From: Cheilinus undulatus
Lineage: Eukaryota; Chordata; Actinopteri; Labriformes; Labridae
Length of the DNA: 64,000 nt
Assembly: GCF_018320785.1 (NCBI RefSeq)
Contig: NC_054877.1
Coordinates: forward strand, 21,992,329-22,056,328
Direction: 5' to 3'
The position numbers and the translations under genes are program-made. Under the pieces are notes generated by a model. That model saw only the letters and a list, made by a program, of their open reading frames with translations. It was not told the origin of the DNA and did no database searches. Shown piece by piece: positions 1-64,000 of the stretch (within the stretch, counting starts at the first letter, position 1; every line of letters starts with the position of its first letter).

Positions 1-1102
1 GAAAAGAATGAGAATAAGTGTATTTTGATATAAGCGATTGGTCCAGTAGTACAGACACTACAGACAAAGCCATCTACAGTTACAGCCCACTGTACTCACC
101 TTCACACTGGAACCTGAGAGTCCCTCCCTGTTTTTGCGTGTGAGAGCTCCTCACGCTGTGTTCTCTCCTGGGCTTTGCCATGATGAAGCCAAACAGACCC
201 CCTTTTTGCCTGACAGTCTTAGATGTACAGCTAATGTTTCACTCCCTAACAAAGGCTCAGCTGGGTCCATAAGCCTACTGTGATCCCAGGGCCTTTTCAT
301 GGGAAGCTCTTTGCCCCACATAACGGTCTGGTAAAGATGTAATATCCAGGGACAGGGTTCAAAATGAGCTGTCTGGTTATGCACTTCCTATTGTTGTTGT
401 TTTGGTTGTTTGTGAAGCATGAGGAGGGATTTTTGGAAAGCAAAAAATAGATGTTCGAGGAAACCTGCCAAATGCTCTCTAGCCAAGTTTCAGTATGAAA
501 ACAAAGGCTGATTGAGTCATAATGAAGATTCACACATCCTCTTTTTCTGATTCAGAACAGGCCAGAGGACATTCAATCCCATGAATATCAGACACAAGTT
601 GTACTATTTACAAAGTGTATTTTCTGTCAACACATTAGGGCACAAAAGATGCCCTTCTGCCCCTCCTGCACCAACCCTTTTATTTCATCTCCCACTCACA
701 CCTGTCCTTTTGTTTGCCTTTGCCCCTTTGCAGTCCAACAGCACCTGTAGTGACATCATGACATGGTCCTTCCCCACACGTTGAGCTTAGGGCATTGTGA
801 CTCCTTCTAAGTGTGAAACCCAACCCACCTTAAGGAGGAGGCCTTTCTCTGAGCCTTTGTGTCGAGACATTCCTCCTGTAGACCCCTCCTGGCCCCTCAG
901 AGGCGCTTCTGTTGAATCATAATACCATTAATCTCTGGACAGATTGAATGTAGTGATCTAATATGTTTTATGTAACTCTTCAAGGCTGGGAAAGAGTTGA
1001 ATGCCTGGAGTGGATATTTAGGTCAGAGTAAATCAACAGAGAAAAGTTTTGATTGTTTTTGTTTCTCTGTCTGGATCTAATTTTGGTCCTTTTTTCCAAC
1101 AG
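1..1102 (+). other. tns3 intron (5' part of window), no exon seen
   Basis: This stretch precedes the first recognisable tensin exon and ends in its acceptor (tttttccaacag, to 1102). I see no further SH2 exon in it and no repeat I can name. The short open frames here carry no recognisable domain. It is read as intron because the exon at 1103 begins with a split codon. Confidence 0.6.
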
Positions 1103-4100
1103 GAGGTGATCTATCCAATGAATTGGTTCGCCACTTCCTGATAGAGTGTACACAAAAAGGAGTGCGGTTGAAGGGTTGCCCCAATGAGCCCTACTTTGGT
1201 GAGTACAGACTCTATTATCACCTGTTCCCTCACAGCATGTTGGCATCAGGGACACCTCTTGGCTGTTTGGCTGCATTACACCCTTAGAAAGACTTCATGC
1301 ACCATACTGACCTCTTCTGGTGTGTGGTGCACATTATCACTGGCATAAGCTTTACAAAAGCCCTGTTTATCATGAGGCATGTTTTGCCTGTCCTTTTGAA
1401 CTTAAAACATGTATTTTTCTAGTTACCTCCGCCAAGGAGTTTATGTGATTGGCAGGGTTTGTTTGTAAGTCAGTTTGTTTGTTAGTTTATTAGCAGCATA
1501 ACTCAAAAAGTTATGGACGGATTTTGATGAAATTTTCAGGAAATGGCAGAAATGGCAGAAGGAAGAGCTGATTAGATTTTGGGAGTGATCCGGATCACCA
1601 TCAGGTTTCAGGAATTTTTTAAAGGGTTCTGTACTATCGGGAGATAGGGCTAATGGTGGTGGTCTGCGCTCTGAGTGTTTTTCTAGTTTATTTTTGATCG
1701 TCTTTTGTAACTTAGTTGCATGTTTTCTGCATGTTTTCATTAGTCTACCATAACATTTTCTCAGCAACTGTCAGGTTACCTCTGAAGCATTTTGTGGCAT
1801 TTCATACAGATTTGCTAAATCAACAAAACTGTTTTGCTGATTTTGCCCTTTTCCTCTTCAGATTTACAACTTTATTGATCTATGTGATAATTGCAGACAC
1901 CATACATTGTCAACAGTCAGAAATTTTGTTTATTATTGTGATTCATATACAGCATCAGATATCACTGTTATATTCTGCCTTTTTTGTTTTTGTTTTTTTT
2001 CCAGGAAGCTTAACCGCGCTGGTCTGCCAACATTCAATCACTCCCTTGGCCTTGCCCTGCAAACTTATCATACCTGACAGAGGTAAACATTGGATCCACA
2101 GTCACAGACCTAATTTATGTGTAAGATAACAGCCAGAAAAGAAAATAAACTCTGAATAGCTACTGTGGCTACCCACATCTGCCAGTCTGGCTGCTTTGCT
2201 GTCTGGCCATTTGGTCATTTCATTTGCTGTGTGTTTTTAACTGAATACTCTCACTGAACTTTTCTTGTTAGATCCTCTTGAAGATGTTGTGGAGACGACC
2301 TCACAGTCAGTCACCAACTCTGCTGCTGAGCTGTTAAAACAGGGTGCAGGTAATCGTCAAGGCTCATCCTCTTTAAATAGGCATCATTACAAAGTGATGA
2401 TGCCACTTTACATAAACACTTACATAATCTTTGGGTGCAATACTTTTGGAATTGAGTTCATCCTCACTCATCCACACATTATTCCTTGCCCTGTCATTAT
2501 GGACTGAGTCACTAAATACACTTGCTCTATTTGCACAGTTGTGACTGTAGTGTAATTTCAATGTGTGTGCTCCTGCAGCCTGCAATGTGTGGTACCTTTG
2601 CTCAGTGGAGATGGAGTCACTTACAGGCACCCAGGCGGTGCAGAAAGCCACCAGCATGACACTGAACTCCAACCCCCCGCCTACCTCCACCGTAGTACAC
2701 TTCAAAGTGTCATCCCAGGGAATCACCCTCACTGACAACCAGAGGAAGTGAGTTTCACACAGGCATATCCACACTATGCATCCATGCAATTGATCTTTTT
2801 GTGACAATAACAATCCCTTGTCTCATTTTAGGCTCTTCTTCAGGAGGCATTACAACGTCAACACAGTCATATTTTGTGCATTAGACCCTCAGGAAAGAAA
2901 GTGAGTAATAGTGGGTCTTTAAAGTGTTACCTTTTAATGCTGGTGATGGCCGCTGATAAGATGTTTTATGCTAGGTGAGATTACAGTTCCCATGAAAACA
3001 TTGATTTTATAAATCAACCATAGCCAATATAATTTGAGTTTTTTCTGACAAAAACAAAAAACCTCTTTAATGGCAAACAGATTTCTGCAAAGTAATATCA
3101 ATTAGATGAAAATATCTAAGGTAAACAGTGACTGCATAAATATTCACCCCCTTCAAGTCAGTATTTAGTAGATGCACCTTTGGCTGCAATCACAGCACTG
3201 AGTCTGTGTGGATAGGTCTCATTCAGGCTTGCATATATTGACACTGCAATTTTACTCCATTCTTCTTTGCAAAACTGCTCCAACTCTGTCAGGTTGCATG
3301 GGGATTGAGAGTGAACAGCCCTTTTCAAGCCCAAGTCCAGTATTTTCCAATATTTTCCTATATTTATTTTACCCTCTACCTTTACAAGCCTTCCAGGTCC
3401 AACTGCCTTGAATTGCCCCACAGCATGATGCTGCCACCACTGTGCACAGAGTGGGGATGGTGTGTTTGTGGTGATGTTGGTGTTCATAGCGTTTTGTCTG
3501 AAGCCCGAAAAGCACTATTTTGGTCTCATCAGACCAAAGAACTTTCCTCCAATTGATCATAGAGTCTCCTACATGCATTTTGGCAAACTCTTGTCAAGAT
3601 TTAACATGAGTTTTCTTCAACAGTGGCTTTCCCTTGCCACTCTCCCATAAAGCTTTGACTGGTGAAGAACCCAGGCAACAGTTTTTGTATGCAGAGTCTC
3701 TCCCATCTCAGCTGCTGGATCTTGTAACTCCTTCGGAGAATTCATAGGTATCTTGTTGGCCTCTCACATTGGTTTCTCTCTTGCACAGCCGCTCATTTGT
3801 GAGGATGGCCTGATCTAAACAGATTAACACACGTGCCATATCCCTTCCATTTACTGATGATGGATTTAACTGAACTCCGGGGATGTTCAGTGCTTTAGAT
3901 TTTTTTTATATCTATCCCTTGACTTGTACTTTTCAATAGCTTTTCTCTGAGTTGCTTGGAGTGTTCTTTTGTCTTCATTGTGCAATGGTAGCCAGGAATA
4001 CTGATTAACCAGGGAATGGACCTTCCAGACACCGGTATCTTTATACTGCAATCACTTGAGACACATTACTCTACTCAGGTGATCCCCATTTCACTAACTG

Positions 4101-4945
4101 TGAGACTTATTTTACCTAACATATATTTATTTAATTTTTAATTGAAATTACCTTTTAGAAATATGTTTTAAATTTGACATTAAAGATGTTTTTTGTTCAA
4201 AAAGTCAATTTATATTGACCACAATCAATAAAAGGGTTAACATCCAGGGGGTGAATACTTTTTATAGACACTGTATGCTTGAATACCACAACATTTTTTG
4301 AAGTAATGACATCAAAAAGAACAAAAGCAGTCTGCTTATATCATATGTCAAAATCAGGATTTATAAGCCTGAAGTTTCAGACGTATAGGAATTATTCTTG
4401 GTGGTCTTTGTAGATAGCCCTGCATTTTGAATACAAATAGGGACAAGTAAAACTGAAAGACTCATACTATTGAGAAACATATCTAAAAATTGTCATTTTA
4501 TCAAATTTAATTTTGTATCACTTTTTTGGAGGAGGGTGGTTTGAAAAGATTTAAGAGCTCTGAAATAAAGTTAATTGTATACAATGAGACAACTGTTATA
4601 AACTAACAGCACAATGATGCTCTTTCTCTGCTCACAGGTGGAAAAAAGACGGCTACCCTTCAGCAAAGTACGTAAACAGTTTAGGGTTTTTTTATACATT
4701 GCTACAACCAAAATAGCATTAAAAGTGTTATTTTCTGTCACATTGCCAGTTTGAGGCAGATCACCTGGCTACTATTAAGTACTTTGCTTCATCTCCACAG
4801 GATCTTTGGCTTTGTGGCGAGGAAAACTGGCACTTCCATGGACAACGTATGCCACCTGTTTGCAGAGCATGACCCTGAACAGCCAGCAAGCGCCATTGTC
4901 AACTTTGTTTCCAAGGTGATGATTGGCTCACAGAAGAGTAAGTAA
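1103..4945 (+). CDS. tns3: Tensin-3, C-terminal exons (end of SH2 domain plus PTB domain), partial
   Basis: Tensin-3 is a focal-adhesion adaptor. Its C-terminal SH2 and PTB domains bind phosphotyrosine proteins and the tails of beta-integrins. Seven coding exons join in frame: 1103-1198, 2005-2082, 2272-2349, 2579-2747, 2832-2900, 4638-4667 and 4801-4945, giving 220 residues and a TAA stop. All introns are GT-AG. The first two exons give the end of the SH2 domain ([28 protein letters not shown]). The linker ends in AAELLKQG. The PTB domain follows ([53 protein letters not shown]) and ends VSKVMIG. Recalled tensin-3 resembles this more than tensin-1 does (VWYL, FCALDPQ and VMIG). Position beside igfbp3, igfbp1 and adcy1 agrees. 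The upstream exons lie outside the window. A degraded Tc1 element fills the intron before the 30-bp exon. Confidence 0.95.
1422..1680 (+). repeat. Dispersed repeat with 'ttacctccgccaaggag' end, copy 1
   Basis: The stretch lies in a tns3 intron. It begins ttacctccgccaaggagttt, runs through a region rich in gtttgttagttt and aactcaaaaagttatggacg, and ends near gtctgcgctctgagtg. The same sequence recurs inverted at 57836-58066 and partly at 57359-57440, all inside introns. I recognise the opening as that of a repeat widespread in fish genomes, but I cannot name its family with certainty. Confidence 0.65.
2981..4275 (-). mobile_element. Tc1-like transposon (family 1), degraded, in tns3 intron
   Basis: The right end reads gggtgaatacttttt then agacactgta, the inverted repeat of this Tc1 family. 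The left end is eroded near 2981. The transposase is on the minus strand in broken frames. Around 3369-3578 it reads [16 protein letters not shown], the first DDE acidic region, and 3158-3487 carries the following stretch. Stops and frameshifts mean no active enzyme. Related copies lie at 17946-18540, 48001-49263 and 62698-63619. Confidence 0.85.
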
Positions 4946-6490
4946 GTCGGACAGTGTTGGACTGAGCTTATCACCTGGAACAACTTAAACTTAGAGGAGA
5001 AACAACAAATAGAGACTGAACAGCTAAACAGAGGACTAAACATTAAGGACTGAAGACAAGTACAACCTCGATATGCCATTCTCCCTGGATGTTACTGGAT
5101 TTTACTCATAAAAATGGTCGCTTACCAGCACCAAGACATTTAATGACATTTTGTAGTAGGAAAATACAATTTACTCTGTTACTTTTCTTTTGTGTAGACT
5201 GAGCTGTATGTCATTCGCAACTCTACATCATAAGAAATGTGTTAACCAGTTTTACAGTTTACAGCTGTAATGTCTTATTCTGATTGATATGTTTTGTTAT
5301 TTTTGTATATTAAGAAAATAGTACACAAAGGCTGCCTTTCTTATACATGCATATTTATGAACTATTAAGAAAAATCTACCCTGTTTCATGTGGTTTTATT
5401 TTGGTTTTTCAACCAAAATTCTTTCAAGCTATGTATCGTATGTATATTTTAGCTGATGTGGAAGCACTTCTGTGCTGTATCATCAGGTGTGTAGTCTTTT
5501 GTTGTGAAGTTTAAAAGAAAAAAAGAGGAAAGTAGTGCAGCAAGCATGCACAATTTGGATTTTGAGATAGGCAACATCGCATACAGGACTACTTTATCTA
5601 TGCAATGTAAAGTTTTTTTATTTTTTTAAACTTCAGCTTTCTGTACATCTGCAGCATGCATGCAGCCTCTCTGAAATTGTTAAGATGTATTTGATTATGA
5701 CCACTTTTTAAGCTGTCAGCAACATTGAAATGAAAGTGTGCATGTATGGTTATGTGTGTATGTGTTTTAGTAGAGAGAAACCTAAGAAAAATATTTTAAT
5801 GAAACCCTAATATATATATATATATATATATGTGTGTTGATTTGATGAGTTGCTTAAAAAAGCAATATTTTGGGTGGAAGTGGGTACAAATTATGTGTCA
5901 AGAACAGCTGCCGAATTTTTGTTTTAGTGCCTTATCTTTTGAAGGCTTAATTGCAGAAACAACAGTGCAGTTTTTGGTACCAAATAGCCTATATGTCAAT
6001 CAGTTTTCTTTTTTTTGTTTGTTTTAATTTAAAAATGGAACAGGCTGCTAAAGGGGTAGAGGAAATACTGTGATAGTATTTTGGGTTTTAACATGTTCTT
6101 ACAAAAAAGAAAGGTGTCATTTGCCAGTGATATGCTGGCCTGCTTGCACAAGTAAAAAAGGTGAAGCTGTTTGACTTTAGTTGTCTGCTTGTTGGAATTG
6201 TATATGAGATGATGCCCATAAAACTTGATCATTTTCAGCTTAGTATTTAGGGCATCTTTTTTTATCAGAGGGGCCTACCATCACAAGGAGCCCCCTGGTG
6301 TACATTGATTATGCGACCAACATATTTGTTACCTTTTTAAAAATCATTTTCATAACCTATACGCTGTACCTCATATGTATCTCATGAAATACTATGCCTC
6401 TGTTTATAACATACTGTTACATATGAACAGTTTGTGTATTCGTATTACATTGTGTGATCTGTAAATAAATTAAACATTTTAAGCTTGTAA
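4946..6490 (+). other. tns3 3' untranslated region
   Basis: The sequence after the TAA stop is AT-rich, has no credible frame and includes a short TA run at about 5810-5831. It ends near an AATAAA at 6464-6469, so the 3'UTR is about 1.5 kb if that signal is used. No other strong gene signal intervenes. Confidence 0.6.
6464..6469 (+). terminator. tns3: Polyadenylation signal candidate of tns3
   Basis: AATAAA in the context gtaaataaattaaac, about 1.5 kb after the tensin stop codon. Cleavage is expected 10-30 bp further on. This is a motif match only. Confidence 0.45.
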
Positions 6491-7716
6491 GTGGCAAAGT
6501 CAAGATTCTCTTGAATACATGTCTGTTATTTCTTTCTTACGCCACGCTGAGAGTGGAAAGCTGTTGTAATGTCAGAATTTGTTCTATGTTCTTGTAAATC
6601 GTGAGAATGTTGGGTTTCTGGCGAGTGTTATAATTTAACTTTGTCAAAATGTTTGATTAACTGGCCAAAGTAGAATTCCACCTTTGATTGGGTCATGTGA
6701 AAAATTTCTTTGCCTTTAATTTTACAATTTTATCTATGAAATCCACAGATAAACAACATCCTAGGTTGACTAGTAAGTGGAAAACTTGCTCTTGGTCTGC
6801 ACTTCTCCTATTTCCTGATTCTGATTCAAAAGCTAGTAGAAAGTTCCAATTCCATTCAGAAGCATTTCCTTCCTGGTTGTTTTGTTACTATTACTAAATC
6901 TACCAGTAATGCAATATTACTCAAATTATTTACATATGGGATAAATTGTGATTATTTAATAACAGAGCCTATCATTAATTTGATTGTTTTTAATCCATTG
7001 ACGGCACTAGGTATAATACATGGCTTATGGTGAGACTGCAGCTGATATATTTAACTACCTCCTAGAAAAACATAATCTGAGCCTTTCCCATAATATCACG
7101 TAACACTACTAAACAGCAATATTGCCTTTATGCTTGTATATCTAGTAACTCTTCCAGTTGTCTGACTGAAGCTAGAATATAGTGCTTTTATAGTAGTGTT
7201 GTGATAAAGATTGTTACTCTAAATTTAAAGTCTGTTCTTTAAACGCCATAATACAAAATTTAGATAGTTTAAATTTCCAGACAACAGCATAACTCCACAG
7301 GAAATGGTAGTGGCTACCATGCTACTTAATATCCATGTTTATTCATCGCTGGTAAGCATAGATAAGCAGTCTCTCGTCCATTAGTTAATTTAGTATTGAG
7401 CTAACACAAGCTAGCCAACTTAGTATCTTTGTATCTAACACTACATGCATCTGGCAAATGTCAAACTTTATTCTCAAAGTACTCCTCTCAGAATGCTTTT
7501 CCACTGTATCTTAATTTTTTAAAGGATGCCTGCCTGGCTTTTAAATTGGAGTTTTTTACAAACTCCCAGTGTGGTTTTCATGTGTTTTACACTAAAGAGT
7601 GTAAACCAGATCAGTGGACAGCATAATGGTCGTCCTTCTGGATCTTTGTCCCATCACACATGATCTCTGGAGCTCGGTCAGAGTGACCATTTGGTTCTTG
7701 GTCACCTCTCTTACTA
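6491..7716. other. Intergenic, nothing recognised
   Basis: AT-rich sequence after the tns3 3' end. No frame here shows a recognisable domain, and I see no repeat that I can name. Confidence 0.5.
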
Positions 7717-7717
7717 A

Positions 7718-9010
7718 AGCTGGGCATATGCTGTGCGAATTTCATCCGATTCAGCCACGAATTTTGAGTCACGACTCACTTGGAAGTTGTACCTACTTTC
7801 AGGCCTTGTCCACACGGAGACTAAAACGATATACTTCCGTTTCATTTTGAAAAAGTTTTTCATAAATACGGGATCGTTTCAGTAAATGACTGCGTAAGAA
7901 TAGAACCACTGAAAACGCTGTAGTATATTTGCCAAGCCTGTAAGTGGCGCTGTGACGCTTCCACAGAAATGCACCAAAAGAGAGAAGAAGATTACAGAAA
8001 ACTGACACAAACTTTCTCCAGGTTGCCCTTCTGGTTGTTCTCTGCAGTGGATTTAAGAACATCTGGTGTATGCTGTTCTCGGTGGTGGCAAAGGAGCATC
8101 AGATTTTACTGTTAAAGCCATAATAAGCCCAATAGTTTCTGCAGCACGAAAACCCTGTAATCCGCCATTGTTGTCTTGGTTCGACTCATGCATGCTGTTT
8201 AGGTGGGCTATGCTTTGTATGACGTAATTGTTTTAAGAAAAATGCAGTTGGCTGTCCACACAGTGATGAAACAGTAAGCATTTACAGATTTGTTCACTCT
8301 GGGACCTGGTTTCAAAAAGTAGCATTTATAGCCTCCTAAAATGCAGTTTCTGTGTGGATGAAACACCAATACGACAAATAACTTTTGCGTATACTCCTGA
8401 AGTCGTCTTCTCAGTCCGATTAGGCATCGTTTGTCATGCTGTGTACAGGGGGACATAACGGCCCCATCACAGCCCGACCAGCTGCCCCCGACTTGTTACA
8501 TGGATTTCTGACATGTTTGATATTTTAGTTGTACGACTCCAGACACTCCTACAGTCAGAGCAGAAACACAAGCAGAATAAACATGTGGGGAATTTTTTTC
8601 TTTTGTAAACTGTCAGACTAATTCTAAATTATTATGACAACAGCTAGAAGGACTTTCTCATGCCCATCCAGCCCCGCTATGATAACGGAAATAAGCAAGC
8701 AGGAAATAACACTCGCTACTGCAGCTGACACAGATGGTGATGCTGTTTGTGTGTGTGGGATAGAGAGAGAAAGCCAGAGAGAGAGACAGAGAGGATGTGA
8801 CTGGAAACACTTCATCCTCAGTGTGTGAGACTTTTTAAAAAGGAAACTGGAGATTTCTGTCACAGTCTGACCCGACTTCGTATAGTGTGAGCTCATAAAT
8901 TGTGCGCAATGGGCGTGCATCGTAAGCGATTCAGACGCACAGTATGAGTTGACATTCTGCCATGACTGTCGTATGGTCAGCTTGAAATCGTAGAGTGTAT
9001 GCCCAGCTTA
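7718..9010. mobile_element. Non-autonomous inverted-repeat element with an inner element
   Basis: The left end reads aagctgggcatatgctgtgc. The right end, read on the other strand, gives taagctgggcatacactcta, so the two are terminal inverted repeats. No transposase frame is visible. A second repeat begins inside at about 7801 (ggccttgtccacacggagac), with related text at about 8240-8370 (tgtccacacagtgatgaaac, ctgtgtggatgaaac). That suggests one element inserted in another. The target duplication is unclear. Confidence 0.6.
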
Positions 9011-9589
9011 AGGCCCTTTAGAAAATGCTATAGCTTTTTCTCCATCTTCATGCACCCTCTGTAGACCATCTCTAATAATTTATTCAATCACTCCTCTGTT
9101 CTTCATTCCTCTTTCTCCAGTGTTTCTTTGTCCCTGTGCTCTGGTATCATCTACTTTTACCTTGGTCTCTTTGCTTCCAGTTCTTCCCACGGTTCTTCCC
9201 TACAACATCTCAACTCCTCTACAGTCATTATCTACTCTTCCTGCTGTGGTAGTTGATCCTCAAGTCTGTCTATATGACCATGTATTTCATAGAAATTCAT
9301 CCTACAAGGAAAAGGTTTGTACCTCACTAGAGGAAACTTTTTGCCATTTTCTTTCTCCCAGACATTCTGGAAATCAGCCCATGTCTTTCTCCTCCTAATG
9401 GTCACGTGAAGTGTGGGTATTTGAAACCAGAACTTCAAACCCTATTTGGTCTTCGTCCTCCTGGAGACACTCTCCACTCTCCAGAGGTGGAGGGTGTCTC
9501 CTCCTCTTCTGCTTTGTTATGCCCAACAACATCAGCTACAATGAAGGGATACGGAGTCCAGATTTGTGGTCATGGGGGGCTCCCACCTG

Positions 9590-10010
9590 TTGAACTGGGT
9601 GTCTCCAGAGTGAAGAGGATCCCTCAGTCCCTCATACCTGGTCTTCCTTCTTGGGACATGATGTTGTCTCCAGGTATGGAGGGTTTATAATGCCCTCCTG
9701 ACTGGTCTTCACTGTACATGATGGCGTCTCTAGAGTTAAAGCATCTTTCACATTTTACAACCTGGTCCTCCCAGTGTATGGTGGTGTCTCCAAAGCTGGA
9801 GGGTGTCTCACCCCTTCCTGCCTGGTCTTGCTGGGACATGATGGTGTCTGCAGAGCTGGAGGGTCTCTCACCTCCGCTGCCTGGTCTTCCTGGGACATGA
9901 TGGTGTCTCCAGAGCTGGAAGGTCCGTCACTCCCTCCTACTCAGTCTTCCTCGACATGAAACTGTCTCCTGGGACATGATGGTGGCTCCTGAGTTGAGGG
10001 GTCTCCCACA
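9590..10010 (+). repeat. 60-bp minisatellite, left part
   Basis: Degenerate tandem units of about 60 bp contain tgatggtgtctccagagctg, gagggtctctcac and tgcctggtcttcctgggaca. Because the unit length is a multiple of three, open frames run through it on both strands; they are by-products and not genes. The array is interrupted at about 10010 and resumes at 11084. An isolated unit lies at about 11781-11815. Confidence 0.8.
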
Positions 10011-11083
10011 CAGGAAAATCTGGAGAGTAATTTTTCCAGAGTAAAGAATATTTTACACAAAAACAGTAAAATTTACTCTTTATTGAGTATATTTATTACC
10101 AGTCACCAGAGTTGGAGTAAAGAAAACAGAGTAAATTCTGCTGGAGTAAAACTTTAACCACACCCACTTAAGTTTCAGCCCAGCTGGCATCACTCATGGC
10201 TGCTCATGGCTGCAGCTTGTTAGCTGTCCCAGCTGCAGCTAATCTTTTGCAATCAAGACCTCCTCACCTGGTGATGAACTTTCAGACGCCTGTGTGCTAC
10301 AGCTTCTAATCAGGTAACCTGGCTCCTCTTCAACCTTTGATAATCTAGTGATTTTTCAGTGACTTTTTTGCCTTGTCTAACTCCATTTTGTCCTTTTATC
10401 ACAGTGTCTCCATCTCACTGCAAGTGATTCTGCCAACCACCGGCCAGCCCAGCATCATTTGCACTGATGTTGTCAAATAAACTTCTTTAACCTCACTACA
10501 TCATCTGGGTCCTTGTCATGTTCATCACAATTGTTTCTGTAATTTTAGAACACTATGTCTAATACATATAAGCACAACAAAACCTCCTTTGTTGTCATGC
10601 CCTCTATAGGTGGAAAGACAGACTTATCTATTAAGAGGAAATGTAGCTCTTTATATAGAGGAAGATTAATCTATTGAATAAGATACAGTTCTATATAAGC
10701 GTTACTCAATTGTAAAAAGAGTAGAAATTGTTCCGTAATGAGTAGGAAACATTTCTTAAAAGAATGAAAAACAGCTCTGAAAGGACTAAATATCACTTAG
10801 TATCAAGAAAAAAAACAGCTCTATAGTGAGTATACTACAGTCTGTATTACTCTGTAGTGAGTACAGTTGCCGTAGAGTTGTTTTTATTTTGTTCATTATG
10901 GAGTACATAATCATCATTTAGAGTTAAATAAAAAATACTTTTTAGAGTAAAACCAACTCTTAAAACATTACTCTGTAAGCAGAGTAAATTTTACTCCAAA
11001 TAGACTGGGACCAAATGTTATACTTTTTTAGCGTAAAATTTTATTCAATTTGAGTAAAATTTACTCAGGTAAATTTACTGTGC
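10010..11083. mobile_element. DNA element with inverted ends inserted in the minisatellite
   Basis: The left end reads cacaggaaaatctggagagt. The right end, read on the other strand, gives cacagtaaatttacctgagt, and the pairing continues for roughly 45 bp with mismatches. The flanking minisatellite reads on from gggtctccca to ctccctactgcctgg, so about 1.07 kb was inserted there. The target duplication may be only CA and is not certain. No transposase frame is seen. The middle (10180-10540) has a caataaactt-type 3' end like other fish repeats. Confidence 0.65.
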
Positions 11084-11385
11084 ACTCCCTACTGCCTGGT
11101 CTTGCAAGTACATGATGTTTTCTCCAGAGCTGGAAGGTCTCTCACCCCCTTTCCTGTCTGGTCCTTCCATGACGCGATTGTGTCTGCAGCACTGGAGGGT
11201 CTCACCCCGTCCTACCTGGTCTCACTGATACTTGATGGTGTCTCCAGAGCCAGAGGGTCTCTCACTCCCTTCTGCCTGGTCTTCCTTGGCCATGATGATG
11301 TCTCCAGAGCTGGAGGGTGTCTCACCCCCTCTTGCCTGGTTGTCCTGGGACATGATGGTGTCTCCAGTGTTGGAGGGTCTCTATA
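11084..11385 (+). repeat. 60-bp minisatellite, right part
   Basis: The same units as at 9590-10010 continue here (ctggagggtctctcactccc, tgatgatgtctccagagctg). About five units can be counted by eye. The open frames on both strands come from the repeat. Confidence 0.8.
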
Positions 11386-11812
11386 TAAAGATTTGTGGTA
11401 GAAGAAATTAGAAAATACTGGTGTTAATGTCATTGACTATAATGGTAGCCAACTACTTTTGCTCCATGAATATGAAGAGGCTACTCAGCAAAAGCTCCTG
11501 TTTGATGATATGAACCTTGAAGACATCAAGTTTCATTTTAAATAAGAGGACTGAAATGAGACTAACCTGTAAGTGCTGGACGGTTAGACACTTAAGATCC
11601 CTGGTATTTCTCCATTGTGTATAAACCAGTTCAACTCGAGCAGAGATTGGGAAAAATCAAACTATGACTGCTTCAAGTCAAACAAAGAAAGACCTCATAC
11701 TGGTCTTCATCTGGGGTCTTACAATTAAACACACAACTACAACTTGGCATAAAAGATGTAACTTATGACAGTAAAACGGTACATGATGGTGTCTTCAGAA
11801 CTGGAGGGTCTC

Positions 11813-12480
11813 TTATGTCACAATGTGGTAAAAACTCAAAAGCAAATTGCAGATGCAGATAAAACAAACTAAATTTAATTAACACAAAATCCAGGAAAAA
11901 ATACAGTATTTAACAGAACTTGCCTCCATAAAAAATAGATAACAAAGCAGGTAACAGAGGTCTTAGAGCACGCAAGGGTGACTTGACAGCAAACAATGAA
12001 CTGACAAAACAAAAAACAGGGACAAACACAGAACTGGGAGTGATTACAAGCAGGGAGACAGGTGAGGGCAATCAATGTGGAGGGAACCCAAGGCAGGAAG
12101 AAAACCAGAAACTCACGAGAAACTAAAACTAAGAAACACTGCAAACACAGGAGGATACAGAGACAGCAAACTTGACCAAATGGAATACAAGGAACACAAC
12201 ACAAGGAGGGAAACCATGAAATGTCTAGAAAAAGGGAACAGAAAAATTCAAAACACTCTAAGGGATGGCTACCAGAGAGGTAAAGAAGAGTCCAAAATAG
12301 ATTCTAAAGAAGCAGGGTGGGTGGTGGAGGGGGGACGGACTAAAGAGGAACCCAGAAGGCACGGGCATGCGGGCTCAGGTGGGTAGCCAGGGGGCAGCCC
12401 AGAGGGACACAAGGGTTGATGAGGGCAGCCAGGGGGCTAGTCAGGAACAGATGTGGGGGTCAGCAAGTGCTTGTTTTTTT
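11813..12480 (-). mobile_element. LTR-like or retroposed remnant (uncertain)
   Basis: Read on the minus strand, the text has features common at the ends of fish LTR elements: a cctgtctccctgcttgtaat tract, long T-rich runs, and a final ttttgagtttttaccaca. No partner LTR, primer-binding site or pol frame is seen. The plus-strand frames at 12075-12597 are lysine- and glycine-rich by composition and show no domain. It could be any A-rich retroposed sequence. Confidence 0.3.
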
Positions 12481-12947
12481 TGCCTTACATACCCTGGTTT
12501 GAGAGGGAGACAGGCAGCTGGAAGCCCGTCATTTCCATTCGAACATAAAAGTGCTACTCGCACAGCTGGACAAACTGACGGGACTTTAGTACAATGAAAT
12601 ATTTAACAACACAGTCTCCTCTGAACTCAGACATACGGCCTATAAATGTTCCAGATCAATCAGCTCACTGGAAATACTCTTCTGACCAGTCTGTAACACA
12701 AACAGGTGAGTCAGTTGGTGCACTTTGGGGGTAGTTAACTCCTCTTACAGCGAACCTCAACTGTGCTCTTAATATTATTATTGATAATATTTATAATAGA
12801 ATGAATTAAAAGTCAGTCACTCCTATTAGCAAACTTGAAGAAAACAGCTTAATAAAATGCCACTGACCTCCTGGCTGTGTGTAAATGTAACTTTACACAC
12901 AGAATGGAGGAGAGAGAGGGAGAAACCTCCTTTTGTCTTCCACTCCG

Positions 12948-13778
12948 ATATACAGATATATCTCAAAAATTTAGAATATTACATAAGATCAATTAAAAAA
13001 GGACATTTTAAACAGAAATGTCAGGTTTCTGAAAAGTATGTTAATTTCTATGCACTCAATACTTGGTTGGGCCTCCTTTTGCTTGAATTACTGCATCAAT
13101 GCGGCGTGGCATGGAGGCGATCAGCCTGTGGCACTGCTCAGGTGTAATGGAAGCCCAGGTTGCTTTGATAGCCACCTTCAGGTCATCTGCATTGTTGGGT
13201 CTGGTGTCCCTCATCTTCCTCTTGACAATATCCCATAGATTCTCTATGAGGTTCAGGTCAGGTCAGTTTGCTGGCCAATCAAGCACAGTAACACCATGGT
13301 CATTGAACCAGATTTTGGTACCTTTGGCAGTGTGGGCAGGTGCCAAGTCCTGCTTGAAAATTAAATCAGCATCTCCATTAAGCTTGTCAGCAGAAGGAGG
13401 CATGAAGTGCTCTAAAATGTCCTGGTAGATGGCAGCGTTGACTGTGGACTTCAGAAAACACAGTGGATCAACACCAGCAGATGCCATGGCAGCCAAAATC
13501 ATCACTGACTGGACTGGACAGAGCAACAGTCCAATTCTTTTTCTCCACAGCCCAGGTAAGACGCTTCTGATGTTGTCTCTGGTTCAGGAGTGGCTTGACA
13601 CAAGGAATGTCACATTTGTAGCCCATGTCTAGGATTCATCTGCGTGTAGTGGCTCTTGATGCACTGACTCCAGCCTTTTTCCTTCCACTCAACTTTCTAT
13701 GAGTATGCTTGGATACAGCACACTGTGAACAACCAGCTTCTTTAGAAATGGCCTTTTGTGGCTAGCCTTTTGTAGAAT
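12948..13778 (-). mobile_element. Tc1-like transposon (family 2), truncated
   Basis: It opens with atatctcaaaaatttagaat, the end of a fish Tc1 family. The minus-strand frame at 13263-13526 reads DADLIFKQDLAPAHTAKGTK then VLDWPAN, the second DDE acidic region just before the usual SPDLNPIE motif. The rest is broken by stops and frameshifts. The far end is missing near 13778. Confidence 0.8.
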
Positions 13779-16062
13779 GTGCAGAATTTATTCGCATAAA
13801 TCACGTCACTTCTGATGTGCTTAAAGGCTTGACAAATTTTTGCCTCTGAATTATTAGCATTTTCGTGCCATTTATCTGCATTGCCCTTAATGTGCCTTCT
13901 CTGCCAAGTAAAACTGAATATCCATTTTGCAATAAAATGGTTAAATATATGAGTGTTCCTGACTGAAATGTATTTAAAGGGACACAGCACTCTTCAGACA
14001 CCATTTATAGGTCTTGTTTGGTCTGAAGTCTCAGCCATGATAAACTAGGGTGTGTGCAGGCAGGTTTCATCCTACTATGTCCTCAAATAATAGCTGGGAG
14101 GGCAGGAAGGGAGCACAGATCATGTCTCTACTGTCTGGGATTGAGTAATAAGGAAATGTTTATTGAAATATGAGGATTTATGAAATACTTCAGTTCAATT
14201 AACGGCCAGCAGAGGACACTAGCAACACAGTATTTTTGAACCAGCACATGAGTGGATCTGTTTTGTGACGTGGCTTCTACCTCAAGTGAAAATTAGCTTT
14301 ATTCATTCATTTTTTAGAAGTGAAATAGTTAAAGAAGAAATAGTTACAGAGGCTGTAGAGAATTACCACTCCGCCCTTCAACAGAGCTGACAAGCAGCCA
14401 AGTTCAGTGCATCTGTGCCTTATTTTCCCAGCGCATATTTAGCACGTGTCATTTGTGCATCACGGTAAAGAGGATTTTACCTGCACACAAGCCTGGACAG
14501 GTTGCTGTAATGGTGCTGAGAGGGAATGAAATTGCAGAGAGGGAGGAAAGGTGTAATAGGGAAGGCCCTCCCCACTCACTGGTGTCCCTCCGCAGGTGGT
14601 GAAAGTGAAGAATTCCCGGGGAGGGCAGGAAGTAAGCGAAGGCCCAGGTGTGGTGACTGCAGAGAGCCCAGAGCTTGTCTTCCTCAGTTATTTAGTGTGA
14701 AGTGGCCTTGAAATAAAAGAAGCCGGGGAAAGTCCAGAAAACCAAAAAACATTATTAGACTGCAAAGGAGCTTGTCAGGTGATACTGTATTTTAAACAGG
14801 TAATAACAGTGTATGAGTTAGAAAGAGCTATGCAAGCCCAATGGAATAATTCACCATCAAACCACACTGATCTTTTTATTAGTTATTTTTCAAGGAGGGA
14901 AAATGTACCAAAAACGTCCTGGGGAGCTAGATTTGTTTTCAGACTCATGAACTACATATGTCAGCAGCTGAAACCCTCTGCAACATAATCACTGCTATTG
15001 TGTAGTCATTCTTGACATAAGCAAGGAGCTGTGATGGACACTGATTAAGCCTGTCACATACAGTATGCCTGTGTCTAAATATATGAGCTTTCACTCATTT
15101 ACACCACTCTCTTCTAGCAGGCTGAGACCAATCAAGTTTCACTTGGCAGATAATATGGATGTGAGAGGGCCCTATCTGGCTGACAGAACTCATTCTCATT
15201 CCTCAATCAGCCCAGCTCTCAGGGACTTTTTAACAGCCACTAAATTAGAGGGGCAGGGCTCATCTCTTTCCTTTGAGGCAGAATGTAGTAACAGCATATA
15301 CGATTTGGTGTGAAAAGAAGTGCATTTTTAGATTGCTGCAAAATTTGTGGCCTATTTTTCTGCCAAATGACAAAACCCAAAAATGCACTGGGATTGGTTG
15401 TTGGCTTTCATATATCACGCCAAAGTGTCAGTTTGAACAAGAATGACAATTTGGTTTGATTATTAGAGAAATATATTGCCTTTTATATGTATGTTATACA
15501 AAGAAACACAGTAGATACAGTCATGTGTATATGTTTTAGGCATGTAGGGCACTAAGGACTTGTCACAGGGCCAGAAAAGTGGGAAAGGCAACCAGAGTCA
15601 AGCTCAACACATGTCGACACACATGTCACCTTGTAGTGAAGGTCAAGCTTGATGGCATCTCTTTGGTTCAGGCCTTTTCACCCTGTTAATACGCCTGGAG
15701 ACCACCAACAGTTTTTGGCCCTTGGGACATCCACAGCAAGACCAGGGGCTTTGGTAACCCTACTACCCACCCAGACAGTATCCCAGGCTGTGCTTACTCT
15801 CCACAGCTACCTCTTACTTTGTCCTAAAGGTTTCAACTATGTTATTTTTCAACAGATTATTTTCCCATGCTCGTAGTAATATTCAAGGATATCCAGAGCA
15901 CAGCCAAGATTTTATCATTCCTCCTACCCAACCTGTGGTGCCTCAGGCGGACTTACTCATCTTTACACGCCCTACTTCATCCTCAATTATTGGCCCAAAC
16001 ATGCCTCAAAGTTCTGAATAATACTGTACAATTTGGGAAAATTTGAATCATAAATTTCCATG
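13779..16062. other. Intergenic, nothing recognised
   Basis: No frame here has a recognisable domain. Short frames at 14526-14711, 15065-15313 and 15649-15876 lack splice context or homology that I can recall. I see no clear repeat. Confidence 0.45.
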
Positions 16063-16295
16063 TAAGTTGCCATTATTATGCAATGCACTCTGGGTAGTAA
16101 TGCCAAATGGTAGATTTGTACTTCTCAGATCTTACAGTAAGTTCTTCCTTGTTGTTGTCTTTAGTAAAGCTGCTCTTGGGTTAGAATTGAAAGCCTTCAG
16201 GGATGACACTCGAAAAGATGTGGGAAGAAGAACAATGCAACCATTTGACCTCACTGCCCAGACTGCATTGTACAACAATGGCAGCCTACATGCAA
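16063..16295. mobile_element. MITE with about 60-bp terminal inverted repeats
   Basis: The left end reads ttgccattattatgcaatgc and the right end, on the other strand, ctgccattgttgtacaatgc. The match continues through tctgggtagt/tctgggcagt and caaatggt to about 60 bp. The element is about 230 bp, with no coding capacity of its own. The open frames on both strands reflect the inverted repeat. Confidence 0.7.
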
Positions 16296-16365
16296 ATATA
16301 TTTTTAAATAGTCTCAAAATATGGTCGATCTGGAGTGTTCTTTTGTACAGCATACATATAAAATG

Positions 16366-17943
16366 CAGTGCCATGAAAAAGTATTTGGCCTCTTCCTGAT
16401 TGTTTTGCATATTTATCACACTTAAATGTTTCAGATCATCAAACCAATTTTAATATCTCCCACAGACAACCCAAGTAAATACAAAATACAGTTTCTAAAT
16501 GATGATTTTATTTATTAAGGAGAATAAAATCCAAACCTATCTGGCCCTATATAAAAAATATTTACCCCCTGAACCTAATAACTGGTTGTGCCACCCTTGG
16601 CAGCAATAACTGAAATCAATCATTTGCGATAACTGGTGATGAGTCTTTGGCCCACTCTTCTTCGCAGAATTGTTTTAACTCAGCCATTTTGGAGGGTTTT
16701 CCAGCATGAACTGCCTGTTTAAGGTCACACCACAGCATCTCGATTGGGTTTAAGCCCGGATCTTGACTTGGCTGCTCAAAACCTTAATTTTTTTTTTTTT
16801 TTTTTTTTTTGAGCCATTCAGAGGTGGACTTGCTGGTATGTTTCAGGTCGTTGTCCTGCTCTATAACCCACGAGCACTTGAGCTTGAGAGCTGGAACTGA
16901 TGGCCGGACATTTGCCTTCAGGATTTTCTGGTAGACAGCAGAATTCATTGTTCCATCAATCACAGCAAGTGGTTCAGGTCCTGAAGCAGCAGGCCATCAC
17001 ACTGCCACCACCATGTTTGACTATTGGCATGATGTTCTTTTTATCACATGCTGTTGTTTTTACTCTAGATGTAACGGGCCGCACACCTTCCAAAAGGTTC
17101 AGCGTTTGTCTCGTCATTGGAGTGGAGAATATTTCTCCAAAAGTCTTGGGGATCATCAACATGTTTCTTGGCAAATGTGAGATGAGCCTTTGTGTGTTTT
17201 TTTGTCAACAGTGGTTTTGGCTTTGGAACTCTCCCATGATGCCATTTTTGCCCAGTGTCTTTCTTATGGTTGAGTCATGAACACTGACCTTAACTGAGGT
17301 CTGCAGTTCCTTAGATGTCTTTCTGGGTTCTTTTTTGTCCTCCTGGATGAGTCGTCGTTGCACTCTTGGAGTCATTTTGTTTGGCCGACCACTCCTGGGA
17401 AGGTTTACCACTGTTACCAGTTTTCCTCACTTGTGGATAACGGCTCGTGGTTCGCTGGAGTCCCAAAGCTTGGAAATGTCATTGTAACCTTTTCCAGACT
17501 GATAGATTTCAGTCACTTTGATTCTCGTTTGTTCTTGTATGTCTTTGGATCGTGGCATGATGTGTTTCTTTTTGAGATCTTGTAGCTGACTTCATTTTGT
17601 CTGACAGCTTCTATTTGAATGATTTCTTGAGTCAAGAAATCTGGCTGTAATCAGGCCTGGGTGGGGCCAGTGAAATTAAACTCAGCTTTACAAGAACTGT
17701 GGTTAAGCACAGTTAACTCATGATTTAACAAGGGGGGCAATTACTTTTTCACATAGGGTCAGACAGGTTTGGATTTTTATCCCTTTAATACATAAAATCA
17801 TCATTTAGAAACTGCGTTATGTAATTACTTGCATTGTCTTTGTGAGATGTTAAAATTGGTTTGATGATCTGAAACATTAAAGTGTGACAAATATGCAAAA
17901 AATTAGGAATCAGGAAGGGGTCAAATACTTTTTCACAGCACTG
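16366..17943 (-). mobile_element. Tc1-like transposon (family 3), nearly full length
   Basis: The ends are cagtgccatgaaaaagtatt and, at the right, aaatactttttcacagcactg, which are inverted repeats. The length of about 1.58 kb suits a full Tc1 element. The transposase reads on the minus strand from an ATG at 17560 (MPRSKDIQERTRIKVTEIYQ). The paired helix-turn-helix region (LPRSGRPNKMTPRVQRRLIQ) and KHGGGSVM follow. Internal stops disable it, and a T run of about 22 sits at 16789-16810. The element directly abuts another Tc1-like element at its right. Confidence 0.9.
16600..17560 (-). pseudogene. Broken Tc1 transposase
   Basis: The minus-strand frame starts at 17560 and shows the N-terminal DNA-binding part, then TRKTLGKNG-like text and the first catalytic region, with at least three internal stops. 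It encodes no intact DDE enzyme. The family relation rests on motif order. Confidence 0.7.
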
Positions 17944-17945
17944 TA

Positions 17946-18540
17946 CAGTGCCTATAAAAAGCATTCACCCCCTTGGATGTTTTATGGTTTCATTCATATA
18001 TGATCAATCATGGTCAATATGATTGGCTTTTTTGACAAAAAAAAAAAAAAAAAAAAAAAAAAACGTGTAAAAAAATCTTTTTAAAGGCAAAGTGAAAAAC
18101 AGACTTCAACAAAGTAATGTCAATTAAATACAGATATTTAATGTAAGTTTGTGACAGCTTAAACATTCACCCCCTTTAAAGTGACTGACCTGATTCAGCA
18201 GAGGTCCAGCCAATTGGTGCCAGGAGTCTCACAATTAGGGAAATGGGGATTATGTGAGTGCAGTGAAAGTGTCTCAAGTGATTGTAGTATAAAAACACCC
18301 GTGTCTGGAAGGTCCATTCACTGGTTGAATCAGTATTCATGGGTACAATTACACCATGAAGACAAAAGAACACTCCAAGCAATTCAGAGAAAAGGTTATT
18401 GAGACATGTAAGTGAGAGGATGGATACATTTGAATGGATACACAAGTTTTTTTGTCAAAAAATCTAAATGATATTGACCGTGACTGCTTTATAGAATTAA
18501 TAAAAGGGTAAAACATGGTGAACACTTTTTACAGGTACTG
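17946..18540. mobile_element. Short Tc1-like derivative (family 1), abutting
   Basis: It starts cagtgcctataaaaagcatt and ends aacactttttacaggtactg, about 595 bp, so it is internally deleted. An A run of about 26 lies at 18038-18063. It shares a single TA (17944-17945) with the neighbouring Tc1 element. The stretch at 18206-18216 preserves the uninterrupted form of the site into which the element at 48072 inserted. Confidence 0.85.
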
Positions 18541-21500
18541 TATATGTTACTTTATTTTCATATCGTCTCAAAATGTAGAAATTTGATGTGTTTCTTTGTA
18601 CAGTGTATATATAAAACACCCTTGTCAATCCACTGAAGTAAGCTCTGTGCCAAAACAGAGAAACCAAAACAGTTTGAGATATATTGCTGTCATGCCCATG
18701 ATAAAAGGTGACCCATTCACAGGCCTGTAGCATGTGACAGGATTTCACAGCTGCTCATGACTGTCCCACTTCACCTAGAGATAGTGTCGCTGACAGCAGC
18801 TGTGGAAGGGTCACTGAACTGGTATCAAAATGCCAGAGGTCAAGTAATGCCTTCGTCATGTGAAATTGTGTTTATATTATTGTTTAGATAAAGGTAGATG
18901 AAATGACTTGTTGATGAGTGATGTGAAGCCTTATCAGATCTCAAGTTTCCATTATCAACAGGTCCTTATCACTGTCTAAATCCATCTACTGTTACATCTG
19001 GGATGTTATTATTTGAAATAAACAAAAGATAATTGTGCCCTCATGAAAGAAGAAGTGCTCACTGAATAACCCCTTATCCCAATTATGCTCTTATGCCCTT
19101 CAGACCTGTCACATGCCATCACAACCAAAACAACATTCCCACTTTGAACAGACCCAGGCTCAGTTTATGAGAGCTAGCCATGCTACCCTACCACACAGCC
19201 CCAATTTGTCCCCAAAACTTAACCATGTAGACCCTAGGATGTCCACACATGGCGTGGGAGCCAACTGCACATTTTAACTGGCCTACAGTTAATTGTAAAA
19301 ATAAAATTATTTGACTGTATTGTACTTTTTAGATTAGACCAGGGTTCCCCAATTAGTTTTAAGTAAGCGAGATGAAATGGAGGTGTCTGGGATGGAGGAG
19401 GGTCGCAGCGGTCGCACTGGAACAATAGACTGTGGAGGAGAGGAGAATAGATTTTAAGGTATGACAGCAGCAGGATGATTGGTTTAAGAGAGGTTGTGGC
19501 AGAATGGGATTGGCTCAGAGCTTAAGTGAGTAGATGCCAATACCAGCTGACAAGCAGAGAAAGAAAACAGAGCAGGGAAAAGGGAGACACATGAATGAGT
19601 GATAATCAGTGAATGAAAGGATGAATGTAAATTAAACTGTCCTCCTGCTTGATCTGCGCTAAGCTTCATCTCTGTAAACAAACATTTTGACAAGGCAAAC
19701 TGTTGATATGCTATTTTCATCACTAATTTAAGATGAAAATGTATATGATAAAACACAGATGACCAAAAAAAAAGAAAAAATCTTGATTTATAATGATGGT
19801 GATGAATAAAGACAAGTAGCAGCAGGAGTTATAACCATTTGCCCCTTTATCTGCTCTGTGATTTATACTCTGCTGAACATAGTGTCATTCTCATCCTGTC
19901 CAGGGGCAGATCTTGTGGTTGCCATGGGCTGAGAGCTTTACTGAAATCTGATTGGCTGCTGCAAAATTCTAAACAAGAAATTTTCACGTCAGCCATTGAT
20001 GGAATGCTGTGATGTAGGCTGTTTTGTTCTTCAAGGATATTCAATTACCAAGCATAGCTTACCTTACAGCTGACTGGAGTTTGTAAACTTTAGTACATTA
20101 AGTCAAAGTGGCCCAGAAATCCTCGCAGTTTTTGGTGTGTGGCCAACACCCATGGTGAAGACCAATGTGCTGCAAGAGTTAGGGAATCACCAGAGTTAAC
20201 AACTGGGATTCTCCCTTCACCAGAGGCAGTCCTATGACACTGGCTGGGACACATGAGCCCCCCATGCCAGTTCTAAATGCCCAGTACAACCACACACAGA
20301 ACTTTTATAACCCACTTACTGAGCTACTTGGCCATTATAACCCAAACGGCATTGCCACCTTCAACAAGCTCAGGCTCTGTATATGCAACTTCCAAGTAGT
20401 GACAATGCTAACACTTTTAGATGCCCCCACAGCCAAAATGTGACTATTCTTTGTGCCAAATATTGAGGATATAGCGTTAGTTCAGGCAGGCCACGGAGTC
20501 AAGCAATACATTTAAGATCAGCTAATCTCATGTAAGCCTTCATCAGCTGATGGCCAGCTGATTCACTCCAAGCATGCTGTTGGCTAATTGCACTCATAGT
20601 GCCTTATTTAAACTCCTCTAGCCTGGCTACGCTTTGCTGCTCCCTCTGTAAGCTGCTTTTTGCAAACTTCCTCCACCCCAGCTTCTCCTCTATGCTATAT
20701 CTGACTTAGTCAATGTCATTCTGTTGTCACTGATTCCTGCTGTGCTCTGAGTTTGTTACTGCTTCTCCCCCTTCATCAGGAGAAAATGTGCTGTTCCTGC
20801 TTGCTATGTGCTTCCCACATAGGCTTGTGGAAGGGCAGGGGGATCCAAGAACAGCCACACCATCAAATATAAATAACAGCAATGAGAGCAAAATTAATAA
20901 CTGCTGATAGAGAAAAATGTATGCAAATCATGTGTGTTTCTTGACAAGGTTGTCCATACTGAATTACACATAAAACTAATGGCAGAGAGCACAAAAGGCA
21001 ACAGAAAAACACAGAGAAAGTCTGTAGAGATCGATCTTTGGAGCTGCTGAAAGTACTGACAGTTGATCAACTTCAACTTCAAGGTGAATTCAACATTTAC
21101 ACTCTTGGTCCCCTGTTTGCAGTAGGTTTTTGTGAAGTTTTGATATATACAAGATCTTTGGCTATTCGTATTTAGATTTATTCTCTGTATGCTCCTTATT
21201 TAATATTCATGACCTAAAATAGCTATACAGGGCACAACTGACACAGCTTGGGAATTGGGTTCTGAATGAACGTTGTCCTGATATGTTCTGCCTTTTTGAA
21301 AGTTGTCAAAACAACAATAGTGAAAATCTGATGGAAACATTTCTAATTCTACACCAATAAATTACAAATTGTCAATAGTTTACTGTTTATCCAAAAAGAG
21401 TCCTGTCAGAGACATGCAATGACTTTTCAAGCTATCGTAAGTCTCTGTCTTTTCTCTCTTTTTTTTTTTTTTTTTTTGCATCAAACCACATCTTGCAACC

Positions 21501-21980
21501 ACAGGCCACCATCACTTATAAAATAAATGGAGCATTGTGGGGCCTGCATCTGCTAGGGATATTCCCTCCTCCACCAGCTATAATTTTGTCTTTGTTTACG
21601 ATGAGTAATGGTGTGTTGGTGTCACTGAAAAAAATGAAACATGGCTGTGCAAGGAGAAATTGTATGCAGTTGTCCTCTTTATTTTTATTCAAACTATTTT
21701 ATTGAAGTTTTAAAAAGATAGTAATAAATCATACATGAAACAGTTCTTACTCAGATACAGCTTTAATGTCAAAACATGTTGACAGGAGTACTGTACTATT
21801 CTTTATAATTGGTTAGTAGTGATGGCAATAAAAAGGCGAAGTGACAGGAGAGCAAAAATGAGATTTAGTACGTTTTGCACATGTCAAGAAAAATAAACAC
21901 ATGTGCGAATTGAAATACAAAGTCTTAATGTTTCAATACCAGACAGAGAAATACAGACATAGGAAGTGATACTGTCTGGA
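18541..21980. other. Intergenic, no gene recognised
   Basis: Short frames only. At 18566-18618 the text resembles 16312-16365 just left of the Tc1 pair, so a small repeat may flank them. At about 20540-20840 the sequence is like other window stretches containing cctccaccccagc. A T run of about 21 lies at 21458-21478. Confidence 0.4.
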
Positions 21981-22450
21981 AGTGGGGGGGGGATTCGGGG
22001 CACAAAGTGAGCGGCGCCACTCACAGCCCACTTCCGAGCACTTTGCAATCTGTCAGACTGAGTGCTGAGAGTTCCTCTCTTTCCGTCCTCCACTTCGCTC
22101 AGGCCTAATTACAGCCTTGGACTGCCTCGGGGGCCAAGCCTCCAGAAATGGGGACCACGACAGCTCCTCAAACAGACCGCTCCAAAAAAATAATTAACCG
22201 ACCCTGGAATTAGATGAAAGGTAGCCTTTGGCTTTTTGGCTCTTTATTTTGCTCACCATTCAAGCCACATCTTGTAATCGGATAATTGTCGAACCCCTGT
22301 AAGAGTGCCAGCCTGAACGGAATCAAAGGGAAAAGAAGATCGTATTAATCATGATAAAGACATTTGCTTCCAATTCATCTGTGATGAGAGTCTGCCTGTA
22401 AAGCCCTCAGACAGGGGCAATTATATGACAGACAGTCATGAGACTATGGG
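21980..22450. promoter_or_regulatory. Candidate conserved non-coding element (inference)
   Basis: A block of balanced composition with no repeat likeness and no credible frame. It contains homeodomain-like cores (aataattaaccg, gtattaatcatgataaag). In a repeat-rich desert this unique texture suggests selection, but only alignment with other fish can show it. Confidence 0.25.
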
Positions 22451-25239
22451 GGATAAAAGAATAACAGTGACCCTACCAGACTTGTCATGTGATATGTGGC
22501 GGTCTCATTCCTGTAACCCCCCCACTCCACCACACTTACATACAACTTGCAGCCACATGCAGACTGTTATACCCTAAATGGCATAGCAAGATTCAGGTTA
22601 GATCAGGGAAAGAGCTTGGGTTGTGTTGAATGTCAAGGATAAGCGCACACACACTAATTTACAGATTCAACATAGAGATTTAGAGTCTGTACACAGGGGT
22701 TGTGAATTTTACTATGTTGCATGCTTTGGTTTTCCTCTGTTGACCAATCACATATCAGCAGGCTTTGGTGTGTGCAGATAGAGTAAAACACAAACAAAAA
22801 ATTGGTGTAGCTAAGGCTAACCAGCTCCCATTAAAGGTATTCTAATGATTTACCCATCAGAAACACACGCCACTTAAAAAAGAAAGCAATTTAAAAGTTG
22901 CTTCCTTCCACTTGTAAATACAGATCTGGTAAAGCTTGGCATTTTACTTTTTACAAATCTGCAAGTATATATAGGAAGATGAATTTTGCTTCTTCAGGGA
23001 TGAGAAAAATGACAGCCCCTGGTCCCAGGAGAAAAGGTGTTTATCAGATAATGATTGCTGTCAAATTCCGAGATTGACACGCGTAAAAAAAATTGTACCC
23101 CTGGTTAATCCAGACTTATTCTGCAGACCCCTAATGTAACTATAGACTTCTGACACTAATCCCCCTGTGACTGAACCCCTAAATTAAAAACTGTCAGCGA
23201 TGAAATACGTCTGCAACCTGGGGTTCCCTCAGTTTGGTAAATCTAAAACTCTGTATTAAGGATCACTGTAAAATTGATATTAAAAGAATCACATCCCTGA
23301 TGCATTCACACAGTGAACAGCTTGTTTAAAACCCTTGTTAAGAACACATGGAGCTCAGCAAAAGTTCAAGTAGAGGACTCATTCATTAGTCAACACTTGT
23401 TCACATCTCTCACCTCTTCCATTCTTTCTCTCTTCCTGCTCCAGTGATCAGCTGGTTATGGGCATTCACTCTCTTAAGTAATAAGCTAATCAGATTCTGC
23501 CACAACCTTGTTTGACCAATCATCATGCACCTGTCACATTTTAAATCTGTCATTCTCTCTTTCACAGTCAGCCTTTCATATCAGTGTGGACGCTAGAACC
23601 CTCCTCCACCCCAGCCACCTCCATTCAGTTCAACAGCATCTAGTCCAGATCCTCACAGGTCTTCTGCTTATCTCATCCTGCATACTTATGTCTCCTCCTC
23701 CCTGTCACCTCATGGGTTTCCTGCTCCTGCTTCTTTAGGAGTTTAATCCTCATCTGATCCTGCATACATCATCAACACCACCACCAGTATTAAGTCTCTC
23801 CTAAATAAAATGAATTCTTGGACATTAAATCTGATTTTAACCTGTTTTTTTTTCTTTTTGCCAAATATCATCATTAAAATCATGTCAAATGCCTACTGAG
23901 AAGTTCCCCAAGGAATGGAAAAAATACCTTTTTTCATGGGCCCCTACATTAACTGTACAAGTGGGCCCCCAGATGCTTAACGGCACCTCTGTCGATAAGA
24001 CACCAGTTTATATTTACCTTACAGTTTCAGTCCATGAGGCAGCAGCGAGCTACAACACAACTGCTGGAGCAAACACAGACCACCTCAAGTGAGTGTATCC
24101 TTTTTGTCCAAATCATCTTAAAACAGTAGAAAATTGCTCAGATTTGACAAGCAGTTGTGGTTGGCTAGCGCAGCCTTTGACAAAAGTTTATGTTAAACAC
24201 ATGTACAGTAATATCCTGTGTGCGCTAAAGCAAATTCCTCACATCCACTTTATTGAGTGGCTGCTCTGTGGGACGACATTCCTTCAGTACATTACTCCCT
24301 ATGCCCGACACAGGTGGCTGAGAGACCCCCTTCCTAAAGAGCTCTGAGAGGAGGAGAGGGAGGAAAATCAGCAGGCTTTTTTCAGCTTATGAAATAAATG
24401 TTTGGCATTCCACTGTGCTGCTCTGCTGTAGACCTGTCTGTTAACAGGCGTCAGTACGCCAGGGCTTGTTGGCAACTGATTTGACATTAGCTCCTAAGAA
24501 ATTTCAAAAGCAACAAGGAACTATACACCTTGCTTCTCCTGCGGTTATTCTTTTAGGTGGAGTGGACAGTTTGGGCCGATGCATTCCCTCGCTCATCTGT
24601 AACCAATTAATAGTGGACCTAAAAACGCTTGAGATGTAATTACTCAGGAATTTTCCCACTTACATGTGTGGTATGTGTCCTTAATCTAAGGTCTGCATTG
24701 TAGCACTGACGAACAGGCCCAGCTATGTTGCACATCCTAACAAGTTCAGAGACCATTGCATTACTGTGCATGTGGGGAACAGGTATTGAGAGGTATTTTT
24801 ACACAGTCCAAAACAGTGACTACTATATGGGTCAATCTATTTGAGTTATGTTACCACCACTTAGATTTTCTTTGGCCCTGAAATCAAAATTAATTCTTCT
24901 GCTTTATGCAGTTAAATTCTATTTTTTTTTTTAAATCTCCTCAATAGGTTAATTCTATAAAAATGCGTACAAGCACAGGGTATGAAAAATGTCGGATGTC
25001 TCAAAACAATTTATAATTCTGCCACATATTCTTTTCATATGTTTTCGTTTGTCTTCTGTCTCCTCTATATGATATGATATTCTATATGATATATGGGGAA
25101 TCTCACACTGATGACTTCTTTAACCTATAACTTATAAGCATGATAAATTCCAAACCAACAACTTTTGTTACATCTTAAAAGTCCTGTGAGGCCTTTTTGA
25201 TTTGTTAAAGGAATAATAATATAAGTCCTGTCAAGACAG
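22451..25239. other. Intergenic with possible non-coding element at 24340-24690
   Basis: No gene recognised. At 23500-23830 a pyrimidine-rich stretch contains cctccaccccagccacctcc and ends in ctcctaaataaaatg, like other retroposon 3' ends in the window. At 24340-24690 the sequence is unique-looking with coreless but balanced text (ctgtaaccaattaatagtgg). This could be a conserved non-coding element. Confidence 0.3.
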
Positions 25240-26415
25240 TCTAGGTGCAGATCGCAGACCACTACAGTGAGACAACACCTCCCTCAGAATGGAAAAACAT
25301 GGTAAAACTTTCTAAATAAAATCAGATTAAATTTCTGGTTAGGATTAGGGTTAGGATTGAGGTAATAGTTAGGATACTAAAAGTTAAAAGCCAAATACTT
25401 GACCTGAAAAACCTGAGTATGAAGTGTTTATTCACTGAGTAAATAGGAAAAAAAGCTTGTCCTCCATAGCAACACTGCAGCACAATGTAGCTAAGGCAAA
25501 AGCTAACTAAAGTACATTAGATAGCATGTAGATAATGTAGCTACATAACCATGTAGCTAAATCTAAAGCTAACAAAGCTATGCAATCTATGCAAGATTAC
25601 ATGAATAACATAGCTACATAACTAACATAGGTAAAGCTAAAACAAACAAAGCTAGTTAGATTATGCTATTTTTGCAAAAGCTTGATGTGTTTAAGAAGTA
25701 GATACAGAAATGCTGGCTCATTTAGCTTTGATGGCTTTAGCTGAAGCTATCATAGCTACTTTGGCTTAGTAACATTAACTATGTAGCTAGTGAAGCTATG
25801 TTAGCTTTAGTTATTGCTTACAAAGCTAAGGCCAGCCATCGTTAATGTAACTACTTCTAAAACAGGTTAATCCAGGATTAGACATCTGACCTGTTATTTG
25901 TTTTGTGTTTATTTATAAATGTAACAAAGCTCGCCAGTGAGTTCAGTCAAGAATCTCGAGCCCAATGATTCACACCTGACCTCCCGATTTAGTGGTCAAT
26001 TTAACCTGCAAGATTTCCGGTCTCTTCCTTTGCTCTGCAATTGCCTGCTGTGCCCTGGATCAGCACTGTGCTCTGGCTTTATCTCACCTCCACCCCAGCA
26101 TCCACCTGTAGGCTCCAGCTGGGGGGTTTTAGCTGTTATCTTATCACTCCTCAAATTCTGCATGTAAAATAAATTTGTGAAGAACAATTAAGTCATAGCC
26201 TGACGCCAAACATGTTCTGTTGTCATAAAGAATGCTTAAACAAACTACCATGTGAGAAGACTGACTGGAATGGTCCTAACTCTGAAATGTTAACAATGTG
26301 GTTATGTCATGAATATATCAGACTGTGTGTATGAATAAAGTCGACTTAAAAAAACAAAACATTGTACCAGCCAATTATGTCTCTTCCGTTCTCACAATAG
26401 TGATCTGCAAGAGGG
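25240..26415. repeat. Dispersed repeat with internal 'gctaaagctaac' array, copy A
   Basis: It carries aataaaatcagattaaattt, aaaagttaaaagccaaa, then a long degenerate array of agctacataac and gctaaagctaac-like words (25480-25850). It ends tgaataaagtcgacttaaaa with caaaacattgtacc. Copy B at 33890-35440 has the same modules in the same order. The extreme ends look weakly inverted (tgcagatc at left and right). A foreign piece at about 25960-26190 may be inserted. Confidence 0.65.
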
Positions 26416-26611
26416 GACATCTAAAATATGCAGTTTGCAGCCAGACCACCCTCTTTAAAGTTGAGAAAAAGAGTCTGAATAGAGGAAAAGACTTCAGCTA
26501 ATGTGATCCTGCCTCTTCAATTTATTACTAAATACTGCCAATATTTACAGCCAATGTAAGCTGATATTTACCCATTATTTTCAAATCTGACAATACTGAT
26601 AATCATCTTTA

Positions 26612-26802
26612 TTTAGGATCATTTTCTAGGCTTTTGCCTTTATTCTGAAAGGACATATGAAGAAAGACAGGAAAAATGGGTAGAGACAAAGGAAAGACAT
26701 GCACCACACAGTGCCAGGATAGGGATCCGGGCCTGTAACCAGAGGACTCAGGCCTCTGTAAATGGGCGCCTGCTCCATTAATTGAGCTAAACTGGCACCC
26801 TA
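26612..26802 (-). repeat. tRNA-derived SINE
   Basis: On the minus strand it begins gggtgccagtttagctcaat (A-box region) and has ggttacaggcccggatcc (B-box region), then a body ending ataaaggcaaaagcct. The pattern is that of a tRNA-related SINE. Related copies lie at 42593-42757 and, more distantly, 51998-52196. Confidence 0.7.
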
Positions 26803-27955
26803 CTGGCAATAAACTTTTAAGCTAACATCCTCCAATATCAATTTCACTCCAATAATATCCTACATCCTTATGTTAAATTTATCCCTTTGTGATTACTTGC
26901 TGGGGGGGAATAAGTCTGTTTCTGAAGTGTTCTGTAATAGAGCTCAACTGTGTGGCTCCAGAGGTTAAGATCCCATTCACTTTCTCCAGAGTGGATTTGA
27001 TTATTAGCCGTATCATCAGAAGTAAATTAGATTTACCATCAGCCACCTGAGTGTGAAACAATGATGTAAGCTGCTGTACAAGACAAAAATTAAGATATCA
27101 ACCTTGTTTGAAGAAAAACAGTTTGTGATCTCAGCCAAAATACAACAACACCCACAATTCTTAAGTGTCACAGAGGCGTTACCATGGAGATGTCTACTGA
27201 GCCTTCAATACATGTTGGCACAAAATAAACCCAACTACTATACTGTATATTACAAGATTATAATTTCAAATATTAAGTCTATAATAAAAAAGAAGAGTCG
27301 AAAAGAGCTGCATATATGGTTTGAAAGCTTGAAAAAACGATCATTAACAACAAATAAAATGGAACGCAGTGGGTAGTGGAACGCGTAGTTCCATCTTCCT
27401 TGTAAAGAAATATGAACACAGTCTTGTACCTCTGCCATTTACTCTGTTTTCAAATGCTATTTTGCACTGAATGCTTTATAGTCATGAGTACTCAGGTAGA
27501 TGGATAGCTTGGTTCTTGCATTAAAACATTGTAATAAATATTTTACGATGTGTTAATGGGGGATGTGAATGGCGAATTTCACTTGTGGAACCGGCTCTGC
27601 CAAAAAGTGGGCGGGCACTGTTGAGCTCTATTGACTTCCTCTGGTACCTACTCCTTTGCAGCAGTTTCCATTATTAAAATGTACAATTTAGGAATTATTT
27701 ACCTGATCACTGATGGTCTTGTTTGCTTCTTTATGTCTTAAGAAGTCATATCTTCTAATTTTTATCTAATTCAGACCCAGCCAAAAACTGCTCACAGGAC
27801 CTTTACACTTTTGGGGTAACAGATACAGTAGGCTTCTTGCCCCTGACCTAATGGAGTAGTAGAATTAACTCACAGTTGGCACAAAATAAAGCTTATATAT
27901 ATGAGTAAATGCACTTTAAACAATGGTGGTCATCCATTCTTTAAGAGATAATCTG
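26803..27955. other. Intergenic, nothing recognised
   Basis: AT-rich sequence with no domain-bearing frame and no repeat I can name. Confidence 0.4.
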
Positions 27956-27956
27956 T

Positions 27957-28385
27957 AGCGATGCACTGTATTATTGACATGATTTTAGTATCAGCAGATA
28001 TCTGCTTAAAAAGGTAAGTTATAAGTATCAGCAGATATGAAGATTTCTGCTGAAACTGACTACTGGTATTTTGACCATAAAAATCTTCCTATATCAGCTG
28101 TGAATATTGGTGATACAAAATTATAAGTTAGTGGAGTTTAAGGCTGGATGAAAGAACTTGGCAGCTAAATTATCTTTATTAATTCATCATTACTCCCCAT
28201 CCTTTAAAGTGTATTTTATAGAACAAAAAGCATTTTTTTTGTCATCCTCGAACTTTAACTTGTGTGTTTTAAGGACTGAAGTAATATGCCTGAACTATAT
28301 TTAAATACCAGTATCAATATCAGTACTGGCTTAAATTAATATGTAAATATCGGATATCGGCCAAAATCCAACATAGTGCATCCAT
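27957..28385. mobile_element. hAT-like MITE with 'gatgcact' ends
   Basis: It starts gtagcgatgcactgtattat. The right end, on the other strand, reads ttatggatgcactatgttgg. The interior repeats atcagcagatat and atcggatatcgg, typical of fish elements with this end. There is no coding capacity. The superfamily is an inference from recalled relatives. Confidence 0.55.
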
Positions 28386-29105
28386 AATAATCTGTTAGAT
28401 CTTATACTGCATCAGAGCTTGATATAATCAGCATATACATGATTTTCACTGTCTATGACTAATCATGCATACATTGCTTAAAATACATGTGCAGGTGCAG
28501 GGTCATGTGATGTAGCTTCCTGGGTCACAGCTCAGTGCATAAACAAAGACATGCCCAACACATGTGATACATGAATTGCACATACACTCAACTCTGCAAC
28601 AGGACTCAAATATTACTAAAGACTTAGGGAACAATGCTCAATAACATGGCAGATAAATTCATTGACACCTCTTCAGATTAAAAGTTTGAGCTGTGCCAAA
28701 GTTTTAAAATAGACCTCTGCCTCTCTGACACACTTAGGGCGCCCCCTATGAAAGAATCTTGAAATAGCAGATGATGAACTTCTCTGTGATGGCACAGAAG
28801 ATTAGATTTGATCCACATTGATAAAAGAGTTGTGCATTTTCTTATCTTTGATTAGATAATGCTATCTGTTAAATAATGTTAATTTTATTCACAGAATTCA
28901 GATCTAAAGTCCCTCTGCTTCATTTAAAAGTTTATCACTTCTATTATAAATGCTCTAACATTTCAAGATCGTTACAGTGGATGTTAGTCTTCTTGCCTGC
29001 TTAATCCCTGATATGTGGTCTAATGGTTTTATAGGAATAACGGAGATGAGACAATTCATCAGCAGACCACAAGCTATGCGGGGGTGTGACTAGTTCAGTC
29101 ACTGG
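28386..29105 (+). other. Region upstream of igfbp3
   Basis: No gene or named repeat seen. The last few hundred bases presumably contain the igfbp3 promoter. Confidence 0.4.
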
Positions 29106-29109
29106 GGTC

Positions 29110-29117
29110 TATATATT
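29110..29117 (+). promoter_or_regulatory. igfbp3: TATA-like box of igfbp3
   Basis: TATATATT lies about 110 bp upstream of the chosen start codon, a plausible distance for a 5'UTR of about 80 bp. Motif match only. Confidence 0.45.
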
Positions 29118-29227
29118 GAGATGTTTTGTCCGGTGGCTTTATGTGAATGAGAGAGAAGCTGACCAGTGAAAAGTCACCACAGTAAAATAGTGCCTCACTT
29201 TGACACCATATGCCCTCAGACGCCACA

Positions 29228-32200
29228 ATGGACTCCCGCTTTCGCGCACTTTGCATGACTTTTTTCCTCGCATCGTTCAGCCGGAGGTCAGGTGCAATCG
29301 GACCGGTTATCAAATGCGAGCCATGTGACGCTGGAGCGCGGCTTTTGTGCAAACCTTTGCCCAAGGACTGCGCAGAGAAAGTCCGCGAACCGGGCTGCGG
29401 CTGCTGCATGACTTGTGCTCTGAGTTTCGGCCAGCCGTGCGGCGTGTACACCGGGAGATGTGGCTCCGGGCTGACATGTCAGCATCAGCCCGGCGAGACG
29501 AAGCCTCTGCAGGCTCTGCTGGAGGGACGGGGGATCTGTGCAAACGCTACTACCAGACGATTCACCGCCAGACCAACACCTCCAGTCAATGAACTTCCAG
29601 GTAGTTCTTCTGCATGGATCTTGCCGGTCAGCATGCATTGCTCATTTTGGTATTTTATATTTGCTTGTCTGCCTACTTTTCTAAACGGCAGTCCATTTTT
29701 GATACCCACGTGTAATGCAAAAAGTAAGATCTGTTAAAAGTAAAGTAGTTGAAATTATCTTGAAGCTACAATCATCCTGTTGTTTCATTAAAAAATAACA
29801 CCTCTTAATTTGTGGAAAGAGCAGGTGAACACCCTAACCTTCCTTAATCTGCATGTGAAGAATAGTTTTTTATTCATGGTTGTTTTGATTTCTACCTTGA
29901 GATAGTGTTATTTAACTCTCTAGTTCGACTCAAGGTTTTAGGTTGAAAAACACTGAGGCAAAGAATCTCCCAGATTTCCTCATATTCTTATTGATTAGAC
30001 ATAATAAGTGTTGAAGAGAAATAAATTCTTATCATTGGATGTATCCCAGTCATCTGTTTTGGCATAAACATGCTTTTAATTTTTAGCAGAGACTATTGAG
30101 ACACAAGATGAGGAGAGGAATTCCACTGGCTCCAGCCCTCAAACATTGTACAGCACCCACAGACCCATGGGACCACTGAGACCTCCACTTCACCCCCTTT
30201 TCCCCTCTGCCAAGTCTGAAGTCCTTCGCCGGGAGCAGCAGAAGCGAACCCAGAGCTTTAAGATGGAAGAGCTACCGGGACCACTCATCACAGACCAGCT
30301 AAACTTCTCTCTGGAGAAAAAACAGGAGCCTGAGTATGTAAGTACTGCAACAAATATTTTTCAGCCTTCAGAGCAGTCTAGAGGAATGTTTTTCTCCTCT
30401 TCCTCTGTGTTTTGGTGTTTTTCTCCCCCTGCGGGTGATGAAATGTTTTGGGTAGTGGTGCTGACAGTTGGCAGGCATCGTGAGCAGTAGAATGGCATGG
30501 CAGCGAGCGGGTACGAGGGCCCTGCGGCTGACCTGGGTCAGGCGATTGTTTGGCCACAAGGCGTCCGCGTGCCGGGTGCAATGGGAGCCAGCGAATGATG
30601 GATTGGCTTGTGTGAGTGCCTGTTAGGAAGCCCTGTTGCTATTTTGATCGTCTTTTTGGCCAGAGAAGTGAGCACACACTAGTAATGGGCTTTGACTGGC
30701 TGCTTTGATTAGTGACTGGAGTAGCTGGACTTGAAGACAAGCCATTTGACTTTCTTTGAGTTCTCTGAATTCATCTATCCTCCATCCTTTGTGTAAAGTG
30801 AAAAAGTTGTAATACGCTTTGGCAAAGTGTTAAATGAATTCATTTGTCATCCATTATCTCTTATATTTCAGCAAGCATTGTTCAGGTAAAATTGCAGGGA
30901 TGTGGATGATAATGTGAATCTGCTTTGTTTATGTCCACAAAAATAGAGAATTTCTGACAAAAAACATCACAAAATGAGGCAGCTTGTGCTTACAGTAGTT
31001 GCACTTTGGGTTTTTAGAAGGACAGTACAGAACTGTACACAGATTTACTTGGTTTGGTACACTAACTGGTTTTATACCCCCCCCCTCTGCAGGGCCCCTG
31101 TCGGAGAGAGATTGAGAGCATCCTCAGCAGCCTCAAACTTACAGACATTCTCAACCCCAGAGGTTTCCGGATACCAAACTGTGACAAGAAGGGCTTCTAT
31201 AAGAAAAAGCAGGTAAAAACATCAAGTTTATAAGACTACTTGATTACAAAGTTCACAAATCTTTGAATGGCAGTAAAAGGAAACCCACATTTCCCTTTTC
31301 ACATGCTGCATTAATAAGGATTCAATGTTGTAGCCTAGTGACTCAAGCTTTAGGGCTCCTGCAGCCCAATTACAGATTTGTAGCTGTCCTCCTGTATTCA
31401 TTGGTAGTTATTAGAGCCTCATCATTGCACCACCACACCAGTGAGGTAGACCCTAGCCACTGGCGCTAGAGAAAGAACCACAGGGGCCAAACCCCAGTGG
31501 GGTTGACGGCTGGGACGATGGCCGTTTAACACGAACCCTCCCAGGGAGACAGACGTCAAGGTGGCCACCAGCACCCGATGCGCTCCCCCCATAATTGCTG
31601 GACTTTTGAGAAGCATGCACAAAAATAGAGCTGCAGCCATCCCTACGCTCACATGGTTCACCCACGAACTGGGTTGCACTAAATGAGTAGTTCTGACGCA
31701 TTCATATGGAGGCACTTAGGGCTCCCGCGCCACTGCATCATCAAGGAAGCTTTTCTTATAACACAGCAGTCCCTCCTGCTTAATGTAGTGTTCTCCTTGA
31801 CCTGCAATCATCTCCTAGCTAGGCTCACAATGCAAAGCCTATTGTCATTGTCTTTTTAGAAGAATTGACCTGGTGTCCTCACTGAGCCTTGAGGTGCCTT
31901 GGGATTTCCTGGTAGTTGTGGATGGTCAGTTTTAGTTGGACATTTGCATGATTTTAGTTGAAATCAGCTTGCATGACAGTCCAAATGATAACAGATCTCT
32001 TTTCCAAAGAAATACTCTGCAAAGATTTTGTATTGTAAACTGATGCTGGCTTACTCTGAGCTTTTTTAACAAAGCATTTGTGTTGCATTCAGAATATAAA
32101 ACTCATCTCAATGCATTTATTGTCCAATATTTTGAAGATTCTAAATCAGATGATTAGCTGGATCTCTCTCCTCCTAACTTCCTGTGCAGCAGTGTGCTGA

Positions 32201-32958
32201 CAGATGGCATCCTTCTCCATTTAAGCCCCTCAGTCAAACCCTGCCAAATATCGAGTAAAATAAGGATGTCTTCCTTCCTGATCAGCTTTGAATTTGCTGT
32301 GCACTAGCAGCAGCAGCAGCACAGTTTCTTTAGCCTTTGAAATGAATGGCTGCATGTTTTACTAGAGTGGAGGTTGACCTTTAGTAAAATTGGCAGTAAA
32401 ATAACAGCCCTTGGGTAGCTCCACAGGCTCTGTAAGTCATTTGTAGTACCCGTAATTTGGAGCTGTGGGGTATAATCAGCAACAGATGATTCGTACTGGC
32501 CACCGGCTTCTGAAAATAGATCTTGGTTCTCAGTTGTTCACAAATGGGACTAAGCAAATATTTTACCAGGTTTCTGTTTACCTTAAAGGTCTCTACATGT
32601 GTGTGTAACAGGAGGTAGACCATAAAAGCAGCTCAAAATACCACAGTGTGCTGGATAACCAAGGCTAAGTCGACTCAGCACAATCCAACCGTTAATGCCT
32701 CTTAACTGTTGCTGCTCTACTTCATTGAGAAAAGTGCCTTGCTGCATATTCAACTAGATTTGCACATTAATCTGCCTACTTCCTACTTATTTTTTATCCC
32801 TCCCTTTAACTTGTCCCTTCATTCCTTTCTAGTGCCGTCCATCCAAAGGCAGAAAGCGAGGCTTCTGTTGGTGCGTGGACAAATACGGGCAGCCTTTGCC
32901 AGGTTTTGATGGGAAGGAGCGAGGAGACGCCCAGTACTACAACTCGGACAGCCAATAG
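29228..32958 (+). CDS. igfbp3: Insulin-like growth factor-binding protein 3
   Basis: A secreted carrier that binds IGF-1 and IGF-2 and controls their access to the receptor. The exons are 29228-29600, 30087-30337, 31093-31212 and 32833-32958, all GT-AG and in frame, giving 289 residues (human protein about 291). The start at 29228 has a strong context (cacaATGg) and precedes a hydrophobic signal core (ALCMTFFLASF). An in-frame ATG at 29210 would add six residues. Exon 1 carries the cysteine-rich N-domain with GCGCCMTC, CGSGLTCQ and PLQALLEGRG. Exon 2 is the variable linker. Exons 3-4 form the thyroglobulin type-1 domain (GPCRREIE, IPNCDKKGFYKKKQ, CRPSKGRKRGFCWCVDKYGQ), including the basic heparin, matrix and nuclear-targeting patch that marks binding proteins 3 and 5. 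Three N-glycosylation sequons (NAT, NST, NFS) recall the three in human IGFBP3. It is convergent with igfbp1. Confidence 0.96.
30440..30660 (+). promoter_or_regulatory. GC-rich unique stretch in igfbp3 intron 2 (candidate element)
   Basis: Just after exon 2 the intron becomes GC-rich and non-repetitive (cagcgagcgggtacgagggc, aaggcgtccgcgtgccgg). No domain-bearing frame is seen. This might be an intronic enhancer; alignment is needed to tell. Confidence 0.2.
31425..31735. other. Unexplained GC-rich island in igfbp3 intron 3
   Basis: About 300 bp visibly richer in GC than its surroundings, with sharp edges (cagtgaggtagaccctagcc at left and cttagggctcccgcgccact at right). A minus-strand frame of 97 codons crosses it but shows no domain I know. 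The block is foreign to the intron and may be a repeat or an inserted gene fragment. I cannot identify it. Confidence 0.35.
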
Positions 32959-33830
32959 GAGCAGAGCAGGATGGAGGGAGGGAGAGTGGGAGTGAGAGCA
33001 AGAAGATTTGTAAACAAATGGAGACACTGAGGATATTGGGAGAGAGGTCAAGAGATGGCTCAACCGATATATGGATGTTTGCTATTTCTATCTGTTGCCT
33101 GTGGGACCTTTTTCTGAGGCAGAGCAGAGGGAACAGAGGAAGAGTATCAGGAGGAAAAGCCTCCATGTCACAGATACAGTCTGTACTTTTCTGCCATGGA
33201 TGGAGTCTTCATAAGCTGTTTGTCTCTGACCAAACCAAGACAACCTCTGAGTATTCACCGGAGGTGTTATTCTGAATGAGGCATTTGTATTTGTCACAAA
33301 TGTTGATGAGAACACTATTCATTTTACGCACAATTAAATGGCATTGCACATGTGTACATGCTTGTGATGTGTAATCAAAATATGTATGCTTGTTATTTTG
33401 TAAGAAGACATTGTGTTTTGTCTCGACAAACATGAAATGTATGTAAGTCTAATATATGTTGGTAGTTCAGAGTAAGCCTGCAGTGCCTTACTATGAATTC
33501 TTATTACTATGAATTCCATTTTGGCCGGATACTTCCTGCTCCTCAGGGAGCTGGACAAGGCTGTGCAGCTACAGTGCATATTAAGATTTTTTTATGCTGG
33601 ATCTCAAACCTCGGAAAAGAGACTTTTTTCTTTAATCTGTGCTGTGGTTAGTACTGTTTTGTTGTCAATTTGCATAAGCTGTTTTTGTGGGATAAAGGCC
33701 ACACACCATTATCTCTGATCTCTGGGTAGCCAGTGAAATTTTCCTTCATTTGCCCATGTTTAAGTAATTATGCTGTTTGCATGTACAATGCAACCCTCAG
33801 AGGTCTATTTTTACTTAATAAAGGCAGCAT
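32959..33830 (+). other. igfbp3: igfbp3 3' untranslated region
   Basis: It follows the TAG stop and has no credible frame. It extends to the AATAAA at 33817-33822, giving a 3'UTR of about 0.87 kb. Confidence 0.6.
33817..33822 (+). terminator. igfbp3: Polyadenylation signal candidate of igfbp3
   Basis: AATAAA in acttaataaaggcagc. A second one about 100 bp on lies at the border of the next repeat. Confidence 0.5.
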
Positions 33831-33889
33831 AAAATTATCCAGGTATTGCATACTCTTTATTTTTATCTTTATCTTGCATTTTTGAGAAG

Positions 33890-35440
33890 GGTCTGGCTGC
33901 AGACCGTACATCTCAGAAAATAAAGACTCGATAAAAACGTTCAAAATAAAATCAGATTAAGCTTCCATTTAGAGTTAAGTGTAAGGATTAATGTAATGGT
34001 TAGGACACCAAAAGTTAAAAACCTGACCTGCAAAACCTGATAACACAAAGCTGAAACTCCCGGTGAAAAAGAAATCCAAACTTTGTGTCTCAACACACTA
34101 GATATGTTGGAATAATTTGTTGTAAACATATGAAAACACTAAGATCTGTCACTGAATTTTTGATTTAGACCATTAGAAAGTTCTTCACCTCTTTCCTGGC
34201 TTGGTTTTATTCAAGCAGGGCAAATATAGGAGCCCTTAACATAATCGGTCTTGATGGAGAATTAACACACTCCTCCCAACGCTACAACAAAATAAAATCA
34301 CAGAGTAGATTATCTCAGTACAGTCTGTTGTTAGCCAATTTCTCTGCCTTACTTGAAAGTTCACAGCCAGCTACATGCTACGTTCCTATTTATTGTGAGG
34401 AATTTCCCATTCTATCAGCCACTGTGGCCTACAGGTCATTAAAAAAACAATTGAGGAGATTTGTGCCAGAAAACAGTAAATCTAATCTCCAACATTTGTT
34501 TCTGCTCTGGTACAGAGCCAGACAGCCCTGATCAAAAGCATTTTTTAGAATTTGAGATTTTCCCTAATGAGAAAATGTGGCCTTGGCTCATTCTCCCAAC
34601 ACACCCACACCATCCTAGAGCAGACATTACTGCCTCATTTTCATGACTTTGAAGCTTAATTTTATAAACTTAGAGATGTTTTTAATGACAGAAATTTCGC
34701 CTGCTGGTTCATAGCACAGTGGCCTTTCATACAACAAACTTAAAATGAAGATTTCTCGTAACTTTACAGGGACTTTAACAAAGCTAAAAAGTCTGCTTAC
34801 AGGAGAAAAGCTCGTCCTACATGAAATCATTCTAGCGCAGCAAGCATGGCTCACGTAGCTCCATAAGCTACATAAGCTACATAGCGTATCTAAAGCTAAG
34901 CTCACAAAGCAACTATATAATCTACATAGGTACATTCTCTATGTAGCTACGTTAGCTTTTGCTTTGTTTGCTATAACTCACATTGCTAAAGCTCATGTTG
35001 CTAAATCTAACTTAAATACATCAACTTATGTAGTAACGTTAATTATGTAGCTAGCATAGTTATGGTAGCTGTAGCTTTGTTTTCTAAAGCTCACTTTGCT
35101 AACGTTCACATTGTTAAATCTAACTAAGCTACATTGGCCTATGTCATAATGTTAACTATGTAGCTGGCGTAGCTATGTTAGCTTTAGCTAAAGCCAACAA
35201 TGCTAAAGCAAACTACCTCTAGAAAGGGTCTAATCATAATCTAAACCAAGATTTGACCTCTGAACTTCTCCTCAGATTTGTTAATGAAATGTTGCTAAGT
35301 ATGTAATGTTTGCATTGTGATTATTTCATGAATGTAACTGCCAGAATTTGTTTATGAATAAAGTTGAATTAAAAATAAAAATCGAAAACATTGTACTGGA
35401 AAATTTCAGCACTTCCATTCTGAAATAGACAGCGTCTAAG
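33890..35440. repeat. Dispersed repeat with internal 'gctaaagctaac' array, copy B
   Basis: It shows the same module order as copy A at 25240: aataaaatcagattaagctt, accaaaagttaaaaacctga, the tagctacataag and gctaaagctaac word array (34840-35210), then aggtctaat-like text. It ends tgaataaagttgaattaaaa with gaaaacattgtactgg. It lies between the 3' ends of igfbp3 and igfbp1. Confidence 0.65.
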
Positions 35441-35666
35441 AGTGGCCATCAGAGATAAATGGTCTGCAGCAGACTGTTTTGGGCATTTTTTTGCTTTGAC
35501 TGTGTCTGAATTAATCTTAGGCAGTGAGAAAAAAAACATTGAAACATGTATCCAATGTGGTAACACTTTAATTGGATGCACATCCAGGGAATTATAAGAA
35601 TATGTACATTGTTTCAACAAAACCAATAACAGAATAGCAGCAATCCTCTCAAACACTATTAACAAT

Positions 35667-35672
35667 TTTATT
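35667..35672 (-). terminator. igfbp1: Polyadenylation signal candidate of igfbp1
   Basis: TTTATT on the plus strand gives AATAAA on the gene strand, about 800 bp after the stop. A nearer one at 36432-36437 lies only about 28 bp past the stop. The intervening sequence contains several AUUUA motifs, which would suit an unstable message. Confidence 0.35.
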
Positions 35673-36464
35673 GACTGCATAAGAGCTCAGCAGCAAACAA
35701 TAGCATAAATATACAAATGAATCATAATAAATACTTGAATAAATGATGAAATAGACCAATAAAAGTTCTTATATGTTGCTGAGAAGAGCCCTCAGCAGTT
35801 TTGTGCTAAACAAGTAGACCTGTAGAGGTAGACAAATGCAGAAAAACCAATCCCAAACCCCATCGTGGCCTGGATGAATCTTGATATGTTTGTGCTTGGC
35901 CACTGTGCACATACTTGTGGCACTCTAAGTATTTCCCCAATACCCATTGAGGAAACGCCAATGGAGATACATTCAGACAATGTCAACATGTTGAATGAAT
36001 GAGCGGCTGTGTTGTGTCTTGCTGCGAGCAGCTCCAGTTTTGAATGAATTAAAAAAAAAAACCTGATCCTGAAGACTCTGAAATGGATTTGGCAGAGCTG
36101 TGGATTTGTGGTTGTGAGCAGTGGAGTTATTCGGAAACACAAATGTATACAGTGTTGCCCTATTTACAATCAAAAAAAGAGGCAAACATATAAAATATCT
36201 AAAAATGACAAATGGTTAGTAGGAATATACAAGCACAGAATAAATAAGCCTTGATACATACATGTAAATAAAATGAGAGATTTTTCTCCCTCTGGAATAG
36301 GATATTAGTGTGAATGAAAGTGTTTTTGGAAAAAGCAGTCCACTTATCAGGTTGTTGCAAATAGACTTGAACTTTTACCTCATTTAAAGTCATGAAACCT
36401 GTTTGTTTTTGTCTAGATTTGTGTGTCTGTGTTTATTTATGAGTGATAAAAAAGTGTCTATCCT

Positions 36465-37651
36465 TCAGTGAGAAACTTCTTGATGACACTCTGAGTCATC
36501 AAGCAAGTCACTCGATCCTGGGATCCTCTTCCCATTCCAGGAAGAGACACACCAGCAACGGGCCGGCGGTCCAACCAGAGATGACTCACACTGTGAAAGA
36601 TAAACAGGCATGGTTAACTGCAGGAATAAATCACCCGATGATTTAGGATGAATCTCCTTAAACAGGTGGACTAAATATGGAAGATCTGGACTTTCTCACC
36701 TGTTTGGCCTTGTAGAAGCCATACTTGTCACAGTTTGGAAGGTAGAAAGTTGTGAACTTCTCTCCTAGTTTCTGCTGAGAGCTGGCGATCATGTCAAGAG
36801 CTGCATGCAGTTCAATGTGACAGGGACCCTGAGAACCACAGACATGAAATCCATTATGCTTTCACCAAATATTTATGATTCCTTATTATCTTATAGGAAT
36901 CTACATCTCCTCATAAGCAAGTGCGCCCTCTAGTGGAAGGAAGCCAGATCATTTTGAAGCACCCTCTTCAGTCAGCTTGAAGTTACCCTTACCTCTTGAA
37001 CCAGTTCGTTACGGATGGCGTTGATCTTTGCCTTGATACTCTCTTGGCCTTCAGCTGTGTTTTGGTGATCAAGGGGAAGGTTGAGACTCAGTAGGTAGTG
37101 CAAGGAGCCTTGGTCAGAAGCTGTATCAGCTTCTTCTGTAACAGTTACAGAGAATTTAAACTTAATAAGGGACATTTTTCAAGTCAGCATTGCCTAATGT
37201 CTATCCCTTACCATATTTGTTGCTCTAAAATATTTACATTTAAAGAACTTAAAAGTAGAAAACATAAAAGACATGAAAGATAAAATAAAAAAAAACTTAT
37301 GCTACCTTGACCCAAGTCTTCAGTGCAGACCCCCTGGCCTCTGGTCAGAGCATGGAGTGGTCTGGCCTCACCAGGCCTCGGAGTGCAGCGCAGACCCTCC
37401 CCACAGTGGGCTGTGTGAACCCCACAGGACGCTCCTTTCTCCAAAGCACAGGCCATACAGCAGCCACATCCAGGCTCCCTCAGCACCTGCCTGCAGTCTG
37501 CTGTGATGGCAGGACACTCGTTCAGTTTCTCTTGCGAGCACAGGGCACAGCGGATAGGCTCTGGTCCCAAAACCGGGGATGACCTCACCGCAGCTATGAC
37601 AGCCACAGCTAGTGCTGCCACAAATCTCAGCTTCTCATGTAATCCAGCCAT
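36465..37651 (-). CDS. igfbp1: Insulin-like growth factor-binding protein 1
   Basis: A secreted IGF-binding protein that restrains IGF action; in vertebrates it is mainly hepatic and responds to stress and fasting. The exons in gene order are 37306-37651, 36993-37135, 36700-36828 and 36465-36590, all GT-AG and in frame, giving 247 residues. There is a signal peptide (FVAALAVAVIAAVRS), then the N-domain with CALCSQEKL, GCGCCMAC, CGEGLRC and PLHALTRGQG, a match to binding protein 1. The linker is short and acidic. The thyroglobulin domain has GPCHIEL, YLPNCDKYGFYKAKQC, CWCVSSWNGKRIPG and a final cysteine. The integrin-binding RGD of the human C-terminus is missing; the same place reads SSDLLDDSEC. 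There is no basic patch of the type seen in igfbp3. It is convergent with igfbp3. Confidence 0.96.
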
Positions 37652-37732
37652 CTCAAGTAAACAAGTTCTTCTATCTGGATAGCTCAGCTCAAGTGTAGAG
37701 TAGTTTCTAAACTCCTTTCTCTGAAGCAGCAG

Positions 37733-37742
37733 TATTTATATA
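37733..37742 (-). promoter_or_regulatory. igfbp1: TATA box of igfbp1
   Basis: On the gene strand the sequence reads tatataaata, about 85 bp upstream of the ATG. That fits a 5'UTR of about 50 bp. Confidence 0.65.
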
Positions 37743-38545
37743 GAGATCCGGCCTCTTGAGGAGTTAATGATTGACACACTGACCACGAATAAAATTTTTT
37801 TTGACTAAGCAGCTGGAAACGGTGGATGACCCTGCTTGACGTGCGTAGATCCAGGTTCACGAGGTCTGTTGTCAATATTGACTTAGGAACATTAAAGTGA
37901 TTGTACATCAAAACAACCCTGTTTTTGGACAACCAAATTACCAACCTCTGTCTTTACCTGAGGTTAGGAAAACAATCACACAGATGCTGCTTTTGGAAGA
38001 AATGTGTCAATAAAACAGTAATAGCTAACATCCGCAATAAGTAACAATTCATGAAGTTATAGCCTATGAGCTAATGACTGGTGAATATAAAAGCTCCATT
38101 GTTATTTTGTTAAGTAATGTTGACGGATTGTTTTCAAACTTAAACCCTGTTTGTCCTTGCAGTGTCTTTGCTGAAGGTTCCTCTTATCAGGCAGACAGAA
38201 AAACAAGATCATTCCCCTTTAGCATTGCATAACCCTAACATTATGGATCGCTCTGCCTGAATCATAACATGTTTGTCTGAAGAAAGGCGCTAGTAATTGG
38301 TTGTTTCTTTGGTGTAGTATTATGTAGTATAACTATATGTATGGCAAATGCCAGATACCTCTACTTACTAAATCTACACAATAACAGCACTCATGCAGTG
38401 TACTCTATGTGACCCCCAGCCTTTCATTTTGAAACTTTTTTTTTTTTAACAGAACAGGGATTTATAATACAACTAAAACGGGATCATGCTGAACAAGAAA
38501 AAAGATTACTTTGTACTCATGGACAGTCTAGTTCAACAGGATTGT
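37743..38545. other. igfbp1 upstream region
   Basis: No frame with a domain and no named repeat. It likely includes promoter sequence; I do not identify specific factor sites with confidence. Confidence 0.4.
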
Positions 38546-38547
38546 TA

Positions 38548-40288
38548 ATAGAGATGCTCCAATGCCATTTTTTCCTTCTGGGTACTGATTCCAATGAGCA
38601 TTGGCTATCAGCCGATACCAAATACTGTTGGTGTTAACTTTCTGGATTGACTGTGCCGTGCCGTTGTTGACTGCCCATCATAACGAATTCTTGGGAACAT
38701 GATATGGACGTTAGCACTTGAGCTAGCAGCAATGTATGATCAAAAATGGATTGTAAAAAACAGATTAAAAGATGTTTAATATCAGATCTACTGGTGTCAA
38801 TCTTTAAAATCCCCAAGGGGCCCAAATTCCAGGCTTGGTTGAAAAGCTTCCTTATGGACAACAAAGGCATGGATAGCATCATTAGAATGGTGCAACGGCT
38901 AGCTTCAAGAGGAGAAAAAAAATAGTAAATAGTAATAACCTGTGTCACTTCTTGTTGTGTACAGCAACACTGGTCTGAAGTGATTCTACACAAAACTAAC
39001 TATACTGTATAATGGGCCTGCCCCGTTTGTGATTTACTGATAATGTAAATGTATGCGGGTTGGATCAGTAGCATTGGTGCTAGCATTCATCCTGGCTAAC
39101 AGCTGATAATAGTACTATTTGGGTTCTGATGTTCAAATTATTTAATTGTGCCACTTTTTTTTCCAACCACATTTTACCAGCTTTTCTTCCTATTTTTCCA
39201 CCTTTCACCTATTTTTGCCATCTTTCACCAATTTTTAAGACTCTTTTGGTGCTTTCAACCCCATCTTGGCCACTTTTAATTAATTTTTGTCCATTATTTG
39301 CCAGTTTTAACCATATTTTTTGTTATCCTTTGCTATGTCTAACCAGCAACCCATTTTTGAAAACATGTTTTTCCGCCAGTTTTTCTGGCCATTCTTGCCC
39401 CATGCCCAAAGGTTTTGAATTCTTTTGCCACTTCTTTGCCATTTAGCAATTTTTGCCATTTCTTGCCATTTCTAACCAACATTGTAACTTACAACCCTGG
39501 TTTTTACCACCTTCAGCCATTTTAACCCATTTTGCCACCTTTTGTCATTTCATGCCATTTTCTAACTACTTTTCCCAGTTTTTCCTGTCAATGTTTGCCA
39601 CATTTTTGCAATTTCAAACCAATTTTTGCCATCTTTCACCCATTTTTGCCACTTTTATCCAATTTTTGCCATCTTTTGATACTTTTTACTTGTATTTGCT
39701 ACTTTTTATCATTTTTTGCATGTCCTGCCTTTTCTTGCCAAACTTGCTACTTTTGCCATTTCTTTTAACCACCTGTCACCATTTTTAACCTTTTTTGCCA
39801 CCTTTTGCCATTTTAACCCATTTTTTGCCCCTTTTAACCAAATCTTTTCCCTATTTTTTTTTACCACTTTCCCCCCTTCTTTTTGTCATTTTTGCAAGTA
39901 TCTAATTATTGATCCCCAAAGTTGTCTCACTTTCTTCTACACTATCCTAATAAAGGTCGCTCTATTTTTTTGAAAAGGGATTTACATCTTGAGAAGGGCT
40001 ACATTGCATTACAACATAAATACATTAAATTCATTTTTGTTTCTCTGATAAGAGTGATTAGTCAGGTAAAAATGAAATATAGTTTTCACAGCCTAGCTAT
40101 AAAAATGGACCATGACTTCGCTGACCTTGCTGACAGGGCCCTGGAAGGCTCTCCCCTTTATCCCCTCTTATGGGCAGCCTTGCTTGCCGATACAAATACC
40201 AGCACTTTCAGCAGTTATGGAAGTATTTCTGATACTTGTATTAGAATCAGACCAATACTAGTTATTAGCCATATATCTCTATTGTCAT
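38548..40288. mobile_element. Inverted-repeat element containing a T/C-rich array
   Basis: The left end reads agagatgctccaatgccatt and then has atcagccgataccaaatact. The right end, on the other strand, reads atagagatatatggctaata with gtatcggcaa inside. This is the layout of the fish elements that carry 'gatgctcc' and 'ccgatacc' text. Most of the interior is the T/C-rich array listed separately. No transposase is seen. Confidence 0.5.
39140..39895 (+). repeat. T/C-rich degenerate minisatellite
   Basis: Some 750 bp are made of variants of a roughly 20-bp word, tttttgccacttttaaccaa. The plus strand is strongly pyrimidine-rich. Open frames rich in Phe, Cys, His and Leu in all three plus frames are by-products of the repeat. 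Confidence 0.8.
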
Positions 40289-40289
40289 A

Positions 40290-41110
40290 GTAAAGGGTCC
40301 AGGCTGCGCCTGGCCAAATTGAGGCCTAAACAGACTCTGAAATGATACCCCAACCATGACAAGACTTGACAATACTAATACAAAATTCTCTTAAAATAAC
40401 TATTAAAAAATAACTAAAAAAAATATTATTACAAGAATTATTAATACAAAGTCTTTGTAATTTAGCCTAAGTATAAAAATTATGTTTTAAATTTCCATCT
40501 GTCTTTTTTTTTTCAAAAAAGGTAATCACTGTGGGTTAATTATTTTCATTGTAACATTAATCCCACTTTATTAGCTATCTGTTTTTATGTGGGTCTTCTC
40601 TTCAAAATTAAACTAGCATAAACCAGCTCATCTTGCAGTTTATCATGGCACATGAAAAACATATTTTACTTTTAAAGAACAATATTCATAGAAGACATAT
40701 TCATTAAACTAATAGAAATGATAGTCAGCATATGCAACTCTATAAGTAATGATTTTGCAGCTGAGTTCCCCAAAGTTCCTTTGTATCCACAAAGAAAAAT
40801 GTCATAACCACATCTTACTGGTAACCAACAATGTGAAAACATAACCTCTTACCTATTGCCCCTCTAAAGTTCAATAAACTACTACTATCTTTGTGTGTGG
40901 GTGTACCTGTGTGACGATGTTTGAAGAGCATGCTTAGGCCACTCAAATAGTGTTTTACACAGACATTTAAATTAAAGAACACTGAGTTTGTGGTAAATAT
41001 GTTGGGAAGTGTTTAAATAACTTCATGCTAAGTCTGTATTTAACAAAGTAGAAACTCATGTAGCATGACACCATATTGCTTCTTTAGTTGAAAGGCCTTT
41101 TATATTGTAC
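40290..41110. other. Intergenic, nothing recognised
   Basis: AT-rich sequence without a credible gene. Confidence 0.4.
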
Positions 41111-41117
41111 TGGGACT

Positions 41118-41123
41118 TTTATT
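41118..41123 (-). terminator. Polyadenylation signal candidate of the 41222-41878 gene
   Basis: TTTATT on the plus strand gives AATAAA about 100 bp beyond the stop at 41222. This supports the three-exon gene model. Confidence 0.5.
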
Positions 41124-41221
41124 CCACGGCAGTGCCAGGCAAAATAATCCATGAAGAATTTGTTCTACGTTCAGAGCTCCACAAAGAGGTCATGTTAGCA
41201 TGCCCAGCACCCTGTGAGGAG

Positions 41222-41878
41222 TTACTCAACTACTAGCTGGTACGTTGTTGCCTCCTCAATGTTGACCATCAGGTCCACCAGCCACTGAGGAAAGGTCTCC
41301 TGTTTGGAGATATTTTTATGGCATTTGTAAGAAAAACACTAAAATCAAATCTTTTTTATAAGTAACTTGAACTAAAACTTACAGTCACAGCTGCCTTCCT
41401 TGCTCTTTTGTTGACTCTCTTCCTCTGAGCTGCTGGAGGTTTGGGTTTTTTCCATTTCATCTTGGAGGCCTGAATTAAAAGATCAAAATCTCTTTTCCAT
41501 GAGTTGTTTGTTGTCAAATTTATGATTTTTCATGAAACTTACCTTTATTTCAAGTTCACCATTGCTGGACCTCCTCTTATGTCTCTTATGTCTTCTTGGA
41601 TCTCTGAAATTAATTTTTTCCTCCTGCTGATTGCTGGTAGATTGCATTTCTGAAAAACTTCCAGAACAGCTGAGAGAACGAGACAGTCGGTTAGGTCTCA
41701 GAGACCTCAGTGAAACAGCATGATCTTCATCCTCCTCACTCTGGACTTCTGCCATGGCCTCCTTTGTCTCCATGCCTTCTCTTATTTGAATGTCTTCTCT
41801 TGTTTTGCCTCCTTTGATTTCCTTCTCTGGCTCTGGCTCTTCCTGCATCGGATCCAGATGTTGGCTCTGAATCATCAT
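41222..41878 (-). CDS. Unrecognised three-exon gene, 166-residue basic protein
   Basis: I do not recognise this protein. The exons in gene order are 41543-41878, 41383-41469 and 41222-41299. Donors (GTAAGT twice) and acceptors fit and all junctions are phase 0, with a TAA stop. The frame upstream of the ATG at 41878 is closed by a TGA. An acceptor at about 41900 and a GTAAGT donor at 41982 suggest a non-coding 5' exon ending at 41983. The N-half is acidic and charged (EEPEPEKEIKGG, EVQSEEDEDH), then serine- and arginine-rich (RSLRPNRLSRSLSCSGS, RRHKRHKRRSS). Exon 2 is highly basic (KMKWKKPKPPAAQRKRVNKR), likely a nuclear or nucleic-acid-binding tract. The last 25 residues are compact (ETFPQWLVDLMVNIEEATTY, ending VVE). 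No signal peptide or membrane segment is seen. Confidence 0.7.
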
Positions 41879-42059
41879 GTTCTTTCACATACAGAGGGCC
41901 TAATTGACACAATTTTAGTTTTGACTAACTTCTTTACTAATAATTAATGAAAGCATCTGTTAAAAAGTGCATTTTAACTTACTTGTTGCTTTTGAATGTC
42001 CATGTAGCTTGCTGAAGTCCTGTGTGCTCTGATAGTAAATACTCTGCAGTATCAGGCAG

Positions 42060-42592
42060 TAATTAGTAGATTATTGAAATCAGGTGCTGAGGCTTAACTA
42101 CACTGAGGTAACAGGTGGAGGTGGATGCCCTTTCTGACACATAAGGCTAACGCATCAATGTAGCCTGAGAAAAACAACAGATCTATAAATGAAATCTATT
42201 TTTTATTGTCACATATTGTTAAGCAACAGTACTTTAGTGGGACACCAACTTCAGGTACTAAGTTCAGTGTATCTGTCATGAGGAGTAGTGTCAGCCAGTC
42301 ACCACAGCATTATGTAAGCTAACAAAAAAAGGATGTTGTCATCCAGAGCTTTTGGCGCTTGACCAACTCTAAAATAAGAGGTAAAGGATATTAAGGCCTC
42401 TTCCCAAATCCATCTGTGTTTTTTACTTTTATTCATCATATCTCTAAAATGTTAAATATTAAACACTGTCATATGATATGTCTTATGGATATAACCTTCT
42501 TGTTTTTTATGAAATTAGTCTGTATAGGAAATATAGCAAATTAACTGGACATGCTTACATTGTCAGAGTAAGAAACGATTTTTTAAAAAAGA
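42060..42592. other. Intergenic, nothing recognised
   Basis: It contains the presumed start region of the preceding minus-strand gene. No TATA box or CpG-rich block is evident. Confidence 0.4.
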
Positions 42593-42757
42593 TTTATATT
42601 TGGGCTGTTTATGCCTTAACTGACAGAGGAGGACAACTGGAAACAGGGGTGAGAGAGCTGGGGAGAGACATGAGGTTTAGGTGTCACAAGCAGAATTCAA
42701 ACCTGTGCCGACCTCTTACATGGGGCGTGCCTTAAACCACTTGGCCACCTGCGCCCC
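42593..42757 (-). repeat. tRNA-derived SINE
   Basis: On the minus strand it begins ggggcgcaggtggccaagtg (A-box region) and carries gcacaggtttgaattctgct (B-box region). Its body ends ttaaggcataaacagccc, similar to the SINE at 26612. Confidence 0.75.
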
Positions 42758-43463
42758 AGAAATGAGGATTTTAATGGAAATGATGGATGTGTTCTTCAAA
42801 CATCTGCCATCAGAGAAAAACCCACATTTTGCAGCAATTACTGGCAGACCTATAGGCATTACAGCTATCAATTTTCCAAGGTAATCTAATGAGAGTTCAC
42901 CTCATGCTTCCTGGAGCATCTCCCACAAGATGGTTTGGTTTGATGGAGTCTTCTTTTGTACCATACAGTTAAGCCGCTCCCACAACAGCTCAATAGGGTT
43001 CAGATCCAGAGACCGTGCTTGCCAATCCATTGAAGCCAGAATTCTGGCTGACTGCTTATTCTTTAAATATTGCAGACACATCTTGGAGGTGTGTTTTTGG
43101 TAATTATCCTGTTGTAGGATGAAAATGGCCCCAATCAAGTGCAGTCCACGGGGTATGGCATGGAAGTTGCAAAATCTTGTGATAGCTTTTCTTCCTCAAG
43201 GTCCCAGTCTGACCAAATCGACTAATTTACCACCTCCAAAGCACCATCCCGCTGCCTCCACCATACTTGACAGGTGGTTTTAAGCGTTGTTCTTGCATCT
43301 TTTCATATGTTCTGTGTCTCACAAATTGACAAAATTGATCTGAAGACCTCAAACTTGTACTCATCTGTCCACAACACCTTCCAGTCTTCCAGTGTCCAGT
43401 GTCTGTTCTTTTTTTGCCCGAATTACCAAATGAATGTGCCATAATTTTCTTCAGCTAACCAGA

Positions 43464-45410
43464 GAAAAAAACTGAGGTGGTTGTTTTTGGACCCAAGGGG
43501 AAATGTCTAAAAATCAGCATGCAGCTCCAGTCACTTCAGTTAAAAACCTCAGACCAGGCCAGAAATCTGGGTGTTGTCATGAATTCAGACCTGAATTTTA
43601 AAAACCACATAAAAACAATAACAAAGTCGGCTTATTAACACCTCAAGAATATTTCTAGGATTAAAGGACTAACGTTGCAGTGGGACCTTGAAAAACTTGT
43701 CCATGCATTTATCTTCAGTTAAGTTGATTTCTGTGACAGTATCTTTACTGGTCTGCCTAAAAAGTCAATCAGACAGCTGCAGCTGATTCAGAACGCTGCA
43801 GCTCGAGCCCTCACTAGACCAAGAGAGTGGACCATATCATTCCTGTTCTGAGGTCTCTACACTAGCTCCCTGTCTCTCAGAAAATAGACTTTAAGTTACA
43901 CTATATTGCCAAAAGTATTCACTCACCCATCCAAATAATTGAAGTCAGGTGTTCCAATCACTTCCATGGCCACAGATGTATAAAATCAAGTACCTAGGCA
44001 TGCAGACTGTTTCTACAACTTTGCCAAAGGAAGGGTCGCTCTCAGGAGCTCAGTGAATTCCAACGTGGTACTGTGATAGGATATCTGCAAACTTCATGTG
44101 GCCTTCCGATTAGCTCAAGAACAGTGCGTAGAGAGCTTTATGGAATGGGTTTCCACGGCCGAACAGCTGCTGACAAGCCATATATCACCAAGTGCAATGC
44201 AAAGCGTCGGATGCAGTGGTGTAAAGCACGCCACCACTGGACTCTAGAGCAGTGGAGATTCATTCTCTGGAGTGACGAATCGCGCTACTCCATCTGGCAA
44301 TCTGATGGATGATTTTAGGTTTGGCGGTTGCCAGGAGAATGGTACTTGTCTGACTGCATTGTGCCAAGTGTAAAGTTTGGTGGAGGGGAGATTATGGTGT
44401 GGGGTTGTTTTCAGGAGCTGGGCTTGGCTCCTTAGTTCCAGTGAAAGGAACTAGCAGTTTTGGACAATTCCATGCTCCCAACTTTGTGGGAAAAGTCTGG
44501 GGATGGCCCCTTCCTGTTCCAACAACTGGGCACCAGTGCACAAAGCAAGGTCCATAAAGACATGGATGAGAGAGTTTGGTGTGGATGAACTTGACTGACT
44601 GACCTCAACCCGACAGAACACTTTTGGGATGAATTAGAGCAGATACTGAGAGCCAGGCCGGCATCAGTGTGTAACCTCACAAATGCACTTCTGGAAGAAT
44701 GGTCAAAAATTCCCATAAACACACTCCTAACCTTGTGGAAAGCCTTCCCAGAAGAGTTGAAGCTGTTATAGCTACAAAGGGTGGACCAAAGTCACATTAA
44801 ACCCTATGGATTAAGAATGGGATGTTACTTAAGTTCATATGCAAGTCAAGGCAGGTGAGCAAATACTTTTGGCAATATAATGGACTCCTGTTATCTTATA
44901 AAGCACTGAATGGTCTAGGCCCGAAATACATCAGAGACCTTCTAGTCCAGTATGAACTATCCAGACTGCTCAGGTCATCTGGTGCAGGTCTGCTCTGTAT
45001 GCCTAGAGTCAGAACTAAACATGGAGAATCAGCGTTCAGTTTCTATGCACCATATATCTGGAACAAAATCCCAGAAAACATCAGGTCTGCAGAAAGTCTG
45101 AGCTCTTTTAAATCAAGGTTGAAGACACACCTGTACACCGCTACCTTTGACTAAAAAACGTTATCACTTTTCTGATTTTCTATTTTCACTCCAACCCTGC
45201 GCTGTAACTTTTACTTTAATGTCTGTGTTTTATCTTTTGTGGGTTTTATTTGCTGTTTTTAATCATCTTTTACATATTTCATTTAAAATGTTTCCATTGT
45301 GTTTCTTTGTTCCTTTGCCACTATATCTTAATGTCCTCTGTGAAGCACTTTGAATTGCCGTGTTGCTGAAATGCGCTATACAAATAAACTTGCCTTGCCT
45401 TCTCTGTCTT
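43464..45410 (+). mobile_element. 5'-truncated L2-like LINE, itself interrupted by a Tc1 element
   Basis: The left part (43464-43898) encodes the end of a reverse-transcriptase ORF (KTEVVVFGPKGK, ARNLGVVMNSDLNF, QLIQNAAARALTR). The right part (44883-45154) continues with LSYKALNGLGPKYI, CMPRVRTKHGESAFSFYAPY, WNKIPENIR and the stop. The 3' tail gaagcactttgaattgccgt, then gctatacaaataaacttgcc, is typical of fish L2-type LINEs. Frames are broken by stops. Confidence 0.85.
43899..44882 (+). mobile_element. Tc1-like transposon (family 5) inside the LINE
   Basis: The ends are cactatattgccaaaagtat and, at the right, aatacttttggcaatataatg, inverted repeats of a known fish Tc1 family. A TA precedes it; the right TA is mutated to GA. 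The plus-strand transposase frame at 44073-44312 reads RTAADKPYITKCNAKRRMQW then QWRFILWSDESRYSIWQSDG (first catalytic acid). Later parts are shifted. The element is about 984 bp. Its removal restores the LINE frame around LHYI/YNGLLLSYK. Confidence 0.9.
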
Positions 45411-45985
45411 TTTTTTACTGGCCAGTCTGAGATACGGCTTTTTCTTGGCAATTCAAGCATTCTGAAGTTGCCTCTCCATTGTTGATGCTGATGCTGGTGT
45501 TTGATGGGTACTGTTTAGTGCAGCTGCCAGTTGAGGACCTATGAAGCATCTTTGTCTTAAACTACACCCTCAGATGTTTGTCTTCTTGCATAGTTGTGCA
45601 TCGGGGGCCTCCCACTCCTTTTACTGTCCTTGTTAAAGCCAGTTTGCGCTGCTCTCTGAAGGGAGTAGTTAATAGCATAGTAGAGATTTGAAGTTTCCTC
45701 GCAATTTTCCACATTAAATAGCCTTCCTTTCTATGCACAACAATAGACAACAACAGAAGTTCTTTCTTTCTGGCCATCTGAGCCTGTAAACAACAACTGC
45801 TGATGCTGCAGATACTAAACTAACCTGAAAAAATGCCATGCTCCCTTTTTTCACTCTAAAATTCATCTGATTCATTTTAATTGTTTGTGAAATGGATAAA
45901 ATTGGTTGTGAACTGCATCAAAATATGTTTCCCTTTGGAAAACAAAGAAATCTGCAAGTAATCCCAAACTTTTGAGCAGTAGTCT

Positions 45986-46794
45986 ATATTGTAAATATAT
46001 GACTATATACCTTCAAAAATTCTTCATTTTTTAGGGTGGCCCTAATACACTGTCATACATTATGTTTCTAAAAAAAAAAAGAATATTGTTCATCTTATTT
46101 TGAAGACGGGGCCCAGTACCCCCCCAGAGATCTGTGGCAACCCCCTTACGGGTGCCTGTTTGGGAACCAATGCTTTAGGCCCTATCAGACTACAGAGTGT
46201 TTTTTTTTTTCATTTATGATGGCACCATGCCAGACTATAGGCCTGTACTGGCCGACAATTTAGACTCACTACAATGGTCATCCTGACAAATCAGTGTATG
46301 CTGTCATTATAATGTTATCTACTGCTGAGTATCAGGGTGGCAGGTCAAGGAGTGTTAACAATTATGGACTCATTACTATGTATGAATTGGAGGACAGTGA
46401 CTGACAATCCTTCAAAACAGTTTGAGATATGAATGTGATAATGTAAGCGAATGTATAGGGTCAGTGTCAGGATTTATGTAACTGACATCAGGTCAGGGTG
46501 TCAAACAAGATGCTAGAAAAAATCTAGTGTGCCAGTCTTGTCCAGTCCAGGCTTCCTGGGGGTGCTGTTAATTACATTGCTCTACAAGAGTATTTATTGT
46601 TACTGATGTTCATATTCTGACCCAACAATTAAAGACAGGCAGCAACAACAAAAAATCTGGCAAAACCTGTGCTGTCTGATCTAGCCATTATGGTCCCTTC
46701 GTTGCTTAATGTTATTGCCTGGAGTAGTTGAAATTAACCATGATAATTGAGGCTAACAGTTTCACTTCATAAGTCTTTACATGCATAGACTACA
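45986..46794. other. Intergenic, nothing recognised
   Basis: No domain-bearing frame or clear repeat. Confidence 0.4.
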
Positions 46795-47720
46795 GTAATG
46801 ACATTGTATTCAAATACATGTACTTTGATATGGATATGGAGTCAGCCTCCCTTTTGCAGCTATAACAACAGATTTTGGAGTGTTTCTGTGGGAGTTTGTG
46901 CCCATTCATTATTCATTATGTAGAGTATTTATGAGGTCATTCACTGATGTTGGATAAGAAGGCCTGGCTCACAATCTCCATTCCAGTTCATCCCAAAGAG
47001 GTCAGGCCTCTGTGCAGGCAAGTCAAGTTCTTCCATACCAAACTCATCAAACCATGTCTTTATAGTCCTTGCTTTGTGCACTGGGGTACAGTCATGCTGG
47101 AATATAAAAGGCCTTCTCCAAACTGCTGCCACAAAGTCAGAAGCACTGTCAAAATGTCTTGGTATGTTGAAGCATTAAGATTGCTCTTAACTGGAGATAA
47201 GGGGCCTAGTCCAAACCCTGACAAAATCAGCCCCATACCATTTTTCTACTGCTACCAAATGTCACAGTTGGCACAGTGCAGTCAGACAGGTGACGTTCTC
47301 CCGGCATCTGCCAAATCCAGGCTCGCCCATCTGACTGCCAAACAGAGAAGTGGGATTTGTCACATCTGATACTTGGCATTGAACGTGGTAATTTGGCCTT
47401 GGCCTTAACAGTCATTTACAGTTGCTGTTATTCCTAAATGCTTCAGATTTCAAATAATATCACTTACAGCTGACTATGGAATATTCATGGGGTGATGAAT
47501 CTTCACAAAAGTCGTTTTATAACTAAAGTGGCATCCTACCACAGTACCACACATTAAGGCACTGAGCTCTTCAGAACGACCCATTTTGAATCCCCACTGT
47601 TTGCAAATGGAGACTGCATGGCTAGGTGCTTCATTTTATATGCATGTGGCAACCAGTCTGATTGAAACACCTGAATTCAATAATCAACAGGTGTGGCCAA
47701 ATACTTCTGTCCATATAGTG
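46795..47720 (-). mobile_element. Tc1-like transposon (family 5 relative), degraded
   Basis: The right end reads ggccaaatacttctgtccat then atagtg before TA. On the minus strand, frames at 46941-47132 read FIFQHDCTPVHKARTIKTWF then EELDLPAQRPDLF (second catalytic region with the PAQSPDL motif mutated). The frame at 47227-47415 gives the earlier KSHFSVWQSDGRAWIWQMPG. The left end is eroded. Confidence 0.85.
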
Positions 47721-48071
47721 TACATATCATAATTAGCCTCGAGTTATTCAGCACCATTTCATTCTAAGGGAAACTGTGCTGTGCTGACAAAGCTGTAACA
47801 AGCTCAGTGTTTGTTAGCTTAACTGTAGAACTGATTGAGCCAATCGTACACCAACACTGGGAAAACAAATCTGGCTCCCACCCAGTGTTTGGGACGTAGT
47901 GACATTAATCTGGCTATGGGAGTAAACTGAGCAGCAAAATAAACTATTTTAACATACTTTTTCCGTGAAGAGTTAAACTGTTATTTAAAAGGATGAGATT
48001 GTTTGAAAGTTCAGAAAGTCAATGAAACCTTTAAAGTGACTGACCTAATTCAAAAGAGGTCCAACTAATTG

Positions 48072-48630
48072 AAAACCTTGCAAAGCAGATGGAGATGCCC
48101 ATTTCTGTGTTTCTCACTGGCAAATCCATCTTGCAAAGCTTCCATCTGAACTGTTTGGGCCCGGTTAGAAAGTGAGAGGACCAATCAGCGCTGAGGGGCA
48201 GTACTTTCTGGCACTGCGGAGTCGTGACGTAAGCAAGCAACAACAAGAGGCCGGTGCAATTATGGCAGAAGAGCTTAGCATAGATGCTGCTGAAGCACCA
48301 ATTTTATCAGAACTTGATGACATTTCTTTGTTAAAAGAAGAACAAAGAACAGCAGTGAGTTGTTTTCTCTTTTCAAAAACGACAAAAGTCATGTACTGAC
48401 ATGTCTACAGTCGCCATGGTTCACGTTATTCCTCGGTAACTGTGCACACGCACCTTGGTCGCGGCTACGTCACATGTTCTTTTGCTCTGATTTCAGCCTG
48501 AAGATGTGACAGACAGAATGTTCATGCAATCACACTGAGTTTTTTCAAATCCTCTGCCCTTTCCCAAATGCTTAGTTTTGAAGGTTTTCCAGATTCATGT
48601 GTGAAACAAATCCATCTGGTGTGTCAGGTT
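48072..48630 (+). mobile_element. Pack-type inverted-repeat transposon carrying a RecQ-like helicase gene start
   Basis: The left end is aaaaccttgcaaagcagatg and the right end, on the other strand, aacctgacacaccagatgga; 16 of 20 bases agree. AACTAATTG flanks it on both sides (48063-48071 and 48631-48639), and the Tc1 host reads through in a related copy at 18206-18216. Inside are a sub-terminal inverted copy of the end (about 48127), a CCAAT box (48181-48185), TGACGTAA (48225-48232), an ATG at 48262 and a frame MAEELSIDAAEAPILSELDD then SLLKEEQRTA up to a possible donor GTGAGT at 48355. No transposase is present, so it must have moved in trans. The 9-bp duplication suits Mutator-like elements; this is inference. 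Confidence 0.75.
48262..48399 (+). pseudogene. RecQ-like helicase N-terminal gene fragment carried by the transposon
   Basis: The frame covers about 45 residues ending in LKEEQRTAV, which in RecQ-like helicases precedes the ATP-binding motif. The copy at 60293-60373 continues into [10 protein letters not shown], which identifies it. If the donor at 48355 is used the first exon would be spliced to something outside the element. Nothing here can make a helicase. Confidence 0.5.
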
Positions 48631-49304
48631 AACTAATTGATGCTAGTAGTCTCTCAATTAGTGAAATGGGGATCACTTGAGTGCAGTGAATGTGTTTCAA
48701 GTGATTGTAGTATAAAGACACCTGTGTCTGGAAGGTCCAGTCACTGGACAATTGTATTCCTGGCTACCATTACACTATGAAAACAAAAGAACACTCCAAG
48801 CAACTCAGAGAATATGTTATTGAAAAGTATAAGTCAGGGGATGGTTACAAAAAAAATCCAAAGCAGTGAACATCCCCCAGAGTTCAGTTAAATTCTTCAT
48901 CAAGAAACAGAGGGAAAATATCACATGTGTAACTCTGCTTAGACCAGGCCATCCTCACAAACTGAAGGACCGTGCAAAAATGAGACTAGTGAGAGAGGCC
49001 ACTAAGACACCTATGACTACGCTAAAGGAGTTACAAGTTTAACAGCTGAAATGGAAGAGACTGCATACAACAACTGCTGCCTGGGTTTTTCACCGTCAAA
49101 GCACTATGGGAGAGTAGCAACATGAAAGCCACTGTTGAAGAAAACTCATGATAAATTTTGATTTGAGTTCACCAAAAGGCATGTGGGAAACTCCATGGTC
49201 AAGTGGAAGAAAGTTCTTTGGTCTGTTGAGACTAAAATGTTTTGGTGGACACCAAACATAGCCTCTGACTTTATAGTCATAGAAACAGTCTTACTCATTT
49301 GTTA

Positions 49305-50773
49305 TTTTATACACCAATATTGTCTTTATTACAAAATATTCAAATAACCCAACTTTACACTGTACAAGATACAACATAATTTGCAGGTTTTGGCTATTTA
49401 CAAAAAAGTATGATCTGCATATCAAAGTGAATATATCTAAAAAGGCAAGTTGCAATCACTGTAAGCTTATTAAGTAAGGCAAGAACTTGAAAAATGGTGA
49501 ATTTACACTTTGCAGATAAAGCGAAAGTCCTATGATGCTAAAGACATAGGCTATAAAGATATCTGAAGCGCCTCACATCTCTGAGAGACAAGCTAAAGCT
49601 TACATTTCATGAGGAAATTTTAAAAAACAAAGCTCTGATTTAGGAAAGAAACTGCAGTATAATGATGAATGCCTGAAAGACAACAGTAGCCAGATGATGC
49701 ACCAAAGCCTCTGCTGCCTCAATATTTGTCAATGTACATGGATTATTTGACAGGCGTTGGCTGAAGGACTAGGTTGTGCACTTGAAGAAGCTGTGTTTGT
49801 ACTGTATGTGCTTAAGTCCGTTCTGTGCTGTCTTCTGTGTTGATGTAAACCTTTCTGTATTTCAGTTTGCACCTTAATTAAGACTGTGTTGGTCCTTTAT
49901 GTGATGTTGATCATGCTCTCTCACTAGTCCAGTTTGGCATTAGATAATTCCACAGCAGCTCTACAGTTAAAATAAATTTTAAGGTCTAAACTCTGTCCCT
50001 TTTACTTACCATATCTGTTCAAAAACTGCAACCTTTTTCCTCTCTGCAGTGTAATGAGGCAACAAAAGCTGTAAGACTAAAGATCCAAAAAAAGCTCAAA
50101 ACTTTGGTTTTCTTTCAACAGGAGTACCGTGACTATGGCTGTCAACTCTTGAAAAGTCATGCACTATCAACTGTAAATATTTCTTAAAAACGCCTGCTCC
50201 ATCCAGTGAGCTCCGGATATAAAAAAGTATTTTGTGCTGTTTCGTTACAATTCAGAATTAACCATACATGCTTACACACTCACAAGTACACACATGCATG
50301 CTTACATACACCAACAAAATAAAAACACCATTTTATACTGGAAATAATGCAATGTATCCTTGGCATATTCAGAAAGACAGTGCAAAAGCGATAGCAAGAT
50401 CAGTCTTTTTCTGGATATTAATTTCCCAAAAACCCTTGTACATTGAATATGTACTATATATAAAACAAAGATGCACATTACTGTATACCTGGATCTGTGG
50501 GAGCCCAGGAACACCACAAACTGTATCATCTGATATAAAGATGTTAAAAGATACTTCTAGATTCTGGGTGTCTCTTTTCATCTTCCTCAGAGCAGCTATG
50601 ATTGTCTGCATCACCAAGTTATTTCACAGGTGTTCAAATCCTGAACCAGCATATTTAGGTTTTTACCAGTGGCAAAGATTTAAAGGAAATACCTGGACAG
50701 CCCTGTCTCCTCTAGGCCTCACACCAGAGGATTTCTTCCCTTTTATTTTCTGGAGCTGTTGGTCTCGTCCTTC
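49305..50773 (-). other. adcy1: adcy1 3' untranslated region
   Basis: Between the adcy1 stop and a plus-strand TTTATT at 49325-49330 (AATAAA on the gene strand). There is no repeat I can name and no domain-bearing frame. The length of about 1.47 kb is plausible. Confidence 0.5.
49325..49330 (-). terminator. adcy1: Polyadenylation signal candidate of adcy1
   Basis: TTTATT on the plus strand; AATAAA on the gene strand in tgtaataaagac. It lies just inside the border with the truncated Tc1 element. Confidence 0.4.
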
Positions 50774-52194
50774 CTACACTGACACATCTGCAACAGCTGC
50801 CACGGCCTCAATTTGAATCCCTGTAACCCCCGCATCCTCTTCCTCATCCTCTTCACCCACCGTGGGCACGAAGGATGAAGGCAGGCATGTTGCTTGGCTG
50901 TTGCTGCTGTTGGCTGTGTTCATCTGCATGCTGCTTCCCATGCTGGCATAAGCAGCTATGCTAGCGGCCGAGGAGACGCTCCCCAGTTTGGTCGGGACGC
51001 TGGTCTTGCCACAGGAATGGATCCGCCGCGCAAGACTGGCAGAACGCACCACTGAGGAAGTGGTTACAGTGCCCACGCCCTGAACCTTCCCCTCCAGAAA
51101 GTAGGTCAGCATTTCACCTTTGCCCTTGACGCTGACTTTGCCACGGCATACCAGGTCGTAGTTGGTATTCAGCAGGCGGTAGACCTCTTCAGTCACCTGT
51201 ATCAAGAGCGAGGAAATATTTTTTGTAAAGGTGTAAACGGTGAGTTCCCTAACAAAACTCAGTGTAACATCTAATAAAAATCATTTTTACTGTTTGGTTG
51301 TTCGTAGTATGAAACACCAGATAGACTCACATACAGTAGATAGACATGCATTTGTCCAATGCATGGATATCTTGCACATCAATCTGTGCAACAGTCCATA
51401 GTCTGTGTTTTAGAAGGTCAGAACTTTTGAAAAAAATATTGAAGGGTGATTGGACGAACGCTATGGATGGAGATAGTTCATTTTTATTGATACTGATACC
51501 CTTATCAATACTCCTTATTGATCTGTATCCTTATTGATTCTACCATTGATACTTTTCTATGGTTTGGTGGAAAGACAAAATGATGACAATAAATTTACAA
51601 TAGAACTTCACCTTACAAGGCTAACTGACCAGACTCCATCTCTGTCATCAGGCAAATCCATCTTGAAAAGCTCCAATCCATGATTTTCACCCTTCTGCCA
51701 ACCTGCCTCAGCATGAGTTAGTGATCATTACAGGTGGGCGGTTGTAGTGTGGATCTGTATAACAATGGCAGCTTGTGGAGTCATTTGTTTGGATGCGGCT
51801 TTAGTGTGGCAGCAGTATTATCAGAACTGGCCCACATTTCTTTTTTAAAACAAAAGCAAAGAGTCATACTGTAGGCTCCACTTGGGGAATTCAACGTTTT
51901 TACTTTTCTCTCAATGTGCCTCGGCATACGTTTTATCCACACCATGCTGTATTAATGTATGTATGAATTTTTGTGTATTTAAAAAAAGAAAACAGAACGG
52001 GGTCTTTAGGGCACCTGGGTCACTTGGGTGACTGTGGCACAGAGTAAGATGTTTCATGGTCGGTAGTTTGTGGGTTTGATCTCTTGTCTTTTGTTTGGGT
52101 TTGTTGCTTTGTTCCTCTGTTTGCTTCTGTACATGTCAAAGCACTTTGTAAACCCATGTTTTTAAAAGTGCTATACAAACAAAGTTGTTATTAT

Positions 52195-52231
<37 letters not shown>

Positions 52232-55200
52232 TCTGACTGATAGAACCCAGGTTGTTCAATTAGAAGGTGTTACCTCTAAGGTACTAAGAATTGAGAAGGG
52301 GTGCCTCAGGGGTCTGTACTGGGCCCCCTGTTGTTTACTGTAAAAATTGGCTTGGACAGAATGTTACCAATTCCTCGCTTCATTTTTATGCTGACAGTAC
52401 TGTTATCTACAGCTGTGCACTTACGCCTGCACAACCTTTGCAAATCTTCAGCACGCTTTTGATCTAGTCAAAGATCAGCTTAGCCAGCTGCAGCTTGCCC
52501 TAAATGCAGATAAAACTAAACTCTTGTTCTTTACAGGGCTGGATTGGCTATATGGCATACCGGGCAAATGCCTGGTGGGCCAATGTACTGTGGGGACTGT
52601 ATGATCTATTTCTTTTGTTTTTTTGCTAAGCACTAGCCCATAGAGTAGGGGCCAAGGAGCCCATTGGCTGTTTACTTTATATTGACAGTTTACTGGCCCA
52701 ATCACCTGTCCTTAAGGTCAGTTTAACCTTTACATCCCCAAGAGCAGCTAAAAGAACACTGAATGGGAAAATTGCTACAAAGAACAATCAAGAAATTGAG
52801 CTGGTATCGTCCTTGAAATATCTAGGCGTTTTGCTTGATGAAAACTTGTCTTTTAAGGAGCACATTAAGTTTGTTGCAAAAAAGCTGAAAGTTTTACTTG
52901 GTTTTACTACTATGTTTTGTAGATAAATGCTTCTGCTCAGAGTCTTCATGTGTTGGACAATGTGTATCGTGGCGCTCTAAAATTTATCACTAACTGTGGA
53001 TATTTTACTCACCACTTTACTTTCTATTCTAAGGTCAACTTGACTTCTTTGAGTACACATTGTCTTGGACATTGGTACATCTTCATTTATAAAACCATTC
53101 TTGTCAAAAACTTTGGATTACCTTTCCTCTCTTTTGATCTTGAAGGATGGATTGCTCAACCTGCTTCATTTGATTTTGTGGAGGTTGTCGTTCCCAAAGT
53201 CCAAACTGAGTTGGGAAAGCAGGCTTTCAGGTTTTCTGCTCCTTTTGCGTGGAACAGTCTGCAGACTGGATTTAAACTGCAGAACCTGGTGGCTCTGAAT
53301 ATTTTCAAACCTTTAGTGAAAACTCTTGAAACCAAACTGTCTGTATGCCTCTGTTTTAGCTGATGTTTATTACTGTATTTATTGTTTATTTTGAAATGTG
53401 CGAGTTTGAGTGTGTTTGATATTTGAAACTGTATTGCTGCCATTCTTGTCCAGGCCTCCCTTGAAAATGAGATCTTTGATCTCAATGGGACTAACCTGGT
53501 TAAATAAAGCTTACATAAATAAAAAAAAAAAGTCTACCTTGAAAAACTTACAATGTGTTTATTTTCTTTTCTTTTCTTTTAATACAAAAACATCAACTTC
53601 CACTGGTGCATCTAAGCTAGTCTCTTCACCAGCAGCCATTGTTTACCGGCTTGAAGTACAACTTAACCTGCCTAGTTCACCTAAAGTGGCACAGATTGGC
53701 CCATCTATGACCTGTCACAAATGTTTCAGACTTGGAGCTTTGCTAGATGGATCTGCCTGATGATGGACATGGAATCTGACCAATTTATTGGCTTTGCAAG
53801 GTTAGTCCATTTAAATGGCTTTTTAACCTTGAATTCAAGCCCCAAATTGAAAATTCATCATACATTTAGTTACCATGCTTTGGAGTGCTATTCTGCTTCT
53901 TCTTCTTTTTTTTTTTGGCATAAAAATAGCCAATGTTCCAGCATTCATCTCTGTTACAGTAAACTGGAAAACACTGCAAAGTCGAAAATCTGCTGAAGGC
54001 CCTACATTTGTGCCAAAGCAAAGAGGATATGGCCAAAGGGTCAGAGCAGGTGATTCATGTTATCAAGGTCAACTAAATGAAAGTTTGAAGAGGACACCAC
54101 TGAAAAAAAGGTCAGTTCAGGACTTGATTGACTAATTCAGCCTTTGAAACTTAAGTTTTGATTTTTTTAAGATTCTTTTTTCCTTCAAGCTTTTAAGAAA
54201 ATGAACTTTGTGTGTTTTCTACCTGTATTTTCCCTGGTACTCCAGTGCTGTCCATCCTGCTGGCCACATTGACTGTGTTTCCCCAGATGTCATACTGAGG
54301 TCGCCGTGCCCCGATCACCCCTGCAACCACTGGACCCACATTGATGCCTACATACACACACAAAAAAAGTTAAACAAATAAAAAACAATAAATAACAAAC
54401 TTTGCTTTTCACCATCACATTTTGATTTGATTTGTGGTTTGCTCAGTTTGATTACATGGATATACTCACCCACTCTCAAAACAAACTCATTGTATGACTG
54501 ATAGTTGATTTCATCTAAAACATCAAACATCTCGATGGCGTAGTCTGCTATTGTGCTCAGATGGTCGTAAACAGATTTTTTGGCCTATAGGGAAGAGTTC
54601 ACCAAATCAGTTGTCATGTTTTCTTCATAATAATGCACTAAATGCTTTTATAAGTGCACAACAAAAGGAAAACAAAGGATCAAAGGATATTTTACCTTGG
54701 TACCAATGGTGGGGACAAGACCCACAGCTGCCATGTATGTGCTCCCGATAGTTTTTATTTTCTCTATGTCTCTGTAGCACTCCTTATCCATGAGCTGCAG
54801 TTACAGTACATACATTAAACACACAAAGCAACAAACTCTCCAGAGGTTAACGTTCAAAGTTAGAGAAAAAAAATCAGTTTTTACCTCGTCAAAATCAGCA
54901 ATGATCTCATTTAGGAGTCTTAGGCACTCCACTCCCATGTTGTTGCCGTCCAGTTCGATATAGAAGTCATTGAAGTTTGGGATCGAGGCAAACAGGACAC
55001 CCACTTGTGCATATGATTGATAATACAGATCCTAATGGGTACAAAAAAATCAAAAACAAGGTGTAAAATAGGTAAATTTACACTTTAATAAAATGTCAGA
55101 ATTTGAATTCTTCTGTCTGTTCATCTACCTGTTTGTCAGTCTGTCTGTCTGCCTGTCTATTACTGACGCTCACCATGTTCCTGGGGTTTGACAACAGGAA

Positions 55201-58200
55201 GTGCTGAGCCACATGAGCAGGTAGAAGATTGAAGAGAATCCTCCGGTTGTCCAGCTTGACTTTTTCCATGCCATCTCTCTCCTCTTCAGCCTGTCAGAAA
55301 CGGATAGTAAATCAACAAATGCAGCCAGAATTTCACATTTCAACCACTTGGGGTCAGTATAAAACCTCCAAAAGCTTCCTACATGGACTGTATTTGGATT
55401 CTGCACAGACTTGATTATATTACATGATGGTGCTCCTTTTTACACAGCTTATCATTAAGCTTTGCCTGAGCACTCTCAGTCCCCTTATGCACAATACTGT
55501 TCATCCTTGTGCCAGAAGAAATTTATCTAAATAAAGCTTTTTACTATCGAATTTGCCAAAGGACAGAATGCTGGCAGTCTAAAAATACAAATCTACTGAA
55601 TAGAACTCATTAGTTTTCTATATTAAAGCTACAATAAAGTTTTGATAACAGCTGCTTTCACATTTACTGATACACACACTTGCTGACCTGCACAGCCCAG
55701 AGGAAGTCCAAGCGTAGTTTGAGGTCAAGTTGCCTGGAGTGGAGGGCCAGGGCACTGACAAAGAGCAATAGAGACAGGATGGGCTCATAGCCCCGGATGT
55801 GGAGAGACCCCCCACTGTGGAAGAGACCGACACACACGTCAGCACGGAAATGGACCACACAGAAAACTACATGTGAGGGTTTGAGTGGACCCCCCACAGT
55901 GTGCAGAGCATTTCTGAGTAAAGTTTTACCATAAAAATCATGAAAATTAATTTTCAAAGCAAATATCAACAATCTACAGTTAGAACTTCAACAAATAAAA
56001 ACAATTGGAACAGTGTCTTTAAAATAGATGTTTTTAAGAATAATTAAAAAAACTGGACACAATCACGTTTCAGGACACATTTACAATCCAAGCTCCCATG
56101 CAGTTGGCTGGGCCCCTGGGTACTGGGCTGAAACAGTTAACCTGCTCCCATCATCCAGCCCACATTGTCCTTTCAGACTTCTGATTTGGAACAAATGAGC
56201 ACATGTGCTGCCTCAAAAGGGTGGAAAATGAAAGAGCATGTGGGCTGCAGACAAGCAAAGACTCCTCCACTCATATTTATCTCAGTACATGTACAGTAAA
56301 TGCTCTCTGAAACTCCTGGTTATCTGTCCTCTCTAAAGCAAATGCAGACAGCTTCTCTTGAAATTCATAGCCAATCTTCGCCTCTGCCACTCCACTGACG
56401 CATTGTCATACTAACTACATCAGGTAGCTCTCACTTTGAGCTCTCAGTGGTGGTTTGTTGTTGTCATGCAACTTCAGGAAAAGACAGAGATAAAAATGTG
56501 TGCTAGAGAGCTTTGCATGGCTGTTTTTGTAGTCATGTTGTGCCGTGAACCTCACCCTGAAGTCTTGCGAAAGCCACTGAGTTCCAACACAGTGATGTAC
56601 AGCACCCCCAGAAGCAGCATTAGCGCCATCTTTGGCAGCCAGGAGACCCGCAGGAAAAGTGCCAGGGTGAGTGTTCCCACCACACAGGATAGAAAGGCAT
56701 ATCGGGCACCATCGCAAGGCAGCTCTGCCATGGTTTGGTTGGCGCCACCGTCAACATCGATGATGATGATGGAGCTGTTGGTGTTGGCACTACCCCACAA
56801 CCAGGGCATACAGCCCACCTGACAGAGGAAGAACAGAAGATAAATAGACGTGAAGATAGCTGGATACGTAAGTTAAAGAAAGAATGCTTTCATGGTCATT
56901 TTAATTTTACCTGATGCTATTCCTAAAAACACACAAAACAGTTTTATTTGGTTTGTTTCCCTTCTTTTCTGTTTCTTCCAAAAGTACAATGTCTTTATAA
57001 ATAAGGGTTAAATGTCCATGAAGTTCTAGTTATTCAGGTATGGAAAGTGGTGGTTTTGGAAGGGAGGAAGACCTTCAAAAGTTCTGACCAACGGGCTGAA
57101 ATCCACCACTACCTCATGCTCGACATACAACCAAAACCAACCATCTCTACTCCCAAATGGGCTTGAATCTTTATCTCTATCTATCATGTAAATGACATCT
57201 TAAAAACAGTTAAAAATACAGATAGGTGAACATCAAAAAATGAAAAGAAAACAAGACAGTAACTTCGATCTGAAAATTCTTAAGCATCTCAGTTTACATG
57301 AGCAAAAAGGAGTAGGAAGAAGTATAAGCTTATCTAATAAACTTATCTAATTAGAAAAGCACTCAGAGAGCGCAGACCTTCACCATTAGCCCTATCTCCC
57401 AATAGTGAAGTATCCTTTAGAAACATTCCTGGATCCATCCCCATGTGCCCCCCACCACGGCATTCACTGATTACTCCCTCCCCGGTGGCATGGAAACACA
57501 GTGAGGTACAATATTGGCTTCACTATAGATAGACTGTCATGGCAGAAGGAGTGCCTGCCGGTGCCAACAGATGCACTGACAGTCTCACCCATGGTCTCAC
57601 TGGACAACTGGCAGTCATGGCAGGGGGATAATATTCCTCTATTCCTCCCAGCATTTTGAGTATTCTCCCTACAATTTGCTGTCTTTTTCTCTGTTACACT
57701 CCAGTTCGTCTCCTCGACCGGGCATGTGTCTTTCAAACTCCATAAACTTCAAAAGTTTGAATAGAAACACACCCAAAAACTGCTACTGGGATTGAAGTTA
57801 CTCATGTCTGCCATCTCCTGGTGTAAAGTGGTAACAGCGCAGACCTATCCCCCAATAGTAAAGAATCCTTTAAAAAACTTCTGGCTCTAGACGTTGATCC
57901 GGATCAGTCCCAAAATCAAACCAGTTCTTCCTTATGCCATTTCTGACATTTCCTGAAAATTTTATCAAAATCCGTCAATGACTTTTTGAGTTATGTTGCT
58001 AACAAACTAACAAACTAACAAATTAACAAACCCACCCGATCACATAACCTCCTTGGCAGAGGTAATAATAAACATTATAAATATCATACCTGTCAATTTC
58101 TTATTTACATTTACATAACCCTTTCCTTCTTGGCTGTACAGTAAAGTAGGTTATTTCAACAGGGTCATATTTTTACCATGGTCTAGTCCACTCACCACAC

Positions 58201-61200
58201 AAGCCTGGGCTACAGCGTAGATTAAGAGCACTATGAGAATGCAGAGAGCAGTTCGAATCTGAATAGTCAGGCACCCTGGAAAACACTGGAAGAAAAGTTG
58301 TAAAACAAAGAAAAGTTAGATTGAGAAGCATATTAAGAGACATTTTGTGTATTTTAATTGTTTATTTACAGGGTGATAACAACAGGATATTCATGGGCAG
58401 TTTTACAAGTATGGAAAGGAAGGCATCTACTTGGGACCCTGTGCAGTAAGGGGCCTCAAGGTATAGGCCAAGTTGTCATCAAATGTTAGGTACACATTAA
58501 CACTTAGGTTACAAATTATGATGAGGATTTAAGGTGTAAAAAAAATTGTGCCCAGAGTGCATGAAATAACATCAGTAGAGTTTATAGTTTAAAAGTTCAA
58601 GCTCCTAAAATAACAGTATGTCTCTACACCAAGCAAATCAAAACAAGTTAAATCTATATAGAAATATATAAATCCATAAAATCCATAAAAATAGTGGATT
58701 ATTCTGAGGTAAAATGGCAAAAAAAAAAAAAAAAAAAATTAAAAATTAAAAACCACTATCTGCAAAGACAGTGTCTGGGGTAGTATGCGGTAAGTAAAGA
58801 TCTTTTGCACACTGAGTCTGCAGCACCAGACAGAATGGCTTTGTGCTGTGAAGACAAACAACAGTTTGTGCTTCTTTCACTTCATAAACAAGGAAAAGAA
58901 ACACTTTATACTATTAGGTTATTGCACAAGCTCGAGCTTAAAGCTGGAGAGCAAGAGCGCAGATGTTTTTATTTCAGTGTTTTTGGTTAGGTGGTTATCT
59001 GTACAGATTTAGGCCTTAAACTGCAGAAGAGGATGAGGACCAGAGGTAAAGGAAATAATAATACTATGCATTTTGAGATTAAAGTCAAAATGATGGAGAA
59101 AAAAAGTCATAACGCAATAAAGTCAAAATTTCAGAATAAAGTTAAAACCTTGTTTCAAGGTTAAAGTCAAACTGTCATGAATAAAGTTAAATTTTTTAAG
59201 ACCAAAACAAAAAATACAATTTGGAGAAGAAAGTCACAGTTTAAAGAAAAACATTATTAGACCATAACAAAAAGTGTTACATTGGTGAACTTGTGAAACC
59301 ATACTTTAGAATTAGATTAAACAAAAGAGATTCTGTCTCTTTTAGGTCATGAACATAGTGTAGTTGTCTAAGATCCATCGTGTTTATTCTTTAATAAGCT
59401 TTTACTTAATTCTCAGAATTTAAACTTTATTCTCAAAGTGTACTGCATTATATTTCCTTCACCTCTAATCCTCTTCTATAGATAACTATTATGCCTTATG
59501 GTTGAAATACATTGCAAATACCTGCATACCTTGCAAAGCTGATGGATTGCCAGATTCCATGTCTGTAAGCAAAGTATAGATAACCTTGCAAAGCAGATGG
59601 AGACGCCCATTTCTGTATTTCTCACTGGCGAATCCATCTTGCAAAGCTCCTGTCTGAACCATTTGGGCACGGTTAGAAAGTGACAGGACCAATTAACGAC
59701 AAGGGGCAGTACTTTCTGGCATGGCGGAGTCCGGACTTATGCAAGCAGCAACAGGAGGCCAGTGCAATTTTGGCAGCAGAGATTATCGTGGATGCTGCTA
59801 AAGCCCCAGTTTTATCAGAACTTGATGACATTTATTCATTAAAGGAAGAACAAGAACAGCACTGACTTGTTTTCTTTTCAAAAACGACAAAAGTCGTGTA
59901 CTGACATGTCTACAGTCACCATGGTTTGCGTTATGCAGTTCCCTATGAAGTTTACTCCTTCAGTAGGGACGCAGCTTGATAGTGGATACATCACGTGTTT
60001 TGATGCTCTGATTGGCCTGTAAAAATGTGACAGACAGAATGTTTATCCGATCACACTCCAAGTTTATTTTTTTTTTCTCAAAGGTTCTGCCCTTTCCCAA
60101 ACGCTGTGTATAAAAGGTTTACCGGATGGATGTATGAAACAAATTCATCTGGTTTGCCAGGTTAGGTTATTGAATGATCTGACAAATCAGCATCTCTTAG
60201 AAAAAGCAAGGCAGTAACTATGGTTGGGTTTAGCTGTACTGTAAGCTGGTACACAATGGCTGCCCGTGGAGCAATTTGCTCAGAGCTGGACGTTACAAGA
60301 AGAGCAAACATCTGCACTAAAAGTTTTATACACAGAAAAGATGGATGTTTTTGCTCTTCTTCCAACCGGTTTCAGCCTGAGTTTGTTTCCCCAACTGGCG
60401 TCACTAATAGTTGGCAATGATAGCAACTACTGTGCAGAGTTCACTCCAGACCTGTGCATGCCTGCTATGTCATATGACTTGTTGCTCTGAATGTTCTATA
60501 ATGAATGAGACAGACAAAACATTTGTCCAATCACCCCCAAGGATTTTTCCTCACAAGCACACTATTGGCAGTTGCCAGATGGATGTGAGACAAATTCCAT
60601 GCAATAGATATGGGAAACAGTCTATTTTGCATGTAAGGTTATGAAATTCACAGAATGGGCACAACTTGGTGTTTCAGGTGAGGTTGGGAGGTTGAGAAAG
60701 GGAGCTGCAGTTGCTACTCTGAATAGTCAACCATTTAGATGACTTGCACGAATGTGAAAAAAAATTGTGCAAAAGTTTTGGATAAATAAATTTTGGATAA
60801 ATAAAACAGACTCAGTGTGCAAAAGCCTTTAAAAAAGAAAGACATAGTTCATAAGCCCGTAAGAGCCACAGGGTGTGAATTGATGTGGTCAGGAAAATTG
60901 ATGAAGACCATAAACCTCAGCATAAGCTGGAATGAATAAGTAGCTGAGTTTAAATGCTGCAGCAGGGCTTTAAATTAATCTTCCAACCAAGGAATGAGAA
61001 ATGTTCATTGCAGGGCTTTTCTAAGAACATTTACATATTCCCTTTAAGTCAGCAAAAATAAAAAAGGACCATAGCAGGGTAAAAATAAATGAGAAAGCCT
61101 AATTTTTCAGTAACAGAACTGATGAAATTAAGGGTGTGAATCAAAAGTAGGGTAAGGTTAAGAAAGCAGCTGTGTTTACCTGTACTCTAGTTATATGCAG

Positions 61201-61760
61201 GTACATGATACAAGCTACTAGGAAACAGATGCAGAACACGAGAAGAACTAGTACCACTGTGCCCCTGAATGGAAAAAGTTAGAGAGGAAGATGGAGAGTT
61301 AGTCAAACAGACTGAAACTGAAAGGGCCAATAATGCGAGAGAAAAGAAGAAGGAATAAGAAGAGAATATGCTAAATTTACTGTGGTATGATGAGAAGATA
61401 GACAAGGCCAAACAAGGCAGCTAGGATCAGAGAAAGGACCACAGCGCTGGTGAAGTACTCATCAGGGACCTGGTGGTACTGCAGAAAAACACAGAGCACA
61501 TACAAGTGAGTGACAAAATACAACGGTACACTTTATCGTCAAGTGTACTGTATACCCCCTACCCTCTGCTCGCGCTCAGAGCACTTGTACATGAGTGTGA
61601 GGAAGTTTAAGTCCGCCGTGTCTGACTCAGTCTGGCGGGCCTCAATCAGCCGTCCAATGTAGCGGTTGACCCTGGTTCTGGGGCTGCTCTGGATTACATT
61701 AGCCTGGTTTGTGTTGGAACGGTTTCTTAACTTCTGTGGCGCCGTTCGCATGGCTCTCCG
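50774..61760 (-). CDS. adcy1: Adenylate cyclase type 1, C-terminal twelve exons, partial
   Basis: A membrane enzyme making cAMP from ATP; in vertebrates type 1 is stimulated by calcium-calmodulin and Gs-alpha and is mainly neuronal. The exons in gene order are 61563-61760, 61381-61478, 61180-61264, 58196-58285, 56556-56818, 55688-55814, 55174-55290, 54885-55031, 54696-54794, 54470-54584, 54223-54347 and 50774-51196. All are in frame, giving 628 residues. First comes the end of the C1b linker ([28 protein letters not shown]), then six membrane segments from [20 protein letters not shown] to [18 protein letters not shown], with sequons NSS and NQT in a loop. The C2 domain follows: [48 protein letters not shown], then [19 protein letters not shown] (adenine- and transition-state-binding residues present) and [13 protein letters not shown]. 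The tail of about 100 residues ([23 protein letters not shown]) differs from mammals. Exon 1 and the C1 catalytic exons lie outside. Confidence 0.96.
51606..51930 (+). mobile_element. Degenerate copy of the 48072-type element
   Basis: It begins accttacaaggctaactgac with cagactccatctctg, as in the copies near 59528 and 53805. It continues acaatggcagcttgtggag, and the decayed helicase-start text follows (gcagtattatcagaactgg, acaaaagcaaagagtcat). It lies in the last adcy1 intron, and the right end is lost. Confidence 0.5.
51998..52196 (+). repeat. tRNA-derived SINE with LINE-like tail
   Basis: The head has gcacctgggtcacttgggtg (A-box region) and gtttgtgggtttgatctctt (B-box region). The tail reads caaagcactttgtaaaccca then aaaagtgctatacaaacaaa, like a LINE 3' end. 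A TA run follows at 52197-52229. Confidence 0.65.
52197..52229. repeat. TA microsatellite
   Basis: About 16 TA units, directly after the SINE tail. Confidence 0.9.
52235..53532 (+). mobile_element. 5'-truncated LINE with a short insertion, in the last adcy1 intron
   Basis: Broken reverse-transcriptase text: [38 protein letters not shown], an interruption at about 52537-52715 (gggctggattggctatatgg, likely a small separate repeat), then [20 protein letters not shown] and [13 protein letters not shown]. The 3' end is gggactaacctggttaaata then an A run at 53521-53531. It is a different family from the LINE at 43464. It abuts another 48072-type copy at its right. Confidence 0.8.
53535..53805 (-). 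mobile_element. Truncated copy of the 48072-type element, inverted
   Basis: On the minus strand it starts aaccttgcaaagccaataaa then cagattccatgtcc, and passes aagttgtacttcaagccggt and aacaatggctgctggtgaag. It reaches a decayed version of the helicase start (gatgcaccagtggaagttga). It is cut off at the LINE poly-A end near 53532. It lies in the last adcy1 intron. Confidence 0.55.
57359..57440 (-). repeat. Dispersed 'cctccgccaagg' repeat, partial copy 2
   Basis: It matches the 3' part of the repeat at 1422-1680 in inverse orientation (gcgcagacc, agccctatctcccaatagtg, aagtatcctttag). The rest of the copy is replaced by unrelated text up to about 57830. Confidence 0.5.
57836..58066 (-). repeat. 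Dispersed 'cctccgccaagg' repeat, copy 3
   Basis: The inverse of 1422-1680: gcgcagacctatcccccaat, tccggatcagtcccaaaatc, cgtcaatgactttttgagtt, a run of aacaaacta words, then cctccttggcagaggtaa. It lies in an adcy1 intron. Confidence 0.7.
59528..60610 (+). mobile_element. 48072-type element copy interrupted by a second copy
   Basis: The outer copy starts ccttgcaaagctgatggatt with cagattccatgtctg (59528-59581) and resumes at about 60163. It continues through acacaatggctgcccgtgga and the frame at 60293-60373 ([20 protein letters not shown] then ALLPTGF), to an end near ccagatggatgtgagacaaa. The inner copy lies at 59582-60162. Both are in one adcy1 intron. I could not find a clean duplication around the inner copy. 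Confidence 0.55.
59582..60162 (+). mobile_element. Second 48072-type element (inner copy)
   Basis: The ends are aaccttgcaaagcagatgga and, on the other strand, aacctggcaaaccagatgaa (17 of 20 agree). The interior parallels 48072-48630 almost throughout: gttagaaagtgacaggacca, caattttggcagcagagatt, cagttttatcagaacttgat and acgacaaaagtcgtgtactg. The CCAAT box is mutated to ccaatta, the TGACGTAA is lost and the ATG is changed to TTG (attttggcag). Confidence 0.7.
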
Positions 61761-62394
61761 CTGGGGGGATAAAAAAAGAGAAAAGAAACAGTAAATGTGA
61801 CAGAATAGAGTGATAAATAGGCTAAAATACAGCTTCTCTTTACCACTGGAGTATTATCATACTAGAGACAGGGCTGGATAATAGTGAACAATAAATGCGG
61901 CCAGCTTATTATACTTTCAAATTAGGACATTGCCTTCACACTTAACTTCATTACTGAATGCTCCCCGCTGAGTATGAGTGTCTACAGCAGCCAAAATGAG
62001 CAGCTATGCAAAACATTGACCACTGGAGCACAGCCAGAGACTTAACATGGCAGAGTTGATGTTTGTATATGTGTAGGAGGATGAGTGTACATATAAGAGA
62101 GCATGCTGGATGGAGTGTGCAGCTCACTGGCATTGTGGGGAAGCAGGGGGTGATCAAGAGTGCTGAATTCATTACATGGTATGAATGTTTCTGTCCTTCA
62201 TTTTCCCCTTATTCCCTTCTTCTTTCAGTGCTTCAATTTTTCTACATCACTGATTCCCTTATACTCTTCTTTACTTCCTTATTTTCCAAACATTGTTCCC
62301 TACACTCATTAGCCACTAAATTAATGCCATACCTCTGTGGTAGTGATACCAAGAGTCAGAGGGATTATGTCTCTGGTTTGTCCATTTGTTCAGG

Positions 62395-62640
62395 TCTTTC
62401 TTGCAGACATATCTCAAGAACGCTTTAAGAGATTTTCTTCAAATTTTGCACCAATGTCCACTCTGACTTAAGAGTAGACTGATCAGATTCTGCAGGTCAT
62501 AGGTCAAAAGTCATGAACATAAGACTTCAAGTTCTTCTTTTGCTTGTGAATACAATACATCACAATTGATTCAAGGAATTTCTTCAGCATTTGCACAACA
62601 GTCCGCTCTGACTTTGTCTGAAATCACTCCCTGATCACTA
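62395..62640 (+). repeat. Dispersed repeat ('tcaagaacgctttaagagat' type), probable
   Basis: The words atatctcaagaacgctttaa, caaattttgcaccaatgtcc and tcataggtcaaaagtcatga recur in a decayed form at 62540-62630 (ttgattcaaggaatttcttc, tttgcacaacagtccgctct). I recall similar text as a common fish repeat, but this is not checked. It lies in an adcy1 intron. Confidence 0.35.
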
Positions 62641-62697
62641 TATAATACACTGCACAGTGAATACACCACTGTGTACAATTCTGAGTGAGCATTGTTA

Positions 62698-63619
62698 CAG
62701 TGTCAATGAAAAGTATTCACCCCTTTGAATATTTTTTCCTTTTTATTTATTGTATAAATCATTCAGGGTCAATATGATTTGGCTTTTTTGACAAAAAGTG
62801 AAAACAGATCTCTACAAAGTAATGTCAAATAAAGAAAAATCTGTAATGTTGAATAAGTGACTGCATGAATATTCACACCCACCAAGTCAGTATTTAATAG
62901 ATGCATCTTTGGCTGAAATCACAGCACTGAGTCTGTGCTGATAGGTCCCAGACCGGACTTGAACAGCTCTTTTCAAGTTCAGCAACAAATTCTGTTTTGG
63001 ATTGAGGTCTGGGCTTTGACTCCAGAACATTCACCTTGTCATCTTTAAGCAATTTCTGTGTAGCTTTCCCTGTATGTTTCAAGTAATTGTCTTACTGTAA
63101 AATAAATCTCCTCCTGAGCCGTAGTTCTCTTCCAGACTGAAAAAGATGTTCAGTGCTTTGGAGATTTTTTCGTAACCATCCCCTGACTTATACTTTTCAA
63201 TAACATTTTCTCTGAGTTACCTGGAGTGTTCTTTTGTCTTCATGGTGTAATGGTAGCCAGGAATACTGATTAACCAGTGACTGGACGTTCCAGAAACAGG
63301 TGTCTTTATATCACAATCACTTAAGGGACAGCACTGCACTCAGGTGATCCCCATCTCACTAACTGTGAGACTTCTAGCTCTAATTGGCAGGACCTCTGTT
63401 GGATTAAGGGGGTGAATATTTTTACAGTCACTTATTTTACATGACCTATTTTTATTTAATTGACATTACTTTATAGAAATCTGTTTTCACTTTGACATTA
63501 AGGGTTTTCTTTGGTATTTTTTCTTGTCAAAAAGCCAAACTATATTAACCATGATTAGTTCATAAAATCAATAAAAAGGAAAAACATCCAAGGGGGTGAA
63601 TACTCTTTTCCAGGCACTG
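62698..63619 (-). mobile_element. Tc1-like transposon (family 1), internally deleted
   Basis: The ends are cagtgtcaatgaaaagtatt and, at the right, gggtgaatactcttttccag then gcactg. At about 922 bp it is shorter than a full Tc1 element. Minus-strand remnants include the N-terminal text near 63240 and a frame at 62894-63082. It lies in an adcy1 intron. Confidence 0.85.
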
Positions 63620-64000
63620 TGTCTTTCCTTTCAATTTTCTGCTTTAACATATTCTCAAATTTATTTTCTACCTTCCCTGCTTCTCGACCTGTTTCTTTAT
63701 AGTTTCCTTTCTTGTCTATTCTGTTGCTATAATTACTAACAGTTTTTTCACTATTAACCTTTTATCTTAATTACCCTCAATTATTAATTCCATCTTTTAA
63801 AAATACCTTTTTGTCCTTGTTCCTTTACTTCCCCCTTCTCACCTGCTTAGGGATATTTTATCATTCTGTGCTCTTCTTAATTTTGTCTTCCATCGTTTCT
63901 TTCTTCTTTGTTCCTGTCTCCTTATGCTTTGTCCTTAAACCCTTGCTCTATTCTTTCTAACATGCTTCCTGTATTGCTTTCTGTTTGTCCACCCATCTTC
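63620..64000 (-). other. adcy1 intron, nothing recognised
   Basis: Pyrimidine-rich on the plus strand (ctttcttctttgttcctgtc) with no exon visible. The preceding adcy1 exons must lie beyond the window. Confidence 0.5.

Follow-up and report, generated by a model that had tools for sequence, protein, structure and literature searches.

A 559-bp transposon family of Cheilinus undulatus derived by internal deletion from a DNA transposon with a helicase gene, a probable AcademH element

Several DNA transposons are accompanied by shorter relatives that have lost their interior; Ds of Ac and KP of P are internal-deletion derivatives of this type, and such derivatives amplify in trans. Target-site duplications of a fixed length, together with terminal inverted repeats, are the mark of integration at staggered cuts by a transposase that the element encodes.

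AcademH elements are described as making target-site duplications of 9 or 10 bp and AcademX elements duplications of 3 or 4 bp, lengths that the same source ties to the encoded helicase and nuclease (PMC10045372); that AcademH occurs in animals and fungi is stated by the title of Kojima 2020, as cited there. Academ elements are reported at low copy in zebrafish, medaka and stickleback (PMC4746887). The catalogue of Pack-TIRs in animals counts 370, of which 8 are in zebrafish (PMC8277862), and, for vertebrate elements carrying the MuDR label, it has been argued that they have no MULE transposase and should be evaluated anew (PMC6446971).

The locus described here lies in a window of 64,000 nucleotides (C13:21992329-22056328 of the 1.17-Gb assembly), which had been given a sequence-only reading as holding a 559-bp transposon of Pack type, that is, a Mutator-like element carrying a promoter-like segment and the first coding piece of a RecQ-like helicase gene. 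The features of the insertion are as follows.

48073-48631, plus strand: non-autonomous 559-bp transposon copy, an internal-deletion derivative (40-copy boundary model; empty site)
48064-48072, no strand: left target-site duplication, ACTAATTGA (flank comparison)
48632-48640, no strand: right target-site duplication, ACTAATTGA (flank comparison)
48073-48092, plus strand: left terminal inverted repeat, AAACCTTGCAAAGCAGATGG; family form TAACCTTGCAAAGCAGATGG
48612-48631, minus strand: right terminal inverted repeat, reading TAACCTGACACACCAGATGG on that strand
18173-18277, plus strand: host site without the insertion, in a related Tc1-like copy (joined-flank alignment)

The boundaries rest on a scan of duplication length against boundary position over 40 copies, i.e., the window copy and 39 others. 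The best full unit is a 9-bp duplication with termini T/AACC...GGTT/A, at 86% identity over the 40 copies; 6- to 8-bp sub-windows of the same 9 bp reach up to 87%, and 10-bp frames reach 80%. Duplications were counted in 39 copies, one of the 40 (L041) being dropped because its left end falls outside its alignment. All nine bases match in 17 copies, eight in 12, seven in 4 and fewer in 6, such that at least seven of the nine duplicated bases are kept in 33 of the 39; as a control, left and right flanks taken from different copies match at a mean of 2.5 of 9 (n = 1,482 pairs). The duplicated 9 bp are mildly A/T-rich and have no fixed motif. The joined flanks of the element align gap-free to 18173-18277 (86%) and also to 63406-63332 (83%). 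The related Tc1-like copies at 18173-18277, 48024-48700 and 63332-63406, one of which received the insertion, should be useful for dating it.

In total, the boundary model and the empty site bear out the original claims of a 559-bp length, a 9-bp duplication, inverted ends and an uninterrupted site in a Tc1 relative, and the boundaries are indeed shared across copies, with duplications that are not of random length. Two details shift. The duplication had been written as AACTAATTG, which is one base off ACTAATTGA, the framing given by many copies; the two framings are equivalent in the window copy because its terminal A is a repeat of the flanking base. The ends had been said to agree at 16 of 20 positions and agree at 15 of 20, ungapped, in the T/AACC framing, and their description as imperfect inverted repeats stands. 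These observations also bear on the idea that the segment is a fragment of a longer retroelement: common boundaries, fixed-length duplications in 33 of 39 copies and inverted ends all argue against it, and none of ten scanned ORF pieces of the long form described below matched a reverse transcriptase. Nothing was found in favour of a retroelement origin; we give it practically no chance, and it was rejected on the boundaries and duplications.

How common is the short form? The exact left end (a 23-base pattern) occurs 5,148 times in the genome and the exact right end (19 bases, with two-fold ambiguity at two positions) 5,227 times, with no occurrence of either pattern in the reversed control; these counts should understate the total because copies have diverged. 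A DNA search with the element gave 10,200 first-look candidates, and all 40 that were scored match; 39 of them cover nearly the whole element, and one begins at query position 45. The 39 copies differ from their own consensus by a mean of 7.1% (range, 5.4 to 9.0), or 4.4% outside CpG, values that describe copies picked by similarity to the window copy rather than a random sample. Pairing of exact ends on C1, with 100 left and 98 right ends among the first listed places (at least one listed right-end place, near no left end, was left out), yielded 13 pairs of 520 to 564 bp, single pairs of 71, 183 and 1,362 bp, and three pairs of 7 to 9.4 kb, against a chance expectation (by arithmetic) of about 2.7 end pairs within 12 kb. 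None of the three pairs of 7 to 9.4 kb lies at a place found by DNA search with the helicase or DUF6589 gene, among the matches listed. The pairs of 183, 71 and 1,362 bp with exact ends, at C1 6961217, 17465969 and 3107171, hint at additional classes of deletion or insertion. The short family shows the features of a MITE, being high in copy number, devoid of any complete gene and equipped with both ends of a longer coding element.

That longer element was found on C14. It is 8,995 bp long (C14:1079324-1088318, minus strand), has the same ends as the 559-bp element and is flanked by AAAACCAGC and AAAACCAGA, which are identical at 8 of 9 positions and represent its own 9-bp duplication. The stretch fetched for it (L076, C14:1079000-1088900) carries sequence from each end of the short element, separated by 9 kb, with element positions 2-298 matched on one side and positions 293-356 and 395-559 on the other. 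Bases 2-298 of the window copy are 82% identical to the long element. The consensus of the 39 short copies aligns gap-free at 86% over positions 1-296 of both, and its positions 291-560 align, with gaps, to the last 303 bp of the long element at 76%. At the join, the two alignments overlap by six bases, TTTTCT, a microhomology.

48365-48370, no strand: deletion junction, six bases aligning with both sides of the approximately 8.4 kb of lost interior (long element 2-298 = 48074-48370; long element 8693-8995 = 48365-48631)

The short element thus consists of the first ~296 bp and the last ~303 bp of the long form, i.e., it is an internal-deletion derivative (MITE). With identities of 86% on the left and 76% on the right, the C14 copy is a cousin of the short family and not its direct parent. 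It has stops and frameshifts in both of its genes, and since no other near-complete long copy was found, the family is probably immobile today.

Each end also contains an internal inverted repeat (family form AGATGGAT...ATCCATCT), seen at 48087-48131 and 48589-48619 in the window and at 325-375 of L076; these repeats are possibly paired binding sites, a putative role. Folding of the subterminal hairpins gave z scores of -1.1 and -0.9 for the window copy, which are not significant, and -5.0, a strong fold, for the right end of the long copy.

The long copy carries two convergent genes, both of which read inward: a RecQ-family helicase gene starts near the left end and a DUF6589 gene near the right end, and the starts of both are kept in the short form.

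48262-48370, plus strand: beginning of the RecQ-family helicase gene of the parent, cut off by the deletion ahead of Walker A (alignment with the long element)
48373-48417, minus strand: start of the parent's DUF6589 gene, with ATG at 48417, 14 residues and a stop adjoining the junction (copy comparison)

The helicase start reads MAEELSIDAAEAPILSELDDISLLKEEQRTAV from 48262. Its 39-residue stretch matched no Pfam family, and the frame at 48262 is recognizable as a helicase start only by way of the long copy. Through the collinear C14 gene, the claim that a RecQ-like helicase gene start lies inside the element holds; the piece is not a complete first exon, as the deletion junction interrupts the helicase frame. 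Since the same start sits in the long element, what had been read as a promoter-like segment with a first coding piece is the start of a gene that belongs to the parent itself; the second gene start, that of DUF6589, sits at the other end of the short form. Upstream of both starts we spotted by eye putative CCAAT and TGACGTA-like motifs. The helicase ATG is intact in 34 of the 39 short copies, as is the DUF6589 ATG (34/39), and the 33-codon helicase frame is open in 24. Among the short copies no coding constraint on the gene start was detected: mutations fall 95, 68 and 95 by codon position, with no third-position excess.

The collinearity of the two forms decides what the helicase piece is. 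Gene capture was a reasonable idea, because animal inverted-repeat transposons are on record as capturing genes (PMC8277862), and the element does carry part of a gene, enclosed by short inverted ends, and has a 9-bp duplication; Pack-type inverted-repeat elements do exist in animals, according to the same source. A Pack-MULE would here be a Mutator-like element that had captured a host helicase gene's promoter together with its first exon. Against this, the fragment is collinear with the longer element's own gene from element base 1, and there is no capture boundary. A search of the genome with the TIGR00614 profile (102 candidates, 45 scored, 28 matches listed) produced no host donor of the kind proposed: among these RecQ loci, only the C14 transposon convincingly shares DNA with the short element (E 2e-82), and three overlapping loci on C21 have one 31-bp stretch in common with it (E 0.04), likely by chance.

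A 9-bp duplication, kept at seven or more positions in 33 of 39 copies, does fall within the 8 to 11 bp of MULEs; assignment to that class by the duplication alone was rejected, because AcademH also makes 9 or 10 bp (PMC10045372). The test for a MULE transposase rests on one model, the Pfam MULE domain PF10551, which had no match in the genome (six candidates scored) or among the scanned pieces of the long form; the model itself works, since a control matched in 3 of 14 prokaryote genomes. The longer same-ended copy that the sequence-only reading proposed to look for does exist, and instead of the MULE transposase expected in it, only helicase and DUF6589 domains were recognized at or near the Pfam cut-offs. 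What survives of the Pack-type reading is a DNA transposon family with common ends, 9-bp duplications and a helicase start; the gene-capturing MULE does not, capture being rejected because the C14 long copy carries the helicase as its own gene. We regard a Pack-MULE as very improbable.

Deletion, rather than capture, is also the origin that an older relative in the window points to. This relative and the other copies and fragments in the window are listed here.

59581-60164, plus strand: another full-length member of the short family (584 bp; identity to the consensus, 83%), inside an older relative
59527-60641, plus strand: older diverged relative, interrupted by the 59581-60164 copy
53704-53804, minus strand: left-end fragment of a diverged relative
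51610-51862, plus strand: left half of a diverged relative, in two aligned pieces (51610-51674 and 51783-51862)
51363-51465, minus strand: right-end piece of a diverged relative

The copy at 59581-60164 is older and stands outside the 39, and by eye its flanks keep only 5 of 9 duplicated bases. In the relative that it interrupts, 60346-60405 matches positions 300-359 of the long element (60 bp, 73%, E 9e-5); this relative has another deletion breakpoint, because its helicase stretch continues past that of the 559-bp family. Differing breakpoints fit a deletion origin, which predicts them, whereas a single gene capture does not. The right part of the same relative is also found elsewhere in the genome, at 68 to 79%. 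The fragments between 51363 and 53804 may belong to one longer relative on the minus strand that took up nested insertions. Roughly 52300-53500, between diverged fragments, looks LINE-derived by eye.

Both genes of the long element can be placed by their protein domains. Two pieces of the helicase match Pfam Helicase_C at 1.2e-12 and DEAD at 5.1e-5 (23.5 bits, below the cut-off of 26); with the helicase pieces joined, the best NCBIfam match is TIGR00614, the RecQ family, at 1.2e-34 (120 bits, below the curated cut-off of 219.8), and the nearest solved relatives are WRN structures. Pieces of this gene occur on C12 and C9 as well, among the matches listed in the DNA search. An unrelated repeat lies in the helicase intron of the C14 copy (L076 about 7900-8190; query about 790-1100) and accounts for the other matches among those listed (174 in all); the repeat looks palindromic, because several of its genomic copies match both strands at one place.

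The DUF6589 gene is multi-exon. With exons joined by eye, it matches its profile at 1.6e-35 over positions 16-377 of 410, and one exon alone gives 8.5e-15; its N-terminal part had no Pfam match. The PF20231 family search of the genome, in which two candidates were scored, matched at the C14 locus only, and DNA of the gene was found in two pieces on C7, three on C10 and one on C22. DUF6589 is named in Pfam as a family of unknown function and bears no transposase annotation in any result; a literature search for it found no paper, and no solved structure related by sequence was found. No relative was confirmed in viral contigs searched with the DUF6589 exon and with the helicase, or in bacterial and archaeal contigs searched with DUF6589. 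Between C7 and C14, dN/dS over the 227 codons compared in DUF6589 exon 2 comes to 0.81, against 0.71 and 0.76 in the wrong frames, and purifying selection on the gene is therefore unsupported. Two shorter comparisons, both without a wrong-frame control, gave 0.61 for exon 5 between C14 and C10 (57 codons only) and 0.54 for the helicase start between the consensus and C14 (33 codons only).

To which kind of transposon does the parent belong? By description it is probably of the AcademH kind: the 8,995-bp copy encodes a RecQ-family helicase and the duplication is 9 bp, a combination that, in an animal, makes AcademH the best fit. A different possibility is that the long element stands outside the described superfamilies, as a RecQ helicase and DUF6589 transposon that is AcademH-like only in its helicase and duplication length. 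The status of DUF6589 as a Pfam family of unknown function, with neither a paper nor a transposase annotation turned up by our searches, speaks for this; set against it, AcademH is a helicase-encoding group with 9- to 10-bp duplications in animals and fungi (PMC10045372), and Academ has been reported in teleosts (PMC4746887). We judge such a separate superfamily unlikely, at a level that still merits attention. A relative of the KolobokH type was weighed because KolobokH and Kolobok-1_CCri also encode RecQ helicases, with the helicase of Kolobok-1_CCri lying on the complementary strand (PMC9587614); that source, however, gives Kolobok TTAA duplications of 4 bp and 5'-RR...YY-3' ends, and the family here has 9-bp duplications of no fixed sequence, with ends TAACC...GGTTA and no TTAA duplication. 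A Kolobok affiliation is accordingly a poor prospect, with only a slight chance of being right.

We therefore return to the reading that we hold to be highly probable, that the 559-bp element is a miniature form: a ~9-kb cut-and-paste transposon, probably an AcademH element, lost its interior in a single deletion, and the product was then amplified to thousands of copies. In the mechanism we propose, a single deletion at the 6-bp microhomology would have joined both ends of the parent, and the short form would have spread to thousands of places. The DUF6589 protein, the candidate transposase because the only other gene recognized in the parent is a helicase, would bind the ends and make the 9-bp staggered cuts, and the helicase may assist replication or repair of the transposition intermediate. 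Both proteins would once have worked in trans on the short copies; these retain the ends and, for each of the two genes, the upstream region and the first codons, presumably to no function. As both gene starts and their upstream regions have been carried to so many places, the short form could seed cryptic promoters.

We also entertain, as a speculation that we think will probably fail, that DUF6589 is the catalytic transposase of a helicase-bearing lineage distinct from described Academ and behind part of the MULE-like or unclassified repeats of vertebrates that have 9-bp duplications. If so, GGDRLT, DWH and LEHLN of the C14 protein would hold the acidic catalytic positions, and a C2H2-like stretch would be an inserted zinc finger. 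The C10 copy reads GGE and DWQ where C14 has GGDRLT and DWH.

Based on the evidence described above, what was claimed as a gene-capturing MULE becomes an ordinary, well-supported deletion derivative with a named kind of parent. The parent is a concrete candidate for vertebrate repeats labelled MuDR that lack a MULE transposase (PMC6446971), and, with DUF6589 tied to a transposon of defined ends and duplication length, the suspected transposase role becomes directly testable.

Set beside known systems, the family is a new non-autonomous member of what is probably a known kind. It resembles deletion derivatives generally in its kept ends, lost interior and trans amplification, and differs in the gene content of its parent. 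With MULEs and Pack-MULEs it has in common the 9-bp duplication and non-autonomous copies that hold gene sequence; here, however, PF10551 is without a match and the gene sequence is the element's own. KolobokH and Kolobok-1_CCri are likewise DNA transposons with a RecQ helicase but have TTAA duplications and other termini, and KolobokH is reported only from fungi in the source cited (PMC9587614). The zebrafish Repbase elements MuDR-1_DR to -3_DR are, like this family, from a vertebrate and were assigned to MuDR with no recognizable MULE transposase (PMC6446971); a link to them is a suggestion, made by description rather than sequence. AcademH shares the helicase gene in the element, duplications of 9 or 10 bp and a reported presence in animals (PMC10045372), whereas the family here is set apart by a helicase and a DUF6589 gene that converge and by an abundant form that is a deletion derivative of ~560 bp.
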